Origin: a virus
Virus record (IMG/VR): IMGVR_UViG_3300037096_000048
Coordinates: 1 to 57,117 of that record
Strand: one strand, 5' to 3'
DNA: 57,117 nt
The notes beneath the pieces are model-generated. The model was not told where the DNA came from and searched no databases. It saw only the letters and a list, made by a program, of their open reading frames with translations. Positions 1 to 57,117 of this stretch are shown here, piece by piece (the first letter of the stretch is position 1; every line of letters starts with the position of its first letter). The translations under genes and the position numbers were made by a program.

Positions 1-142
1 ACGGCTCTCCTACCACGGACACTAAATCTGGCATCACAGACTATGCTAAGGGCGGCAGGGCGATGGAAAAGGCCGGATTCAAGCGGGGGACTATCCTAGG
101 TAACGAAGAGTATCGCCGCGACACGGCGGAAGGCGGAAATCA
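1..142. repeat. Terminal direct repeat (left copy)
   Basis: These 142 bases recur at 56976-57117. The only difference is at position 16 (C here, T at 56991), which changes a Thr codon (ACG) to Met (ATG) in the gene spanning the junction. The simplest reading is assembly overlap of a circular or circularly permuted genome, because the gene broken here continues in frame in the other copy. A short physical terminal repeat is less likely, since it would cut through an open reading frame. Confidence 0.95.
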
Positions 143-869
143 TACTATCAATGCCAATAGAAAAGGAGATAACGGAAAAACGGTCACCTATCTTACTCGC
201 AGAGGCGGAGCAGAAGGCGATAAAATGCGCCACACTACGCACGATAGCGTAGAAGATGCCATAGCCGCATCTCATCAGGAATCACCACCTAAAGATAAAA
301 TTAAACCCGAAGCATTTGCCGAAGACGACGAAGACACGATGATGGCCTACGGTGGCCCAGCAGTGCGCGCTACACAGGAGCCGGGTGTACCACAACGCAA
401 GCCCGACGATAAGCGGTGGCCTAAAGAAGACTATATGGGCGAGCAATGGGATGGCGGACCGGACTACGAGCATGCCAGCCTCACTATGGGTCCGGACAAA
501 AAGGAATACGATGCCGAGCAGTGGGTAGCTGAAGGTGGTGAGATTGGATCTGACTCCAATGACTTCATGAACGACGATGAAGACCACGCCAGCTCGATCG
601 CAGACGCCATTATGGCCAAACGCGCAGCACGTAAGGCTGCACTTGACACTGGTGAATCTGACATCCAAGAGAATGCCGACGATAATGATCAGACGCCATA
701 TGTCCGCGCCAATGCCCATGCACTTGAAGACGTATACGATGATAGCCAAATCAGTAAACAACCTCTTGATTCTAAAGGAGATATGGAAGAAGAGAACTCC
801 GAGAATATGCAGGACAATAGCATCGTGAGCAAGATCAGGGCAAAGCTGAAGGCAAAGCGAGGGTTCTAA
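1..869 (+). CDS. Conserved structural-region protein with AxGG motifs (5' part missing, continues from 56822)
   Basis: This is the 3' part of a gene whose start lies at 56822 at the other end of the window. Joined across the overlap it encodes about 340 residues, and the ATG at 63 is internal (residue 73). The N-terminal part carries the basic MPLINSKSK and AGKPQKQSLAIAY stretch familiar from small proteins of podophage structural modules. The rest is acidic and low in complexity, and ends in a basic helix (KIRAKLKAKRGF). Several hydrophobic-A-x-G-G motifs (YAKGG, MAYGG) also occur in the ejection proteins at 18967 and 20562. It sits just before the portal gene. The function is unknown; a minor virion or assembly protein is likely by position. 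Confidence 0.8.
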   Translation, partial: GSPTTDTKSGITDYAKGGRAMEKAGFKRGTILGNEEYRRDTAEGGNHTINANRKGDNGKTVTYLTRRGGAEGDKMRHTTHDSVEDAIAASHQESPPKDKIKPEAFAEDDEDTMMAYGGPAVRATQEPGVPQRKPDDKRWPKEDYMGEQWDGGPDYEHASLTMGPDKKEYDAEQWVAEGGEIGSDSNDFMNDDEDHASSIADAIMAKRAARKAALDTGESDIQENADDNDQTPYVRANAHALEDVYDDSQISKQPLDSKGDMEEENSENMQDNSIVSKIRAKLKAKRGF

Positions 870-870
870 C

Positions 871-1116
871 ATGACCCCCAAAGAACTTGCTGCCCTAGCT
901 AAAGCCTGTCGCAAGGCTGGTATACTGCACTACAAGCAAGGCGATATTGAGTTTACTTTAGCGCCTACACCACTACCCAAAGTTGTTAAATCAGCTTCAA
1001 AGCAAACTCAATCCATCCAAGGCGAAGTGCAAGTTGAGGGTTGGGACGCACTGTCAGAAGAGGACAAGCTCTATTACAGCGTAGGCGGCATACCTATAGG
1101 ACTTCTGGAGTCTTAA
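871..1116 (+). CDS. Small conserved protein upstream of portal
   Basis: This 81-residue protein has a helical, positively charged N-terminus (MTPKELAALAKACRKAGI) and then a short beta-like segment (YKQGDIEFTLAP). The start lies one base after the upstream stop, and the end abuts the portal start codon, so all three genes look translationally coupled. Small proteins with this opening recur before podophage portal genes, as far as I recall the family. No catalytic motif is visible. A portal-associated or assembly role is an inference from position only. Confidence 0.75.
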   Translation: MTPKELAALAKACRKAGILHYKQGDIEFTLAPTPLPKVVKSASKQTQSIQGEVQVEGWDALSEEDKLYYSVGGIPIGLLES

Positions 1117-3027
1117 GTGAAAGTCACGAACGTAGACCGCCCAAAACACACCAGCTACACCGCTAAGACTACAGAGAATAGTCAACGCAACGGTGCATAT
1201 CAATGGTGGCTGGGTAAGAATGCGACAGAGCGCGGCGCACAGCTCGTTGCTACAGCGGTGTATCTTCAAAAGAATCAGATATTTAGAGAAAGACAGGCAG
1301 CAATATATGCACGTTTGTACGGCAATATGTCCATGTTCAGCTTCATTGGCACCAATATGTCGAAGTTCGACAGTGCCAACAATCTGCCAATGGATCGCCC
1401 CACATTCAACGTCGTACAATCAGCTACAGATACACTTGTATCCAGAATTTCTCAAAGCCGTCCAGCACCTGTCTTCCTCACCGACAATTCAGACTACAAA
1501 GAGCGTAGACTTGCAAAACAACTCAATAATTTTATATTAGGAGAATTCTACCAGACCAAAACCTATGAGAAAGCATCGGTAGTACTTCGAGACGCCCTTG
1601 TAGAAGGTACTGGCTGCCTCAAGGTTTATGAGAATCAAGACAAAGTAGTCGTAGAGCGTAGGCTGCTCACAGAACTGATTGTGGACCACAATGAAGCCGT
1701 CTATGGTGAACCTCGCACACTGTACGAAAAGAAACTCATTGATCGCCGCGTACTTATGGATATGTTCCCGGGCTACAAGAATATCATCAAGGATGCAGAG
1801 ACAGCCACAATCGATAATAGTTCAGACAGCACCCGGTCGGTCGCAGAAATGGTGCTTGTCATTGAAGGTTGGCGTCTCAAGTCGGGCAAGGATGCCAAGG
1901 ATGGCCGCCACACGATAGCCTGCAGCTCTGGCACTATCTTAGACGATGAGTGGGGCAAGGATCGCTTCCCCTACGCCTTCCTGCACTACAGCCCTCGCAT
2001 GCTAGGTTTCTGGGCTCAAGGGCTTGCTGAGCAGCTCATGGGCACTCAGATGGAGATTAACTCCTTGCTGTATACTATAAGCCGTGCAATCCGCCTAGTC
2101 GGTGTACCGCGTGTTTTTGTTGAGATGGGCAGTAAAGTCAATAAAGCTAGTTTTAACAATGAGATAGGAACATTAATTGAATACCAAGGCACGAAACCTG
2201 TCTACGAAGTTGCTCCGTGTGTACCTGAAGAACTCTACGCACAATTGCAAAGGCTCATCGGCTACGCATATCAGCAATGTGGTGTGTCTGCATTGCAGGC
2301 TAGTTCCGAAATACCAAGTGGTCTCGACTCCGGCGAGGCTATACGAACTTACGATGACATTTCTACTGACCGTTTTGCTGCCCTTAGCCGTCGTTACGAT
2401 AATTTATTCATTGATCTGGCTTACTTGGTTACTGATGTCGCCAAAGATGTAGCAGAGCGCACGGGTAGTTATGAAACTGTATACCCCAATAAGAATGGAG
2501 CCAAACAGATAGACTTACCTGACATGGACATGCTGGAAGACCCATTCGTGATCCAGTGCTTCAACATGAGTAGTTTGCCTAGAGACCCAGCCGGGCGCAT
2601 GCAGAAGATCACTGAAATGATCCAAGCGGGTATGGTGACCATCAAGGAAGGCCGCAGACTGCTGGATTATCCAGATCTTGATCAAGTCGAGACCCTAGCC
2701 AATGCCAGCGAAGAGCGCATATTCCAGTACTTAGACGCCATAGTGGAAGAAGGCGACTACAAGATGCCAGATGCTTTCATGGACTTGGACTTAGCCAATG
2801 AGCTGACGGTGCAATATTACAACCTGTATGCAAGTTCCAAGCTTGAAGAAGACCGCTGCCAAATGCTCCGGGACTTCTTTTCGCAGATCCAAGCTATCAA
2901 ACAGGCTTCAGTGCCGCCAATGCCACCAGCAGGCCAGCCAGCGGCCCCACAAGCGAATCCACAGCCTACACCCCAATCTCCGTTAATCCCTAACGGTGCC
3001 CAGCAGCCCGCACCCCCGGCTGCATAA
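1117..3027 (+). CDS. Portal protein
   Basis: This 636-residue protein should form the dodecameric ring at the capsid vertex through which DNA is packaged and ejected. The size and position (before scaffold and capsid) fit podovirus portals. The sequence fits too: an alpha-rich stem region (QMEINSLLYTISRAIRL, about residues 310-326), a wing with conserved Trp and Tyr residues, and a flexible Pro/Gln/Ala-rich C-terminus (about 600-636). The start is GTG, chosen because a GGAG ribosome binding site lies eight bases upstream and the codon directly follows the previous stop. No other virion protein in the window competes for this role. Confidence 0.9.
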   Translation: MKVTNVDRPKHTSYTAKTTENSQRNGAYQWWLGKNATERGAQLVATAVYLQKNQIFRERQAAIYARLYGNMSMFSFIGTNMSKFDSANNLPMDRPTFNVVQSATDTLVSRISQSRPAPVFLTDNSDYKERRLAKQLNNFILGEFYQTKTYEKASVVLRDALVEGTGCLKVYENQDKVVVERRLLTELIVDHNEAVYGEPRTLYEKKLIDRRVLMDMFPGYKNIIKDAETATIDNSSDSTRSVAEMVLVIEGWRLKSGKDAKDGRHTIACSSGTILDDEWGKDRFPYAFLHYSPRMLGFWAQGLAEQLMGTQMEINSLLYTISRAIRLVGVPRVFVEMGSKVNKASFNNEIGTLIEYQGTKPVYEVAPCVPEELYAQLQRLIGYAYQQCGVSALQASSEIPSGLDSGEAIRTYDDISTDRFAALSRRYDNLFIDLAYLVTDVAKDVAERTGSYETVYPNKNGAKQIDLPDMDMLEDPFVIQCFNMSSLPRDPAGRMQKITEMIQAGMVTIKEGRRLLDYPDLDQVETLANASEERIFQYLDAIVEEGDYKMPDAFMDLDLANELTVQYYNLYASSKLEEDRCQMLRDFFSQIQAIKQASVPPMPPAGQPAAPQANPQPTPQSPLIPNGAQQPAPPAA

Positions 3028-3065
3028 AACTAGAAGCTACTGATTACCAACAAGCAAGGAAAAGT

Positions 3066-3278
3066 ATGTGTATTTTTATGACCGAACAAAAAGCAGAAGA
3101 ACAGCGTCACCAAGCCTACCTAAAATTATTGGCTAATATGCAAGTTATCTTCGCTGCCGAAAAGGCATATGAAGAAGCTTGCACAGTGACGCTTTTCATC
3201 CGCAACGCCGATTCGCAACAATGTACTTTAGTCCGCAGGCAAAGACCGAGTACAAAATTAAGGCCGGGTGTAAAATGA
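3066..3278 (+). CDS. Small hypothetical protein
   Basis: This 70-residue protein follows a good Shine-Dalgarno sequence (AAGGAAAAG) and overlaps the next gene by ATGA at 3275-3278. The N-terminal two thirds looks helical and charged (EQKAEEQRHQAYLKLLA). I recognise no family. It lies between portal and scaffold, so a minor head-assembly role is possible but unsupported. Confidence 0.6.
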   Translation: MCIFMTEQKAEEQRHQAYLKLLANMQVIFAAEKAYEEACTVTLFIRNADSQQCTLVRRQRPSTKLRPGVK

Positions 3279-3649
3279 GAAATACATTTTGGCTATCCAG
3301 CTACACGGACCTATCTAAGGTCTACATCATACCCAAAGAGAGCCGCTCGCCTGGCTTCACTGTGCGCGAAATACGACCGGAAGACTATGCCGAGCATAAA
3401 CGGCTAACCCAAGAAAAGAACGCTATCCGGTTGTCAGCGAAAAGGGATGCATGGGTACGTACTCGTAACCACCTCGCCGCTCAGCTTCAAGAATGTTTTA
3501 ACAAATACTTCCAAGGCATTGAAACCCCAGTGAATATTTGCGAATGCGGTAGCACTAAAGCAGGCACCGGCGGTCACAGCACTTGGTGCCCGGCCTTTGC
3601 TGCTACTGAATACGAGCGTCTGAAAACTTCGGACAATAACGTAAAATAA
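3275..3649 (+). CDS. Small protein with a Cys-rich zinc-ribbon-like C-terminus
   Basis: The protein has 124 residues. I chose the ATG at 3275, although the frame is open further upstream, because it overlaps the preceding stop (ATGA), the pattern used throughout this genome. The middle is basic and helical (residues about 35-70). Near the C-terminus a CECG stretch is followed by GGHSTWCP, giving three Cys and one His in a spacing that could hold one metal ion. Similar short Cys motifs occur in phage proteins of unknown function. The role is unknown; DNA or protein binding is an inference. Confidence 0.7.
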   Translation: MRNTFWLSSYTDLSKVYIIPKESRSPGFTVREIRPEDYAEHKRLTQEKNAIRLSAKRDAWVRTRNHLAAQLQECFNKYFQGIETPVNICECGSTKAGTGGHSTWCPAFAATEYERLKTSDNNVK

Positions 3650-3700
3650 CAACCAACTAAAAGCATTGTCACATCAACTAAATCCATAAAGGAAACTACC

Positions 3701-4717
3701 ATGGCTTTCACAGTCACGTCATCAGCAGTCGCACCAACAGCAAACTCTTCAGGCTCCAATCATCAGTCCACAGGCAGAGAGCGCGCTATTGCAATGCTCA
3801 CCAAGGGCTCTCCCGCTCAGCTTGCCCTGGTGAGTCAGAATAACGCTTCACCCGAAGATATCTCAGCAATATCACCAACTAAAGCCGCAACACTAGACCA
3901 ATTACGCAGTGCTGAAGACGGACAGGACAATCCGACTCCAGAAGCTACGAAGACCAAAGAAGAGCCGCTGTCATCTCAATATGCCCAGCTCGCCCGCAAG
4001 GAAAAGGCTCTCAGAGCCGAAGCTATCAAGCTTAAAACCGAACGAGAAGCGATCAAGGCAGAACGGGAAGCATCAGCGAAGGCCAATGCCGCTCCGGCGT
4101 TTGATCAATCCAAATACATCGACAAGGACAGGATCACGAAGGACACAATGGCCGTTCTGCAGGAACTTGGTATCGGTTACGACCAGCTCACTCAGATGGC
4201 TCTAAATGGTCCCTCACCAGAATCCCAACAGCAGCAAGCCTACATTGCAAAGTTAGAAGCGAGATTGAACTCGTTAGAAACTAAGCAAGCATCCACTACG
4301 ACAGCCTTCGAGGCCAGTCAACAGCAAGGTTACGATCAAGCCGTCAAGCAGATCAAAGCAGATGCAAGACAGCTGGTGCAATCCGACCCAGACGCCTATG
4401 AGGCGATTCGGGCGGCGGGCACCGTAAATGACGTTGTTGAACTCATTGAACAGACATTCAAAGAGGATGGCATCTTGATGTCAACGGAAGATGCGGCAAA
4501 CGCTGTTGAAGAACACCTAGTGGAAGAAGCGATGAAATACGCGCGTCTGAAAAAGACCCAAGCGCGTATGAGGCCCACAACGGCCACCACGACTCAGCAA
4601 GAGTCAGTCCCCGGCTCCAAGCAGCCACCCAAGACTTTAACGAACGCAGCAGGCGCCCAGCGGCCGATGACAAGTCGCGAACGTGCAATTGCAGCGTTTC
4701 ACAACAAATTGAAATAA
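3701..4717 (+). CDS. Capsid scaffolding protein
   Basis: This 338-residue protein lies directly upstream of the major capsid gene and has scaffold-like composition. It is rich in Ala, Glu, Lys and Gln, has almost no Cys or Trp, and contains a long coiled coil (KEKALRAEAIKLKTEREAIK and onward, about residues 100-125) plus a second helical segment around 175-200. The motif RERAIA occurs near both ends (GRERAIAMLTKG at about 25 and SRERAIAAFHNKLK at the C-terminus). The basic C-terminal helix is where scaffold proteins usually contact the capsid protein. It would line the procapsid and leave before maturation. The assignment rests on position and composition; no protease domain is visible. Confidence 0.8.
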   Translation: MAFTVTSSAVAPTANSSGSNHQSTGRERAIAMLTKGSPAQLALVSQNNASPEDISAISPTKAATLDQLRSAEDGQDNPTPEATKTKEEPLSSQYAQLARKEKALRAEAIKLKTEREAIKAEREASAKANAAPAFDQSKYIDKDRITKDTMAVLQELGIGYDQLTQMALNGPSPESQQQQAYIAKLEARLNSLETKQASTTTAFEASQQQGYDQAVKQIKADARQLVQSDPDAYEAIRAAGTVNDVVELIEQTFKEDGILMSTEDAANAVEEHLVEEAMKYARLKKTQARMRPTTATTTQQESVPGSKQPPKTLTNAAGAQRPMTSRERAIAAFHNKLK

Positions 4718-4731
4718 AAGGATAAAACGAT

Positions 4732-6030
4732 ATGGCAGCGGTATATGCAACTAGTGGTAATCAGATTGCTTCTCTTAAGGAGTTGTATACTGATGACAAA
4801 GATTACATGCAGGATCTAGTCTACAAGGAAAACCCTTTCCTTGCTCTAGTTCCGAAAAATGAGAGTCCAGACGGCTTCGCGGGTAAGTACATCCCGGTTC
4901 CTCTGGAATATGGAGTTCCGCAGGGTCGTTCCCACACGTTCACCAACGCGCAGGGCAACCAGACACCGACGCAGCTTGCAAGTTATTTCGTGTTCGTTAT
5001 TCAGGATTACCAGTTGGTCACTATCACCAACCTCCTGATGGAACAGACGAAAACTGACGCCGGTGCATTCGTCGATGCTGCGAAGCTTCAGATGGATGGC
5101 GGTTTCAGGAACATTACCAACAACATCGCGTTTGAACTCTTCAATAGCGGTACGGCAACGCGTGGCAGTTCTACAGCAACTTCCACCCAAGCCGGTGTAA
5201 CTGTTGGCGGCACGGTCCTTCCCTTGGGCAATCCCCAGGCGATCGTTCAGTTCGAAGTGGGCATGACCATCGTGGCATCTGCTACGGATGGCGGCGCACC
5301 TAGCGCTGACTTTGTCACTCTCACCAGCGTGAACAGGGCAACAGGCGTTGTCAGCGGTACAGCTTCGGCTGCAACGTTGTCGGCTAACTGGGCTATTGGC
5401 ACAGGCATCGCATATCTGACAGTCATGGGCGACCTTCCAGCCGCCGGTGCAACGAGCACTGGTAGCTTCTTGGCACTGTCTGGACTGGCCGCATGGATTC
5501 CAGTCACTTCCCCAGCACCTACGGATAATTTCTGGGGTGTGAATCGTTCGGCTGACCCAACGCGTCTTGCAGGTCTTCGGTACAATGCGCAGGCATTCAC
5601 CATTGAAGAAGGCATGACAAATGCATTGGCATTCGCTAACCGAGAAGGTGCCAAGCCTGACATGATCATCATGGACTTCGCGTCCTATGCATCGCTTGTC
5701 AACGCTCTGGGCGCTAAGGTCTTATATGCTGAAGTGAAGCACGATGAAGTTGAAGTTGCATTCGACGGCATCACGTTTCAGAGCGCGTATGGCAAGGTGA
5801 CCATCTTGGCTGACAGGTCATGTCCTGCTCAGACCGCGTATGTCCTGACCATGAATACGTGGAAGCTTAGGAGCTTGGGCAAGGTACCGCATATCTTAAC
5901 ATATGGTATGGAAGGTTTGGAGGGACTCAGGGTTGGTAACGCGGATGCACTGGAAATCAGGATCGGGTATTATGGCAATCTGATTTGTTCTGCTCCTGGT
6001 TGGAATATGGTGGTCCAGCTCAGCGCGTAA
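4732..6030 (+). CDS. Major capsid protein, HK97-like
   Basis: This 432-residue protein should be the main shell subunit. The N-terminus has the motif DLVYKENPFLALVPKNE followed by GKYIPVP. The middle (about 145-265) is a Gly/Ala/Thr-rich inserted beta domain with IVQFEVGMTIVASATDGG, as seen in capsid proteins of this podophage type. The C-terminal half has the conserved patterns GLRYNAQAFTIEEGM, DMIIMDFASY and GNADALEIRIGYYGNLI. It has a ribosome binding site (AAGGAT) and is followed by the strongest intrinsic terminator in the window, as expected for a very highly expressed gene. A copy of its N-terminal motif recurs in the gene at 54708. Confidence 0.92.
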   Translation: MAAVYATSGNQIASLKELYTDDKDYMQDLVYKENPFLALVPKNESPDGFAGKYIPVPLEYGVPQGRSHTFTNAQGNQTPTQLASYFVFVIQDYQLVTITNLLMEQTKTDAGAFVDAAKLQMDGGFRNITNNIAFELFNSGTATRGSSTATSTQAGVTVGGTVLPLGNPQAIVQFEVGMTIVASATDGGAPSADFVTLTSVNRATGVVSGTASAATLSANWAIGTGIAYLTVMGDLPAAGATSTGSFLALSGLAAWIPVTSPAPTDNFWGVNRSADPTRLAGLRYNAQAFTIEEGMTNALAFANREGAKPDMIIMDFASYASLVNALGAKVLYAEVKHDEVEVAFDGITFQSAYGKVTILADRSCPAQTAYVLTMNTWKLRSLGKVPHILTYGMEGLEGLRVGNADALEIRIGYYGNLICSAPGWNMVVQLSA

Positions 6031-6055
6031 TAGTCAAGTAAAATCGTAAGATTTA

Positions 6056-6085
6056 AAGCCTGGAGCGAAAGCTCTGGGCTTTTTT
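6056..6085 (+). terminator. Intrinsic terminator after the capsid gene
   Basis: An 11-bp stem (AAGCCTGGAGC pairing with GCTCTGGGCTT, with two G-T wobbles) is closed by a GAAA tetraloop and followed by a run of six T. It lies 25 bases after the capsid stop codon and separates the head genes from the accessory block. Confidence 0.9.
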
Positions 6086-6107
6086 CATTTACAACACGTA
6101 CAAATAA

Positions 6108-6905
6108 GTGCATACTTTAAGGATGAATACGTGCTCGATAATAGGTTGTAAGAATGCTTATTACTCTAAAGGTTTTTGCAAGAAACACTACGACAAAAAT
6201 CGTAGGCATGGATCGGCTGAATACGAGAGAGTATTAGAGAAAGAGCAAAAATGCACGTCGGCGGGATGTACTAACAATAGGTTTTCGGAAGGTCTATGCG
6301 CTATGCATCGCATGCGGGAACGTCGAAAAGATCCCGCTCAACAGACTAAAGACGTTGCCTACACTAAGGCATGGAAAAAAACTCATCCTGAGCTAGCCGC
6401 CAAGCATCAAGCCTCATACTGTCGTAAAAACGCCAGGCGCCTGAACGTCGCTACTGCCAAATGGAAACGCGATAATTGGGATTATTATAAGGCATACTTG
6501 ATAGCATCCAAAAAGAGGACTAGCAACGCCACGCCGCCTTGGCTTGACAAGCAAAGTCTGATCACTATTTTAAAGGAGGGTCCTAAAGGTCACCACGTTG
6601 ATCACATCATTCCCGTAACCCACAAAGATGTGTGTGGCCTAAACGTGCCTTGGAATTTGCAGTACTTGACCAAAGCTGAGAACCTAGCTAAATCTAATAA
6701 ATTTGACATAAATAAGCCGCTGAAGTATCTTAAACTTATGGAACAGCATTATCAAGCCATAGACAAATCCTTCGCACAATTGGAAACCCAAGGAGACACT
6801 AATGAGCCTAATCCCCCGGTGCAAAACCCTATTCCAGGAATTGGACAGTCTATCCCTACAGGAGAAAGTGCAAGCGATAAATCAGATACGCCAAGCGCTC
6901 CATGA
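6108..6905 (+). CDS. HNH homing endonuclease with two zinc-finger-like repeats
   Basis: Two Cys/His repeats (C-x4-C-x9-C-x2-H) at about residues 9-27 and 49-67 precede a basic linker and a C-terminal HNH nuclease core with HHVDHIIPVT and WNLQYLTKAENLAKSN. This is the usual layout of free-standing phage homing endonucleases, which cut one DNA strand or both at a target site and spread by repair. The start is uncertain: GTG at 6108 or ATG at 6123 (AAGG lies too close to the ATG). The last 35 or so residues lie over the 5' end of the next gene in another frame and look like read-through sequence, suggesting insertion next to that gene. Expression may depend on read-through of the capsid terminator. 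Confidence 0.85.
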   Translation: MHTLRMNTCSIIGCKNAYYSKGFCKKHYDKNRRHGSAEYERVLEKEQKCTSAGCTNNRFSEGLCAMHRMRERRKDPAQQTKDVAYTKAWKKTHPELAAKHQASYCRKNARRLNVATAKWKRDNWDYYKAYLIASKKRTSNATPPWLDKQSLITILKEGPKGHHVDHIIPVTHKDVCGLNVPWNLQYLTKAENLAKSNKFDINKPLKYLKLMEQHYQAIDKSFAQLETQGDTNEPNPPVQNPIPGIGQSIPTGESASDKSDTPSAP

Positions 6906-7914
6906 ACACTCTCCAATGCGCGACCATCCCATTGACTTAGTGCTCTGGGAGCCTGTCGCCACGGTGAAACGCAATGATTACAATCCTAACTCTGTGGCGC
7001 CTACAGAACTCAAGTTACTAGAAACCTCTATAGCTGAAGACGGCTATACCCAACCCATCGTCACCTGGATCTCCGGTGATCACCGAGAGATAGTTGACGG
7101 TTTCCATCGCAGTAAAATTGCTATGGAGTCTGAAAAGGTCGGTAAGACTCTACACGGTTACATCCCGGTCACCACGGTGAGAGACCGCCAGCTCGATAAG
7201 AGTAACCGCATGGCATCCACAATCCGCCACAACCGTGCGCGCGGCTCTCACAGTGTTGACGCTATGTCTGAGATAGTGCTAGAGCTGAAAGCTAGGAATT
7301 GGAAGACTGCACGCATCTGCAAAGAGCTTGGCATGGAAGAAGACGAAGTGTTGCGCCTATGCCAGATCAGCGGGCTATCCGGACTATTTGGCGACGCTGA
7401 ATTCAGCCTAGCTTGGGAGAGTGACACCGCATCCAATGACTCTGAGTTAGACTTTGCGGCTGACTATTCCGCACTGACCCAGAACACAGGTGACAAGGAC
7501 CGAATCTTCCACACTTTTGACAAATGGGAAGCCGTGGGTGCTGGCTTCTTCGCGCCGGGCTTGAAAGGCCGAAGCAAGGACGAATGCGAGGATGAGTATG
7601 GTGCATTCCTGGCAGACTCTAATGCTTTCGCAGAAGGTATCCAGAAGGTATTTGCGGAATGGCCGAATAGCTGTGAGCATAACCTGACTAACAGCTCCAT
7701 GAATCGCATTGCTTGGATCGGGCAAGCTGCGGCATGTGCGGCACGTGGCTTGCCATCTACGTTCCGGGGTGGTTTTTCCGCGCTGCCTAAAGAGAAGCAG
7801 GACGAAGCTAATCAAGTAGCCTTGCGTTATCTGAATAAATGGCTAAAATCTAAGTCTATACCAGAAGTCACTATGGACAAGGCTTTCAGCGGTCGAGATT
7901 CAGACTTATTCTAG
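6802..7914 (+). CDS. ibrB: IbrB-like ParB-domain protein
   Basis: This 370-residue protein begins with a ParB/sulfiredoxin-type domain: LKLLETSIAEDGYTQPIV and then the nucleotide-binding motif VDGFHR at about residues 95-100. A helix-turn-helix-like segment follows (TARICKELGMEEDEVLRLCQ, about 172-191). The ATG at 6802 has a clear AAGGAGA ribosome binding site. The gene pairs with the PAPS-reductase-like gene eight bases downstream. IbrB and IbrA always travel as a pair and were first named as activators of prophage-encoded genes in E. coli; their biochemistry remains unclear. The 3' half is of unknown fold. A regulator or a CTP/ATP-using switch are both possible. Confidence 0.75.
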   Translation: MSLIPRCKTLFQELDSLSLQEKVQAINQIRQALHEHSPMRDHPIDLVLWEPVATVKRNDYNPNSVAPTELKLLETSIAEDGYTQPIVTWISGDHREIVDGFHRSKIAMESEKVGKTLHGYIPVTTVRDRQLDKSNRMASTIRHNRARGSHSVDAMSEIVLELKARNWKTARICKELGMEEDEVLRLCQISGLSGLFGDAEFSLAWESDTASNDSELDFAADYSALTQNTGDKDRIFHTFDKWEAVGAGFFAPGLKGRSKDECEDEYGAFLADSNAFAEGIQKVFAEWPNSCEHNLTNSSMNRIAWIGQAAACAARGLPSTFRGGFSALPKEKQDEANQVALRYLNKWLKSKSIPEVTMDKAFSGRDSDLF

Positions 7915-7922
7915 GAGAAACC

Positions 7923-9164
7923 ATGATCAGACGCCTCAATATAGACGTGCTGCAAGCCTCTAGGGACCGAATCAACGTCATCCTAGACACTATCCCTCAT
8001 CCCTACGTGTCGCTGTCTGGTGGGAAGGATAGCACGGTTTTACTGCATTTGGTTATGGACGAGGCTATCAAGCGCGGTCGAAAGATAGGCGTCTTTATCG
8101 TAGACTTGGAAGCGCAGTACAAAGACACTATTGTCAATTTAGAGCAACTAGTTGAAATGTATAAAGATCACATTGACTTGCATTGGGTATGTCCCGAGAT
8201 GACGCTCAGGAACGCTACATCGGTGTACGAACCTAAATGGACATGCTGGGAACCTAGCCAGGAAACAGTGTGGGTTAGGAACAAACCAAAGTTAGCCGCC
8301 GATATGAGCCAATATGACTTCTACGTACCGGGTATGGAGTTTGAAGAGTTTGTGCCTTTATTTGGCGAATGGTATGGTGGTAATGAACTCTCATGTGCCT
8401 TTGTGGGTATTCGGGCAGACGAATCTCTGAACCGATACAAGACAGTCGCGGTGTTCAAGAAGACTGAAACTATCAACGGCACGTCTTGGACCACGAAGAT
8501 GAGTGCCGCCTGTTATAACGCCTATCCTATTTATGATTGGAAGGCCTCGGACATCTGGAAGTATCATTATGTTCATCCTCATAAGCCACACAACCACATT
8601 TACGATAAGATGCAGATGGCTGGTGTGCCTATGAAGGACCAACGCCTTTGCCAGCCCTACGGTGACACCCAGCGGCGGGGTTTGTGGTTATACAGCGTAC
8701 TAGAAGCTGATACGTGGGCTAAGCTGATTAATCGGGTAATCGGCGCTAATTCGTATGCTCTTTACGCTCAGGAAAAAGGTAATGTGAATGGCGAGGGCAA
8801 GATAACGAAGCCTGCAGGCTTGACTTGGGAACAATACTCCAAAGTATTACTTAAAAGCCTGCCTCGTAAGTCAGCAGAACATTACGCTGAACGCATTAGG
8901 CGGTTCTTCGGAGGCTGGAGTAAACGCGGCTATGCAGTAGTACCCGACGAAGTGAATCAAGACGTAGAGAACCTGCATTTTGCCCCTTCTTGGCGGCGCG
9001 TGGCTAAGACTCTGCTCCGGAACGACTATTGGTGCAAAGGTCTAGGGTTTAGCCAGCCAAAATCGGATGCTTACGGCAAGTACTTAGAACTAAAAGGTAA
9101 AGTTCGCACAAAAGCCAAACCCAAGAAGTGGGGCGACGCTAAAGGAAAAGAGGATCACAAATGA
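7923..9164 (+). CDS. ibrA: IbrA-like PAPS reductase-family protein
   Basis: The 413-residue protein has the PP-loop SGGKDSTVLLHLV at residues 32-44, the signature of the N-type ATP pyrophosphatase fold used by PAPS reductases, DndC and tRNA-modifying enzymes. The remainder matches the DUF3440/IbrA layout: the GIRADESLNRY motif (about 160-170), PIYDWKASDIWKYH (about 203-216) and a basic C-terminal region. It lacks the C-terminal Cys of true PAPS reductases as far as I can see, so sulfate reduction is unlikely. AMP-activating chemistry on a nucleic acid or protein is an inference. It has a strong AGGAGA site and overlaps the next gene by ATGA. Confidence 0.8.
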   Translation: MIRRLNIDVLQASRDRINVILDTIPHPYVSLSGGKDSTVLLHLVMDEAIKRGRKIGVFIVDLEAQYKDTIVNLEQLVEMYKDHIDLHWVCPEMTLRNATSVYEPKWTCWEPSQETVWVRNKPKLAADMSQYDFYVPGMEFEEFVPLFGEWYGGNELSCAFVGIRADESLNRYKTVAVFKKTETINGTSWTTKMSAACYNAYPIYDWKASDIWKYHYVHPHKPHNHIYDKMQMAGVPMKDQRLCQPYGDTQRRGLWLYSVLEADTWAKLINRVIGANSYALYAQEKGNVNGEGKITKPAGLTWEQYSKVLLKSLPRKSAEHYAERIRRFFGGWSKRGYAVVPDEVNQDVENLHFAPSWRRVAKTLLRNDYWCKGLGFSQPKSDAYGKYLELKGKVRTKAKPKKWGDAKGKEDHK

Positions 9165-9889
9165 CCATCGCACAATCCCCCTACCGCCGTATCTACGCCA
9201 TACCTGACATCCACGGTACCTCGACACTATTGCGCAAAGCCATAAAACTGATACGTGCCCATGGATATGACAAACAGACTGATATGATCATTTTCCTTGG
9301 CGACTACATTGACCGTGGTCCCGATACCCCCGGTGTAATCGACATCGTGCGTAATATGGTGGATAAGGGCTTTGCTAAGGCTATTAGAGGCAATCATGAT
9401 GACTTTGCGGTCAATGTGTACGTTAAATACAGTTTGACCGCTGCGCTCGACTGGGAGGCCAATAACAGGTGGATCACCGACGAACAGTACCCCAACAAAC
9501 GAATGTCTGAGGACCACGTCAGATTCCTGGGCTCATTACCTTATGCGATAGAAATGCAAGGCTTTTTCTTCAGTCACGCACCGGTGTTGAGAGAGAAACA
9601 CCGTAAACCAGGGCCATACCACGTGGATGAGCTGACGTGGACGAAGTTCGGCCCTGAGTGCGAGAAGCCTGGCGGCATGATGGACAAGCATGAAGGTCCA
9701 AAGAGTGATTGTGGCGTCGGTGAGACCCATCTCATAGGCATTTGTGGTCATATCCACCAGAGTAGGGACTTTGTGCGCAGGTTTCCTATGTACCGCATGC
9801 TAGACGCGGGTTGCGGGTGCTCATGGGGCAAGCTTGCAGTACATGAGTGCATTGAAAACATTACGTTTTACGCTGAACACGATAAATAA
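9161..9889 (+). CDS. Calcineurin-like protein phosphatase
   Basis: The 242-residue protein shows all metal-binding blocks of the lambda-phosphatase type of serine/threonine phosphatase: PDIHG (residues 15-19), LGDYIDRGPD (about 46-55), RGNHDD (about 77-82), the helper SHAPVL and the final GHIHQ. It should bind two metal ions and remove phosphate from protein or a small phosphoester. The start overlaps the ibrA stop (ATGA), so it is part of the IbrBA unit, which raises the possibility that it acts on the same pathway. Dinucleoside tetraphosphate hydrolase (ApaH) is the main alternative. Confidence 0.85.
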   Translation: MTIAQSPYRRIYAIPDIHGTSTLLRKAIKLIRAHGYDKQTDMIIFLGDYIDRGPDTPGVIDIVRNMVDKGFAKAIRGNHDDFAVNVYVKYSLTAALDWEANNRWITDEQYPNKRMSEDHVRFLGSLPYAIEMQGFFFSHAPVLREKHRKPGPYHVDELTWTKFGPECEKPGGMMDKHEGPKSDCGVGETHLIGICGHIHQSRDFVRRFPMYRMLDAGCGCSWGKLAVHECIENITFYAEHDK

Positions 9890-9915
9890 AAATAATCGTT
9901 TTTGACACAGTTGTG
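9889..9915 (+). repeat. 27-bp direct repeat, copy 1 (TTGACA-containing)
   Basis: The sequence ending TTGACACAGTTGTG matches 51481-51507 at 25 of 27 positions. Both copies start at the stop codon of an enzyme gene and lie before a tiny single-span membrane protein gene. TTGACA at 9902-9907 is a perfect sigma-70 -35 hexamer, but I find no good -10 at the usual 16-18 base spacing. CACAGTTGTG is a near palindrome, so an operator or a promoter for a non-standard sigma or activator is possible. Confidence 0.6.
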
Positions 9916-9947
9916 CTAATTTCCAACCGGTGTATTCTTTAATTGTA

Positions 9948-10004
9948 GGCAGCTGGAAACACGGAAACCCTTTAAGACGGGATAACAGCATGTAACCAGC
10001 TGCC
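9948..10004 (+). ncRNA. Candidate structured leader, 9-bp closing stem
   Basis: GGCAGCTGG at 9948-9956 pairs perfectly with CCAGCTGCC at 9996-10004, enclosing 39 bases that contain a CCC/GGG mini-hairpin. There is no T run, so it is not an intrinsic terminator. It lies in the 135-bp gap before a run of small genes, ending 20 bases before the first start codon, so in mRNA it would form a 5' leader structure. The family is not recognised. Confidence 0.4.
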
Positions 10005-10024
10005 ACTAACAAAGAAGGACGTAT

Positions 10025-10174
10025 ATGAGTGCTAATGTGTTGATTTTATTAATTTTGGTTGCTTCAATGGTGTTGTTTATCTGGTTTTGTGCGATGCTCA
10101 CTGGCGCACTATCCACCGCGCCAGAATGGGCTGTAGCAATGTTTTTTCTTTACATGCTCAATAGAAAGAATTGA
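10025..10174 (+). CDS. Small membrane protein (49 aa)
   Basis: ATG at 10025 follows an AGAAGGA ribosome binding site. The 49 residues begin MSANVLILLILVASMVLFIW, one clear membrane-spanning segment, followed by a second hydrophobic stretch (WAVAMFFLYML) and a basic tail (NRKN). It is the first gene after the 27-bp repeat and the stem-loop leader. No family is recognised. Placement beside the second copy of the repeat, which also precedes a tiny membrane protein, is the only functional clue. Confidence 0.6.
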   Translation: MSANVLILLILVASMVLFIWFCAMLTGALSTAPEWAVAMFFLYMLNRKN

Positions 10175-10175
10175 T

Positions 10176-10319
10176 ATGGCACAAACAGAAGTCAATGGTA
10201 TAGTTTGGATATTGGACGACATTCAACTGATGACTGGGATCGGGCATGAACATCTGATTGTGAATGGTGTTTTGGTCGCTAAGTTTTTCAACGGTAACTT
10301 GGTAAGGGAGACAGTATGA
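10176..10319 (+). CDS. Small hypothetical protein (47 aa)
   Basis: The gene opens one base after the previous stop and ends with an ATGA overlap onto the next gene, so it sits in a tightly coupled cluster. The 47 residues alternate short hydrophobic strands (GIVWILDDIQL, HLIVNGVLVAKFF) and look like a small beta protein. There is no motif that I recognise. Confidence 0.5.
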   Translation: MAQTEVNGIVWILDDIQLMTGIGHEHLIVNGVLVAKFFNGNLVRETV

Positions 10320-10504
10320 AGAAATCACTAGAAGACTTGTTGAAACGCGTACTTAGAATGTCTGAAAATAGTGTTATTGCAGAAGATAACTTTATGCCTT
10401 CACTTATGGCTGCATGTGCATATAGTTTTGCATACCCTAATTTTCTAACAGTAGCAGACCAAGAAGAATTGAGACACATATATCAAGAATTAGATAGGCA
10501 ATAA
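10316..10504 (+). CDS. Small hypothetical protein (62 aa)
   Basis: The 62-residue predicted helical protein (MKKSLEDLLKRVLRMSEN) overlaps the preceding gene by ATGA, with an AGGGAGA ribosome binding site. The middle contains a short hydrophobic patch (LMAACAYSFAY) too weak to call a membrane span. No family is recognised. It belongs to the small-gene cluster between the IbrBA unit and the tail genes. Confidence 0.55.
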   Translation: MKKSLEDLLKRVLRMSENSVIAEDNFMPSLMAACAYSFAYPNFLTVADQEELRHIYQELDRQ

Positions 10505-10600
10505 AATGTACTCTATCTTAATGTTTTGTCTGGGGTTTTTGATTCATAAGAGTATGCTGTAAAGCCGATAAATGGGATAATAGTTAAAGGGAGAAGGAAT

Positions 10601-10783
10601 ATGACAAAAGTAAATCGCGCTAAGATGTTGTTGGTGGAAATTGAAGCATTGCAGACAGGAGACTATGAAGGCCGGGTGCAAGACATGCTGATGATTGTGA
10701 ACCATATCATTCGAGATGCCCAGGTGCTGGCTAAAGAAGTAGCTGGCGATGAGAGTCAAGAACTAGAGAAGAAAGCGGCATAA
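10601..10783 (+). CDS. Small helical hypothetical protein (60 aa)
   Basis: The ATG at 10601 is preceded by a strong GGGAGAAGGA site. The protein is predicted all-helical and charged (VNRAKMLLVEIEALQTG, then DAQVLAKEVAGDESQELEKKAA), about the size of a small regulatory or anti-host protein. No family is recognised. It ends one base before the repeat protein gene at 10785. Confidence 0.6.
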   Translation: MTKVNRAKMLLVEIEALQTGDYEGRVQDMLMIVNHIIRDAQVLAKEVAGDESQELEKKAA

Positions 10784-10784
10784 T

Positions 10785-11366
10785 ATGAAGATATTTACTA
10801 TTGCTGACATTCGTTCGTGGAGACCTTGCTATGACCCTATTAAGCACATTTCTGAAACTTGGGAAGGAACAGCTATTGACATCTTGAAAATGGAAAACAT
10901 TACTTTTGCTGACCGACTATGGGTTGTATTGCGTATTGAATTAGTTTCAGAACGTGTTATGAGACTATTTGCAGTATGGTCCTATAGACAAACCCTTGTT
11001 TTTATTAAAGACCCCGATCTTAGAAGTATCGAATGTGCAAACGTGGCAGAAAGATTTGCTAACGGTGAAGCCACACGAGAAGAATTGTCGGCGGCGCGGT
11101 CAGCGGCGCGGTCGTCGGCGGAGTCAGCGGCGTGGTCAGCGGCGCGGTCAGCGGCGTGGTCAGCGGCGGGGTTAGCGGCGCGGTCGTCGGCGGAGTCGGC
11201 GGCGCGGTCGGCGGAGTCGGCGGCGTGGTCAGCGGCGCGGTCGTCGGCGGAGTCGGCGGCGCGGTTGGCGCGGTCGGCGGCGTGGTCAGCGGCGTGGTCA
11301 GCGGCGTATTCGGCTCAATGTGAGAAACTAATTGAAATGATCGAAAAGGAAAATGGTTTGATATGA
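10785..11366 (+). CDS. SAAx tetrapeptide-repeat protein (Imm-5-like family)
   Basis: The 193-residue protein has two parts. Residues 1-100 form a helical domain (IADIRSWRPCYDPIKH, DRLWVVLRIELVSERVMRLFAVW). Residues about 101-179 are a tetrapeptide repeat, SAAx with x mostly R, W or E, ending in a short charged helix. The architecture recalls the widespread Ala-rich proteins that databases link to the Imm-5 putative immunity family; I infer this from pattern only. The repeat should form a long alanine-faced helix. The DNA of the repeat is nearly identical from unit to unit, so copy number can change by slippage. The function is unknown. Confidence 0.75.
   Translation: MKIFTIADIRSWRPCYDPIKHISETWEGTAIDILKMENITFADRLWVVLRIELVSERVMRLFAVWSYRQTLVFIKDPDLRSIECANVAERFANGEATREELSAARSAARSSAESAAWSAARSAAWSAAGLAARSSAESAARSAESAAWSAARSSAESAARLARSAAWSAAWSAAYSAQCEKLIEMIEKENGLI
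11088..11314 (+). repeat. Tandem 12-bp repeats encoding SAAx
   Basis: Short G/C-rich units of the type gcggcgtggtca and gcggcgcggtcg follow one another with few interruptions. Because no unit contains a stop codon in several frames, long spurious frames exist on both strands here. The composition is far more G-rich than the flanks. A short remnant of the same pattern (gtggtcgcggtcggcggc) lies at about 11904-11922 inside the 35-codon gene at 11866. Confidence 0.9.
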
Positions 11367-11671
11367 AAAAGACAATGAAATACACCTTGGAAGTTGGAGC
11401 CTTTAAAGATTTCAAACAGTTCTATGCCTTGCATCCTATAATGGACTGCCAAGATGAAGTGTATCTGGAAGTAGAAGTTACCCGGAATCATCTCTATGGC
11501 TTCAATGTTTACGCGGAAGACGATGCAGATATCACCGCGTTCTTGACAGATGAAACTGCAGGAAACATACTTAGAGCGTATAATAAAGATGTAGATGATG
11601 AAATAAAACGCGTTTTTGCAAGCGACGAATATTTTTGCTTTGCCGATCAGTTTGGTAATGACGACTGTTAA
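11363..11671 (+). CDS. Hypothetical acidic protein (102 aa)
   Basis: The gene overlaps the repeat protein by ATGA. The 102 residues are acidic, especially the second half (YAEDDADITAFLTDE, DVDDEIKRVFASDEYF), with a compact alpha/beta look. Strong negative charge is common among phage proteins that mimic DNA or block host DNA-binding factors, but nothing specific supports that here. No family is recognised. Confidence 0.6.
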   Translation: MKKTMKYTLEVGAFKDFKQFYALHPIMDCQDEVYLEVEVTRNHLYGFNVYAEDDADITAFLTDETAGNILRAYNKDVDDEIKRVFASDEYFCFADQFGNDDC

Positions 11672-11684
11672 GGAGATTATCTCT

Positions 11685-11864
11685 ATGAATCCACAACTTG
11701 TTGCTGAATGGATCGCCACAGACCCTAAGATGTATATGGCCGCCGTGCAAGCCTTGACCTTGTTGGAACGGCTCAAGTTCGTGGCATCTGCATCGCATGA
11801 CTCGGAGATAACAGCCTGTATCGCTTCCCTATTGAAAGCCCTTGATCAGGCTAGGTGTGTTTAA
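11685..11864 (+). CDS. Small hypothetical protein (59 aa)
   Basis: I chose the ATG at 11685 over the longer open frame (from 11616) because AAGGAGA lies at the right distance. The 59 residues are predicted helical (NPQLVAEWIATDPKMYMAAVQALTL). The size and spacing fit the cluster of small coupled genes. No family is recognised. Confidence 0.6.
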   Translation: MNPQLVAEWIATDPKMYMAAVQALTLLERLKFVASASHDSEITACIASLLKALDQARCV

Positions 11865-11865
11865 A

Positions 11866-11973
11866 ATGATAAGAGGATTAAAACAAAAATATAGGTCGCA
11901 GTTGTGGTCGCGGTCGGCGGCAAATCCAAGCGACAGCGCTGACTTACTGTGTTATGACTGGGTGGTCTTATGA
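11866..11973 (+). CDS. Very small protein (35 aa) with a repeat remnant
   Basis: This 35-codon frame starts one base after the preceding stop and overlaps the next start by ATGA, which argues that it is translated or once was. Its middle (SQLWSRSAANPSDSADLL) resembles one degraded unit of the SAAx repeat at 11088-11314 at both DNA and protein level. It may be the tail end of a second, collapsed copy of the repeat gene. Low confidence as a functional gene. Confidence 0.35.
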   Translation: MIRGLKQKYRSQLWSRSAANPSDSADLLCYDWVVL

Positions 11974-12251
11974 AGAGCGAATTTAAGCCCCTCTTGCAGC
12001 GCTATTGGGAGAACGAGGACAAGATTAGAGCAATCGAGTTCGAGACCGGTCTCTCCGTTGATGCTATTGCGGACAATCCAGATCTGGCATCAGAAGTTGA
12101 CCTAAATCGATTAGAAGCGCTACTCGAAAACAAGGAGGGTCTGCTCGTCTCTCTCGCGAAATCCGAACAGCAGGACATTGCTCACGCGAATGTTTCGGAC
12201 CTTATGCGCTTTCGGCAACTGTCTTCTTGCGTCTCTGCCGAAGTTTCTTAA
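11970..12251 (+). CDS. Hypothetical protein (93 aa)
   Basis: This is a 93-residue, mostly helical, acidic protein (LQRYWENEDKIRAIEFETGL, EVDLNRLEALLENKEGLLVSLAK). It is the last gene before a 267-bp gap holding two palindromes, and its stop lies inside a possible hairpin (12250-12278, AAGAG with CTCTT outside GCCTC with GAGGC) that could act as a weak terminator. No family is recognised. Confidence 0.6.
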   Translation: MKSEFKPLLQRYWENEDKIRAIEFETGLSVDAIADNPDLASEVDLNRLEALLENKEGLLVSLAKSEQQDIAHANVSDLMRFRQLSSCVSAEVS

Positions 12252-12382
12252 GAGCCTCACGTGTCCGAGGCAACTCTTTGACTGCCTCTGGCCGGGATTG
12301 CAGCGATAATCAATATAAGCCTTAATACCAAAAACTAACCTAAAACCCAGTATTTAACCCCAAGACTGGCATAATGTACAGT

Positions 12383-12423
12383 ATGTTACACAAAAAGTAA
12401 CATATTGGACATTATAGTGTCCA
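12383..12423. promoter_or_regulatory. Two adjacent palindromes in a 267-bp gap
   Basis: ATGTTAC at 12383-12389 and GTAACAT at 12397-12403 form a perfect 7-bp inverted repeat. Three bases later TGGACATTATAGTGTCCA (12406-12423) is a palindrome with one mismatched pair. Side-by-side inverted repeats of this size in a gap (12252-12518) suggest protein-binding operators controlling the virion gene at 12519. I find no convincing -35/-10 pair at standard spacing here. The rest of the gap shows nothing else that I can name. Confidence 0.45.
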
Positions 12424-12518
12424 TTAGCTGCCATTATAGACCAAATGCGCTAGGGCGAAGGCTTGAGATATCCTCAGAGCTTCAGCCCGTTGAGCCTAGT
12501 CCCCGTGCTTGCCGGTGA

Positions 12519-13889
12519 ATGCGTCAATTTAGACGATATAGAGGGGCACGTGAGGATACCTATATAGCTAACCGCAACTGGGCCAATGCAGGCCGCAATT
12601 TCAGCATGCACGTCAAGCCAGTCACTCTAGACTGCAATTTCGTCGTAGACTCAACCAATGGTAATGGACTCGGCATCAGAAACCTTAAAGGTGCTGAAAT
12701 TGCTAATGTTTTCATGAACACTACGGCTGGAAGTCTTCCACCCGCCTCTCCCAATCTCGGCACCGCCAGAACCTATGGCCTTTTGGGTGCTACGGCAGTT
12801 ACTGGTTCGACCGGCGCCGGTAGTACAGTAACGGGCAACATCGGTGTAACTCCAGGTACATCCATCACTAACTTCCCGCCTTCCACATTCACGGGCAGGG
12901 AAGACATTGCAAACACAGCCGCAGCACAGGCTAAAGCCTTCGCGCAGGCAGCTTACATTGCATTGCAGGCTCAGACGCCTACAGGTATCAATAGTGAGCT
13001 TGGCGGTCAATCCTTAGCGGCTGGCACTTATAAAGCAACATCTGGTACGGCTGGCACATTCACTCTGAATGGCACGCTTACGCTGACAGGCTCTGCAACA
13101 GATATATATGTCTTCCAGACGACTACAACTCTGAATACTGGGGGAAGTAGCACTCCAATTATCTCCCTAGGTTCTGTCAAGGCTAGTAATATCTATTGGG
13201 TTATTGGTTCTAGTGCAACACTGAATTCTAGTAATGCCGGGACTTTCCAGGGCAATATTATTGCTCTGACCTCGATCACTGACACTCTTGGCACGGTCGC
13301 GAATGGCTCTTTAATCGCTCTGAATGGCGCCGTCACTTTGAGCGCGACTACAGCAGTCAATGTGCAGCTTCCAGCGGCCACACCACTTGGCGGCAATCCC
13401 AACCCAAATCCTGGGTACATTGCAGTCCAGTTCGCATCGTCTTACAATCGCTATCTGTATGGCGCTGCAGGCTTTGTATCTCCTCTGTCGGGCACGGTAT
13501 TGACTAGCACAGTAGTAGGTCAGCTGTACGTCATTGTCAGCTTGGGAACGGCTACAGCTGCTCAGTGGCTTGCAGCGGGTCTTCCAGCTGGCATCACACC
13601 TGTAATCGGTGCGGCCTTCATTGCTTTAGCCACAGGCTCTATAGGCGGTTCAGCAGCTGTTGAAACTGCCGGTACTAGTGGTGTGGATCACTTGGAAGTT
13701 GTGGGCGATCCAAACACTGAGTTGTTATCTGTCGTTCCAACAGGAACCGTACCCGGCGGAATCGTATCGGGCGGATGGATCTTCCTTCAAGCATTGTCTG
13801 GCGGCGTGTTGACAGCACCAGCAGATGGCACGGTTATTGGCTTGACATTCATCATGTCCGATAGTTCTGTCCTGATCAACGGCGAGTAA
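12519..13889 (+). CDS. Virion protein with an inserted DUF3494 (ice-binding-like) domain
   Basis: The 456-residue protein has three parts. Residues 1-80 (DCNFVVDSTNGNGLGIRNLKGA) and about 287-456 (NPGYIAVQFASSYNRYL, IGGSAAVETAG, GVDHLEVVGDPN) look like the two halves of one small structural protein that follows the capsid gene in related podophages. Between them, about 81-285 is a DUF3494-type beta-solenoid domain (TYGLLGATAVTG, GNIGVTPGTS, ALTSITDTLGTVANGSLIALNGAV), the fold of bacterial ice-binding and adhesin proteins. A capsid decoration or head-fibre role, with the solenoid displayed outward as an adhesin, is an inference. The start at 12519 has only a weak ribosome binding site. Confidence 0.7.
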   Translation: MRQFRRYRGAREDTYIANRNWANAGRNFSMHVKPVTLDCNFVVDSTNGNGLGIRNLKGAEIANVFMNTTAGSLPPASPNLGTARTYGLLGATAVTGSTGAGSTVTGNIGVTPGTSITNFPPSTFTGREDIANTAAAQAKAFAQAAYIALQAQTPTGINSELGGQSLAAGTYKATSGTAGTFTLNGTLTLTGSATDIYVFQTTTTLNTGGSSTPIISLGSVKASNIYWVIGSSATLNSSNAGTFQGNIIALTSITDTLGTVANGSLIALNGAVTLSATTAVNVQLPAATPLGGNPNPNPGYIAVQFASSYNRYLYGAAGFVSPLSGTVLTSTVVGQLYVIVSLGTATAAQWLAAGLPAGITPVIGAAFIALATGSIGGSAAVETAGTSGVDHLEVVGDPNTELLSVVPTGTVPGGIVSGGWIFLQALSGGVLTAPADGTVIGLTFIMSDSSVLINGE

Positions 13890-13896
13890 GAGAATT

Positions 13897-13971
13897 TGCG
13901 CGGTAGTGGAGTGGTACCATACGAGGCTCATAACCTCAGTGACAAGGGTTCGAATCCCTTCCGCGCTACCA
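13897..13971 (+). tRNA. tRNA with CAT anticodon (Met or Ile2), initiator-like 1-72 mismatch
   Basis: All arms fold: acceptor TGCGCGG with CCGCGCT, D arm GTGG-AGTGGTA-CCAT, anticodon arm CGAGG-CTCATAA-CCTCA, variable GTGAC, T arm AAGGG-TTCGAAT-CCCTT, A73 and an encoded CCA. Position 1 (T) and 72 (T) do not pair, as in bacterial initiator tRNAs. However, the 29-41 pair is A-T instead of G-C, and 11-24 is T-A, an elongator trait. Pair 27-43 is also mismatched (C-A). It could serve as Met elongator, as initiator, or as Ile2 if lysidine is added. Confidence 0.9.
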
Positions 13972-14062
13972 GAGTGACCACGAGATCCCAGGCTGAGCGT
14001 AGTTGAAACAGTTGATCAGCTTGGGATAGTAACCTTAACTAAGGGAATTCTTAATAAAGCTT

Positions 14063-15169
14063 ATGGCAGTTCCTTTAACTCCCTTAAATTTCGTTGTCCA
14101 AACAGCAAATGCTCAGAATTTCTTGAGCTGGTCTCCACAGTTGATAGGGGCAGTAGATCCAGTTGTATCCTATTCTATTTTTAGAAGTCTCGACGGTGTG
14201 ACCTATTCCAATCTCGCTGCAGTGGTGGTAATGCCGCTACCGCAGCCGCATTTACCATCTTTTTTCCTCGACACTTCGGTAATACCTGGTATCCAATATT
14301 GGTACGAACTATTTGCATTAGATAGCGCACCTAACGCAAGTTTACCCGCTTTTGCTGCGCCGGTAATCACGGCTAACCCCGGTGAGATATCATTAGGTCA
14401 AATTAGACTCATGTCCCAACAGCGAGCGGATAGAGTCAATTCTAACTTCGTTACCTTATCAGAATGGAATGATTTCATTAGGTTATCTTGTTATGAGCTG
14501 TATGACATCCTGATAACCACCTACGATGACCAATACATATCTACACCGGCTCAGTTTGTCACTAGCGCCAGCGCACAGCTCTATCCGTTGCCTAATGGAC
14601 TCTTAACATTTACTAATGGTCTTAACCCAAACTTAAATTTCGTAGCGCCCGCTCTGTACAAGCTACGCGGCGTGGACCTTGGGCTTAATCCCGGTCAAGG
14701 TGCTACGAACAATAACGGTTGGGTGAGTATCAATAAGTTCAACTTCGCGGATCGTAACAAGTATTTCTACCCTAACACCGCTAGTACTATCTATGGCGTG
14801 TTCAACATGAGTTATCGTATGCTGGGCAGCAATATTGAGTTCATTCCAGCACCGAGCGCTAATCAGCCGGTGAGACTCTGGTACGTACCAGAATTGACAG
14901 CTTTACTCCAAGATACGGACATGACAAGTTACTCTATCTCAGGATGGATATGGTACGTCATTCTTCGCGCTGCTAAGTATGCGTTAGATAAGGAAGAATC
15001 TGATACATCAGGCATTGCGGCTGAGATATTGTTTCTCAAGACGCGCATTGAAGCCGCAGCCCAGAACAAAGATGCTGCTCAACCCGATACAATCAGCGAC
15101 ACACGCAGAAGCCTATCAGGCGGTCACTGGGGCTATGGGGACTCTAGCGGTTTCGGCGGGGGCTGGTAA
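14063..15169 (+). CDS. Head-tail adaptor with an N-terminal FN3-like domain
   Basis: The 368-residue protein begins with a fibronectin III-like domain (PLNFVVQTANAQNFLSWSPQ, then SYSIFRSLDGVTYSNL and YWYELFALD, about residues 6-95). The rest (LGQIRLMSQQRADRVNSNFVTLSEWNDFIRLS and the helix near WYVILRAAKYALDKEES) matches the adaptor that sits under the portal ring in podophages and links it to the nozzle. A Gly-rich tail ends the protein. Its place before the nozzle gene supports this. FN3 domains on phage particles are thought to help binding to cell-surface sugars. Confidence 0.75.
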   Translation: MAVPLTPLNFVVQTANAQNFLSWSPQLIGAVDPVVSYSIFRSLDGVTYSNLAAVVVMPLPQPHLPSFFLDTSVIPGIQYWYELFALDSAPNASLPAFAAPVITANPGEISLGQIRLMSQQRADRVNSNFVTLSEWNDFIRLSCYELYDILITTYDDQYISTPAQFVTSASAQLYPLPNGLLTFTNGLNPNLNFVAPALYKLRGVDLGLNPGQGATNNNGWVSINKFNFADRNKYFYPNTASTIYGVFNMSYRMLGSNIEFIPAPSANQPVRLWYVPELTALLQDTDMTSYSISGWIWYVILRAAKYALDKEESDTSGIAAEILFLKTRIEAAAQNKDAAQPDTISDTRRSLSGGHWGYGDSSGFGGGW

Positions 15170-15173
15170 GCCT

Positions 15174-15491
15174 GTGGCGTTCACACGACAGCAGACAAGC
15201 GACTTGGACCTTCAGTTAGTGCAATCGAACGTACAAGCCGCTTTGACGCCTTTACAGAATATACCTATGGTAGGCGGTAATGTTCACGGTAGCATTGCTC
15301 TTCCGGTAACCTTGAATTCAGCAGCAAACCCCACAGCCGTGTCCCATGGATTGGGTAGAATTCCGCAGTATTGGACATTGCTGGGGATAATGCAAAATAG
15401 TACTGTGTGGCAGTCACAACCTTCAGATGCCAACTTCATCTATCTAAGCTGCAGTGCCGCTGTATGCCAGATCATATTGTGGGTGAACTAA
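15174..15491 (+). CDS. Small tail-associated structural protein
   Basis: The 105-residue protein starts at GTG 15174, five bases after the adaptor stop, with a G-rich stretch (GGCGGGGGCTGG) as ribosome binding site; ATG at 15135 is an alternative that would overlap the adaptor. The pattern NVQAALTPLQNIPMVGG, then a beta stretch, SHGLGRIPQYWTLLG and STVWQSQPSDANFIYLS is a recurrent small protein between adaptor and nozzle genes in podophage genomes. The likely role is a minor tail or fibre-attachment component; this is inferred from position and resemblance. Confidence 0.7.
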   Translation: MAFTRQQTSDLDLQLVQSNVQAALTPLQNIPMVGGNVHGSIALPVTLNSAANPTAVSHGLGRIPQYWTLLGIMQNSTVWQSQPSDANFIYLSCSAAVCQIILWVN

Positions 15492-15492
15492 T

Positions 15493-18400
15493 ATGTGCCC
15501 CCTGCAGGATAGTGTGATTCCTATTGATTTTGGCGGTGGACTTGACAGTAAAACCGATCCAAAGAAGGTAGTTCCTGGCAAGTATCTTTTAGTGCAAGAT
15601 GGTGTGTTCACTGCGCCAAGTCAGGTACGCAAGCGCAACGGCTACACGCCTATTCTACCTGACCGAATCAACATGGATGCCAGCACGGGCAATCTCATTG
15701 CACCCAACATGATCCGAACCTACAACGACGAATTAGTAGCGCAGGATAGCGGCAAGTTTTATGGCTATTCAGAAACAGTTGGTGTGTGGGTACAGAAAGG
15801 TAACTATCAATCCGTAGATGTAGTAGATAAGTGTTTCTTTGAGGGATTTCCCAGCACTGGTGAAGTGGACGTAGCTTCGTCCAACGGCCTTAGTGTATAC
15901 GTGGGAAGCTTCATAACTGTTCCACCGCAAGAAGGCAATACTACATTCACTGTCTATGCCGCTGCAGTGGATCAGGATAATAATAATTTCATTATACCGC
16001 CGGAAGTCATACCAACAACTTTAGCCCTTAGTACTACTGGTGAGCCAAGGGCAATAGCTCTCGACACAAGTGCTATTGGCATTACTTATGTGAATAACCA
16101 AGGTTCTGCGAATCAACTTGTACTTCGCCTATTAATTCATACCACATTAAGTATTGTCTTTGGGCCTGAAGTTGCATTAGCTTCAAACGTTGGTCGATAT
16201 GATCTAACCACGACTACAACAGGTTTTATTACACCGGGCTTTGCTGTAGCCTATATAGACACAAGTACTGGTAATCTTACAGTAAAAACCTATGATTCTA
16301 CGGGTACTCTGCAAGCTACAAATGCGACGGTGACAGGAGCCGCTAGCAATGTTCACATAAATTCCAACACAGTGGACGGCAATCTCTGGGTTTACTATGT
16401 AGATGGAGCGGATAATCTGAAGTATGTTGTTTATCCTCCTACTCTCGCCACCATACCCACACCCACATTGATCAATGGCCCTGGTGTTGCACTGTTCAAT
16501 CCTTCAGCAGTAACTATATCGAACACAACTCAGGAAGTTTACTACGGCGTAGGGTATGGAGCGACAGGATTCTCAGCGCCAGCGACAGCGCCATTTACTC
16601 GGCAGGCGACTGTAACCACGACCGGTGTAGTGACGGGGTTACAGATAGTATTACCTGGCGCTTTTCCCGCGTCTCATGCATTTACTGTGCTAGGTAGAAA
16701 CTACATGATACTGTACCATTCGCCTCCGACACAAGGAACAGTGACGGGCGGCACTTTCCCAGTTGTTAACCAAAATACATACTTTGTCGTGGACTTAGCT
16801 TTAGACTCTTTGTCTAATTCAGAACTTACAATCGTAGGACGCTTATCTGCTCAGCTGGCTTTCACTTCATTCCAGATTCCTGGTATGGCACTTAGGAACG
16901 CAGCAGCTATTGTTGGCACTAATAGTGTAATGTTTGGCGGAGTTATCACGCAAAATAACAATTTGAATGCCGATCCTGACAGCGCCGCTGGTGCTTTCAT
17001 ATGGACACTAACCTTTTACACCAACAGAACCTACAAGTCCGAAGTATCCGGCAACATGCTGATGACTAACGGTGCTATTATTGATGCATATGATGGCGCG
17101 CTAATAACAGAGTGGAATTTCAACCTTTATCCAGAACTATTGTCTGTAATACAAGTCACTTCAGGCATCGGTGCATTCCTTCCAGCGGGTACCTATTCGT
17201 ATATTGCGGTGTATGAATGGCTAGATGCTAATGGCAACAAGCATCAAAGCGAAACCTCAGTGCCTGTGCAAGTGGTAATCCCCGCATCCACAACTCGCAG
17301 TGTTGAGATAGCATTCACAATGTTAGGCCCTACGGCAAAGTCTAATGTGCAGGTGGTGTTGTACCGGACACTGGCTAACCAGAGCATTTATATCCAACTC
17401 CCTGCCGTTACTTCTGGTTCCCCCTTGGTGAATCAATCAGCTGCTGTTGCTGCTAGCTTTACTGATGACACGCTTGATACTGACCTGATTGGGGGTTTAC
17501 AACTTTATACGACCGGCGGTGTTCTAGACAATGGACCTCCTCAGCCATCTTTGGTGCTTACGTCTAGGTTGAACCGACTCTGGTACGTGGACGCCGAGAA
17601 TACTAACACCACGTATTATAGCAAGGCTTTCACTCTGCCAGGGCAAGGATTGAGCCCTAGCCAGCTGCTATTGATCAATGCCAATCCGGATCAAGGTTCT
17701 ATTGCGGGCTTGAGCATGATGGACGAAAAGCTAGTCTTCTTTAAAGACAAAGGCATAACATGGTCATCCGGCGATGGAGCAGACGCCACAGGGCAAAATT
17801 CAACGTTTGCAACTCCTCAGAACTTGCCTAGTGATGTGGGGATAACCAATAGTCCTAGCATAATACTTACACCCAAAGGTATAATCTTTCAGACTTCTAA
17901 AGGAATTTACTTGTTAGATCGGTCACTTGGACTGCATTACTATGATTCAATATTCACTGGGGCATCTGTAGAGCAGTATAACGGTCAAGTCATCTCAGAT
18001 GCTCGTATTATGAATGCCTTGAGTCAGATCAGGTTCTTGACCCAGTCCGGTTCCACATTGGTGTATGACTACATCTTTGACAAATGGGCATCGTTCAGCA
18101 ATCATTTGGGTATTGCGGCGGACATTTGGAATGGTAACTATGTGTATTTACGCGCTAAAGTGGCGAGCGGGCAGACTTTAGATGCCAGCGCTATATTCCA
18201 AGAGAATGACACAAACTACTTAGACAACGTCACGGCCTATAATCTGCAATTGCAGACATCCTGGCTTGCCCTAGGATCAGTACAAGGCTTCGAGCGAGTG
18301 AAGATAGCTCAGACATTGGGGGACTATCTAGGGGGTGCTGGGCATGGTATCCAGATAAGTTACGCGTATGATTTCATACAGACTTTTACGCCAACAAGTC

Positions 18401-18600
18401 CATATAGTTTCGATGCTACATCCGGACCATTCCAGTTCAGGTCATTCCCAGAACGCCAGAAGTGCGATGCCATATCCTTGTTGATACAAGAGATTGTCAC
18501 CGGTGTGGCTGGTGAATACATTGATCTTACGAACCTTTCATTTGACGCGGGCGTTAAGAAAGGTCTTCATAAGCTGGCGGCAAGCAGGTCAGTTGGTTAG
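15493..18600 (+). CDS. Tail nozzle / tubular protein
   Basis: This large 1035-residue, beta-rich protein begins with the pattern VIPIDFGGGLDSKTDP and later KRNGYTPI, typical of the podophage nozzle protein that forms the distal tail tube. Many repeated beta strands rich in Thr, Gly and Asn, and LVLTSRLNRLWYVDAENTNT (about 685-704), agree with a propeller-like fold. It lies between the adaptor and the ejection proteins, as expected. It should act outside the capsid at the tail tip and contact the host envelope. Confidence 0.75.
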   Translation: MCPLQDSVIPIDFGGGLDSKTDPKKVVPGKYLLVQDGVFTAPSQVRKRNGYTPILPDRINMDASTGNLIAPNMIRTYNDELVAQDSGKFYGYSETVGVWVQKGNYQSVDVVDKCFFEGFPSTGEVDVASSNGLSVYVGSFITVPPQEGNTTFTVYAAAVDQDNNNFIIPPEVIPTTLALSTTGEPRAIALDTSAIGITYVNNQGSANQLVLRLLIHTTLSIVFGPEVALASNVGRYDLTTTTTGFITPGFAVAYIDTSTGNLTVKTYDSTGTLQATNATVTGAASNVHINSNTVDGNLWVYYVDGADNLKYVVYPPTLATIPTPTLINGPGVALFNPSAVTISNTTQEVYYGVGYGATGFSAPATAPFTRQATVTTTGVVTGLQIVLPGAFPASHAFTVLGRNYMILYHSPPTQGTVTGGTFPVVNQNTYFVVDLALDSLSNSELTIVGRLSAQLAFTSFQIPGMALRNAAAIVGTNSVMFGGVITQNNNLNADPDSAAGAFIWTLTFYTNRTYKSEVSGNMLMTNGAIIDAYDGALITEWNFNLYPELLSVIQVTSGIGAFLPAGTYSYIAVYEWLDANGNKHQSETSVPVQVVIPASTTRSVEIAFTMLGPTAKSNVQVVLYRTLANQSIYIQLPAVTSGSPLVNQSAAVAASFTDDTLDTDLIGGLQLYTTGGVLDNGPPQPSLVLTSRLNRLWYVDAENTNTTYYSKAFTLPGQGLSPSQLLLINANPDQGSIAGLSMMDEKLVFFKDKGITWSSGDGADATGQNSTFATPQNLPSDVGITNSPSIILTPKGIIFQTSKGIYLLDRSLGLHYYDSIFTGASVEQYNGQVISDARIMNALSQIRFLTQSGSTLVYDYIFDKWASFSNHLGIAADIWNGNYVYLRAKVASGQTLDASAIFQENDTNYLDNVTAYNLQLQTSWLALGSVQGFERVKIAQTLGDYLGGAGHGIQISYAYDFIQTFTPTSPYSFDATSGPFQFRSFPERQKCDAISLLIQEIVTGVAGEYIDLTNLSFDAGVKKGLHKLAASRSVG

Positions 18601-18967
18601 GCTTTACACTACATCGGATTACCCGCAGATATGCGATTGGCTGCGTTCGAGAGCATTGCCTATAGTGCCAGAAGACTGTCTACCGCGCATTGGATATCTA
18701 GTGGAAGGTGTATGTGCGTCATTCTTGTACCAGACGGATAGTTGTTTTGCTATCAGCGATTGTACAATCTCCAATCCTAATGCTGATTCAGCGCTTAGAT
18801 CAGCGTGTGTGGACAGGGTTATCTTACAAATACTTAAGAAAGCTAAAGAATTAGGCTTTAAGTACGTGAAAGGCGAGACCAAAAACGCTAGTATGGACGA
18901 CAGAGGCCTACGCCTAGGTTTCCTCAGTACAGGGTCATTCTCTGGCTGGATCAAGGAGTTGCGTTAA
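18593..18967 (+). CDS. GNAT-like acetyltransferase-fold protein in the tail module
   Basis: The protein has about 124 residues. The likely start is TTG at 18593, overlapping the nozzle stop and preceded by an AGGT-like site; the frame is open upstream but reads the nozzle gene out of frame. The layout LVEGVCASFLYQTDSCFAIS, ISNPNADSALRSACVDRVIL, ILKKAKELGFKYV and LRLGFLSTG follows the beta-alpha order of GNAT acetyltransferases. The usual Q/RxxGxG/A loop is not visible, so CoA binding is doubtful. GNAT-like genes recur next to podophage tail genes; the role is unknown. Confidence 0.6.
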   Translation: MVRLYTTSDYPQICDWLRSRALPIVPEDCLPRIGYLVEGVCASFLYQTDSCFAISDCTISNPNADSALRSACVDRVILQILKKAKELGFKYVKGETKNASMDDRGLRLGFLSTGSFSGWIKELR

Positions 18968-20562
18968 TGGGCGGCTTTCTCTCAGGACTATTCGGTACTC
19001 AGCAGAACACCAACACCGGGCAGCAGGCCGCTGCTACAGGCCAAGCCCTTGCTGCCAACAACCCTTACACTCCAGCCCAACTCCAACAACAATACCAGTT
19101 TGGGCAAGCCAATCAAGCGGCCGAGCAAGGACTTGCAGGCCAGTTATCAGCCCAGTCCCAAGGTCAAGGCCCTAATCCAGCACTTGCCCAACTCAATCAG
19201 ACAACTAACGCTAACAACCAGCAATCTGCTGGGATGCTAGCCTCTACCGCCGGGCTTAACCCTGCAGTGGCTGCCAAACTGGCTGCAACTAATCAAGCTA
19301 ACTCCAATCAAGGCGCCGCCGGACAAGCAGCGACGATGGAAGCTCAGCAACAGCTCGCAGCTGAAGGTCAGTTAGCTGGCTTGCAAGGTCAGATGGGACA
19401 ACAGGCGCAAGGACAGCAAAGCGTTGCGAATCAAGCTAATCTCGGTACACAGGCTATAGGCGCCAACATCGCAGGCGCTAACACTCAGGCAGCTGGACAA
19501 GCAGCTGGTGCAGGATTGGGCGCCTTGGGCAGTTTAGGCTCGTTGGCTGGCAGTCTAGTAGGCGGAGGTGCAAGCGCAATTCCTACTACTAGTGTTGCAG
19601 CTGGTGGAATGATTCAAAAAATGGCAGGCGGTGGCGTGAGCAATCCTTACATGGACATTGTCGCAAGTAACTCTGGACTCCCTGCATCCATCACTAACGC
19701 TGGTGAAACCCCGAATACGCCTAATCCTATCGCTCAAGGTTCTAGTATTGGCAGCGGCCTTATGGGCGGTATCGGGTCAATTGGCTCTAAACTGCTTGGA
19801 AGTGGTTCGGGCAGCGGCGGGGATGCAGGCGCTGCGGCTGGTGACACGGCCATGGCTGGCAGTGATGTAAGCGCTTTAGGTGATTTTGCAAGTCTTGCAG
19901 CTAAGGGTGGCATGATGTATGCACCTGGTGGTGTAACTGGAGCTGTGGCACCCCAGCCTGCAGACCCAAATATGGCAACCCAAGGCGTGCCAATGAAACT
20001 CAATGCGCCTACGGCCACAGGATCTGCTGTAACTCCCAATCAAGCGCCATATACTGGGGCATTGACCGATGCCAATGGCAATCCTGAAACTGGCGCCACA
20101 CTGGCTCAAGGGCAGGCCAATCAAACTGCACTGCAGAACCAAGCCACTGGCGCTTACAATACGCAAGCTGCAGCACAAAATACCAATGCTCAAGCTGCAT
20201 TAGCGCAATCTCAGGCCGCTCAAAAAGCTCAGATACAACAGATGAACGGTGTTGGCGGTCCCAACCAGAATGGCCAACCCACCGCCATACAATCCGGACT
20301 TATGGACGTTGCTCAATATGGCGGCCTTATGGGCTTGCTAGCGAGTGGTGGGATGATTAACATGGGCGATAAACTCCGTCAAGGGGGTAGTGTCCCAGGA
20401 AAAGCGGTAGTCAAAGGCGATAGTTACGCCAATGATAAGGTGAACGCGCGTCTTTCGCCTGGAGAGGTTGTGATCCCACGCCATATTATGCAAGGTCCAG
20501 ACCCAGCCAATAACGCCGCTAAGTTCGTCGCAGCGTGCTTGGCGAAGAGCGGTAAGCGCTAA
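18967..20562 (+). CDS. Internal virion (DNA ejection) protein with AxGG motifs
   Basis: The 531-residue low-complexity protein is rich in Gln, Ala, Asn and Gly, with long helical QA-rich stretches in residues 20-170. It carries several hydrophobic-A-x-G-G motifs (KMAGGG, AAKGG, YAPGG, LASGG, LRQGG). Its C-terminus has the conserved signature SVPGKAVVKGDSYANDKVNA and LSPGEVVIPRHIMQG, which I know from podophage ejection or injection proteins. It would be packed in the capsid and enter the host with the DNA. The start overlaps the previous stop (TAATG). Confidence 0.7.
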   Translation: MGGFLSGLFGTQQNTNTGQQAAATGQALAANNPYTPAQLQQQYQFGQANQAAEQGLAGQLSAQSQGQGPNPALAQLNQTTNANNQQSAGMLASTAGLNPAVAAKLAATNQANSNQGAAGQAATMEAQQQLAAEGQLAGLQGQMGQQAQGQQSVANQANLGTQAIGANIAGANTQAAGQAAGAGLGALGSLGSLAGSLVGGGASAIPTTSVAAGGMIQKMAGGGVSNPYMDIVASNSGLPASITNAGETPNTPNPIAQGSSIGSGLMGGIGSIGSKLLGSGSGSGGDAGAAAGDTAMAGSDVSALGDFASLAAKGGMMYAPGGVTGAVAPQPADPNMATQGVPMKLNAPTATGSAVTPNQAPYTGALTDANGNPETGATLAQGQANQTALQNQATGAYNTQAAAQNTNAQAALAQSQAAQKAQIQQMNGVGGPNQNGQPTAIQSGLMDVAQYGGLMGLLASGGMINMGDKLRQGGSVPGKAVVKGDSYANDKVNARLSPGEVVIPRHIMQGPDPANNAAKFVAACLAKSGKR

Positions 20563-22565
20563 TGAAAGGACTCAATTTAGACGGGTTTAAGAAAATCCAT
20601 TCAGACGCCAAAATAACTACACTTAAGCATCCGGCAGGTCATGAAATCAAGGTATTGCATTCTGCACTACATCCTGAAATGCGCAAACAGCTCGCTGCAT
20701 TACCCATTGAAAAAATGGCTGACGGTGGTAAGTTTGAAGAGACACACTTCAGCTCAAAGAAAGGCGAAAAGCATGCAAAAACAATGAACGCTGCAGCCAC
20801 TAAGCAATTTCCTAAGAAATTCCAAGAAGGTGGCACAGCGGATGATGTAGCAGAGCCGAACGCACAGAACGCAGCCGCCATGCAATCAGGCGCCACATCA
20901 TCAGGAACTCCAACATTCAGCGATGTAGCTAAGAATATTAAGGCTGGCCTTTCTGGGCCTGCACCTAAGACAGATACGGCTGTCTCTGACCCTGGTGTAA
21001 AGACTTCCACCGATCCTAACACTAAGAATGACCTCGGCGCAGAAATACCTGGCACAAAGCGGACACATCAATCTAGCAATTATGCTCAAGGCGGAAAGGC
21101 TGTTCAATATGCTAAAGGCACTGAAGACGCCCCAGTTTCAGATGATTCTAGTCCTGATAGCGATAACGATATTCCTTCTGGCGGTCCTAATGACAAGCCC
21201 CCCGTCGTCATCAACGTCGGTGCAACGCCTGCCGCTAACGCTCCCGCACCATTCCCGGGCCCTGGTCCCCAAGGGACGTCTGGTCCTGGCGCCGCACAGG
21301 GTGCTGCTTCAAGTACTCCAGACCTTGACGCCGCTCCAAGTGAAGGACAAGGCGGAGGGGACAATTCGGCCCAAGCTTCCCCCGGCGTGGTGGCACCTAG
21401 TGGGCAGGCGAACGGTGCTGGCGGTGCAACTCCAAACGACCCCTATGGCGCCACAGCCACTCAGAAAGCCTATCTCCAAGGTTTAGGCGAACAAAAGGCA
21501 GGCTTAGCACAGCAGTATGCCGGTGAATCGGCTTTAGGCACTGCGCAGGCTACATCTTTGAACAAAGCTGCAGCCATGCAGCAACAAAATATTGCCAACT
21601 TTCAGAGTCATTATAATACTTTAGATCAAGCTCGACAGCACTTTCAACAGGCTATAGAGCAACAGAACATTGATCCGAACAAATATATCTCAGGGATGAG
21701 CACTGGCGGTAAGATTGCCACTGCTCTAGGGCTTATCGCTGGTGGTCTTGGTGCAGGACTGACCAAAGGCCCAAACTTCGCCATGGACTTCCTGAATAAG
21801 CAAATTAGCAATGATATTGATGCCCAGCGCGCTAATCTTGGAAAAACAAGTACGTTACTTTCCAAAAATATGGAACAATTCGGCAATATGAGGGATGCGC
21901 AGGAAATGACTCGCATTCAACAGCAAGACTTGATCAAGACTGCTATGGAACGCAACGCAGCTGAGCAGACTGATCCAATGGCAAAGGCACGACTGTTGCA
22001 AGCCACCGGCATAGTGGACAAGGATAGCGCGGACAAGATGGGTCAAATGGCCATGCGCCGCACGCTGCTCAGTGGCGCTCAGAACGGTACTATTCCACCA
22101 GAACAGTTTATTAGAGGTGTGGTGCCTGAAGGTCAGCAAGCGGAGGCGCTGAAACAATTAAAAGACGCTCAAGATGCTGTATCTCTTAGGGATAACACAC
22201 TGAATGCATTTGACCAAATCGCTCAGATCAACACCGCCGGGAACCGCGTGATGAATCCTATCCAATCAAAAGCACAGATTGATGCCATTCGCGGCGCAGC
22301 TCTGGACAAACTCACCAAGGACACGTCGGGAAGAGTCACACCGCAAACGATTGAGCTGATCAGCGGTATGTTGTCCCCCGGTGTAACCCACAATGAGAAG
22401 ACTCGCGGTATTGAAAAAAGCAGACTTAACGCCGTATTAACCCAGGGCATGCACTATCCAGTATTAGCGCAATGGGGATTACATCCGGAGCAGAATGGTA
22501 CGCACAACAGAGCCGGGCAAACGACAATACCCGAGTCTGCTCCTGTCCGCCCGAATCAAGAATAA
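20562..22565 (+). CDS. Internal virion protein, AxGG-containing
   Basis: The 667-residue protein is coupled to the previous gene by TAATG. The N-terminal 170 residues are basic and carry the AxGG-type motifs EKMADGGK, KFQEGG and YAQGGK. A Pro/Gly/Asp-rich disordered stretch follows (about 195-300), then a long helical region with GLGEQKAGLAQQYAGESALG, a glycine-rich hydrophobic segment (GGKIATALGLIAGGLGAGL, about 383-401) that could insert in a membrane, and more helix. The composition fits a DNA ejection protein that forms part of the trans-envelope channel. The exact role is inferred. Confidence 0.65.
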   Translation: MKGLNLDGFKKIHSDAKITTLKHPAGHEIKVLHSALHPEMRKQLAALPIEKMADGGKFEETHFSSKKGEKHAKTMNAAATKQFPKKFQEGGTADDVAEPNAQNAAAMQSGATSSGTPTFSDVAKNIKAGLSGPAPKTDTAVSDPGVKTSTDPNTKNDLGAEIPGTKRTHQSSNYAQGGKAVQYAKGTEDAPVSDDSSPDSDNDIPSGGPNDKPPVVINVGATPAANAPAPFPGPGPQGTSGPGAAQGAASSTPDLDAAPSEGQGGGDNSAQASPGVVAPSGQANGAGGATPNDPYGATATQKAYLQGLGEQKAGLAQQYAGESALGTAQATSLNKAAAMQQQNIANFQSHYNTLDQARQHFQQAIEQQNIDPNKYISGMSTGGKIATALGLIAGGLGAGLTKGPNFAMDFLNKQISNDIDAQRANLGKTSTLLSKNMEQFGNMRDAQEMTRIQQQDLIKTAMERNAAEQTDPMAKARLLQATGIVDKDSADKMGQMAMRRTLLSGAQNGTIPPEQFIRGVVPEGQQAEALKQLKDAQDAVSLRDNTLNAFDQIAQINTAGNRVMNPIQSKAQIDAIRGAALDKLTKDTSGRVTPQTIELISGMLSPGVTHNEKTRGIEKSRLNAVLTQGMHYPVLAQWGLHPEQNGTHNRAGQTTIPESAPVRPNQE

Positions 22566-22576
22566 GGTAATAACTC

Positions 22577-25500
22577 ATGGTTGATGGTTCTGGCATACCG
22601 ACAACATCTGATGCAGATCAGGAATTCGATGCTACGGTGGCTAGGGCTAACTCACCGGCTGAAGCCCCTGCAGCACCCTACGTTCAACCGATGACCGAAC
22701 AAGCACCGCAAGGGCCTGTCAACGTCATGAATCCCCAGGGTGATCTCGTAAGCATCCCTGGTGAGCACCTTGATGCCGCGCTAGCTGGCGGTTATACTCG
22801 CGCTACACAAGCTCAGCTCGATGCCTACGACCAGCAACAGAAATATGGCACCGGGTTACAGACTGCCAAGACAGCTGCAGAATCAACTGCAAAGGGTCTG
22901 GTTGGTCCGCTAGCGCCATTGGTTGAGACGGATATACTTGGTATTGACCCAAAAGAGATTGCCGCTAGAGAGGAAGCTAACCCTGGTGTAGCTACTGCGG
23001 GCACTATTGGCGGGTTGACCGTGGGCTCTATCTACGGCGTCGGTGAAGCTGCTCTATTAGGCAAGGCTGGCGATTTAGCTGCCCATGGCGTCGCTGCTAT
23101 GCTGCCAGAAGCTACGGGGCTTGCTGGACGACTTGGCACGGGTATTGCGACTGGAGCTGCACGAGGGGTTGCAGAGAATGCTCTGTTTCAAGCCGGGGAC
23201 GAAACCTCGAAGATGATCGAGCAACCCACAGCTGACTTTACTGATACGGCAATGACGAATGTGGGTATGGCCGCGTTGCTAGGCGGCGGTATTGGAGGTG
23301 CATTCGGCACGGTGTCACCATTGTGGAAAGCTACGTTCGGCAAGGATGCACAGGCTGGACTAGAAGCCGCACACAATGACGCGAATGGCATTCCACAGAC
23401 TTCAGGTCCTGACCTTCCAGGCCCGATCAAGAAGATCATCTCAGTGTATGGCGGTGTATCTGAGAAGGACACAACAACTTACTTGAAAGAACGCGACGCC
23501 ATGCGTGCGCTGCCATCCACAGATGAAATCTATCAGCATGGTTTACAGTATGTTGGAACCATCAACGATGCCGTTGCAAAAGGCAAGATGGATGAAGTTG
23601 ATGCTCTAGCGGCATATAAAAGCGCTGACTCCGATATGAGACAAGACTTGAAAGAGCAGGGTTATGATGTCAGAAATGCCGCGAAAACGGCAGCGGACAG
23701 TTTGAAACAAGCCCAGACCGATTTAGCTGGCACTTTACGCACTAATGCCACAGAGACCGCACCGTCTATCACCGACGCCGTGGGCAAGTTAAAGCAACAG
23801 GCTTTAGATGGCAGCGAAGCCGCCGTTGATGCCCTACATTACTCAGACAAGACTATAAGTCTTGAAAATACTTATAATAAAGGGCAAGAATTAATTGATA
23901 AGCTTCGACTTCGAGGAACTACAGAGGCCAAAGCTCAGGCGCAACAACTGCAAACATATCTCGACGGCGTGCATCAAGACCTTGGTGATATTAATGCAGT
24001 ACCCGCTGCTCGTGCAAAGCCTCTAATCCAAGGCTTACAGGCTAACGGCAAGTATGGTTTAGGCGCCAGTGAGTTTGATAAGGGCTTGTCTGGCCAATAT
24101 AAACAGTTAGCCTACACATTGGATAGCGATCTTAAGACAGCAGTTCCGGAATATGCCGCAGCTATGAAGCCCGTAGCAGCTAAGTTTTCATTGCTGGACG
24201 ACCTCAAGGACTACGGTGACCCCGACTCAGCCGCTAGGCGTATCAAGGGCTTGACAGATCCGCTGAAGTACAAGGAAGATATGCCAATGCTGCGAGACCT
24301 GGAAGCGCACACGAATACTCAGTTTACGAATCATATTGAGCCTTATGCTAATCCTGACATCACAGCACGCCTGAAGAAAGCGATACCTGAATATGCTGAG
24401 CACCAGAAAGCAGCTGCGATTGAGGCCGAGTTCAAGAATCCTCGCACTCAAGCCGCCATGCAAGAGGCTCTGGCCAATTCTCCGGAGCATAAAGCTTTGG
24501 TCTCGGCCCGCGCAGCGAAGGAAGCCGCTATACTTGAGAAAGAAAGTCTTAGAGGAGTTACGACCGGGAACCTGGAAAGTAAACTAAAGTCTCTAGGAAT
24601 GGGCAAGGAAGGTGCTAAGAATGCCTTTGCACAGTTTCCCCAGATGAACGGACAGAACCTTGAAGATGTCCTTCGTCTTAAGCGGACACAAGAAGCGTTT
24701 TCCAAGGGTCAGATGAACGGCAGCCGCTTAGTGAATGCATTCGCCGGGTTGCTGGGCGGCATCGGCGGCCTATTCACTGGGCATACGTTCGCTGGTATGG
24801 CCCTAGGTTCCCAAGTCGGCGCATTTGAGGACAGGTATGGCCCCACATCGGTGCAGAAACTTCTGGATATTTATCTTAACAATCCCTCTAACCCAATCGT
24901 GAAAGCTCTGGGCGGCGGTGTGTCGGCCGATGCTGCACGTGTTGCCATGGCCAAAGTAGTGGATAGTGCCAATCCAGCCAGCGCCGAGGGCTTTAAAGCT
25001 GCTGCAGATTTGATCCATAATGCCACGAAAGGCGAAAATTTAATCACGAAAGCCACTAAAGGCATCTTCAAGGCCGGTGCCGAAGTACTTCCATCATCTC
25101 AGCTGCCTACAGATGCCACTAGAGCCTCAATAGACAAGAGTCTGAAACGTATCCAGACCAATCCAAATGAGTTACTGCAGAAGTCAAACAATGCTGCATA
25201 TTACATGCCACAACACGGCGCCGCACTTGCACAAACAGCCACGAAAGCTTCAAACTATCTCAATTCAATCCGCCCCAATACCGCACCAGCTCAGCCATTA
25301 GATTCCAAGCGCGACCCAAGCCCAACTGAGAAAGCCGCCTTCGGAAGGGCATTAGATATAGCTCAGCAGCCCTTAGTTGTGCTCAAGAGCCTGGCTGAAG
25401 GTCGTTTAGTGCCGGATGACATGAAGCACCTACAGGCTCTGTACCCTGCTCTGACAGCAAAACTGCAATCCGGACTTATATCGCAGATGACAGAGCACAT

Positions 25501-25768
25501 TTCTAAGGGTGAAAGCGTGCCGTATAGCACCCGAATGGGCCTCTCATTGTTCTTAGGACAGCCTTTAGACAGCACTATGACCCCTACAGGCATAACAGCT
25601 GCTCAGATGGCCCTGGTGATGCCAAGCAAGGGTGCTCCGGCTACTTCTCCCACGAATGGAAAACCTCCATCGGCTAGTAGCGTCAAAGGATTAGAGAAAA
25701 TGGGCACTATGTACCAGACAGCGGGTCAGAAAGCGCAGAAGGATCGGGATGCTGGAGCTAAAGCCTAG
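22577..25768 (+). CDS. Large internal virion / ejection protein
   Basis: The 1063-residue protein has a start with an AAGG site. An N-terminal region with NPQGDLVSIPGEHLDAALAG is followed by two glycine-rich hydrophobic segments (VATAGTIGGLTVGSIYGVGE, about 137-156, and MAALLGGGIGGAFGTV, about 230-245) that look membrane-active. Then comes a long mostly helical region and a third hydrophobic segment (FAGLLGGIGGLFTGH). The last position among the core genes, the size and the helical content match the largest ejection protein of podophages. No lytic transglycosylase motif is visible in it. Confidence 0.65.
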   Translation: MVDGSGIPTTSDADQEFDATVARANSPAEAPAAPYVQPMTEQAPQGPVNVMNPQGDLVSIPGEHLDAALAGGYTRATQAQLDAYDQQQKYGTGLQTAKTAAESTAKGLVGPLAPLVETDILGIDPKEIAAREEANPGVATAGTIGGLTVGSIYGVGEAALLGKAGDLAAHGVAAMLPEATGLAGRLGTGIATGAARGVAENALFQAGDETSKMIEQPTADFTDTAMTNVGMAALLGGGIGGAFGTVSPLWKATFGKDAQAGLEAAHNDANGIPQTSGPDLPGPIKKIISVYGGVSEKDTTTYLKERDAMRALPSTDEIYQHGLQYVGTINDAVAKGKMDEVDALAAYKSADSDMRQDLKEQGYDVRNAAKTAADSLKQAQTDLAGTLRTNATETAPSITDAVGKLKQQALDGSEAAVDALHYSDKTISLENTYNKGQELIDKLRLRGTTEAKAQAQQLQTYLDGVHQDLGDINAVPAARAKPLIQGLQANGKYGLGASEFDKGLSGQYKQLAYTLDSDLKTAVPEYAAAMKPVAAKFSLLDDLKDYGDPDSAARRIKGLTDPLKYKEDMPMLRDLEAHTNTQFTNHIEPYANPDITARLKKAIPEYAEHQKAAAIEAEFKNPRTQAAMQEALANSPEHKALVSARAAKEAAILEKESLRGVTTGNLESKLKSLGMGKEGAKNAFAQFPQMNGQNLEDVLRLKRTQEAFSKGQMNGSRLVNAFAGLLGGIGGLFTGHTFAGMALGSQVGAFEDRYGPTSVQKLLDIYLNNPSNPIVKALGGGVSADAARVAMAKVVDSANPASAEGFKAAADLIHNATKGENLITKATKGIFKAGAEVLPSSQLPTDATRASIDKSLKRIQTNPNELLQKSNNAAYYMPQHGAALAQTATKASNYLNSIRPNTAPAQPLDSKRDPSPTEKAAFGRALDIAQQPLVVLKSLAEGRLVPDDMKHLQALYPALTAKLQSGLISQMTEHISKGESVPYSTRMGLSLFLGQPLDSTMTPTGITAAQMALVMPSKGAPATSPTNGKPPSASSVKGLEKMGTMYQTAGQKAQKDRDAGAKA

Positions 25769-25794
25769 ACCAAAAACGCTCTGGTGAACAGTCT

Positions 25795-25809
25795 AGGGCC
25801 ATAAGCCCT
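25795..25809 (+). terminator. Possible weak hairpin after the ejection genes
   Basis: AGGGC at 25795 pairs with GCCCT ending at 25809 around a five-base loop, 27 bases after the stop codon. There is no T run behind it (TTAACTTATAAG), so termination would be poor. It marks the break between the ejection genes and the fibre genes, and may instead shape the leader of the gene at 25831. Confidence 0.25.
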
Positions 25810-25830
25810 TAACTTATAAGGGGTCTGTCA

Positions 25831-26223
25831 ATGTCTTCTCGCCCAATCCTCAGTCCATTCCAAGTCATCACCAACGGCGCCATGGTCGGCAATCTGACTA
25901 GCATCGTAAGCGTCATCCAAAACCTTTCTATGCTCAGCTATGCGGCGAGTTGGACTGGTGCGACACCGGTGGGCACTTTGTCAGTCCAGGTCAGCAATGA
26001 CTATTCGCAATACGCTGATGGCTCCGTGAATAATCCAGGCACCTGGACTACTATGATTTTGAATGTGGGCGGAGTGCCATCACCGACTGTCCCGGTAACT
26101 GGATCTCCCGGCACTGCATTTATTGACATTGACCAAACTGCTGCTTATGCAATGCGTTTAATTTACACGGCTGGGTCAGGCACAGGTTCTTTGCAAGCTT
26201 TCTTGAACGGGAAAGTAGCATAA
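25831..26223 (+). CDS. Fibre-region protein, paralogue of 29818
   Basis: The 130-residue beta-rich protein has an AAGGGG site. The core SWTGATPVGTLSVQVSNDYS and the ending AYAMRLIYTAGSGTGSLQAFLNGK align with the 126-residue protein at 29818 (VWTGSPIGNFTLEVSND, RWVRLVYTATASVGSLVSARLNPK). Such domains occur as small fibre-associated or adhesin proteins in podophages. The two paralogues bracket the long fibre gene, suggesting that both assemble on the tail fibre or baseplate. Confidence 0.65.
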   Translation: MSSRPILSPFQVITNGAMVGNLTSIVSVIQNLSMLSYAASWTGATPVGTLSVQVSNDYSQYADGSVNNPGTWTTMILNVGGVPSPTVPVTGSPGTAFIDIDQTAAYAMRLIYTAGSGTGSLQAFLNGKVA

Positions 26224-26224
26224 A

Positions 26225-29143
26225 ATGGTTTACGCTCAATACCCATTTGAACTTGGCGGGGGAGTTACTACCATAAATGGCTTGACTGGCGCAGTGACCT
26301 TAGTTGGCGGCACGGACATTTCTGTTGCTGTAGCTGGACAGAATATCACTATTGCTTTCACTGGAGCTGGCTTATTCGCTAATACTGCATTGAGCAACCT
26401 CGCTGCAGTGGCTATAAATACTTCCCTGCTCCCCGGTGCAGATAACTCTATCGATCTAGGCTCATTGACCTTGGGTTTCCGCAATACGTTCATGGATGGG
26501 TATACTCAGTACACTGCAATAGCCACGCCAAGTGCGCCAGCGGCAGGACACAAACTCATTTATGCTACTACCGAGTCTACCCAGACGGTAATGGCAGGAC
26601 TTGGCCCGACGGGCAATCAAGTCATCATGTTCCAAGACATCTTAACGCCAGCTTTCAATGCATCTGGCGGCACCATTACCCGAGGTCAAGCTGTAATCCA
26701 GAGCGGTGAGAGCGGCGGAACTCCAGCGTTCATCTTAGCAGAAGCGAATTCAGGTACAGGCGCGCAAGTTTATGGCCTTGTACTGACAACATCCATCGCG
26801 TCGGGCGCTATTGGCGAAGTGTTATCTCAAGGAAAGTTAACAGGAGTTAATACTTCTGCTTTTAACGCTGGTGATACACTCTATCTATCTGACACTGTTC
26901 CGGGCGGCCTGCAAAACTTCCCCCCGGTGTATCCGTCGTTTGTTACTAAGATCGGCGTCGTACTGGTAGCAGATGCCACAGTCGGTGTTATTTCTCTTCA
27001 GATCATTCCTGCCGTTATTTTGCCTGTTATTGCAAGCCCTGTCGGCTTTTATTATTGGGCAATAGCATCAGCAGATATTGCTGGCTATGATCAAATGAAT
27101 ACTGCACCTAGCACTGCGGCTACCGTAATATTCACTTCCACAGGGTCTACTAGCAAGACCTTGATGGAAGCATTTGCCACGCCTATTGGTTCGCCGGATA
27201 CTACGAGTATCCCAGCAGGTAGCTGGTTGTTCACGATATTTGCTAAGGCTTCTTCCGCAGCAGGAACCAACACTGTCACGGTTGATGTGTACCAGCGTTC
27301 CCAGCCGGGCGGAGTTGAGACATTACTCTTCACAGTTGTAACGCCACAACTGACTGCTACATTAGCGGAATATGATGTGCTTTATACGTCAGGTGCTATA
27401 ACGCTGTTGGCAACTGATAGACTGGTGTTTAAGGTTTCAGGAACTAGCTCGGTAGCCGCGCACACAATCTCTTTCTATACGCAAGACACTAGCAATAACA
27501 GCTTTGTTTCCACGCCTTTGGCGGCGGGCACTGGTGCAACGACCAGTATATCCGTTGCTACAGCCAACGGCTTTGCCGGGACTTCTAGCGGCGGTACGAC
27601 TCCAGTATTGACTTTGTCAACTACTCTGACTACTCCAGTAGTTGCAGCAAATGGTACAGCGTTGATAGCGGGCACGACAACCGGCACGGGCTCGACAGTG
27701 ATGTTGAATGCCGGTCCTACTTTCACGGGTACTATGGGTGGTGGGGCACTTACACTCACAACAGCACTGGCCGTGACAAGCGGTGGAACGGGTCAGAACT
27801 CTGCTTTGACCCAGTGGGGAAGCATCTACGCAGCATCGGCCACAGCGATGGCATCTACCGCAGCCGGAACAACTGGCCAAGTTCTCACTGCTGCGACTGG
27901 GGGTGCTCCTACTTGGTCAACTAATCCTAGTGGTGCTGCTATATCCATCGGTGCCCTAGATGCTCAAGCTGAGAATGCTAAGGGTTTAGCGCTGGTATCC
28001 GGTGTTCTGTCAGCCCAGAGCGCAGATGCAACACATCCTGGCATGGTTAATAATACTACACAAACTCTTGGAGGCGCAAAGACATTTAACGCTTATATGG
28101 GAATTGGGATAGCTGCGGTCAACACTACTGGATTGCTGGTGTCCGCCGAAGCCGCCGGTGTAGGTGCTGGTACTGAAGTTGCTTTCAGAGACATCAGTAC
28201 TTACACTCCGTCTGGTGGAACAGGTATTTCTTTCTTTTCCACTCCGACTGTAGCGACCAATACTGTAGCTCTCATATACCATTATAATGCAGTCAACACA
28301 GTTGTCAGCAGCGGCGCTCTGACTAGAGAAGTTGGATTTCTGTACGGAACTCCCGGATCAACCCAGGCCGTTACGGGTATGGCCGTGGTAACGGATAATG
28401 TTGTCTTCACGGGTAATTGGTTCATAAATCAAGTTAGCACGTTGCCTAGTTTATTCAGCGGACCCGTTACCGCAGGCGCATCTGGAACTAGTTTAGCAGT
28501 TACGAGTAACGCAACTGTCGGCGGCACGCTCACGGTGACTGGGCTACTAACCGCTTCCGCTGATCTTGCGGTGACTGGAAACATCATAGATACAGGAGCG
28601 GGCGGCCCGCCCTATCTCCAGTTGGTAAATAACCAAACTGGCGGTGTGAACTACAGCCTGTATTCCGCAAATTCCGCCAGTAATGGATTCAACGGATTTG
28701 GCATCTTGGATAGTTCATCGACGTATGTCTTTAAAATAATTGCTGGAACGGGTGCCGCAACTTTTTCAGGACCGCTCACTGTGACTGGCGCGACGACATT
28801 GAACGGCTCTTCAACGACAAATAACGGCGCCGAGTTTCTAGCCGGCGGGGTCGCGGACTTCGGGAAAACCTACGTAACATCGGCCGGGAATTTCACAATC
28901 GCAAATAACGTCTGGCACGTCATTGTGAATGCGGGGACTCAGACTACCCTCACAATCACGATGCCAGCGGTCGCAAATAACGGCCAGATCGTAACGATCT
29001 CGTTTGTTGGTGCCATTACGACTCTTTCTGTCGTGGCAAATACCGGGCAGACGCTCGACGGGACGCCGACGACTGCGGCCCTGAATGCATTTGCTACTTG
29101 GATCTACAATACGAGCACCACCACTTGGTATCGGTGCGGATAA
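26225..29143 (+). CDS. Tail fibre protein
   Basis: The 972-residue protein has many short repeats rich in Gly, Thr, Ala and Ser, and typical fibre phrases: the N-terminal INGLTGAVTLVGGTDI, SGGTGQNSALTQWGSIYAAS, GQVLTAATGGAPTWSTN and QTLGGAKTFNAY. It should be a trimer that binds the host surface. No intramolecular chaperone domain is visible at the end. From about 28790 the DNA becomes richer in G and C with different codon choice, and the last 115 residues (GNFTIANNVWHVIVNAG, GQTLDGTPT) look like an exchanged C-terminal receptor-binding domain. Confidence 0.8.
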   Translation: MVYAQYPFELGGGVTTINGLTGAVTLVGGTDISVAVAGQNITIAFTGAGLFANTALSNLAAVAINTSLLPGADNSIDLGSLTLGFRNTFMDGYTQYTAIATPSAPAAGHKLIYATTESTQTVMAGLGPTGNQVIMFQDILTPAFNASGGTITRGQAVIQSGESGGTPAFILAEANSGTGAQVYGLVLTTSIASGAIGEVLSQGKLTGVNTSAFNAGDTLYLSDTVPGGLQNFPPVYPSFVTKIGVVLVADATVGVISLQIIPAVILPVIASPVGFYYWAIASADIAGYDQMNTAPSTAATVIFTSTGSTSKTLMEAFATPIGSPDTTSIPAGSWLFTIFAKASSAAGTNTVTVDVYQRSQPGGVETLLFTVVTPQLTATLAEYDVLYTSGAITLLATDRLVFKVSGTSSVAAHTISFYTQDTSNNSFVSTPLAAGTGATTSISVATANGFAGTSSGGTTPVLTLSTTLTTPVVAANGTALIAGTTTGTGSTVMLNAGPTFTGTMGGGALTLTTALAVTSGGTGQNSALTQWGSIYAASATAMASTAAGTTGQVLTAATGGAPTWSTNPSGAAISIGALDAQAENAKGLALVSGVLSAQSADATHPGMVNNTTQTLGGAKTFNAYMGIGIAAVNTTGLLVSAEAAGVGAGTEVAFRDISTYTPSGGTGISFFSTPTVATNTVALIYHYNAVNTVVSSGALTREVGFLYGTPGSTQAVTGMAVVTDNVVFTGNWFINQVSTLPSLFSGPVTAGASGTSLAVTSNATVGGTLTVTGLLTASADLAVTGNIIDTGAGGPPYLQLVNNQTGGVNYSLYSANSASNGFNGFGILDSSSTYVFKIIAGTGAATFSGPLTVTGATTLNGSSTTNNGAEFLAGGVADFGKTYVTSAGNFTIANNVWHVIVNAGTQTTLTITMPAVANNGQIVTISFVGAITTLSVVANTGQTLDGTPTTAALNAFATWIYNTSTTTWYRCG

Positions 29144-29157
29144 CAGAAGGAATAAAT

Positions 29158-29490
29158 ATGGCAAATACATTGAAAGACGGCGTAGCAAATATTATATGTG
29201 GATTAGGGACTTACACCTATACCACAACTGTAACAGGCATCCTGTTTGTCTCGGCGCAGTGCTTGGAGAATCCTCCATCCAGCATTAGCATCACTCTGAG
29301 TCAGACGGGTAGCATCACAGCATCGGTGACTTCCACTGCACCAACTGTGCCTCAGGAAAACATCACCGTGCAGACTAAGTTCAACATTACTGCCGGAGAT
29401 ATCATCACGGTGGCTATCAGCTCTGCAGCGGCAATCGATAATCAACTAAACACTGTGAAAACTACGGTAACATTGGGAAGAACAAACTAA
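29158..29490 (+). CDS. Small fibre-associated protein, tandem paralogue of 29501
   Basis: The protein has 110 residues; ATG at 29158 was chosen because GAAGGAATAAAT precedes it, although the frame is open upstream. The beta pattern SISITLSQTGSITASVTST with ENITVQTKFNITAGDIITVAIS and the ending KTTVTLGRTN aligns with the next gene product. It likely arose by tandem duplication. The role is probably fibre tip or decoration, inferred from position. Confidence 0.65.
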   Translation: MANTLKDGVANIICGLGTYTYTTTVTGILFVSAQCLENPPSSISITLSQTGSITASVTSTAPTVPQENITVQTKFNITAGDIITVAISSAAAIDNQLNTVKTTVTLGRTN

Positions 29491-29500
29491 GGGGAATGGT

Positions 29501-29818
29501 ATGAACGGGTTTCAAGCGTCGGTTAAAGCAGGTCTGAGTACAAGTCAACACAAGGTAATCACGGCGGGAGTTTATAAACTTTCAGCTTTTACCACAGTGC
29601 TGCCAGTGTCGGGCATCACAGTGACTTTGAGCCAGTCAGGAAGTACGACGGCATCCATTGCTTCGACTCAAACTCAGTTGGGTGAGAGCGTTACTATTGA
29701 GAAGTCCTTTAACTGCGCGATTGGAGATATGCTCATGTGCCAAGTGACTTCATCTACGCCCATGGATCAACCTCCAAACATGATCAAGACTGTAATCAGC
29801 CTGAATAGGATAAGCTAA
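29501..29818 (+). CDS. Small fibre-associated protein, tandem paralogue of 29158
   Basis: The 105-residue protein has an AAGGGG site. It shares with its upstream neighbour the sequence ITVTLSQSGSTTASIASTQ, a SVTIEKSFNCAIGDML strand pair and the ending IKTVISLNRIS. The level of divergence shows an old duplication, with both copies kept. It overlaps the next gene by TAATG. Confidence 0.65.
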   Translation: MNGFQASVKAGLSTSQHKVITAGVYKLSAFTTVLPVSGITVTLSQSGSTTASIASTQTQLGESVTIEKSFNCAIGDMLMCQVTSSTPMDQPPNMIKTVISLNRIS

Positions 29819-30198
29819 TGCGAGTTGCATCAATCGATATGTTACAGCCAACAGGCGGTCTCCCGCTTGACTTGACCGTCAGTCAAGCAACCGCAGGTTT
29901 CTATGTGGGTCAGGCATTTAATTACTCAATTCAAATGGTATGGACTGGCAGTCCTATCGGAAACTTCACTCTTGAAGTTAGCAATGACAGCGGACCATAT
30001 GAAGGCGTTATTACCCCGTCATCCCCCGGTGTAGTAAATTGGGACACATATGTAGGTTCTACCGTTGCAGCCGGTGCGGGATCTGGCTCGTGGCTCTATG
30101 ACGTAACCCTGACAGGCGTGCGCTGGGTGCGCCTGGTATACACTGCAACCGCATCTGTCGGATCACTAGTGTCCGCTAGATTGAATCCTAAAGGATAA
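29818..30198 (+). CDS. Fibre-region protein, paralogue of 25831
   Basis: The 126-residue protein starts in a TAATG overlap. It has the same domain as the gene before the long fibre (WTGSPIGNFTLEVSND and VRWVRLVYTATASVGSL). The N-terminus (LPLDLTVSQATAGFYVGQ) differs, so the two copies may bind different partners. A structural fibre component is likely. Confidence 0.65.
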   Translation: MRVASIDMLQPTGGLPLDLTVSQATAGFYVGQAFNYSIQMVWTGSPIGNFTLEVSNDSGPYEGVITPSSPGVVNWDTYVGSTVAAGAGSGSWLYDVTLTGVRWVRLVYTATASVGSLVSARLNPKG

Positions 30199-30201
30199 TT
30201 T

Positions 30202-31107
30202 ATGCCAACCAACGGCTCAACGATCCTACCCCCAACTGGTGGCGGCGCAGGCGGTGCAGATACAGCCCTAGACAATCTGACAACCACGTCTATCAACATG
30301 AGTCTAATTCCCAATAATGATGCGAGTCTATTTTTAGGCGCATCAGGACTTCGATGGGGGGGACTGTATGTCGTCAATATCCTAGACAATTCTGGTACAC
30401 CGGCTATTGACATAACCAATAGAAATCTTGATGATGAGAATGGAAATAGGCAGCTTACTTGGAATTCAACTGTCGGGGTTAAGATATGGAATCAACTAGA
30501 GTTTCAAGCCCCAGGTCAGAGTAGTAGCACGTTCCTTACACAGGCAGCCTCGCCGGATATGGCCAGTGCGTATGAAATCATATGGCCGCCAGCCCAGGGT
30601 GCAGCAACCACAGTTTTAGAGAATGATGGGGCTGGCAACCTAAGTTGGGTGGCAAATGGCGGGAGTACGCCCACATTTGCATCTGCAAAGTATAATACTT
30701 CTTCGCAAGCTATCTATGGTTCCTTGGCACCTCTTCAATGTTCGGTGGCAGAGTTTGATAATCTTACAGCTTACAATCCTGCTACGGGATTATTTACTGT
30801 TCCGGCGGGACAAGCTGGGATTTATATGGTTGGTTTTGGTGTTAACGGTACTACGGCTATGGCCACCTTCACAGATGAATTGATGTTACTAGCCACTTTA
30901 GGACAAAATTCTAATGCAAACGTTACATTGATATCACAGTTAATTTATCAAGTAATCGGCGTTGCATTATCTCCACAAACATCAGCCTGGACAACGATCA
31001 GCGCAGCTGTAGGGGATACACTGTCGGTACAATTGGAGACTTCTACAGATTTTAGTTTAACAGGTGCGGGTGCAGCGAATTGGGTATCTTTTGTACGAGT
31101 TGGATAA
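30202..31107 (+). CDS. Tail fibre protein with a C1q/TNF-like C-terminal domain
   Basis: The 301-residue protein has an N-terminal part (residues 1-70, IPNNDASLFLGASGLRWGGLYV) that repeats the motif found in the long fibre (LLPGADNSIDLGSLTLGFRNTF), suggesting a shared attachment or trimerisation unit. The C-terminal 140 residues (VAEFDNLTAYNPATGLFTVP, AGIYMVGFGVN, TISAAVGDTLSVQLETST) match the jelly-roll of C1q-like domains, which trimerise and often bind receptors in phage fibres. It probably determines host range together with the fibre at 26225. Confidence 0.7.
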   Translation: MPTNGSTILPPTGGGAGGADTALDNLTTTSINMSLIPNNDASLFLGASGLRWGGLYVVNILDNSGTPAIDITNRNLDDENGNRQLTWNSTVGVKIWNQLEFQAPGQSSSTFLTQAASPDMASAYEIIWPPAQGAATTVLENDGAGNLSWVANGGSTPTFASAKYNTSSQAIYGSLAPLQCSVAEFDNLTAYNPATGLFTVPAGQAGIYMVGFGVNGTTAMATFTDELMLLATLGQNSNANVTLISQLIYQVIGVALSPQTSAWTTISAAVGDTLSVQLETSTDFSLTGAGAANWVSFVRVG

Positions 31108-31110
31108 GGT

Positions 31111-31356
31111 ATGAGTTTAGACGATAAAATCGACCGTATCGCTGCTGACTTAGGAGATATCAAAGCTCTGCTATTTGCGGAAAGCCAAGCACGGAAAGAC
31201 TTGACCCGGCGCACCGAGGAGTTAGAAAAAGGACTTGAACCGGTGAAATTGCATATCGCCGCAGGTCAAGGCATTGTAAAGTTACTTAGTTTAGCAGCTA
31301 TGATGGCTGCCGCCATGGAAGGCGTAATGGCTCTATTGACCTACTTTAGAAAGTAG
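31111..31356 (+). CDS. Holin-like small membrane protein
   Basis: The 81-residue protein has a coiled-coil N-terminal half (DDKIDRIAADLGDIKALLF, RRTEELEKGLEPVKLHI) and a single C-terminal hydrophobic segment (IVKLLSLAAMMAAAMEGVMALLTYF) before a basic end (RK). Small proteins of this layout next to an endolysin gene are commonly holins or holin-related. The endolysin gene lies immediately downstream on the opposite strand, with only two bases between the two stop codons, so the lysis genes are expressed from opposing transcripts. Confidence 0.6.
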   Translation: MSLDDKIDRIAADLGDIKALLFAESQARKDLTRRTEELEKGLEPVKLHIAAGQGIVKLLSLAAMMAAAMEGVMALLTYFRK

Positions 31357-31358
31357 GT

Positions 31359-31832
31359 CTACTCCCTTGCATCCAGGATAGCGTAAAATCCTTTGTAATC
31401 AGAAGCATATAGGCAAGCTTCAGCCGCGCGGCGGGCGACTAGCCCTTCCAAAACTTCGCCGCCAGCGTAGATCCATTTTTTAAACTCCGCTGCCACGACA
31501 CCGCTGTCATAACCTTGGTTGATCTTGTTGAGCAGGGTAGAACCGTTGAGCTTATGCAGGCCCTCGTTGTAGGCGAAGTCTACTAAGGCGTCTAGCTCAT
31601 CATCATCTGGTGTAATGGCTAAGATAGCCCTGACACCAGCTTCAACCTTGTCTAGGTCGTCTGCTAGACGGGCATCGGCTTGCTCCTGGGTCCACTCTGT
31701 GCCCTCGGTGATACCTGCACCTGTTGCACCCCAGCCAATAGTCCAGGGCAAACCTGTGGGGCCAGGATCAGGGTAAGCTTTCAACCGACAACTTTCGAAA
31801 GAATGCAACAATTCTAAACCTTTATAATTCAT
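31359..31832 (-). CDS. Endolysin, GH24 T4-type lysozyme (muramidase)
   Basis: The 157-residue protein has the catalytic triad of GH24 lysozymes visible at E13, D22 and T31 (SFES...AYPDP...WTIGWGAT). Further conserved blocks are TEGTEWTQEQADARL, ALVDFAYNEG and GLVARRAAEACLY. It cleaves the glycan strand of peptidoglycan at the end of infection. No signal peptide is seen, so export needs a holin. It is the last gene of a leftward operon and overlaps the gene upstream of it by four bases. Confidence 0.92.
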   Translation of the reverse strand: MNYKGLELLHSFESCRLKAYPDPGPTGLPWTIGWGATGAGITEGTEWTQEQADARLADDLDKVEAGVRAILAITPDDDELDALVDFAYNEGLHKLNGSTLLNKINQGYDSGVVAAEFKKWIYAGGEVLEGLVARRAAEACLYASDYKGFYAILDARE

Positions 31833-32155
31833 TTTTTAACCCTTTTCCATTCATAGACCGTTATTTTTCCATGCCTTTCACCGTTTGTTGAAAAAGCATT
31901 TTTAGCTGCCTCTTCTGTGCCATAGTTCATAAGCCCCGGAGTACCATCACAGTCTAGAATCCAAAGTGTTTTAAACGGAGTTTTCTCTTTAAGTTTTCGG
32001 CATTGTTTGTAGTGGACTTCCATACTTTGGCCACACTTAGTTTTAACCATCATAAAACCACGATCTTTTACGGCAGTAACAGTTAAAGCTTCAACATCTG
32101 AAGCAATATCTGTCCCGTATGCTCGTGCTCTATCCCCAACTTTGAACTTGTTCAT
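31829..32155 (-). CDS. Hypothetical protein with an SH3/KOW-like start
   Basis: The 108-residue protein opens KFKVGDRARAYGTDI, a short beta motif that also opens the unrelated-length protein at 34193 (HKFKIGDRVKIKDI) and the one at 40086 (TKFSIGDYVVSKDN). Such KxGD-x-V starts are typical of small SH3-barrel domains. The second half (WILDCDGTPGLMNYGTEEAA) looks alpha/beta. It lies between helicase and lysozyme and overlaps both by four bases. The function is unknown. Confidence 0.6.
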   Translation of the reverse strand: MNKFKVGDRARAYGTDIASDVEALTVTAVKDRGFMMVKTKCGQSMEVHYKQCRKLKEKTPFKTLWILDCDGTPGLMNYGTEEAAKNAFSTNGERHGKITVYEWKRVKK

Positions 32156-33501
32156 CCTATCTCCAATTTTACAGGTTTTACATTGTACTCATCTCTAAAG
32201 AACTTAACACACGCATTGAAATGTTTCAATAGCCAAGGATGACTAGAATCACGAAAAAGTATCACCTTGGCGCTCTCTTTTCCCGGATACCGCCTGAATG
32301 CCCTACCGCACTGCTGCATGAACTGATTACGGCTCTTTCCACCTCCAGCCAATATGACCCACTCGCAAGCTCTAGTGTCCACGCCTTCTCCCACAACAGA
32401 AGTACCTATCAATGTCTTTAGTTGACCCATACTGAACTCAGCTATCATGTTCTTGCTGCACTCATCCTGGCCATTGGCAAAGGAAGCGTCTGTAAGGCCT
32501 TTGATAGCCTCGCCATGGGCAATCTCCTTGACTAGACATAGGGTACTGGCTTCATTCATATGAAGCGTCTTCATGAGCCAAGCAATCTTACGGTTGCGGC
32601 TTGTGTTGTTCACTACCAACTCAGTGTAGACAGCAGGCCAATAGGTCGGGTCACCTTTCATCTGAACTTTGGGCAAGTCCACGTAGTAGGCTTCGAGCGG
32701 CACGATTCGACCTAGTTCAACGGCCGCTTTGTGCTCTTGACGATAGATTACCTTGGATAAGACGCTTTCAAGCAACAATCGTTCATTTTCATCCGATCTA
32801 AACGGCGTAGCCGTCAACCCGAATCTATAGAAGACATTTGTCCAGGACTTTTGATTGAGTTTACGGTAGGTGGCTGCAGCAGCATGATGAAATTCATCTA
32901 TGATAACACAATCATAGGCTTTGAGAACTTCTTTAGGGTCTAAGGCGTCTACATTTTCAACTGCTATGGGGCACCACTTGTCTGCATTGAGAGGGCCTAC
33001 TAACCCGGTGCCAAACGCGGATCGAAGGGTTTCTGTGAGTTGGCGCTTAAGTTCTAAATTGGGCACTACTACAAGTGTCGGAACTTGCAGTTTATTTATG
33101 ATCATGGCGCATATGACAGACTTACCCGCTCCAGTAGGCGCTACCACTATGCCTCTGCATTGGTCCCCGCAAGCCTCTGCAGCCGCTGTTTGTTCCGGAT
33201 AGGGTGTATGCCTTAAGTTGAGTACTGCCAAGCCTTCACGGGCATGTGGGCGCCGTCTCATGTCATTCCTAAGTACTTGGATCTTAGGAGCTATAAGGAC
33301 AGCCTCTACTAGATAGAGTAAGCCAGTCGGGAAGTTCCCATGCCGATCCATTAGGTTCCTGCAACTGCTTCTGTGCCCCCCGATGTAAAAAGCCTGACTC
33401 GGTGTCAAGTTATATGATAAAATCTTGCGAATCGTGGCAAATTCACTGGGTGAAAGCCCTTCGAGTGAAGACATACTGTTATTTATTGTCAATTTAATCA
33501 T
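32152..33501 (-). CDS. SF2 DNA helicase (UvsW/RAD25-like)
   Basis: The 449-residue protein shows superfamily 2 motifs in order: Q motif region with YPEQ (101-104), Walker A APTGAGKS (121-128), motif Ia VVPNLELKRQ, Walker B IDEFHH (201-206), motif III LTATPFR (about 232-238), motif V GTSVVGEGVDT and motif VI QQCGRAFRR. Phage helicases of this kind unwind branched DNA and R-loops during recombination-dependent replication, as UvsW does in T4. It is the first gene of the leftward operon and starts almost at the predicted transcription start, with no ribosome binding site. Confidence 0.88.
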   Translation of the reverse strand: MIKLTINNSMSSLEGLSPSEFATIRKILSYNLTPSQAFYIGGHRSSCRNLMDRHGNFPTGLLYLVEAVLIAPKIQVLRNDMRRRPHAREGLAVLNLRHTPYPEQTAAAEACGDQCRGIVVAPTGAGKSVICAMIINKLQVPTLVVVPNLELKRQLTETLRSAFGTGLVGPLNADKWCPIAVENVDALDPKEVLKAYDCVIIDEFHHAAAATYRKLNQKSWTNVFYRFGLTATPFRSDENERLLLESVLSKVIYRQEHKAAVELGRIVPLEAYYVDLPKVQMKGDPTYWPAVYTELVVNNTSRNRKIAWLMKTLHMNEASTLCLVKEIAHGEAIKGLTDASFANGQDECSKNMIAEFSMGQLKTLIGTSVVGEGVDTRACEWVILAGGGKSRNQFMQQCGRAFRRYPGKESAKVILFRDSSHPWLLKHFNACVKFFRDEYNVKPVKLEIG

Positions 33502-33512
33502 AGTGTTAGCTT

Positions 33513-33541
33513 ATTATATGCCAAGGCAATGTAAAGTTCAA
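33513..33541 (-). promoter_or_regulatory. Leftward sigma-70 promoter for helicase-lysozyme operon
   Basis: On the minus strand, TTGAAC (33541-33536), a 17-base spacer and a perfect TATAAT (33518-33513) form a strong promoter. Transcription should start near 33506, about five bases before the helicase ATG at 33501, so the message would be nearly leaderless. Confidence 0.8.
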
Positions 33542-33558
33542 TAATAAATGAATTATTG
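33539..33558. promoter_or_regulatory. Operator-like palindrome between divergent promoters
   Basis: CAATAAT (33539-33545) and ATTATTG (33552-33558) form a perfect inverted repeat with a six-base spacer. It overlaps the leftward -35 and ends two bases before the rightward -35 at 33561, so a dimer bound here would cover both promoters. Confidence 0.55.
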
Positions 33559-33560
33559 TA

Positions 33561-33589
33561 TTGACAGAGGAGGTAAAAAGAGGTGTAGT
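33561..33589 (+). promoter_or_regulatory. Rightward early promoter
   Basis: TTGACA at 33561-33566, a 17-base spacer and TGTAGT at 33584-33589 (four of six to TATAAT). It faces the early genes starting at 33925. The message would carry a leader of about 330 bases containing the 12-bp inverted repeat at 33828. Confidence 0.55.
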
Positions 33590-33924
33590 AATGAAGTGGA
33601 CTCGTTATGCCTATTTTTACGAGGGGTTCACTAAAACATTACGACTTGACTTAAAGCTTTTGCTTAAATGTAACATAGTAAAGTTGTAATTGTTAAGTTC
33701 ACGACTCTAGCAAAAATTTTACACACAAAATAATCCTTGCATTCCAAATATACCCATGCGATACTGATTTCAGTAGACGGACTAAGCTTCCCAAGGCTAA
33801 TCCCTACTACATGTCCCCTCTCCCCAACCCCTAACATATGATGCTGAAATAAATTATATGTTAGGGGATCTATAACGATTGCATATCCTGCACACCTAGT
33901 GTAGTTTTTACTTAAGGAGACCCT
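33590..33924 (+). other. Long AT-rich leader or origin candidate between divergent operons
   Basis: Together with the promoters this forms the longest gap in the genome (33502-33924). It contains a perfect 12-bp inverted repeat, CCCCTAACATAT at 33828-33839 and ATATGTTAGGGG at 33856-33867, with a 16-base loop. The region is A/T-rich and lacks coding character. It could be a structured 5' leader, an operator, or a replication origin; the sequence alone does not decide. An open frame on the minus strand (33664-33933) was rejected. Confidence 0.5.
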
Positions 33925-34185
33925 ATGAAGCACTTTTTATTGTCTTTTTTCCTGACTCTATATGTGATCGCAATAGTATTCACCGTATGTCTAATCTGTG
34001 GTTGCACAGTGAAACCTAGCACTAAACCGTCCCAGCACGGCTTCTGCACTCATCCGGCGATCAATGGCGGCCAGGTGTTCCCCATTGATGACGCAGCCAC
34101 ATTTGAAGTGGGCAGTGTTAGATTTATTTCCCCTCTCGGTGAAATTACTCTTACCGGAGCACAATGCATATACCAAAAGAATTGA
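33925..34185 (+). CDS. Small lipoprotein
   Basis: The 86-residue protein has an AAGGAGA site. An N-terminal hydrophobic signal (HFLLSFFLTLYVIAIVFTV) runs into LICGC, a plausible lipobox with the modified Cys at residue 27. The rest is a short polar domain with Cys pairs (FCTHPAI, GAQCIY). It is the first rightward early gene, so it may be a superinfection-exclusion lipoprotein; an o-spanin role is possible but it lies far from the lysis genes. Confidence 0.65.
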   Translation: MKHFLLSFFLTLYVIAIVFTVCLICGCTVKPSTKPSQHGFCTHPAINGGQVFPIDDAATFEVGSVRFISPLGEITLTGAQCIYQKN

Positions 34186-34192
34186 GGGTATA

Positions 34193-34582
34193 ATGGAACA
34201 TAAGTTTAAAATTGGAGACAGAGTCAAGATTAAAGATATTTGCTTACTACCTGGCGTAGTATTAGGTTCTAAAGGAATTATTACCCGCGTGATGAGTAGC
34301 GCCGAATGCATAGTGAAACCGGACAAGTGGACGGCTGCCAAAGATTGGGGATGGATAGCGGGCAGACAGTTTCTAGTGTCTGGTCGTTCTCTTGTAAAAC
34401 TTAAACCGCGCGTTGAAAACTTGATTGTGCGTGCTAATCGCGGCGGAAGGGCGGTGAAAGAGATACTTGAATCATACCCAGGCAAAGTGGAAGTGGATTA
34501 CATCGCTGTGGGCAAGTATAGCCCGGTAGAAAAATATCTGGGGACTGGCCTTTACACGTACCGGCTGAGAAAAAAGAAATGA
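34193..34582 (+). CDS. Hypothetical KOW/SH3-like protein
   Basis: The protein has 129 residues, with the start at 34193 chosen for the GAGGG site and the MEHKFKIGDRVKIKD opening; the frame is open further upstream but reads the previous gene. The N-terminal 45 residues look like a small KOW or SH3 barrel (VVLGSKGIITRV). The C-terminal part is basic (VRANRGGRAVKEILESYPGK). RNA or DNA binding is an inference. It overlaps the next gene by four bases. Confidence 0.6.
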   Translation: MEHKFKIGDRVKIKDICLLPGVVLGSKGIITRVMSSAECIVKPDKWTAAKDWGWIAGRQFLVSGRSLVKLKPRVENLIVRANRGGRAVKEILESYPGKVEVDYIAVGKYSPVEKYLGTGLYTYRLRKKK

Positions 34583-34800
34583 AACTAAGTGAAAAATTTG
34601 CAATCGGCGCTATGGCCACTGTTCTATTCAAAATACTATCCGCTGGAGTCTGTATCAAGTGGAATGGGGATTCTGTGACTCTAGGATCGATAGACGCTGG
34701 CACCGTAGCAGCCCTACTGACCCCGGTGCTAGGAGCCGTGCATCTAGGCACCTGGGTAGAATCCACAAGATGGGAGACTGACCATGATGGTAAAGGCTGA
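34579..34800 (+). CDS. Small membrane-associated protein (73 aa)
   Basis: The 73-residue protein overlaps its neighbours on both sides. One hydrophobic stretch near the N-terminus (FAIGAMATVLFKILSAGVCI) and a second weaker one (GTVAALLTPVLGAVHLGTW) suggest two membrane passes with a polar, His/Asp-rich tail. A holin-type or other membrane function is possible because the next gene also encodes an anchored protein. No family is recognised. Confidence 0.55.
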   Translation: MKLSEKFAIGAMATVLFKILSAGVCIKWNGDSVTLGSIDAGTVAALLTPVLGAVHLGTWVESTRWETDHDGKG

Positions 34801-35272
34801 AATAGGCACTATAGCGGTAGCCCTGGTGGTGGCCTTCGCAGCGGGCAGGTGGGCTGCACCAACTAAAGTAGTTTATCACGCCACTAGTGTGACTGCGGAT
34901 AAAAAGACTGAGTCTATCAATACCGATAGTAATCAAAACAAACATATAGAAACAAAAGTGACCCAAAGTGACTCAAAAGACGGCACGAAAGTTGTGGTTA
35001 CGGAAATCACGGAAGACGATGAGACAGTTAGGGCTAAAACTTCAAATACTAGTGAAGAAACCCAAAAGACCGAAACCCGGGACAAGACGGTAATCTATAA
35101 CTCGCCCAAAGTCACCATAAGTGCCCTGGCCGGGCTGTCAGTGCATGACCTCTCCGTCCCATCCCCGGTGTATGGCGCCAGCGTTAGCAAACAAGTCTTA
35201 GGGCCTATCAGCGCGGGCATATGGGGTTTATCCAATGGCGTATTCGGACTATCAATAGGAGTAAGTTTATGA
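34784..35272 (+). CDS. Single-span membrane protein with a charged coiled region
   Basis: The 162-residue protein has an N-terminal membrane anchor (IGTIAVALVVAFAAGRWAA), a long Thr/Lys/Glu/Asp-rich segment (about 40-105) likely to be extended or coiled in the periplasm, and a Gly-rich hydrophobic C-terminal domain (ISAGIWGLSNGVFGLSIGVSL). The layout resembles inner-membrane spanins only loosely, since those usually lack the hydrophobic end. The function is unknown. It overlaps the next gene by ATGA. Confidence 0.6.
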   Translation: MMVKAEIGTIAVALVVAFAAGRWAAPTKVVYHATSVTADKKTESINTDSNQNKHIETKVTQSDSKDGTKVVVTEITEDDETVRAKTSNTSEETQKTETRDKTVIYNSPKVTISALAGLSVHDLSVPSPVYGASVSKQVLGPISAGIWGLSNGVFGLSIGVSL

Positions 35273-35430
35273 TGACGACTTGTGTTTGCTGTGGGTTTTC
35301 ATCCGCCTACGCGGATATATATTTAGAACATGTTTGCAGTGTAAAACGAGAGCTGACTGGCGCAGAAAAAGCGGTTGACGCCGCTTGGGAACTGCAGTAC
35401 GATCTAAGTAAAGGGAGACTCAACAAATGA
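35269..35430 (+). CDS. Small zinc-finger-like protein (53 aa)
   Basis: ATG at 35269 overlaps the preceding stop and has an AGGAG site. The N-terminus MMTTCVCCGFSSAYADIYLEHVC has the C-x2-C...H-x-C pattern of a compact C2H2/C2HC finger, followed by a helical tail. It may bind DNA, RNA or protein. No family is recognised. It overlaps the next gene by ATGA. Confidence 0.6.
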   Translation: MMTTCVCCGFSSAYADIYLEHVCSVKRELTGAEKAVDAAWELQYDLSKGRLNK

Positions 35431-35846
35431 ACAAAGAAATTATGGAAGTACTAGCTAGCTTAGCAGCGGGCCTGCATGGAGATATCATAGAGGCGTATGT
35501 AACCAGCCCGACGATAGAGGAAGCTGAAAAACTGGCAGCCAAGTTTTTATCCGGTCAAATACATGCCGCTAATGCATTGCGCATCACTGACCTGGATGCT
35601 AGGATGCGCAAAGCTGGAGTCAAATCAGTCCGCGCCGCTGTGTACCTAGAAGAGTGTAACAAAAAAGACAAGAAACCTACCGAAGCCACGCTAATCGCTT
35701 TGATTGATAGTAATGCTCTGGTATGTAGTGAGCAGGTGGCATTCGACACTGCAGAAGTTGACCGCGACTTGCTTCAGAACTACTTCAATGTCTTCAAAGA
35801 GGCACATATTTATTTTCGTGGCCTTAGTCGGGGTCGTTTCGAATGA
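35427..35846 (+). CDS. Hypothetical early protein (139 aa)
   Basis: The 139-residue protein is mostly helical (IMEVLASLAAGLHGDIIEA, ALRITDLDARMRKAGVKSVR, DLLQNYFNVFKEAHIYFR). It is coupled by ATGA overlaps at both ends and sits two genes before the RecA-like gene. The helical repeats and charge suggest an oligomeric protein, perhaps a recombination mediator, but nothing in the sequence proves that. Confidence 0.6.
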   Translation: MNKEIMEVLASLAAGLHGDIIEAYVTSPTIEEAEKLAAKFLSGQIHAANALRITDLDARMRKAGVKSVRAAVYLEECNKKDKKPTEATLIALIDSNALVCSEQVAFDTAEVDRDLLQNYFNVFKEAHIYFRGLSRGRFE

Positions 35847-35926
35847 CAAATCTTTTAGTATACTCTGGAATAGTAGCCGTTTTTTCAATCATGTTTTTTT
35901 TATTCATCTGTGTATTTAAAAGTTAA
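35843..35926 (+). CDS. 27-residue membrane micropeptide
   Basis: ATG at 35843 overlaps the upstream stop (ATGA). The peptide is one membrane span (LLVYSGIVAVFSIMFFLFIC) with a short basic end (FKS). The overlap supports real translation. It is the third very small single-span protein in this genome, after those at 10025 and 51552. It ends two bases before the structured RNA element. Confidence 0.5.
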   Translation: MTNLLVYSGIVAVFSIMFFLFICVFKS

Positions 35927-35928
35927 AT

Positions 35929-36059
35929 AAAGTTTTCCGGCAGCGGTGTGGGTATCCTTAAGGACACACAGTCCTAGAGTCAAACGGGATGGCCAGCTAG
36001 AATAAGGGCAAGAATAGGCTGGAGTTGTGAGTACCGAATCTCACCTGCCGGAAAACTTT
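35929..36059 (+). ncRNA. Candidate structured RNA before the recA-like gene
   Basis: AAAGTTTTCCGGCAG (35929-35943) pairs perfectly with CTGCCGGAAAACTTT (36045-36059), a 15-bp closing stem around 101 bases. Inside are three hairpins: GTGTG/CACAC continuing into TCC/GGA with a TTAA loop (35946-35969), CCAGC/GCTGG (35993-36022), and GTGAG/CTCAC (36027-36044). A four-base bulge GGTA (35951-35954) can pair with TACC in the third loop (36032-36035), a possible pseudoknot. The recA ribosome binding site (GAGG) begins two bases after the stem. It matches no riboswitch or ribozyme family that I can recall. Confidence 0.6.
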
Positions 36060-36068
36060 TGAGGATCT

Positions 36069-36977
36069 ATGACCAAAATTGACGTAAATGAGATCGTAGT
36101 TAAGGCCCGCCTACTATACGGCAAGGACACAACAGGCGCTGCTATGCTGGCGACAGGTACTGTACTGCGTAGGCCGTCAAAACCGGAAGAATTCATCCTG
36201 GCACCCAAAGGTCATCCTTGGGTACAGCTGACTGGCACGCTGGGGCTTCCATATGATAGTATCATTCAGGTTGCAGGTGCATACGACTCTGGAAAGTCCA
36301 CCTTAGCCGGTGAATTTATGGCCTCAGCTCAGAAACAAGGCGCATATGTAATCCTTGGCGATTCAGAGAAAAAATTTGACAAGACTCGCTTTGATAAGCA
36401 CTTCGGCGGTGACTCTTCGCAACTGTTAGTCGTTCAAAGCACAATGATTCGCAAACTAGCGGGAGGAATGCTCAAATATGTCAAAACCATCAAAAGCGAC
36501 GATCCTAATTCTAAAATTTTACTTGTGCATGACAGTATTGGCGGTAGCGTTAGTCGCTCTAGAGCAGAGCGTGATATCGACGACGAAAAAAGCAACCAGC
36601 CAGGTAGCGAAGCCGTAGAAAACAGCGACTACATGAAACATATTGTGGCGACTATGGACAAGTACCCCGGCTCCATAACCCTGCTGCTGATCAACCAGAT
36701 GACAGATAAAATAGGTTTTGGGCAGAAAGGTCAGAGCCGCAGTGGTGGTCATAAGATTTCATTCCACTCCAGCCTTATCCTCGAAATGAAAAAGATCAAG
36801 ACCTTAACGAAACAAGTTAACAAAGTTGAGACCAAAGTTGGCATTATAACTCAAGCCAAAGTTGAGAAAAATCACCTCTCGACATCTGAAGTCTCAGTCA
36901 ATAAGATGAACATAATGGTAACGGCAAAAGGATGGCAGGAAACAGATTTCACCTTTGAAGGGAAAGACGATGAGTGA
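36069..36977 (+). CDS. RecA/UvsX-like recombinase
   Basis: The 302-residue RecA-fold ATPase has Walker A GAYDSGKST (about residues 69-77), the catalytic Glu region GDSEKKFD, Walker B ILLVHDS (about 149-155), a QMTDK segment after LLLIN, and the L2-like loop followed by GGHKISFHSSLILEMKKIK. It should form filaments on ssDNA and drive strand exchange, the entry step of recombination-dependent replication. Together with SbcD/SbcC-like proteins, an HNH and a UvsW-like helicase it forms a T4-style recombination set. It is the first gene after the structured RNA, which may control its translation. Confidence 0.85.
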   Translation: MTKIDVNEIVVKARLLYGKDTTGAAMLATGTVLRRPSKPEEFILAPKGHPWVQLTGTLGLPYDSIIQVAGAYDSGKSTLAGEFMASAQKQGAYVILGDSEKKFDKTRFDKHFGGDSSQLLVVQSTMIRKLAGGMLKYVKTIKSDDPNSKILLVHDSIGGSVSRSRAERDIDDEKSNQPGSEAVENSDYMKHIVATMDKYPGSITLLLINQMTDKIGFGQKGQSRSGGHKISFHSSLILEMKKIKTLTKQVNKVETKVGIITQAKVEKNHLSTSEVSVNKMNIMVTAKGWQETDFTFEGKDDE

Positions 36978-37338
36978 CAATGAAGAGATTCTCCAACTCC
37001 GCGCCGATCGCGACACGCTTCGGGAGGAACTGCGAGACACCTACAAATGTCTCAATGCAGACAGGCTGGAAATAGATCAGCTCCGCGCCGAGCGCGACCA
37101 GCTGAAACAGGAACGCTTTGCACTTCAGGCCCATGTTGCGGAACTGAAAGACGAAGTGCGAAAGGTCCGCACGGTGTCTGCAAGCAGGAACTATGAAATG
37201 GACCGACTCCGCGCCAAGCTCGTGCTAGCTACTGCGGCGCTTCAAATGGTGTATAGCGAATGGGATGCGCCAGATATCTGCTTCAATCAAATTGAAGAAG
37301 CCCTCTCCCGTTGCACGGCAAAGAAAGGGAAGAATTGA
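36970..37338 (+). CDS. Coiled-coil hypothetical protein (122 aa)
   Basis: ATG at 36970 has an AAGGG site and overlaps the recA stop by eight bases. Residues 6-75 form a long charged coiled coil with the repeated phrase QLRAxRDxLxxE (twice), and the C-terminus is a short globular end (SEWDAPDICFNQIEEALSRC). Coiled-coil phage proteins with a QLRAERD repeat are common and of unknown role. Codon use is more G/C-rich than in recA, starting the compositional island that runs to about 39023. Confidence 0.6.
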   Translation: MSDNEEILQLRADRDTLREELRDTYKCLNADRLEIDQLRAERDQLKQERFALQAHVAELKDEVRKVRTVSASRNYEMDRLRAKLVLATAALQMVYSEWDAPDICFNQIEEALSRCTAKKGKN

Positions 37339-37389
37339 CGACCATTATGGAAACCTAGAGTATGCCATCACAAAAGAAAGAGAGAACTT

Positions 37390-38709
37390 ATGACCAAAAT
37401 CGAAACCTTAACCGACTCGCAAAAAGCACTCCTCCCCGTCTATCGTGACCGCTGGTTAAAAATCGGTCTAGCCCCGGGTCCAGCTGACCGCCCGAAAGCC
37501 GAGGACGCAATCCGGCGCGCGTACCAGATAGTAGGGCTTGCGCCTCCAAAACAGATCGTCTGGAGCACATCCCCCCTCTCGGGGTGGCTCACGGTATGCT
37601 GTTTGCGAAATGACGACCTGATGAAAAAAATCTACGCTGATTTCCTGGAGCATTTGAAAGTCCCGGTAGAAACGGCAAAGTCACTTGAGCCGTGGACCTC
37701 GGTGGCAGACTCGGTGGGCCATTCTGTGCGAAACTCAGTGGCAGACTCGGTGGGCCATTCTGTGCGGGACTCGATGGTAGCCTCGGTGTGGGATTCGGTG
37801 CGAAACTCAGTGGTGAACTCGGTGCGAAACTCAGTGGCAGACTCGGTGGGCCATTCTGTGCGGGACTCGATGGTAGCCTCGGTGTGGGATTCGGTGCGAA
37901 ACTCAGTGTGGGACTCGGTGTGTGATTCGGTGCGAAACTCAGTGTGGGACTCGGTGCGAAATTCGGTGGGAGACTCGGTGCGGGTCTCTGTGTGGGCCTC
38001 GGTGGCAGACTCGGTGGTGGACTCGGTGGTGGACTCGGTGGGGGCTTCGGTGGTGGACTCGGTGAAAACTTTTGATTTTTCAGAAACCTGTTTTGGGTCT
38101 CATGACGCTAATTGGCTGGGCTTTTATCAGTATTTTCTCGAAGTGTTAAAAATCGAAGCCTGCGAAAAACTTCTCCCCCTCATGGATCTTTCGAAAGAAG
38201 GCGGTTGGTTTTACCCCTATCAAAACATTTGCGTTATCAGTGAGCGCCCATGTGAAATTCACATGGACGGGACGCAGATCCATCGGGACGGAGGACCGGC
38301 GATCCACTATATGGACGGTTTTGCGGTCTATGCGCTCCACGGCGTCCAGATACCCGAATGGCTCGTTATGACACCGAAGGAGGAACTCGACTCCACTAAA
38401 ATCCTCGCTCTCCCAAATGCCCAGCAGCGGGCCGAAGGGGTGAAAAAAATCGGGATCAGCGCGATGTTATCCGCGCTCAAATGGGAGCGGATTGACAAAA
38501 TGGATGGCTACGAGCTTGGTTCGATTGAGTATGAAGGACGGCGGATTGGGCCGTATCTGTCGATGCAAAATCCCAGTACGGGCGAGCGGCACGTGGAGGG
38601 AGTGGGAACACCCAATGGCGGAGTCGATGAAACTGTGAAAACATGCGAGCAGGCGCTTTCTTGGCGCAATGGAACCAAAACCTATATCAAACCGGAGATT
38701 ATTACATGA
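37390..38709 (+). CDS. DUF6745-type protein with SVxx tetrapeptide repeats
   Basis: The 439-residue protein has three parts: a helical N-terminal domain (about 1-100), a tetrapeptide repeat SVxx (about 101-225; phrases such as SVWDSVRNSV and SVADSVGHSV), and a conserved C-terminal domain (about 240-439) with PCEIHMDGTQIHRDGGPAI, GVQIPEWLVM and EGRRIGPYLSMQNPSTGERH, which I recognise as the DUF6745 type. That domain occurs in many bacteria and phages with the same kind of repeat. The activity is unknown. It overlaps the next gene by ATGA, and the two form a recurrent pair. Confidence 0.75.
   Translation: MTKIETLTDSQKALLPVYRDRWLKIGLAPGPADRPKAEDAIRRAYQIVGLAPPKQIVWSTSPLSGWLTVCCLRNDDLMKKIYADFLEHLKVPVETAKSLEPWTSVADSVGHSVRNSVADSVGHSVRDSMVASVWDSVRNSVVNSVRNSVADSVGHSVRDSMVASVWDSVRNSVWDSVCDSVRNSVWDSVRNSVGDSVRVSVWASVADSVVDSVVDSVGASVVDSVKTFDFSETCFGSHDANWLGFYQYFLEVLKIEACEKLLPLMDLSKEGGWFYPYQNICVISERPCEIHMDGTQIHRDGGPAIHYMDGFAVYALHGVQIPEWLVMTPKEELDSTKILALPNAQQRAEGVKKIGISAMLSALKWERIDKMDGYELGSIEYEGRRIGPYLSMQNPSTGERHVEGVGTPNGGVDETVKTCEQALSWRNGTKTYIKPEIIT
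37698..38063 (+). repeat. Tandem 12-bp repeats encoding SVxx
   Basis: Units of the type gactcggtgcga and aactcagtgtgg follow each other about thirty times. A longer block is itself duplicated: the stretch from 37738 recurs almost unchanged from 37834. This is typical of slippage and unequal exchange, so copy number is likely to vary between relatives. Assembly of this stretch from short reads could be collapsed or expanded. Confidence 0.9.
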
Positions 38710-39023
38710 TTATTCAACAAGGTGACGTGGTGATGAAACGAATCGATTCTATCCCAGCGGGCCAGCGCACTGAGGACGACCTGACCCGAAGTAAAATCCT
38801 CGCCACCGGTGAATCAACAGGCCACGTCCACGCGCTCGTTGACGACACCGATTCGGCCCAGGTTGTGCGCGTCATGGACCAGCTCTACATGATCATCGAG
38901 CGCGCGACGACTCTGAAGCATGAGGAGCATAACCCGGTCACGATCCCGCCCGGGACTTACCAGGTGGATATTGTGAAAGAGGCGGACCACATTTCTGGAG
39001 TAGTGCGGCAGGTTGCTGATTGA
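38706..39023 (+). CDS. Partner of the DUF6745 protein (105 aa)
   Basis: The 105-residue beta-rich protein has its start at 38706 overlapping the preceding stop (ATGA). The conserved phrases GDVVMKRIDSIP, ATGESTGHVHAL, HEEHNPVTIPPGTYQV and a His/Glu-rich core suggest a metal-binding cupin-like or small barrel fold (inference). As I recall, this small protein occurs next to DUF6745 genes in bacteria, so the pair was probably acquired as a unit. The function is unknown. Confidence 0.65.
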   Translation: MIIQQGDVVMKRIDSIPAGQRTEDDLTRSKILATGESTGHVHALVDDTDSAQVVRVMDQLYMIIERATTLKHEEHNPVTIPPGTYQVDIVKEADHISGVVRQVAD

Positions 39024-39078
39024 CGGGCGCAAGATCACCAGTAACAGATATTGTCGAAGCTGTAAGGGCTATAAATAA

Positions 39079-40089
39079 ATGAGTAAACCTATAGCAGTTT
39101 TAATTTCTGATGTACATTACTCCCTAAGCACCTATAAAATAGCTGATCAAGCCTTCCGGGCTGCCATAGATAAAGCTGCAGAGCTTAGAGTGCCACTGAT
39201 AGACGCCGGTGATCTGACAAATGACAAAGCCATCCTACGGGCTGAAGTCGTGAACACGTTGATAGATACGATGAATTACGCTGCGTATAAGAAGGTTCAT
39301 GTATTTTGCTTAGTCGGCAATCACAGCCTATTAAACGAAAAAGGAAGTGAGCACGCTCTTCATTTTCTAGAGCCCTATGCGACTGTAATAGCTCATCCGG
39401 TCAAAGATTTGGGCCTGCTTCCATTGGGCAACGGTACACTTAACTTCATACCATACCAGCAGTCTGCTGAAAGGTTTCTGCAGTGCATACGGGAGTTTAA
39501 GGCCGGATCTATAGTCATAGGCCACCAGGGCACCATAGGCGGTGACATGGGCCACTACATGAAAGACCCATCTGCTATTGACCCGCATGACATATGCGGT
39601 TACACGGTGTTTCTGGGTCACTACCACTCTCACTACAGTAATGGTACCACCCTGAGCATTGGCAATCCGTACACCTTGACCTTTGCCGAAGCTGCCAGCG
39701 GTCCCAAGGGTTTCCTCGTGCTCTATGCCGATGGTACTTTTACCCGTGAACTACTCCCTAACCTACGCAAGCACGTAAAACTTGAAAGGACAATGGAAAC
39801 ACTTTATGACCCTGTGGATAATGTACGGCCTGGGGATTTGGTCTGGCTTAAGCTTAGCGCTAATTATTCACAGCTTGCGGCCCTCAACAAAACTGAAATC
39901 GGCACCCGTCTCTTCGGACACTCCAATTTTAAATTCGACAAAGTCTGCACTGAGAATGAAGGAGCGGGAGCAAGGGCTAAGACCGGAGCTATGACCGACA
40001 GCCAGGTACTAGACATGGTGATTGACAACACAGATGATTCAAAGGAATATAAGACAAAGCTGAAAGCACTTTGGAGGGAGATACTATGA
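39079..40089 (+). CDS. SbcD/gp47-like nuclease subunit
   Basis: The 336-residue calcineurin-fold nuclease has the metal-binding blocks SDVHYS (10-15), DAGDLTND (about 42-49), VGNHS (about 80-84), GHQG (about 149-152) and LGHYHSHY (about 177-184). With the SbcC-like ATPase one gene on, it should make the Mre11-Rad50-type complex that processes DNA ends and replication intermediates. The usual GNHD block reads GNHS here, so the Asp after the His is missing. AAGGG precedes the start. Confidence 0.85.
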   Translation: MSKPIAVLISDVHYSLSTYKIADQAFRAAIDKAAELRVPLIDAGDLTNDKAILRAEVVNTLIDTMNYAAYKKVHVFCLVGNHSLLNEKGSEHALHFLEPYATVIAHPVKDLGLLPLGNGTLNFIPYQQSAERFLQCIREFKAGSIVIGHQGTIGGDMGHYMKDPSAIDPHDICGYTVFLGHYHSHYSNGTTLSIGNPYTLTFAEAASGPKGFLVLYADGTFTRELLPNLRKHVKLERTMETLYDPVDNVRPGDLVWLKLSANYSQLAALNKTEIGTRLFGHSNFKFDKVCTENEGAGARAKTGAMTDSQVLDMVIDNTDDSKEYKTKLKALWREIL

Positions 40090-40277
40090 AAATAGAAACT
40101 AAGTTTAGCATTGGGGATTATGTGGTTTCAAAAGATAATCCCTGGCTATGTTTTAGAATAGCCCAAATAGTTATATGCGCCGACGGGGCCATCTATTATA
40201 AGAGCGAATGCACCTATGATGGCGCCCACTATGATGCGTATACGTGTAATTTAGAGATCCTAAAAGTATGCGATTAG
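40086..40277 (+). CDS. Small SH3-like protein between sbcD and sbcC
   Basis: The 63-residue protein starts in an ATGA overlap with GGAGGGAG upstream. The opening TKFSIGDYVVSKDNPW followed by short beta strands (FRIAQIVICADGAIYYKSE) suggests a small SH3 or KOW-like barrel. It resembles the start of the proteins at 31829 and 34193. The gene overlaps sbcC by ten bases, so the three are made together; it may be an accessory of the nuclease complex (inference). Confidence 0.6.
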   Translation: MKIETKFSIGDYVVSKDNPWLCFRIAQIVICADGAIYYKSECTYDGAHYDAYTCNLEILKVCD

Positions 40278-41965
40278 GAACTTGCTCGGTGCAAAACTTT
40301 GGCTCTTATGCCAATCTTGATATAGACTTCTCAAACTTAGGTCTAGCTCTTATATATGGCTCGACAGGAGCGGGTAAGTCTACAGTAATGGACATAGCCT
40401 GTTGGATTTTGTATGGTATTACGGCTAAGGGCGGCAAGGTAGATGAAGTCAGGTCATGGCAGTCACCGTATGGCGATGCCACAACGGGGGTGTTAGATGT
40501 GGAACTCGGAGATGGAAAGATTACTGTTACTCGCACAAGAGGCAGAGCAAAACAAAACGACTTATTTTGGATTGAATCGGGCTTTGCCGGTGCGCCGTTT
40601 AGAGGAAAAGACCTCACTGAAACGCAAAAACTTCTTGAAACGCGCTTGGGTGTTTCTTCTGAACTATACCGGGTTTCTGCCTACTACCACGAGTTCAGCC
40701 CTTCCGGTCAATTCTTTACCGCAAACGCTAAGGACCAACGAACTCTGTTCGAACGGGTTACGGAGCTGGCTACCCCTGCAAAACTTGCCGAAAGATCTTC
40801 TCAACTCCGAAAAGATGCCAAAATTGACCTCTGCACGGAAGAGACGGCACGAGCTAAACTCACAGGGCGCTTGGAACAACTCCTGGAATCGCATGCTGAT
40901 GCAGTACGCCTTGCATCCAAGTGGGAGTCTAGTCAGGCTCAGACCATCGCAAATCTTGAGGTTCGCAGCAAAGGCTTTGAAGCAGAAAAAGCAAATACCT
41001 TAGCTAAACTCTTAGTCGAACTGAATGATCATGAAGTAAATCGGCAGAATAGCGTTCAACAATTATCCACTAAAATAATTGATCTGAATTTATCGATATG
41101 GCCTGACAGTCGTTATGGGGATAGTGCTGCAACGATAGTGTCTGAAAGACGTTGCAGTCAATGTGGCGCGCTACCAGAGGCGGCTTCTAAGGCCCTTTCA
41201 AGCCTCATGGAGGACAAAGCTGCTAATGATAGGCGTAAAGACCTGCTAGACAGGTACAATGCCGACCTTGGTCGTCTAGCCGCGCACATAAATCCATATA
41301 CACAGCAAATTCAACAAGCTCGACTTGTTGAAAATACATACGCTGAACAACTTAAAAATTGTAGGGAAGCTGGAAACCCGCACACGTTACAATGCATAGA
41401 GCTGGATAGACGGATACAGTATGGTCAACGTGATTTAGACGACCTCCTATTCAATGCAAGTGCTCTGGAGTACCGGGTAGCCCAGCTGTCCAGGCTTTAT
41501 GACCTGTCTTTCGTCTTTCGCGGCCAGCTGCTCAGCAAAGCAATTGAAGACGTGCAAAATGCAACTAATGGGTATCTAAGCAAATATTTTGATGCAGAGC
41601 TGACAGTTACTTTCAGGCTTAACGAAGATGAACTACAAGTCACAGTGTCAAAGTCCGGGTATGACTGCGTCTATCATCAATTATCGAAAGGACAACGCGG
41701 GCTGCTTAAATTATGCTTCAGTATTGCGGTACAGAATTCCGCTGCCAATGCCGCCGGTGTTCATTTTGATAATCTGTTTTTCGATGAAAGTTTGGATGGA
41801 CTGGACCCAGACCTGAAGGTTAAGGCTTATTCACTATTCGAATCTCTAAGTCTTGATCATAAATCTGTGCTAATAATTGAGCATACTTCCGAGTTTAAAG
41901 AATTATTTTCCAGTAAGTACGCGGTAACACTGGAAGGCGATCAGAGCAGGATGGAACTTGAATAA
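40268..41965 (+). CDS. SbcC/gp46-like ATPase
   Basis: The 565-residue Rad50-type ATPase has Walker A GSTGAGKST (about residues 29-37), coiled-coil arms either side of a zinc hook CSQC (about 296-299), ABC signature LSKGQRGLLKL (about 471-481), Walker B NLFFDES (about 500-506) and a downstream His in LIIEHT. It dimerises, bridges DNA through the hook and powers the SbcD-like nuclease. The arms are short, as in T4 gp46. It overlaps the next gene by eight bases. Confidence 0.9.
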   Translation: MRLGTCSVQNFGSYANLDIDFSNLGLALIYGSTGAGKSTVMDIACWILYGITAKGGKVDEVRSWQSPYGDATTGVLDVELGDGKITVTRTRGRAKQNDLFWIESGFAGAPFRGKDLTETQKLLETRLGVSSELYRVSAYYHEFSPSGQFFTANAKDQRTLFERVTELATPAKLAERSSQLRKDAKIDLCTEETARAKLTGRLEQLLESHADAVRLASKWESSQAQTIANLEVRSKGFEAEKANTLAKLLVELNDHEVNRQNSVQQLSTKIIDLNLSIWPDSRYGDSAATIVSERRCSQCGALPEAASKALSSLMEDKAANDRRKDLLDRYNADLGRLAAHINPYTQQIQQARLVENTYAEQLKNCREAGNPHTLQCIELDRRIQYGQRDLDDLLFNASALEYRVAQLSRLYDLSFVFRGQLLSKAIEDVQNATNGYLSKYFDAELTVTFRLNEDELQVTVSKSGYDCVYHQLSKGQRGLLKLCFSIAVQNSAANAAGVHFDNLFFDESLDGLDPDLKVKAYSLFESLSLDHKSVLIIEHTSEFKELFSSKYAVTLEGDQSRMELE

Positions 41966-42356
41966 CCCCAGGATTACAGCAAAGGAGCGCGGGTTGCTCA
42001 AGGGTGCTATCCGCAGGGTGTTTAGTCGCTCAGAACTACGACGGCAGGCATCAGAACGAGGTAGGATCACTTACGCTGCTTCAGACAGACCCAAAGTAAA
42101 GAAATGGTCCCGGTGTATGGAGTGCAACCAACCAACACCGACCTACTTGTGCGATCAGGACCACTGGGAACCAATAATTCCTGTAGAAATTAGTCTAGAA
42201 GATATGACTTGGGATCAGGTGATAGATAACGCATTTTGTCCGCTATGGAACCTGCGCACAATTTGCAAGCCATGCCATAAAATCAAAACTCAAGCTGAAA
42301 ACAAGGAGCGCAGGCGTATAAAAGCTGTTAAAAATATCAAATACGTGTCAAAGTAA
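41958..42356 (+). CDS. HNH endonuclease (recombination or repair type)
   Basis: The 132-residue protein uses a TTG start overlapping the sbcC stop, with AGGA upstream. Two zinc-binding Cys pairs (C53-x2-C56 and C103-x2-C106) frame an HNH core: LCDQDHWEPIIP and LWNLRTICKPCHKIK. The N-terminal half is basic. The location in the recombination operon, with no flanking duplication, suggests a working nuclease (for example Holliday-junction or packaging related) more than a homing element, but the family is broad. Confidence 0.75.
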   Translation: MNNPRITAKERGLLKGAIRRVFSRSELRRQASERGRITYAASDRPKVKKWSRCMECNQPTPTYLCDQDHWEPIIPVEISLEDMTWDQVIDNAFCPLWNLRTICKPCHKIKTQAENKERRRIKAVKNIKYVSK

Positions 42357-42376
42357 TAACAAAGGCGGTAAACGAT

Positions 42377-42667
42377 ATGGGACAAGAAGCTAAACTGAAA
42401 GACATGAGAAAGCAACTGCGAAACGTGGTCAAGGAATATCTGACAGACACCTGGCACCATGAAACAGTGAGCAAGGCCTTCAAGGAAGTGACGGACGCTA
42501 TGAATAAACGGCTAGACACTATCTCCGAAAACATGACTACGGCTATTAAGAACATCGATGATCGTTCCAAGGATGTCCAGAGCTACATTATCCGGAACAC
42601 TACCCACGTACCGGCGCCGGTAGAAATTCCCGCTAACACGCCGGTAGCTATCACCGAGGAGACCTGA
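42377..42667 (+). CDS. Hypothetical helical protein (96 aa)
   Basis: The 96-residue protein is almost entirely helical up to residue 75 (AKLKDMRKQLRNVVKEYL, MNKRLDTISENMTTAIKNI), with a Pro/Thr-rich tail (VPAPVEIPANTPVAITEE). The pattern suggests a coiled-coil oligomer. No family is recognised. It sits between the HNH and the phosphoesterase gene. Confidence 0.6.
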   Translation: MGQEAKLKDMRKQLRNVVKEYLTDTWHHETVSKAFKEVTDAMNKRLDTISENMTTAIKNIDDRSKDVQSYIIRNTTHVPAPVEIPANTPVAITEET

Positions 42668-42692
42668 AACGCATCGTAGGAGAACAATACAG

Positions 42693-43361
42693 ATGAAAGT
42701 TTTAGTTTTGGGAGATCCACACTTGCCCGCACCAGATTGGCACTTGCTGAAGGAAGCCCACATCTTCAATAAAAGGTTCAAAGCTGACTCAATAGTCTGC
42801 GTTGGAGACCTGACCGATCAGAAGACGTGGTCTAAATATGGGAGGGACACCGACGATTCAGGTAACGATGCAGAATGGCAAGCTACCGCAGACGCTGCGA
42901 GCCGTCTTCTTAGCTTGTTTCCTAAGATGCACATTATTGTTGGAAATCATGATATTAGGTATTTCAAAGCCGCTAACACGGCTGGTGTCCCCTCTCAGCT
43001 GATTAAGTCGCTTAAAGAGGCTTTTCCTATGCCGGGCTGGAAGTGGCACGACACGTCTAGAGGTCCGCTCATGATAGACGGTGTGGGCTATATTCACGGG
43101 GATGAGCAGTCCGGCTCAGCCCTAGCGAAAGCCTGCTTTTTAGGTCATTCAGTAGTACAGGGACACGATCATAAAGGTATTTTGGAATATGCGCAGTCTC
43201 CGCACCGCAAAACTCCGCTATGGGGCATGTCTGCCGGGTGTACTGCCAACCCAAACGGTGCAGGTATGCGGTATGCCAAAAAGATGCTCAGAAAGTCCTT
43301 TGGTTGCTTCTGTGTAGTCGAGGATGGAGTACCTAGAATTTATCCCAAGGGCGCAACATGA
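42693..43361 (+). CDS. Metallophosphoesterase
   Basis: The 222-residue enzyme has LGDPHLP (6-12), VGDLTDQ (about 36-42), VGNHDIRY (about 87-94), IHGDE and GHDHKG (about 155-160) forming the two-metal site of the calcineurin fold. It is a different branch from the phosphatase at 9161 and the SbcD-like protein at 39079. Phage enzymes of this type are often annotated as DNA or RNA phosphoesterases; the substrate cannot be read from the sequence. It overlaps the next gene by ATGA. Confidence 0.85.
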   Translation: MKVLVLGDPHLPAPDWHLLKEAHIFNKRFKADSIVCVGDLTDQKTWSKYGRDTDDSGNDAEWQATADAASRLLSLFPKMHIIVGNHDIRYFKAANTAGVPSQLIKSLKEAFPMPGWKWHDTSRGPLMIDGVGYIHGDEQSGSALAKACFLGHSVVQGHDHKGILEYAQSPHRKTPLWGMSAGCTANPNGAGMRYAKKMLRKSFGCFCVVEDGVPRIYPKGAT

Positions 43362-43660
43362 AGACTATCCGTCTACCCCCGCAGAATAGTTACCCAGAAC
43401 AAATATATTTTGGCATGGAAACATACAAAATAGTCTACAAGAAAAATTTAGACTGTTATGCTATGACTGATTCCGACACCAAAACTATAGTAATAAAACA
43501 CGGTCTCAACCCACGGGAGTTGCTTAGCACGCTAATACATGAGATGTTGCATGTGGTGGAATTTGAATTGCCTTTGAAGATAAAGCATAAGACTATCCGC
43601 AAGTTAGAAAAAGCAATTTTACATATCTTAATGGATAACTTCTTGGGAGACAAAGCATGA
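43358..43660 (+). CDS. HExxH mini-metallopeptidase (SprT-like)
   Basis: The 100-residue protein is built around IHEMLHVVEFE (about residues 61-71), an HExxH zinc motif with a further acidic residue. The N-terminal strands (ETYKIVYKKNLDCYAM, TIVIKH) precede the active-site helix as in SprT/WSS-type peptidases, which clear proteins cross-linked to DNA. It is very short for that family and lacks the C-terminal zinc ribbon. A role in clearing blocked replication forks is an inference. Confidence 0.6.
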   Translation: MKTIRLPPQNSYPEQIYFGMETYKIVYKKNLDCYAMTDSDTKTIVIKHGLNPRELLSTLIHEMLHVVEFELPLKIKHKTIRKLEKAILHILMDNFLGDKA

Positions 43661-43917
43661 AACTTATTGATAAGCTTACAGAACAATATTTGGACTCACA
43701 TTACCGCATCCCTTACGAACGGGAAGACACAGGTGACGCGTTTCAAGCAGGATTCTGTGCTGCTAGAGAGATGACGGCGGAGACGCTCGCACAGTTCATG
43801 CTTCGATCGGGCCGGGGAGGATATTTGAAGATGCCTGGTTATGTCGCGGGCGGCCGCCAGACCGATGAGATGTCCCTCAGTGATTTAATCCGCCAACTCG
43901 GCGAGGAAGAAGTATGA
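43657..43917 (+). CDS. Hypothetical protein (86 aa)
   Basis: The 86-residue protein is coupled by ATGA at both ends. The N-terminal third is polar and helical; residues about 25-50 (GDAFQAGFCAAREMTAETLAQFM) are an amphipathic helix, and the end is acidic (RQLGEEEV). The second half of the gene is clearly richer in G and C than its neighbours. No family is recognised. Confidence 0.55.
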   Translation: MKLIDKLTEQYLDSHYRIPYEREDTGDAFQAGFCAAREMTAETLAQFMLRSGRGGYLKMPGYVAGGRQTDEMSLSDLIRQLGEEEV

Positions 43918-44243
43918 CCAAAGCCGAATATTTTGAATATCACTCCGCAGTATGTGAAAAGATGATCGCTATCACCAAGGCAAAGAATGCCGACTACACC
44001 GGTGAAGGCGATAACCCGTTCGCAAACTTCAGCCGCGTGGAAGTCTTAGGCATCACGGACACTGTACGCGGTTTTCTGGTGAGAATGACAGACAAGTTGT
44101 CTCGCATTACTTCTTTCGCGCAGAAAGGCATATTGGAGGTAAAAGACGAATCTGTAGAAGATACCTTGCTTGACCTAGCAAACTACTGCATACTGTTGTC
44201 TGGATACATAAAAAGCATAAAAAATAAGGAGAAAGCACTGTGA
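43914..44243 (+). CDS. DUF1599 / Nmad1-like, MazG-type all-alpha protein
   Basis: The 109-residue protein has the family phrases AKNADYTGEGDNPFANFSRV, LVRMTDKLSRITSF and VKDESVEDTLLDLANYCILL. This is DUF1599, described as a nucleotide-modification-associated domain and related in pattern to MazG-type nucleotide pyrophosphohydrolases (helical bundle with E/D metal ligands). It probably acts on a nucleotide pool during replication. It is coupled to the next gene by GTGA. Confidence 0.75.
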   Translation: MTKAEYFEYHSAVCEKMIAITKAKNADYTGEGDNPFANFSRVEVLGITDTVRGFLVRMTDKLSRITSFAQKGILEVKDESVEDTLLDLANYCILLSGYIKSIKNKEKAL

Positions 44244-44419
44244 CCCTCGAAAAATGGCAGGATATTTTTTCTGACGAAGCTCAAAAGATCACCACGACTC
44301 TGAATCCGCAGAACTGGGCAGAAGAAAGGCGTACTTTTATTATTTTCGTCAATGAAATGGACAAAGCAACTGAAGTATACGCGATGGAAAATGGTCCTCA
44401 CGGGATGGAGAAGAAATAA
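44240..44419 (+). CDS. Small hypothetical protein (59 aa)
   Basis: GTG at 44240 overlaps the upstream TGA and has an AAGGAG site, giving 59 residues ending one base before the next ATG. The protein is acidic and helical (TLEKWQDIFSDEAQKI, RTFIIFVNEMDKATEVYAME). The coupling on both sides supports expression. No family is recognised. Confidence 0.6.
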   Translation: MTLEKWQDIFSDEAQKITTTLNPQNWAEERRTFIIFVNEMDKATEVYAMENGPHGMEKK

Positions 44420-44420
44420 T

Positions 44421-44975
44421 ATGGCGTACAAAAATGTACCTAATTTCAACGACTGCACGACTATAACGCTGGGTGGACAAAATGAAGACGGGAAACCCAA
44501 TCCTACTCAAATAGAAGGTTTCTACTTAGGATCGAAGGTAACGCCCGCTAAGGAGTATGGCCCTGGAATGCTTCATTTCTTCCAGACGGAAAAAGGCGTT
44601 ATTGGTGTATGGGGCAAGACCTGCATGAACAGCATGCTCATTCCAGCTCTAGCCGGTCAAATGTGCCGCGTTACATTCACCGGCATGGGCAAGAAAATCA
44701 AAGGACGCCGCCCGGCATATCTGTACTCCGTTGAACACGATGAGGACAATGTTACAGACGTGTCTGGCGTCAATGTAAGCGGTTCACAAGGTGAAGAACC
44801 TGAATATGACGCAGACGCGGCAGCCGGTGAAGCAGATGAAGGCGGAGACGAAACACAAGCCGATGAGGCCCCTGCAGCCCGCGCCGTACCGCCAAAGTCA
44901 GTAGCACGTGCGCCTTCAGCGGCCAGTCAAGCCAAAGTACAAGCATTGCTCGGTGGAACTCGCCGGACTGTGTAA
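44421..44975 (+). CDS. Putative ssDNA-binding protein
   Basis: The protein has 184 residues; start 44421 was chosen because the longer frame reads the previous gene. The N-terminal 110 residues (TQIEGFYLGSKVTPAKEYG, GMLHFFQTEKGVIGVWGKT, AGQMCRVTFTGMGKKIKGR, AYLYSVEHD) have the strand order and aromatic content of an OB fold. A long acidic, disordered region follows (about 120-160) and a basic tail, like the protein-docking tails of SSBs. The place before the primase-helicase and polymerase fits a replication SSB. This rests on pattern only. Confidence 0.6.
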   Translation: MAYKNVPNFNDCTTITLGGQNEDGKPNPTQIEGFYLGSKVTPAKEYGPGMLHFFQTEKGVIGVWGKTCMNSMLIPALAGQMCRVTFTGMGKKIKGRRPAYLYSVEHDEDNVTDVSGVNVSGSQGEEPEYDADAAAGEADEGGDETQADEAPAARAVPPKSVARAPSAASQAKVQALLGGTRRTV

Positions 44976-45073
44976 TGGATTTGTCGGGTCGCACCCGGCT
45001 GAACGTCGGAGTTGTGGGCGTGACAGTCGGGAGAGACCGGCACATTTTTAGGGTAATCAGGCGAACCTGGTAA
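44975..45073 (+). CDS. Possible 32-residue basic peptide
   Basis: ATG at 44975 overlaps the SSB-like stop (TAATG) and opens 32 codons rich in Arg, Gly and Val (RTRLNVGVVGVTVGRDRHIF). The overlap is the only support, and the frame runs into a hairpin-rich stretch before the tRNA. It may be a chance frame. Confidence 0.3.
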   Translation: MDLSGRTRLNVGVVGVTVGRDRHIFRVIRRTW

Positions 45074-45121
45074 TTAAACTGATGGCCTATCTCACTGAAC
45101 TGAGACGCATCGGCCCTGATT
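45055..45121 (+). other. Nested stem-loops just before tRNA-His
   Basis: AATCAGG (45055-45061) pairs with CCTGATT (45115-45121). Inside, GATG/CATC encloses TCTCA/TGAGA with a six-base loop (45080-45110). The closing strand CCTGAT can also pair with ATCAGG at 45124-45129, which contains the first bases of the tRNA. This may guide processing of the tRNA 5' end or be a decayed tRNA; no complete tRNA fold fits. Confidence 0.35.
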
Positions 45122-45125
45122 TTAT

Positions 45126-45200
45126 CAGGCTATAGTTTAACCGGTAAAACCTCGGATTGTGGCTCCGATGATTGGTGTTCAAGTCACCATGGCCTGACCA
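45126..45200 (+). tRNA. tRNA-His (GTG), A73 and no G at -1
   Basis: The cloverleaf is complete: acceptor CAGGCTA with TGGCCTG, D arm GTTT-AACCGGTA-AAAC, anticodon arm TCGGA-TTGTGGC-TCCGA, variable TGAT, T arm TGGTG-TTCAAGT-CACCA, A73, encoded CCA. The base at -1 is T and the discriminator is A, unlike the G-1/C73 of most bacteria. It lies 13 bases before the primase-helicase start codon, so it is cut out of that message. Confidence 0.95.
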
Positions 45201-45213
45201 TCAGAAGGGGGAT

Positions 45214-47049
45214 ATGACAATTTATCGCTGCGTTGCCCCTCAGTGGCTATTAGACTCAAGTCCTACCTGGCCCCGCGTAAAAGAAGGTCAGTTTGACGAA
45301 TATGAAATAGCTCAGATCAACTCTGAAGGATATAACGTTTATTTCTTGCCCAACACCACCTCAAACTACACACCAAATACCACTGTTGACGGCTCCAGCA
45401 TAGACACGTTCACCTATGTATTCATAGACTTTGATTTAAAATCTGGAAATTGTGTGTCAAAAGAGGCCTTCATTGCTATGGTGGGTAGAACCGCCATAGT
45501 GCCGACATTCATTGTGGACTCTGGGAACGGCATCCATGTCTACTGGCAGGTGTCCGACCTCGATGCTATGAGCTATCTGAAACTCACTAGGCGCCTTATG
45601 CGTCATTTCAATACTGACCCGGCGGTGGGCGGAATTTATCAACTCATGCGGGCGCCGGGCACCTTAAACACGAAAGTAAAGGGAGACTTCAAGCCCTGTG
45701 AACTACTACACCAAGGTGACGCAGTATACACCTGTGAGCAGCTGGATGCCATACTTCCACCGCTTACCCACGATGACGAAATACACTGTCAGCAGCATTT
45801 TGACAAAACCTACGATATAACTGATAAAAATTCACGTATTGACGATATCTTGCCTAGTAAATTCGGTAAGTTACTTGCATCAAGTAAAGAAGTTAAGGAT
45901 ATATGGTCCTGCAATACCGACGACAGGAGCAAGTCAGATCATCGTCTAGGGCACCTGATGTTCGCTGCAGGCTTCACCAAGGCCGAAGCCCTATCCGTGC
46001 TAGTAAACTGTGCCAAGGCCCTTTCAAGGGCACCCAAGCACCGTATAAGCTATGCTGAGGGCATTGTAGGCAAGATATGGACATATGAGGAAGCCGCAGA
46101 CAAAGACTCGCTGAACCTATCCAGCACAGTCAAGGACATCCTGTCAAAATCGGGAGACACTATCAAGGGCACGAGATTCCCATGTTGGGGATACCTCGAC
46201 AACACGGCCCACGGATTCCGCCTAGGTCAAGTCATAGGTCTTGTAGCTGGCTCCGGTGTAGGCAAGACTTCGGTAGCATTGAATATGTTTCTAGGCTTTG
46301 TTCAGAATAACCCAGACTATGACCATTTCTTCTTGCCCCTGGAGCAAACGTCAAATGAGATAGCCGACCGCTGGAAGACCATGTGTGGTGACAAGACCCA
46401 ATTGCATGACAAGGTTCATATCTTGAGCAATTATGACCAAGACGGCACGTTTAGACACCTATCTTTCGATAATATTAAAGATTATCTATTGAAGTTTCAG
46501 ACCATCACTGGAAAAAAAGTAGGATGTGTAGTCATTGATCACATAGGCGCCCTAAAAAAGAAAGGCCGGGACGGTGAGAATCAAGATCTAATGGACATTT
46601 GTCATCAAATGAAAGCCTTCGCCGTTCAGACTAACACCATGCTAGTCATGCAGAGTCAGGCGCCGAGGGAGAAAGCTGGCATCGGTGACCTTGAGCTGAA
46701 TAAGGACGCCGCGTATGGCACGGTGTACTTCGAGTCATACTGCGACTACCTACTAGCCGTCTGGCAGCCTCTGAAGCGATGTTACACCCAAGGCGCCCCT
46801 ACAGTGACTGCGTACAAGTTTTGCAAAATAAGGCATAAAAAACAAAATGTGGACATTATCAAAGAGGATGAGAGATACTTGCTTATGTTCGATTCTGATA
46901 CTGAGCACCTGCGGGAGATGACGCAGGATGAAGAAACATCATTTAAATTCTTCAATAAAACTGCATCTAACTTGCGCGGACAGGATCGCAAGACTGAAGT
47001 CGTATCTTACACATCGGTGAAATGGGGTAAAGTTAATGAGACACTATAA
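45214..47049 (+). CDS. Primase-helicase fusion (AEP-like primase plus RecA-type helicase)
   Basis: The protein has 611 residues; start 45214 was chosen for the AGAAGGGGGAT site, since the frame upstream reads the tRNA. The N-terminal domain has YVFIDFDLK (about 68-76) and VDSGNGIHVYW (about 101-111), motifs of archaeo-eukaryotic-type primases, with LMRAPGTLN after them. The C-terminal domain is a DnaB/T7 gp4-type motor: Walker A GSGVGKT (about 346-352), LPLEQTSNEIADRW, Walker B CVVIDHIG (about 438-445) and MLVMQSQAP. It should unwind DNA and prime lagging-strand synthesis for the adjacent polymerase. Confidence 0.82.
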   Translation: MTIYRCVAPQWLLDSSPTWPRVKEGQFDEYEIAQINSEGYNVYFLPNTTSNYTPNTTVDGSSIDTFTYVFIDFDLKSGNCVSKEAFIAMVGRTAIVPTFIVDSGNGIHVYWQVSDLDAMSYLKLTRRLMRHFNTDPAVGGIYQLMRAPGTLNTKVKGDFKPCELLHQGDAVYTCEQLDAILPPLTHDDEIHCQQHFDKTYDITDKNSRIDDILPSKFGKLLASSKEVKDIWSCNTDDRSKSDHRLGHLMFAAGFTKAEALSVLVNCAKALSRAPKHRISYAEGIVGKIWTYEEAADKDSLNLSSTVKDILSKSGDTIKGTRFPCWGYLDNTAHGFRLGQVIGLVAGSGVGKTSVALNMFLGFVQNNPDYDHFFLPLEQTSNEIADRWKTMCGDKTQLHDKVHILSNYDQDGTFRHLSFDNIKDYLLKFQTITGKKVGCVVIDHIGALKKKGRDGENQDLMDICHQMKAFAVQTNTMLVMQSQAPREKAGIGDLELNKDAAYGTVYFESYCDYLLAVWQPLKRCYTQGAPTVTAYKFCKIRHKKQNVDIIKEDERYLLMFDSDTEHLREMTQDEETSFKFFNKTASNLRGQDRKTEVVSYTSVKWGKVNETL

Positions 47050-47287
47050 CAAAGACAAAAACGTCTATGAAGCCGAGAAGCAGATGGCGCGAGAACTAGT
47101 CGATAATTGGAACACCCGGACCATTGAAGAAAATCGTCAGCACATGACGGCGGCTATCGCATACCTACTGCACGCCTACGGCCGCGAGCAATGGTGCGCT
47201 GGCCGCGACAGGGCGGCGGAGATAATCGCCGAATCATACGGCGACTGCATGGGGCTGGCTGAGATCCGGGCTCTTGAGCCGCTGTAG
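47036..47287 (+). CDS. Hypothetical protein (83 aa)
   Basis: The 83-residue helical protein starts inside the end of the primase-helicase gene (14-base overlap). It is charged at the N-terminus (NKDKNVYEAEKQMARELVDNW), with an Ala/Glu-rich second half. The G/C-rich codon use from about 47140 onward differs from the flanks and suggests acquisition. No family is recognised. Confidence 0.55.
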   Translation: MRHYNKDKNVYEAEKQMARELVDNWNTRTIEENRQHMTAAIAYLLHAYGREQWCAGRDRAAEIIAESYGDCMGLAEIRALEPL

Positions 47288-47329
47288 GCGGCGCTTTCAA
47301 ACGGGTAGAACTAGAAGAGCGGACAAGGT

Positions 47330-49447
47330 ATGGAAAAGCTAATAGTAATCAGGACTGAAGCTGACTTATATCAACTTCAGGAATATCTCAAAGATAAAGA
47401 ATACATAGCCTTTGATACGGAAACCACAGGAGTCAACAAGGAAGACCACGTCATAGGCTTTTCGGTCTGCGCTGATATTGAAGTTGGGTCTTATGTCATC
47501 TGCAAATATTGGGACTCTATCAACCAGAAGTTGATAGATCTATCACCCGCCCTGTCAATATTAGCCTTCATGCGGTCGATAGAAAATAAGTCCTTGATCA
47601 TGCACAATGCAGTGTTGGACTGTTCTATGGTCAACAACAACTTCGGTATTGACTTGATGCCCTCTGTGCATACTGATACCATGTTGCTTGCTCATTTGCT
47701 AAACGAAAACCGCCGTGTAGGGTTGAAAGAACTCGCTATAAGTATCTACGGCGAGTCTTCTAAAAAAGAACAAATTGAGATGAAAGCCAGTGTAGCAGCT
47801 AACGGCGGAGTGCTCACTAAGGACAAATACGAACTATACAAGGCCGATGCTGACCTGATAGCACAATACGGTGCTAAAGATGCAATCCTCACTCTCAAAC
47901 TGTTCTATCACCTTGTTCCGGAGTTATATGAGCAACATTTAGACAAATTCTTCTATAAATACGAGACTATGCCCCTACTCAGAGGCCCCACGTACGAGCT
48001 GAATACCACCGGTCTACAGGTTGATCCCGTGAAGCTGGAGAAACTCCGCTGTGAGCTGGATGCGGAATGCATCGAAGCAAAGGCTTTCATACTCCGCGAA
48101 ATTGACGCCCACGTCAAAAGCAAGTACCCAGGCACCGGCAAGACCAACTATTTCAACATAGGCGCTTGCCAGCAACTTGCGTGGCTATTATTCGGGCAAT
48201 TAGGCAATGAATTCAATAATTTGACTGATGTTGGCCGTCAAGTCTGTAAGGTTCTGCAGCTTAAAATACCATACACGCCTAGTGCCAAGCGTGAATTCAT
48301 ACGCGTAGTACAAGAAAACAAAGGCCGAGTATGGCAAAAGGGTACGCTAGATGCCAAAACTGGCAAAATGAGCCGCCCTAAGAAAGTCTCTGATCCCTGG
48401 GCCTACATGACTAGCGGCAAAGTTACGCTGGGCAAGATGGCAGGCAAGTACCGCTGGGTGGCAAAGCTATTAGAGTACAGGAAAGCTCAGAAGTTACTTG
48501 GAACTTACGTCGAAGGCATCCAAGGCCGCATGAAGTACAATGTCATCCGGCCTAGCTTTCTGCAGCACGGCACTACGTCCGGAAGATACAGCTCAAAACT
48601 TCCAAACTTTCAGAATCTTCCTAGGGAAGACAAACGCGTAAAGTCCTGTATTATTGCTCGAAAAGGGAAGGTATTTGTAGGGGCCGACTATTCTCAGTTA
48701 GAGCCTAGAGTGTTCGCCAGTATCAGCCAAGATGAAACGCTAATGGCCTGCTTTGCCTCCGGTGAAGATTTCTACAGCGTAATCGGCGCCCCTATCTTTG
48801 GCATTCACGGTCTCAGTCTGTTCAAGGACGATCCAAATAGTTTCGCAAAGAAATATCCAGGATTGCGGGACAGAGCTAAGGTGCTAGCCTTAGCCACGCC
48901 ATATGGCCGCACAGCTGCCCAGCAGGCCGCCGCAATGGAGATCTCGATGGAGGAGTCACGAGACCTCATTGACCGCTACTTCACTGCCTATCCGGCCGTA
49001 GAGGCCATGATGTTGGAAAGCCATGAACAGGCTAAACTATATGGCATTGTTCACAGTTTATATGGACGACCCAGACGCATGCCGCAAGCCATGGGCATAC
49101 CAAAGTTGTTTGGAAAAACTGCGCATGCAGATTTACCTTATGACTATCGTAACCTATTGAATCTTGCAATGAATCACAGAGTACAGAGCACGGCATCAAG
49201 TATCATGAACCGCGCCGCCATCTCTTTTTGGAACATTTGCCATAAACTATCGGAAAGCGACAGTATGTGGGCAGATATTAGACTAGTGATGCAGGTCCAC
49301 GATGAGCTGATAGTAGAATGCCCGGAAGAAATTGCCGTTGAAGTAGCAGATTCTCTTAAATATGCCATGGAGAACACCAGCATTCTACCCGGTGTAGCGT
49401 TGATAACTAAACCTGTAATAGCCAATAATCTAGGAGATTTAAAGTGA
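47330..49447 (+). CDS. DNA polymerase I-type (family A) replicative polymerase
   Basis: The 705-residue protein has an N-terminal 3'-5' exonuclease with FDTETTGVN (about 25-33), MHNAVLDCSM and AKDAILTLKL. The polymerase domain has motif A DYSQLEPRVFA (about 453-463), motif B RDRAKVLALATPYG (about 513-526) and motif C VHDELIVE (about 655-662). There is no 5'-3' exonuclease domain, as usual for phage replicases. The motif A residue after the catalytic region and the motif B aromatic are present in normal form. It overlaps the reductase gene by four bases. Confidence 0.93.
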   Translation: MEKLIVIRTEADLYQLQEYLKDKEYIAFDTETTGVNKEDHVIGFSVCADIEVGSYVICKYWDSINQKLIDLSPALSILAFMRSIENKSLIMHNAVLDCSMVNNNFGIDLMPSVHTDTMLLAHLLNENRRVGLKELAISIYGESSKKEQIEMKASVAANGGVLTKDKYELYKADADLIAQYGAKDAILTLKLFYHLVPELYEQHLDKFFYKYETMPLLRGPTYELNTTGLQVDPVKLEKLRCELDAECIEAKAFILREIDAHVKSKYPGTGKTNYFNIGACQQLAWLLFGQLGNEFNNLTDVGRQVCKVLQLKIPYTPSAKREFIRVVQENKGRVWQKGTLDAKTGKMSRPKKVSDPWAYMTSGKVTLGKMAGKYRWVAKLLEYRKAQKLLGTYVEGIQGRMKYNVIRPSFLQHGTTSGRYSSKLPNFQNLPREDKRVKSCIIARKGKVFVGADYSQLEPRVFASISQDETLMACFASGEDFYSVIGAPIFGIHGLSLFKDDPNSFAKKYPGLRDRAKVLALATPYGRTAAQQAAAMEISMEESRDLIDRYFTAYPAVEAMMLESHEQAKLYGIVHSLYGRPRRMPQAMGIPKLFGKTAHADLPYDYRNLLNLAMNHRVQSTASSIMNRAAISFWNICHKLSESDSMWADIRLVMQVHDELIVECPEEIAVEVADSLKYAMENTSILPGVALITKPVIANNLGDLK

Positions 49448-51075
49448 ATTCGTTTTCAAAGCGCATCATGGAACAGAAGTACAGCCACACGCTGCCAGAC
49501 GGTACCAAAGAGACATGGCCGGATATTGCTAAGCGGGTAGTACAAAATGTAATGGGCGCAGTTTCTTGTAGCAAAAACTTGACATCTGAGATAGAAAACC
49601 TAATAGTTTCAAAGAAGTTTATCCCGGGGGGACGGTATCTCTATGCCGCTGGAAGACCCTTCCACCAGACCCAAAACTGTCTCCTACTCCGCGCCGAAGA
49701 CTCCAGGGAAGGCTGGGCCGACTTGATGCGAAAATGCACAATGGCCCTTATGACTGGCGCAGGCATTGGCATAGATTACAGCGCTATCCGGGCTGAAGGC
49801 CGCCTAGTGCGAAAGACTGGCGGCGTAGCCACCGGGCCTATATCTCTGGCTAAGATGATCAACGAGGCAGGGAGGGGCATCATGCAGGGAGGGTCTAGGC
49901 GTTCAGCCATATGGGCTGGACTTAATTGGAAGCATCCCGATATACACAAATTCATTACCGCCAAGAACTGGATACCAGAAGTTCGGGCCATGAAAGCTAA
50001 AGACTTTAATTTCCCAGCCGACCTAGACGGGACGAATGTATCTGTACAACTCGATGAAGAATTTTTCAACGCATATCATGATGATACGCACTTACATAAT
50101 GCTTTAGCCCACGGAGTGTATTGGGCTACAGTGAGACAAATGCTCAAGACTGCAGAGCCAGGTTTCTCGGTGGACACTGGCGCCAATACCGGGGAGACTC
50201 TTAGAAATGCTTGCACTGAAATAACTTCCCGAGATGATTCAGATATATGTAATTTAGGCAGTATTAATCTAGCAGAAATTGACAGTTTGGAAGACATGGA
50301 GCGCGCAGTTGAACTCGGCACGGCATTCTTGCTAGCCGGAACTCTCTATAGTGACGTGCCGTACTCCCGGGTGGATAGTGTCAGGTCAAAGAATCGTCGG
50401 CTAGGGCTTGGCCTGATGGGCATCCACGAATGGTTACTAAAGAACGGGCGCAGGTATGGACCTGATCAAGTACTAAACCATTACTTAGATATATATGCCG
50501 GGTCATGCAGGCATGCTTATAATTATGCCAGTGATTGGGAGATAAGTACTCCGGTGAAAACTAGGGCTATAGCTCCTACCGGCACCATAGGCATATTGGC
50601 AAACACCACTACAGGGATTGAGCCGGTGTTCTGTGCAGCCTACAAGCGCCGTTACCTTAAAGGCTTCAGCTGGCATTACGAGTATGTAATAGATCCCACG
50701 GCTAAGCGGCTTGTAGACCAAGGCATTGACCCGGACAGCATCGAGGATGCCTATAGCCTCGCCGAAGACGTTGAGCGTAGGTTAGCCTTCCAGGCTCACG
50801 TACAGCAGTACGTTGACCACGCCATATCCAGCACGGTGAATCTGCCAGCCTGGGGCTCTGAACTGAACAATGATGACCGCGTGAAGTCCTTTGGCGACAT
50901 GCTAATGAAGTACTTGCCTAAGCTGCGGGGCATGACAGTATACCCAGACGGTGCGCGCGGCGGGCAGCCGTTGACTAGCGTGGCATACAAGACAGCTGTG
51001 AAGCATACGGGTGAAGTTTTCGAGGAAGCTATTGATATGTGCGAGTTAACGAAAGGTGGAAGTTGTGGAAGTTAA
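49444..51075 (+). CDS. nrdJ: Class II (B12-dependent) ribonucleotide reductase
   Basis: The 543-residue reductase converts ribonucleotides to deoxyribonucleotides with adenosylcobalamin, independent of oxygen. Seen: TQNC with the first redox Cys at 79, TGAGIGIDYSAIR, NACTEI with the radical-site Cys and flanking Asn and Glu, DICNLGSIN with the partner Cys, and APTGTIGILANTT for phosphate binding. The C-terminal pair MCELTKGGSCGS probably reloads the active site. No second subunit gene is present, as expected for class II. It is coupled to the polymerase and the dUTPase. Confidence 0.85.
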   Translation: MNSFSKRIMEQKYSHTLPDGTKETWPDIAKRVVQNVMGAVSCSKNLTSEIENLIVSKKFIPGGRYLYAAGRPFHQTQNCLLLRAEDSREGWADLMRKCTMALMTGAGIGIDYSAIRAEGRLVRKTGGVATGPISLAKMINEAGRGIMQGGSRRSAIWAGLNWKHPDIHKFITAKNWIPEVRAMKAKDFNFPADLDGTNVSVQLDEEFFNAYHDDTHLHNALAHGVYWATVRQMLKTAEPGFSVDTGANTGETLRNACTEITSRDDSDICNLGSINLAEIDSLEDMERAVELGTAFLLAGTLYSDVPYSRVDSVRSKNRRLGLGLMGIHEWLLKNGRRYGPDQVLNHYLDIYAGSCRHAYNYASDWEISTPVKTRAIAPTGTIGILANTTTGIEPVFCAAYKRRYLKGFSWHYEYVIDPTAKRLVDQGIDPDSIEDAYSLAEDVERRLAFQAHVQQYVDHAISSTVNLPAWGSELNNDDRVKSFGDMLMKYLPKLRGMTVYPDGARGGQPLTSVAYKTAVKHTGEVFEEAIDMCELTKGGSCGS

Positions 51076-51487
51076 ATTTAAAAAGTTGCATCTTGACGCG
51101 GTTATCCCGTCCTACTCAACTCACGGCGACGCAGGCATGGACATCAAGGCCGTGTCCGGAGCTATTTATAGTTGTCTTAATGACTTTGTAGAGTATAAGA
51201 CAGGACTCGCCGTTGAAATTCCTGAAGGATATGTGGGACTTATTTATCCTAGATCGTCTATATCTAAGTACACGGTGCTCTTGACTAATTCTGTGGGAGT
51301 TATCGATGCCGGGTTTAGAGGCGAAATATGCTTTAGATTTATGAAGTACGGCTCTAAGGTTTACTGTAAAGGCGATAGGATCGGTCAAATAATTATTATG
51401 CCTTGTCTTAAAATCATTCCTGTCGAAGCCACAGAGCTATCTGAAACTATTAGAGGAACAGGCGCTTACGGCTCATCCGGAAAATAA
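51065..51487 (+). CDS. dut: dUTPase
   Basis: The 140-residue trimeric-type dUTP pyrophosphatase has all five motifs: HGDAGMDIKA, YPRSSISKY, GVIDAGFRGEI, GDRIGQIIIMP and RGTGAYGSSGK. It lowers dUTP and supplies dUMP for dTMP synthesis. GTG at 51065 is preferred over GTG at 51056 because AAGGTGG then sits at good distance; it overlaps the reductase stop. The 27-bp repeat begins at the end of this gene. Confidence 0.93.
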   Translation: MEVKFKKLHLDAVIPSYSTHGDAGMDIKAVSGAIYSCLNDFVEYKTGLAVEIPEGYVGLIYPRSSISKYTVLLTNSVGVIDAGFRGEICFRFMKYGSKVYCKGDRIGQIIIMPCLKIIPVEATELSETIRGTGAYGSSGK

Positions 51488-51507
51488 TCATTCTTGACAC
51501 AGTTGTG
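51481..51507 (+). repeat. 27-bp direct repeat, copy 2 (TTGACA-containing)
   Basis: This matches 9889-9915 at 25 of 27 positions and contains TTGACACAGTTGTG (51494-51507). It spans the dUTPase stop codon and lies 44 bases before a 34-residue membrane protein gene. No -10 with standard spacing is visible downstream in either copy. Confidence 0.6.
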
Positions 51508-51551
51508 TGGCAGGTATCAGTCTGTCATGCTGGATTTAAGAGAGGTGCAAA

Positions 51552-51656
51552 ATGACCAAAATTAAAAGCGCCATAGTGTCCTTGCTAGTTATAGCTCTGA
51601 CCGGGCTGATCGTAGGTAGTTTAATGACTGTGCTTGTAGCTATAATGTTCAAATAA
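51552..51656 (+). CDS. 34-residue membrane micropeptide
   Basis: ATG at 51552 follows an AGAGGTG site. The peptide is one hydrophobic span (IVSLLVIALTGLIVGSLMTVLVAIMF) with basic ends (MTKIKS and FK). It lies directly after the second 27-bp repeat, just as the 49-residue membrane protein at 10025 follows the first. The function is unknown. Confidence 0.55.
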   Translation: MTKIKSAIVSLLVIALTGLIVGSLMTVLVAIMFK

Positions 51657-51670
51657 AAAGGAGACTCCAT

Positions 51671-51871
51671 ATGACTGTATATGAAAAACACGCGTATAAC
51701 CCATATTGCGACTGCTACCGCTGCCATAAGATTGGCGAGGGATACAACCCAATCGATATTGACGCCTTTATCAGCGGTGAAATGCCCACCAATGCCGTGA
51801 AATCCAATGTAGTTTATATCAACTTCAAAACCAAGAAACCGCCGAGAATCATTGGGAGAACTCATGTTTAA
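51671..51871 (+). CDS. Small Cys-rich protein (66 aa)
   Basis: The 66-residue protein has an AGGAGA site. NPYCDCYRCHKIGEG near the N-terminus gives three Cys and a His in a short span, a likely metal-binding knuckle; the rest is basic (FKTKKPPRIIGRTHV). It overlaps the next gene by eight bases. No family is recognised. Confidence 0.6.
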   Translation: MTVYEKHAYNPYCDCYRCHKIGEGYNPIDIDAFISGEMPTNAVKSNVVYINFKTKKPPRIIGRTHV

Positions 51872-52280
51872 CGTAGGGGATATAGTTGAAGTTAATCCCT
51901 ACACTCTGCTCCTCCACAGCAACTTATTTTTACAGCTTAATCAACTTTACGTGGTCGTGGCAATAGGCAGTATAAATTCAGATATAGTTTATATCGGCAA
52001 TTGGGGCTGCGTTGGACCTGGGGTGCCTATTTCTGCAACATTTCTGCAGCTTTGTGTAGCTCCACACAATTCACCTATTTCCTGGGATGACGCTTTACGT
52101 TTGGTGAATTCTTTGGATGATATCGCGCAAGCATTGCCGAAATTGACAATGCACACTGTGGCCCGCTATCGCGGATTCACCGAGTCATACGACTACTGCA
52201 CGGTATGCGATAAAAAAGACACTAATGTGTGGGAATCGGAAACAACATTAGCAAGCATGGACTGTAAAGGTCATAAATAA
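51864..52280 (+). CDS. Hypothetical protein with a C-terminal zinc-finger-like end
   Basis: The protein has 138 residues; start 51864 (GGGAGA upstream). The N-terminus MFNVGDIVEVNPYTLL suggests a small beta barrel like those at 31829 and 34193. The C-terminus has YCTVCDKKDTNVW and later MDCKGHK, together able to form a C-x2-C...C-x2-H metal site. It is the last gene before the promoter at 52321. The function is unknown. Confidence 0.6.
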   Translation: MFNVGDIVEVNPYTLLLHSNLFLQLNQLYVVVAIGSINSDIVYIGNWGCVGPGVPISATFLQLCVAPHNSPISWDDALRLVNSLDDIAQALPKLTMHTVARYRGFTESYDYCTVCDKKDTNVWESETTLASMDCKGHK

Positions 52281-52320
52281 CAATAACTTATCTAATAGGC
52301 AAAATAGACCTATGTAATAG

Positions 52321-52349
52321 TTGACACTATGCAAAATATGTTGTATAGT
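52321..52349 (+). promoter_or_regulatory. Strong sigma-70 promoter before the packaging-region genes
   Basis: TTGACA (52321-52326), exactly 17 bases, then TATAGT (52344-52349). The start point should fall near 52356, and the first in-frame ATG is at 52357, so the transcript would begin at or within a base or two of the start codon (leaderless). A small inverted repeat ATAGG/CCTAT at 52295-52313 lies just upstream. Confidence 0.8.
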
Positions 52350-52356
52350 CTTAACT

Positions 52357-52746
52357 ATGATGACCTTTATTGAAAAACTAACCAAGTTACTTCGTCAGAT
52401 CAGGGGCTTATTTCCCTCCCAAGTCCCACAGGGTATTACTGAATTCGAGCAATGGGCTGCCAGCATTGCCGCTACCTGGCATCTGCCCACGGCGGACCTG
52501 AATTCTATCAAGTCTACCCTAGCCGTGATAGTCATGCATATGGGTCCAAAGGACGATTCTAAATCCAAGTACCACTTTGTCCGCACTTTCAGAGCCGGTG
52601 CCGCAAAGCAAATCGCCAGCGCTGTGTTCACTGATATTAAGAATACCCAAGCCACAACGGCCCAGAAAGCCCTTGAAGCTAAACCCGCTGAAGCTACAGC
52701 TGTCATTCCCACGGCGGTAGCTACAAGTGGATCAAAAGCATTCTAA
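52357..52746 (+). CDS. Hypothetical protein (129 aa), probably leaderless
   Basis: Start ATG 52357 (or 52360) is set by the promoter: the frame is open upstream from a TTG, but that TTG is the -35 box itself. The 129 residues form a helical domain (FIEKLTKLLRQIRGLFPS, FEQWAASIAATWHLPTAD, GAAKQIASAVFTDIKN) and an Ala/Thr-rich tail. It is rich in basic residues early on. The function is unknown; a regulator or packaging accessory is possible by position. Confidence 0.65.
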   Translation: MMTFIEKLTKLLRQIRGLFPSQVPQGITEFEQWAASIAATWHLPTADLNSIKSTLAVIVMHMGPKDDSKSKYHFVRTFRAGAAKQIASAVFTDIKNTQATTAQKALEAKPAEATAVIPTAVATSGSKAF

Positions 52747-53155
52747 GCAGAAATTCTATGAAACGGAAGCTTTCAAAGAGCTTGAAATCAAGTGGAAAAA
52801 ACGCCTTGAACGCTCCGGTTTCGACGATATTGAGTACGAAGGCGGCTGCCTTAAAAAACCCGCCTGCGGGCTCTTCATCACAAAATCAAACGGTAGAGAT
52901 TACAAACTCCGAAAAGTACATTACGATTCAGTCGAAGATTACTATCGTTTGGCGGGACAGTTCTTGTATGATTATACCTTTGCAAACTCTAAAGAAAAAC
53001 TCATCTGGAAACTACACGCTGAAGGTATCAGTCAAAGAAATATAGTCATAGCATTGAGCAAGAAAGGTATCCATACGTACAAACTTCAAGTACATAACTT
53101 ATTGCAAATGTTAGAGAATGAGATGATAAATAAGTGCAAAAGCACAAAGATTTAA
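52727..53155 (+). CDS. Helix-turn-helix protein, small-terminase or regulator candidate
   Basis: The 142-residue protein starts with GTG inside the end of the previous gene (20-base overlap). Residues about 90-125 read LIWKLHAEGISQRNIVIALS followed by KKGIHTYKLQVHNLLQMLE, a good helix-turn-helix with a recognition helix. The N-terminal part is charged, with a small Cys-containing core (GGCLKKPACGLF). DNA recognition for packaging or late control are both possible; the gene at 54395 is a rival for small terminase. Confidence 0.6.
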   Translation: MDQKHSKQKFYETEAFKELEIKWKKRLERSGFDDIEYEGGCLKKPACGLFITKSNGRDYKLRKVHYDSVEDYYRLAGQFLYDYTFANSKEKLIWKLHAEGISQRNIVIALSKKGIHTYKLQVHNLLQMLENEMINKCKSTKI

Positions 53156-53538
53156 TCACCACTCGTGCCAATCTCCCTGGTGATCACGCATTCATCATGG
53201 CTACTTGGTTGCGCGGTGCCTACTTTGGCAACCCTTGGTTTAATCTTATACCCATGACTATTTACATGCTGTCCTATCATACGTTCTTGGAAAATTTACT
53301 GCAGCTCCCCGGCGTAGTGGTTAAAGTTGCATGCCTCCGGGAAGACCCTGATGTAATCTTGGGCTATAGCGTAAGTTGTGGCACTAGATTACATTGGGTA
53401 TTTGTTAAGTCCGCGTGGCGCAAGATCGGCATAGGCCGTAGTCTGTTACCTGAAAAACTAGAGTCTGTATCTCATATAACTGAAGTAGGCCGAAGCCTGC
53501 TTAAAAAGTGTCCGTCTGTCATCTTTAACCCATTCTGA
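53134..53538 (+). CDS. GNAT-like acetyltransferase
   Basis: The 134-residue protein has a GTG start overlapping the previous gene by 22 bases. LREDPDVILGYSVSCGTRLHWVFVKSAWRKIGIGRSLL contains the GNAT beta4 strand and the R/Q-x-x-G-x-G/A loop (RKIGIGRS), so acetyl-CoA binding is likely. The target is unknown; phage GNATs can modify host proteins or tRNA-linked amino acids. It is the second GNAT-fold gene of this genome, after the motif-poor one at 18593. Confidence 0.65.
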   Translation: MQKHKDLITTRANLPGDHAFIMATWLRGAYFGNPWFNLIPMTIYMLSYHTFLENLLQLPGVVVKVACLREDPDVILGYSVSCGTRLHWVFVKSAWRKIGIGRSLLPEKLESVSHITEVGRSLLKKCPSVIFNPF

Positions 53539-53551
53539 AAGGAATAAGTCT

Positions 53552-53830
53552 ATGCAAGCCGTCCCTAGTTTTAAAGCCCCCAGAACACACGAGCAGATCA
53601 CAAATGAATACCAGAACCTCGCCCTCAAGGCCGGTGATCTCGGCTACAAGATTGAATGCTTTGAAAAGGATCTTGAGCAAGTCTATGAGCAAATGCGCAA
53701 TCTGAACTTTGAATTTGTGGCGGCAAACAATGCCAAAGCTGAGGCAGAGAATGCAGCTAAGGCCGCAGCCGCTAAACCAGTCGTATCTGTAGTTGCAGAC
53801 CCTACCCCCGTGTTGAAAGAGGAAGGCTGA
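53552..53830 (+). CDS. Coiled-coil hypothetical protein (92 aa)
   Basis: The 92-residue protein has an AAAGGAA site. Residues 12-75 are one long amphipathic helix (KAGDLGYKIECFEKDLEQVY, KAEAENAAKAAAA), ending in a Pro/Val-rich tail. It is likely an oligomeric helical protein. No family is recognised. Confidence 0.6.
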   Translation: MQAVPSFKAPRTHEQITNEYQNLALKAGDLGYKIECFEKDLEQVYEQMRNLNFEFVAANNAKAEAENAAKAAAAKPVVSVVADPTPVLKEEG

Positions 53831-53832
53831 AA

Positions 53833-54162
53833 ATGAAACGTAAAGTATTGTCCGCCCGACTGCATGATATGAAGTTCGTTATCGCTGGCATGGGTCAGCT
53901 GGAAACCGTGTTGCCGCCCCAGCGCAAGACCTACCCAGGGCTTGAAATGTGGTATGATGGTTCCATCCTATGCCTAATGATCGCTGGCAAGCCCTATGGT
54001 ATCCCTTTGGCTAATGTGATGCTCATGGAGTTTGGTCCGGAAGAATTACTCCCGTGTGTATCAGTGGACTCCAATAATTTGCGTAGTCCACAGTCCTCGT
54101 TCGTCATGACAGACCAAGCACGTTATGACAATGAGCAAGCTGGGATCACTCGGAAAGTATGA
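53833..54162 (+). CDS. Hypothetical protein (109 aa)
   Basis: The 109-residue alpha/beta protein (KFVIAGMGQLETVLPPQRK, MWYDGSILCLMIAGKPYGIP, NVMLMEFGPEELLP) has an even spread of hydrophobic strands. It begins three bases after the previous stop and overlaps the next gene by ATGA. A short C-terminal stretch is polar and probably disordered. No family is recognised. Confidence 0.6.
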   Translation: MKRKVLSARLHDMKFVIAGMGQLETVLPPQRKTYPGLEMWYDGSILCLMIAGKPYGIPLANVMLMEFGPEELLPCVSVDSNNLRSPQSSFVMTDQARYDNEQAGITRKV

Positions 54163-54398
54163 TTGAATACAGGAACAATATGAAATCTCCACTTAGTCAT
54201 GCTGTGAAAGTTCTGGTAAAAAAATTATCGAAAGACCCAGACTATTATATGTTGTGGCAGTCTAACATAGCGATGGCATTTAAAGACGAATGTAGCCGCA
54301 GAAACATAGGGAGTAAAATTAGGATTCACGATGCCGCTAATGTTGCCGCTAAGTACTTCTTGAATCTTCTTATCCTCGATGTATCTAAGAAATCATGA
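54159..54398 (+). CDS. Small basic hypothetical protein (79 aa)
   Basis: The 79-residue helical, Lys/Asn-rich protein (HAVKVLVKKLSKDPDYYMLW, IRIHDAANVAAKYFLNLLI) is coupled by ATGA on both sides. The pattern is that of a small DNA-interacting or assembly factor, without a specific motif. No family is recognised. Confidence 0.55.
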   Translation: MIEYRNNMKSPLSHAVKVLVKKLSKDPDYYMLWQSNIAMAFKDECSRRNIGSKIRIHDAANVAAKYFLNLLILDVSKKS

Positions 54399-54718
54399 CC
54401 GAATACAAGTCTATCAAGAACACCAAGGGGCAATATGAGAAGGTTGCTGTAGAAATCCCCCCAGAACCGCCTAGTATCCTCCCGGTGTCAAATGATGACT
54501 TGTGCATTGACACCCTACTCAAGTCCAGTCTAGGAGCCATAGATAGACTCTTAAAGCTGATATGGACCGACGTATCACACGGTAGCATTGACCGGGCTAC
54601 CGTGCAAAATCTTAAGGATGTCGTATCCATGCTCTTAGAGCTGAAGAAGAAAGAGCAAGATATGCTGGATATGCTACCCGATGCAGACCTGAAGAAACTA
54701 GCTGAAGATGTTGATTAG
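54395..54718 (+). CDS. Candidate small terminase or helical adaptor (107 aa)
   Basis: In this 107-residue protein, the N-terminal 45 residues are Pro-rich and flexible, then a helical bundle follows (LLKSSLGAIDRLLKLIWTDV, DVVSMLLELKKKEQDML), with an acidic end (LKKLAEDVD). Helical oligomerisation domains of this type, two genes before the large terminase, are typical of small terminase subunits, but no DNA-binding motif is clear. The HTH protein at 52727 is the alternative. Confidence 0.45.
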   Translation: MTEYKSIKNTKGQYEKVAVEIPPEPPSILPVSNDDLCIDTLLKSSLGAIDRLLKLIWTDVSHGSIDRATVQNLKDVVSMLLELKKKEQDMLDMLPDADLKKLAEDVD

Positions 54719-55022
54719 CGTCCACCATAAAATAGACTGTGAAGTAGACGGAAAGCCCAGACAACTCACAGTAGAAGAATACGGACGCGGCGGCACTAAA
54801 TCGCCTGAGATGTGGGTTATTGTCTGCGATGGAAAACGCTACGTCCCTAGAGCACAAAGACTAGCGCGAATAACAGTTACACTAAACGGCTTATTTAAGA
54901 TTGTCTATGCTCCAGCAGGACTCTTTAAAGACTTGGTCTACAAAACGAATCCTTTCATGGAGATGATTCCCAAAAACGAAACTTGGGGGGGAAAGTACAT
55001 CAGGCTGCCGGATGCTGACTAA
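54708..55022 (+). CDS. Small protein with a copy of the capsid N-terminal motif
   Basis: The 104-residue protein overlaps the previous gene by eleven bases and the large terminase by eleven. Residues 1-60 form a beta-rich unit (CEVDGKPRQLTVEEYGRGG, WVIVCDGKRYV). Residues about 72-102 read FKDLVYKTNPFMEMIPKNE then GGKYIRLP, matching the major capsid protein N-terminus (MQDLVYKENPFLALVPKNE then AGKYIPVP). The DNA of the two copies has diverged, so the copy is old. It may dock on the same partner as the capsid N-terminus; this is inference. Confidence 0.65.
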   Translation: MLISVHHKIDCEVDGKPRQLTVEEYGRGGTKSPEMWVIVCDGKRYVPRAQRLARITVTLNGLFKIVYAPAGLFKDLVYKTNPFMEMIPKNETWGGKYIRLPDAD

Positions 55023-56433
55023 AGCTGGAGCGGCACGGGCCTATAACAAACGTAAGAACTATAAAGCAAAGCCCATAGTCCTGGACCCTAATTTTCCAGA
55101 CCAAAATTCCTTAATCTTAGACCCGGCCCGGTATCTAGCGGTGCAGTGCTCTAGGCGCGCGGGAAAGACTACCGGTCTGGCTATCAAGTTCTTCAACACC
55201 CTAGAGAAGTACCCCGGTTCACAGTGCATCTATCTCTCTCTCACTTATGATTCAGCCCGCGATATCATGTGGCCCGTATTACAGGAACTTAACGATAAAT
55301 ACAAGATTGGATGCACATTTATAGAGTCTAAGTTGTGGATGTTACATCCTAATGGCTCAAAGTTGAAGCTTGTCGGCGCAGACATGAAGAACTTCATCAA
55401 GCGTCTCAAAGGCCGCAAATTCCCCGGTGTAGGTGTGGATGAGAGCCAGGACTTTGGATCACACCTGCAGAGTCTCGTGGATGATATTCTGACTCCATCC
55501 ATTGCTGACTATGAAGATGGCTGGATAGCCCTCACCGGCACCCCAGGCCCAGTGCCGCAGGGCTATTTCTTTGATATTACCAACAATAAGAAGTTTGGCT
55601 ATTCCAACCACAGCTGGACACTCTTCGAAAACCCGCACATGCCCAATCCCAGGGCGTTCGTAGCGGACTTGAAAAAACGCCGCGAGTGGGAAGACAACTA
55701 TCCTACTTTACTCAGGGAATGGCGCAATCAGTGGGTATTAGACGTACAAAGTTTATGGATCAGATACAACGAGAGCATCAATCACTACACAGAGCTGCCT
55801 ACCTTGCCCGCAGGCAAGCTTTGGAACTACATCTTAGGCATTGACATAGGGTACAGGGATGCTGACGCCTTGGCCGTCCTAGCGTGGTCTGAGCACGATC
55901 CTAACACCTACCTGGTGAAAGAAGTCATCACGACCAAGCAGGATATAACTTCCCTTGCTGAGCAAATAGCAGCCCTAGCTATAGAGTACCCTATCTCTAA
56001 GATGATCATGGATGAAGGCGCACTGGGAAAGAAGGCCGCCGAAGAATTACGCCGCCGGAAGCACTTACCAATCCAGCCCGCAGACAAGACTCGCAAACAA
56101 GAAAACGTTGAAATCCTTAATGATTGTCTACGTCGCGGCAGGCTCAAAGCCAAAAGTGCTTCGCGTTTCGCACAAGACTCGTACTTAGTTCAGATAGATT
56201 GGGACAAGTCTACTCCCGAGCGCATAATTATTAAGAAAAATCCACATTCTGATATAATCGACAGCGTACTGTACGCTTTCAAAGAAAGTCCAGCCTTCAC
56301 CTATGTCGCCACAGTAGACAAGCCCAAATATGGTACGAAGGAATGGGCAGAAGCCCAGCAAAGTCAAATGTTTGAAGCGGCACAGACTCACTTTCAGGAA
56401 CTAGCCGACCGCGATAAGGGTTGGCACCCATAA
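55012..56433 (+). CDS. terL: Large terminase subunit (packaging ATPase-nuclease)
   Basis: The 473-residue protein has an ATPase domain with Walker A SRRAGKT (about 47-53), Walker B GVGVDES (about 138-144) with catalytic Glu, and the coupling motif TGTPGPVP (about 175-182). The nuclease domain has GIDIGYRDAD (about 277-286), IMDEGALGKK (about 332-341) and DIIDSVLYAF, the acidic residues of the RNase H-like site. It pumps and cuts concatemeric DNA during head filling at the portal. It starts inside the end of the capsid-motif gene. Confidence 0.93.
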   Translation: MLTKAGAARAYNKRKNYKAKPIVLDPNFPDQNSLILDPARYLAVQCSRRAGKTTGLAIKFFNTLEKYPGSQCIYLSLTYDSARDIMWPVLQELNDKYKIGCTFIESKLWMLHPNGSKLKLVGADMKNFIKRLKGRKFPGVGVDESQDFGSHLQSLVDDILTPSIADYEDGWIALTGTPGPVPQGYFFDITNNKKFGYSNHSWTLFENPHMPNPRAFVADLKKRREWEDNYPTLLREWRNQWVLDVQSLWIRYNESINHYTELPTLPAGKLWNYILGIDIGYRDADALAVLAWSEHDPNTYLVKEVITTKQDITSLAEQIAALAIEYPISKMIMDEGALGKKAAEELRRRKHLPIQPADKTRKQENVEILNDCLRRGRLKAKSASRFAQDSYLVQIDWDKSTPERIIIKKNPHSDIIDSVLYAFKESPAFTYVATVDKPKYGTKEWAEAQQSQMFEAAQTHFQELADRDKGWHP

Positions 56434-56549
56434 AGTTATCCAATATTACCCATAAACGATAGTAACTTCCATAAACTCGCTATAATTCATCAAATAGTAG
56501 ACCAATTACGCATATCTGATAGGTTTTTAACCATTTCAGAGGTGTGCCC
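56434..56549 (+). promoter_or_regulatory. Gap after terminase with a TATAAT box
   Basis: This A/T-rich 116-bp gap contains a perfect TATAAT at 56481-56486, but the bases 17 upstream (GATAGT) do not resemble a -35 box, so promoter activity would need an activator or a non-standard factor. It precedes the structural gene run (56550 through the junction to 31356) and is a reasonable place for a late promoter. No terminator hairpin is visible after the terminase. Confidence 0.35.
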
Positions 56550-56819
56550 GTGCCACTGCCGTTCCTTAAGCCAAAATCCATAGCCGGTGTGATCCTCTCA
56601 AAGCGTAAGCCGGATGGCGGCCAAGAGACAACTGGCATGGAAGGTGTTGAAGACCCAGGGCTGATGGCCTGCGCCGAAGACCTTATCCGCGCCATGCACG
56701 CCAAAGATGCTCAGCATGTCGCCCTTGCCTTACGCGCCGCATTCGATTTACTTGACGCTCAACCTCATGACGAAGGCGAGCATACTAACGAAACACCAGA
56801 CACTGAGGATACTGAATAA
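56550..56819 (+). CDS. Small conserved structural-region protein (89 aa)
   Basis: GTG at 56550 is preferred over GTG at 56544 because AGAGGTG then lies at the proper distance. Residues MPLPFLKPKSIAGVI, KRKPDGG and GLMACAEDLIRAMHAKDAQHVALALRAAFDLLDA form a conserved pattern known from podophages, where it precedes the MPL-type protein encoded next. The acidic C-terminus (DEGEHTNETPDTEDTE) is probably disordered. The role is unknown, perhaps head assembly. Confidence 0.7.
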   Translation: MPLPFLKPKSIAGVILSKRKPDGGQETTGMEGVEDPGLMACAEDLIRAMHAKDAQHVALALRAAFDLLDAQPHDEGEHTNETPDTEDTE

Positions 56820-56821
56820 CC

Positions 56822-57117
56822 ATGCCGCTGATCAATTCTAAATCAAAACAAGCCTTTGGAAAGAATGTAGCCACAGAAATGGATGCCGGAAAGCCACAGA
56901 AGCAGAGTCTCGCTATCGCATACAACACGAAGCGACACGCCGGTGCAAAAAAGAAGATGGCCAAGGGCGGAGTTTACGGCTCTCCTACCATGGACACTAA
57001 ATCTGGCATCACAGACTATGCTAAGGGCGGCAGGGCGATGGAAAAGGCCGGATTCAAGCGGGGGACTATCCTAGGTAACGAAGAGTATCGCCGCGACACG
57101 GCGGAAGGCGGAAATCA
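56822..57117 (+). CDS. 5' part of the MPL/AxGG protein that continues at position 1
   Basis: ATG at 56822 lies two bases after the previous stop. It opens the frame that leaves the window at 57117 and resumes at position 1, giving about 340 residues. The first 50 residues carry MPLINSKSKQAFGKNVATEM, then GKPQKQSLAIAYNTKRHAG and the basic KKKMAKGG. The Met/Thr difference at the junction (ATG here, ACG in the left copy) is the only conflict between the two copies. Confidence 0.85.
   Translation, partial: MPLINSKSKQAFGKNVATEMDAGKPQKQSLAIAYNTKRHAGAKKKMAKGGVYGSPTMDTKSGITDYAKGGRAMEKAGFKRGTILGNEEYRRDTAEGGN
56976..57117. repeat. Terminal direct repeat (right copy)
   Basis: This repeats positions 1-142 with one mismatch (T at 56991 against C at 16). 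The last 126 bases are identical. See the left copy for interpretation. Confidence 0.95.

Follow-up and report, generated by a model that had tools for sequence, protein, structure and literature searches.

A structured non-coding element upstream of a phage recA gene, with a possible tRNA-like layout

In the virus record IMGVR_UViG_3300037096_000048, a non-coding element of 131 nt (35929-36059, + strand) closed by a long stem lies directly before a gene for a RecA-like recombinase. Its position raises the question of whether it is a control region of recA that is conserved among related phages, or something that entered the operon from elsewhere. The element was analysed within the window, i.e. 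the whole stretch of 57,117 nt that was studied, and compared with the corresponding junctions of related phages and with unrelated sequences.

The closing stem and its surroundings

The element consists of a 101-nt interior enclosed by the arms AAAGTTTTCCGGCAG (35929-35943) and CTGCCGGAAAACTTT (36045-36059). The arms form a perfect 15-bp inverted repeat, the longest perfect one in the window with a spacer of up to 200 nt. By chance, 0.005-0.01 inverted repeats of at least 15 bp are expected in the window, and in 30 Markov-simulated windows the longest perfect inverted repeat had 14 bp. The stem and interior had been described in a first-pass annotation made from the letters alone, and the coordinates given there were exact. 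The features around the stem are the following.

35427..35846, + strand: gene of a 139-aa partner protein, which adjoins recA in relatives
35843..35926, + strand: gene of a 27-aa hydrophobic membrane peptide, with an ATGA overlap with the upstream gene and a stop codon 2 nt before the element
35929..35943, + strand: 5' arm of the closing stem, an 8-nt leader part AAAGTTTT and the acceptor-like CCGGCAG, pairing perfectly with 36045-36059
36045..36059, + strand: 3' arm of the closing stem, the acceptor-like CTGCCGG and AAAACTTT
36061..36064, + strand: Shine-Dalgarno (SD) sequence GAGG of recA, outside the closing stem and 1 nt away from it
36069..36977, + strand: RecA/UvsX-like recombinase gene (PHROG 97, E 1e-29; PDB RecA chains)

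The identity of the downstream gene, predicted as recA-like, was verified by these protein matches. The gap of 142 nt between the peptide gene and recA is filled by the element, as had been noted, and the SD of recA is not sequestered by the closing stem. All other neighbouring genes of the operon overlap or are separated by no more than 55 nt, and its content of recA, SbcD and SbcC is that of an early replication operon. Elsewhere in the window, at 37390-38709 and 10785-11366, putative proteins of unassigned function carry long SV(W/R/A)DSV and SAA(W/R)SAAR repeats.

No open frame runs through the element, as stops are present in six of six frames. The window scan gave no terminator or promoter match within it, and the stem is not followed by a T run; an intrinsic terminator was therefore ruled out. 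Rfam, searched at gathering and permissive thresholds up to E 10 with the element alone and with its flanks, returned only chance matches. When the phages and plasmids of GenBank were searched with the element sequence, only matches of chance length were obtained. The earlier statements that the element is unassigned, neither coding nor a terminator were thus upheld. The initial observation of a long stem and a structured element filling the gap is confirmed, and the element is non-coding, structured and not a terminator.

The recA junction in related phages

Scans with the single recA and helicase proteins found no close relatives. A search with the major capsid protein gave 44 relatives in IMG/VR, seven of which have a recA homologue, and RecA protein alignment gave 41 loci with the good matches at L342-L367. 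The junction was readable in 26 cases, namely 25 with a readable stretch upstream of recA and L342, whose contig begins at the apparent tail of the partner gene, overlapping recA. In the nearer relatives the partner gene is conserved upstream of recA, and in most cases its stop overlaps the recA start or lies directly beside it. Gaps before recA, where present, hold open reading frames. In the relative L264/L349, the slot of the 27-aa peptide of the window is taken by a transmembrane peptide that shows no detectable similarity to it.

Neither the element nor a long-stem equivalent was found at the junction upstream of recA in any of the 26 recA-keeping IMG/VR relatives. The longest repeat at these junctions was 11 bp (L349) and was made of AT-rich coding sequence. 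Its absence from the 26 relatives argues that the element is an insertion in the lineage of the window, and on this sequence comparison we regard it as lineage-specific. The junction between the partner gene and recA is a hot spot in this phage family that often receives insertions. The element is restricted to one phage lineage, and a single natural copy with this interior is known.

Several other inverted repeats in the relatives were considered and rejected. Those of L301 and L334 match the element in length and at first looked like further members, but both are located between divergent genes, with SD sequences or start codons in their arms; that of L300 is within a gene and that of L337 is at a contig end. 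The repeats at L301:11900-12028 and L334:13710-13844 are perfect over 15 and 17 bp and about 130 bp across. Each arm pair contains the SD or start codon of both divergent genes; the repeats are possibly shared inverted control regions. The 20-bp repeat at L337:16297-16431 lies exactly at the contig end and is probably a fold-back assembly artefact. A different kind of insert was seen in L344, L351, L266 and L268, where endonuclease-like genes of the HNH or endonuclease VII type stand at the junction between the partner gene and recA.

The layout of the interior

The interior contains the three 5-bp hairpins that the first-pass annotation had pointed out (GTGTG/CACAC, CCAGC/GCTGG and GTGAG/CTCAC), and 1.6% of shuffled interiors contain at least three hairpins of this kind. 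The whole element is more stable than its shuffles (z = -4.0) because of the closing stem. The interior alone shows no excess stability (z -0.09), and therefore the folding energy by itself gives the inner hairpins no support. A pseudoknot between GGTA and TACC had also been proposed; their complementarity was found, but in the minimum-free-energy fold they pair within a nested helix and form no pseudoknot. The fold with three hairpins reaches -41.0 kcal/mol, compared with -47.7 kcal/mol for the minimum-free-energy fold. When a fourth arm, GTCCT..GGGAT, that had been missed was added, -46.6 kcal/mol was obtained. The resulting five-helix cloverleaf is at most 1.1 kcal/mol above the minimum, the loop-loop contact being uncounted. 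Its inner arms are as follows.

35946..35969, + strand: D-arm-like hairpin GTGTG/CACAC, with a 2-nt linker to the stem and GGTA (35951-35954) opening the loop
35971..35990, + strand: anticodon-arm-like hairpin GTCCT-AGAGTCAAAC-GGGAT, 5 bp including two G-U pairs, with a 10-nt loop and a 1-nt linker to the D-like arm
35993..36022, + strand: variable-arm-like hairpin CCAGC/GCTGG, with a pairing probability of about 0.6
36027..36044, + strand: T-arm-like hairpin GTGAG-TACCGAAT-CTCAC, with a G-C closing pair, the loop end CGAAT and a 0-nt linker to the 3' arm

The anticodon-like arm competes with an AGGAC/GTCCT hairpin of the minimum-free-energy fold. TACC at 36032-36035 in the T-like loop is complementary to the GGTA of the D-like loop.

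The order of these parts follows that of a class-II tRNA: the acceptor-like stem, 2 nt, the D-like arm, 1 nt, the anticodon-like arm, the variable arm, 4 nt, and the 5-bp T-like arm directly on the acceptor-like stem. The arm order and linker lengths of the cloverleaf were compared with a template for the T, D and anticodon arms, in which the T-arm has no linker, the D-arm follows after 1-3 nt and the anticodon arm after 0-2 nt, with generous loop sizes. The element fits this template. At its default threshold, ARAGORN did not call the element. When introns were allowed and the threshold was set to 92%, its matches in the window were the genuine tRNA-Met and tRNA-His and the element (35936-36053), the latter requiring a 36-nt 'intron' and with the anticodon and variable arms drawn differently. 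Among shuffled interiors, 1.5e-5 of 200,000 satisfied the template and 8 of 20,000 with the same stem scored as high in relaxed ARAGORN; both tests were picked after inspection of the sequence, which makes these p-values optimistic, and the template was not derived from this sequence. A T-arm alone at this position was found in 0.18% of shuffles, and one with a CRANY-type loop in none. The tRNA-like layout is supported by these statistics.

The element shares with class-II tRNA genes (Leu/Ser type, RF00005) the four- to five-arm cloverleaf order, the 2-nt and 1-nt linkers, the variable arm, the 5-bp T-like arm on the acceptor, the G-C pair closing the T-loop and the complementarity of D-loop and T-loop. 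It differs from them in its 15-bp acceptor, and a true tRNA was ruled out on several grounds. The RF00005 covariance model gave no match at E<=10 with the element alone or with its flanks. A 7-nt anticodon loop with U33 and a usable anticodon was not found, the loop AGAGTCAAAC having 10 nt in the five-helix fold. The canonical U8, A14 and T-loop TTC are missing, no CCA is encoded, and the 36-nt intron is needed. Like tRNA-like structures and decayed tRNA genes, the element combines a cloverleaf with the lack of a decoding sequence and shows a pattern of gain and loss between relatives. Unlike them, it is an intercistronic spacer in an operon, and no related intact tRNA with this interior was found.

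Single tRNA genes, variable and in some cases odd, stand in intergenic slots of other phages of the family, so gain and decay of tRNA genes is a natural background here. Odd single genes were seen at L231:3360-3444, L313:5269-5353, L251:3419-3503 and L337:5243-5327; one of them has the anticodon CTA and is a possible amber suppressor, and one has a long variable arm and the anticodon GTT. We give somewhat less than an even chance to the reading that the element is a tRNA-derived or tRNA-mimicking intercistronic insert of class II, of which a decayed, functionless tRNA gene would be the limiting case. The arms and the GGTA/TACC contact of the first-pass annotation are better read as parts of a tRNA-like cloverleaf, and its interpretation as a whole is partly supported.

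A second element and the competing explanations

A scan with the stem pattern gave 55 stretches, all of which looked like chance, mostly in coding sequence, except L015. This 4.5-kb contig comes from an unrelated phage. Its 124-nt element has the identical 15-nt 5' arm, a nearly matching 3' arm (12-bp stem) and a different interior; oriented like the element of the window, it follows a stop codon and precedes an SD. For a random 15-mer occurring 95 times in phage sequence, a 12-bp partner arm at such spacing has a probability of 0.017, the match in position being uncounted. The likeness of the two interiors is p about 0.15, the L015 interior folds no better than its shuffles, and relaxed ARAGORN did not call it tRNA-like. 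It fits a relaxed layout with another loop-loop contact (CGTC/GACG, compared with GGTA/TACC in the window), as do 0.36% of shuffled L015 interiors at a tolerance that was set after inspection. L015 may be a second member, may be linked by the stem sequence alone, or may be a coincidence. Conceivably, both elements are members of a hitherto undescribed family of tRNA-like RNAs in phages, inserted precisely where a stop codon is followed by the SD of the next gene. Recognition by some factor would preserve the sequence of the acceptor-like stem and the arms would drift, while the 5' and 3' hairpins stacked on the stem would maintain contact between their loops through changes in both partners. 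We consider such a family distinctly unlikely.

When 1.26 Mb of phage sequence was searched with a covariance model of the closing stem built from the two sequences, no additional member was detected. L080 and L136 resembled L015 at first and were rejected, as they are located within tail-fibre-like coding sequence; the match in G018 was attributed to chance. Terminal-repeat patterns at other spacings and in bacterial genomes gave coding or repeat matches, with the exception of L015. In six ruminant Neisseriaceae MAGs (L180, L186, L188, L198, L200 and L203), AGTCTGCCGGAAA was observed in many copies on either strand, some of them paired in tandem or inverted, and may be an undescribed dialect of DNA uptake sequence.

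Several explanations compete with the tRNA-like insert. If the element were a generic stem-loop between cistrons, the long closing stem alone would matter and the interior would be filler; the stem could insulate translation, stabilise the message or mark it for RNase III, or bring the upstream stop beside the recA SD for re-initiation across the 142-nt gap. The energies of both interiors, no better than those of shuffles, agree with this, and so does the placement of the two stems, which begin at the stop codon and run, in the same orientation, to a point just short of the next SD. There is a precedent in T4 genes 38 and 25, where an over-long spacing is shortened by a hairpin (PMC3014915). 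These split ribosome-binding sites are likewise phage intercistronic structures at a translation start found in only part of a phage group. The T4 hairpin sits between SD and AUG at a spacing of 22-27 nt (PMC3014915), whereas the window element precedes the SD and has 131 nt. A stem-loop of this kind leaves the tRNA-like arm spacing unexplained, as well as the stem sequence, and not just its pairing, that is common to L015, and we hold it to be somewhat unlikely. The perfect 15-bp arms could instead be the terminal inverted repeats of a MITE-like mobile element whose transposase is supplied in trans. The insertion relative to all relatives fits this, as does the occurrence of the same 5' arm and a near-matching 3' arm around a different interior in an unrelated phage. 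The mycobacteriophage elements MPME1/2 are comparable ultra-small phage insertions with inverted repeats and an empty site in relatives. They have about 440 bp, a 123-residue ORF and several near-identical copies (PMC3029335, PMC4351075), in contrast to the 131 bp of the window element, which has no ORF and no second copy with the same interior. By inspection, no target-site duplication was seen in the flanks of the window and L015 elements, each genome has a single copy, and the two insertions occupy exactly the interval from a stop codon to an SD. Matches of the 15-mer in IMG/VR have no above-chance partner arm at insertion-sequence distance, and the 41 matches in bacterial genomes all resemble coding or uptake-repeat matches. 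Scans of IMG/VR and GTDB contigs with these patterns found neither further copies nor a transposase-bearing parent element. On the whole, a mobile element of this type appears improbable.

A cis-acting recA leader conserved in this phage group, i.e. the riboswitch or translational switch that had been suggested at first, would account for the stable closing stem just upstream of the recA SD. The element is absent from every recA-keeping relative examined, which is a stronger result than the missing covariation that the first-pass annotation had named as a refutation. Together with the lack of an Rfam match and the SD that is left accessible by the stem, this largely refutes a leader, which we regard as extremely improbable. 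With one sequence from a single metagenomic contig, a chance inverted repeat or an assembly artefact has also to be weighed, as long inverted repeats occur at contig ends in the family (L337) and other 15-bp repeats occur in relatives. The chance expectation for the window, the location inside the contig, the exact fill of the intergenic gap and the match in L015 all speak against it, and it is very unlikely.

If the tRNA-like reading is correct, the insert would fold as a cloverleaf in the polycistronic mRNA, with the acceptor-like helix extended from 7 to 15 bp and stacked on the T-like arm, the D-like arm beginning after a 2-nt linker, and D-loop and T-loop meeting at the elbow through GGTA/TACC. 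The relatives probably translate recA by direct overlap or near-abutment of its start with the stop of the partner gene. In the window, the element parts recA from the upstream cistron and leaves the SD free one base outside the stem. The likeliest effect would be that recA translation is insulated from the coupled chain of genes before it; the element might also offer a site of RNase P- or RNase III-like processing, or of protection, on the 5' side of the recA-SbcDC message. If the element has a role at all, we infer that it is that of a spacer between cistrons, an insulator or a site of processing.

Whichever reading holds, the comparison provides an empty site for the element in about two dozen relatives. 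Should the tRNA-like reading fail, the striking stem before recA would still stand as a recently inserted feature rather than a conserved switch. Should it be true, a tRNA-derived fold would serve as punctuation inside a replication-gene message in this phage group, and the well-known turnover of phage tRNA genes would be linked to the origin of new regulatory or processing elements.
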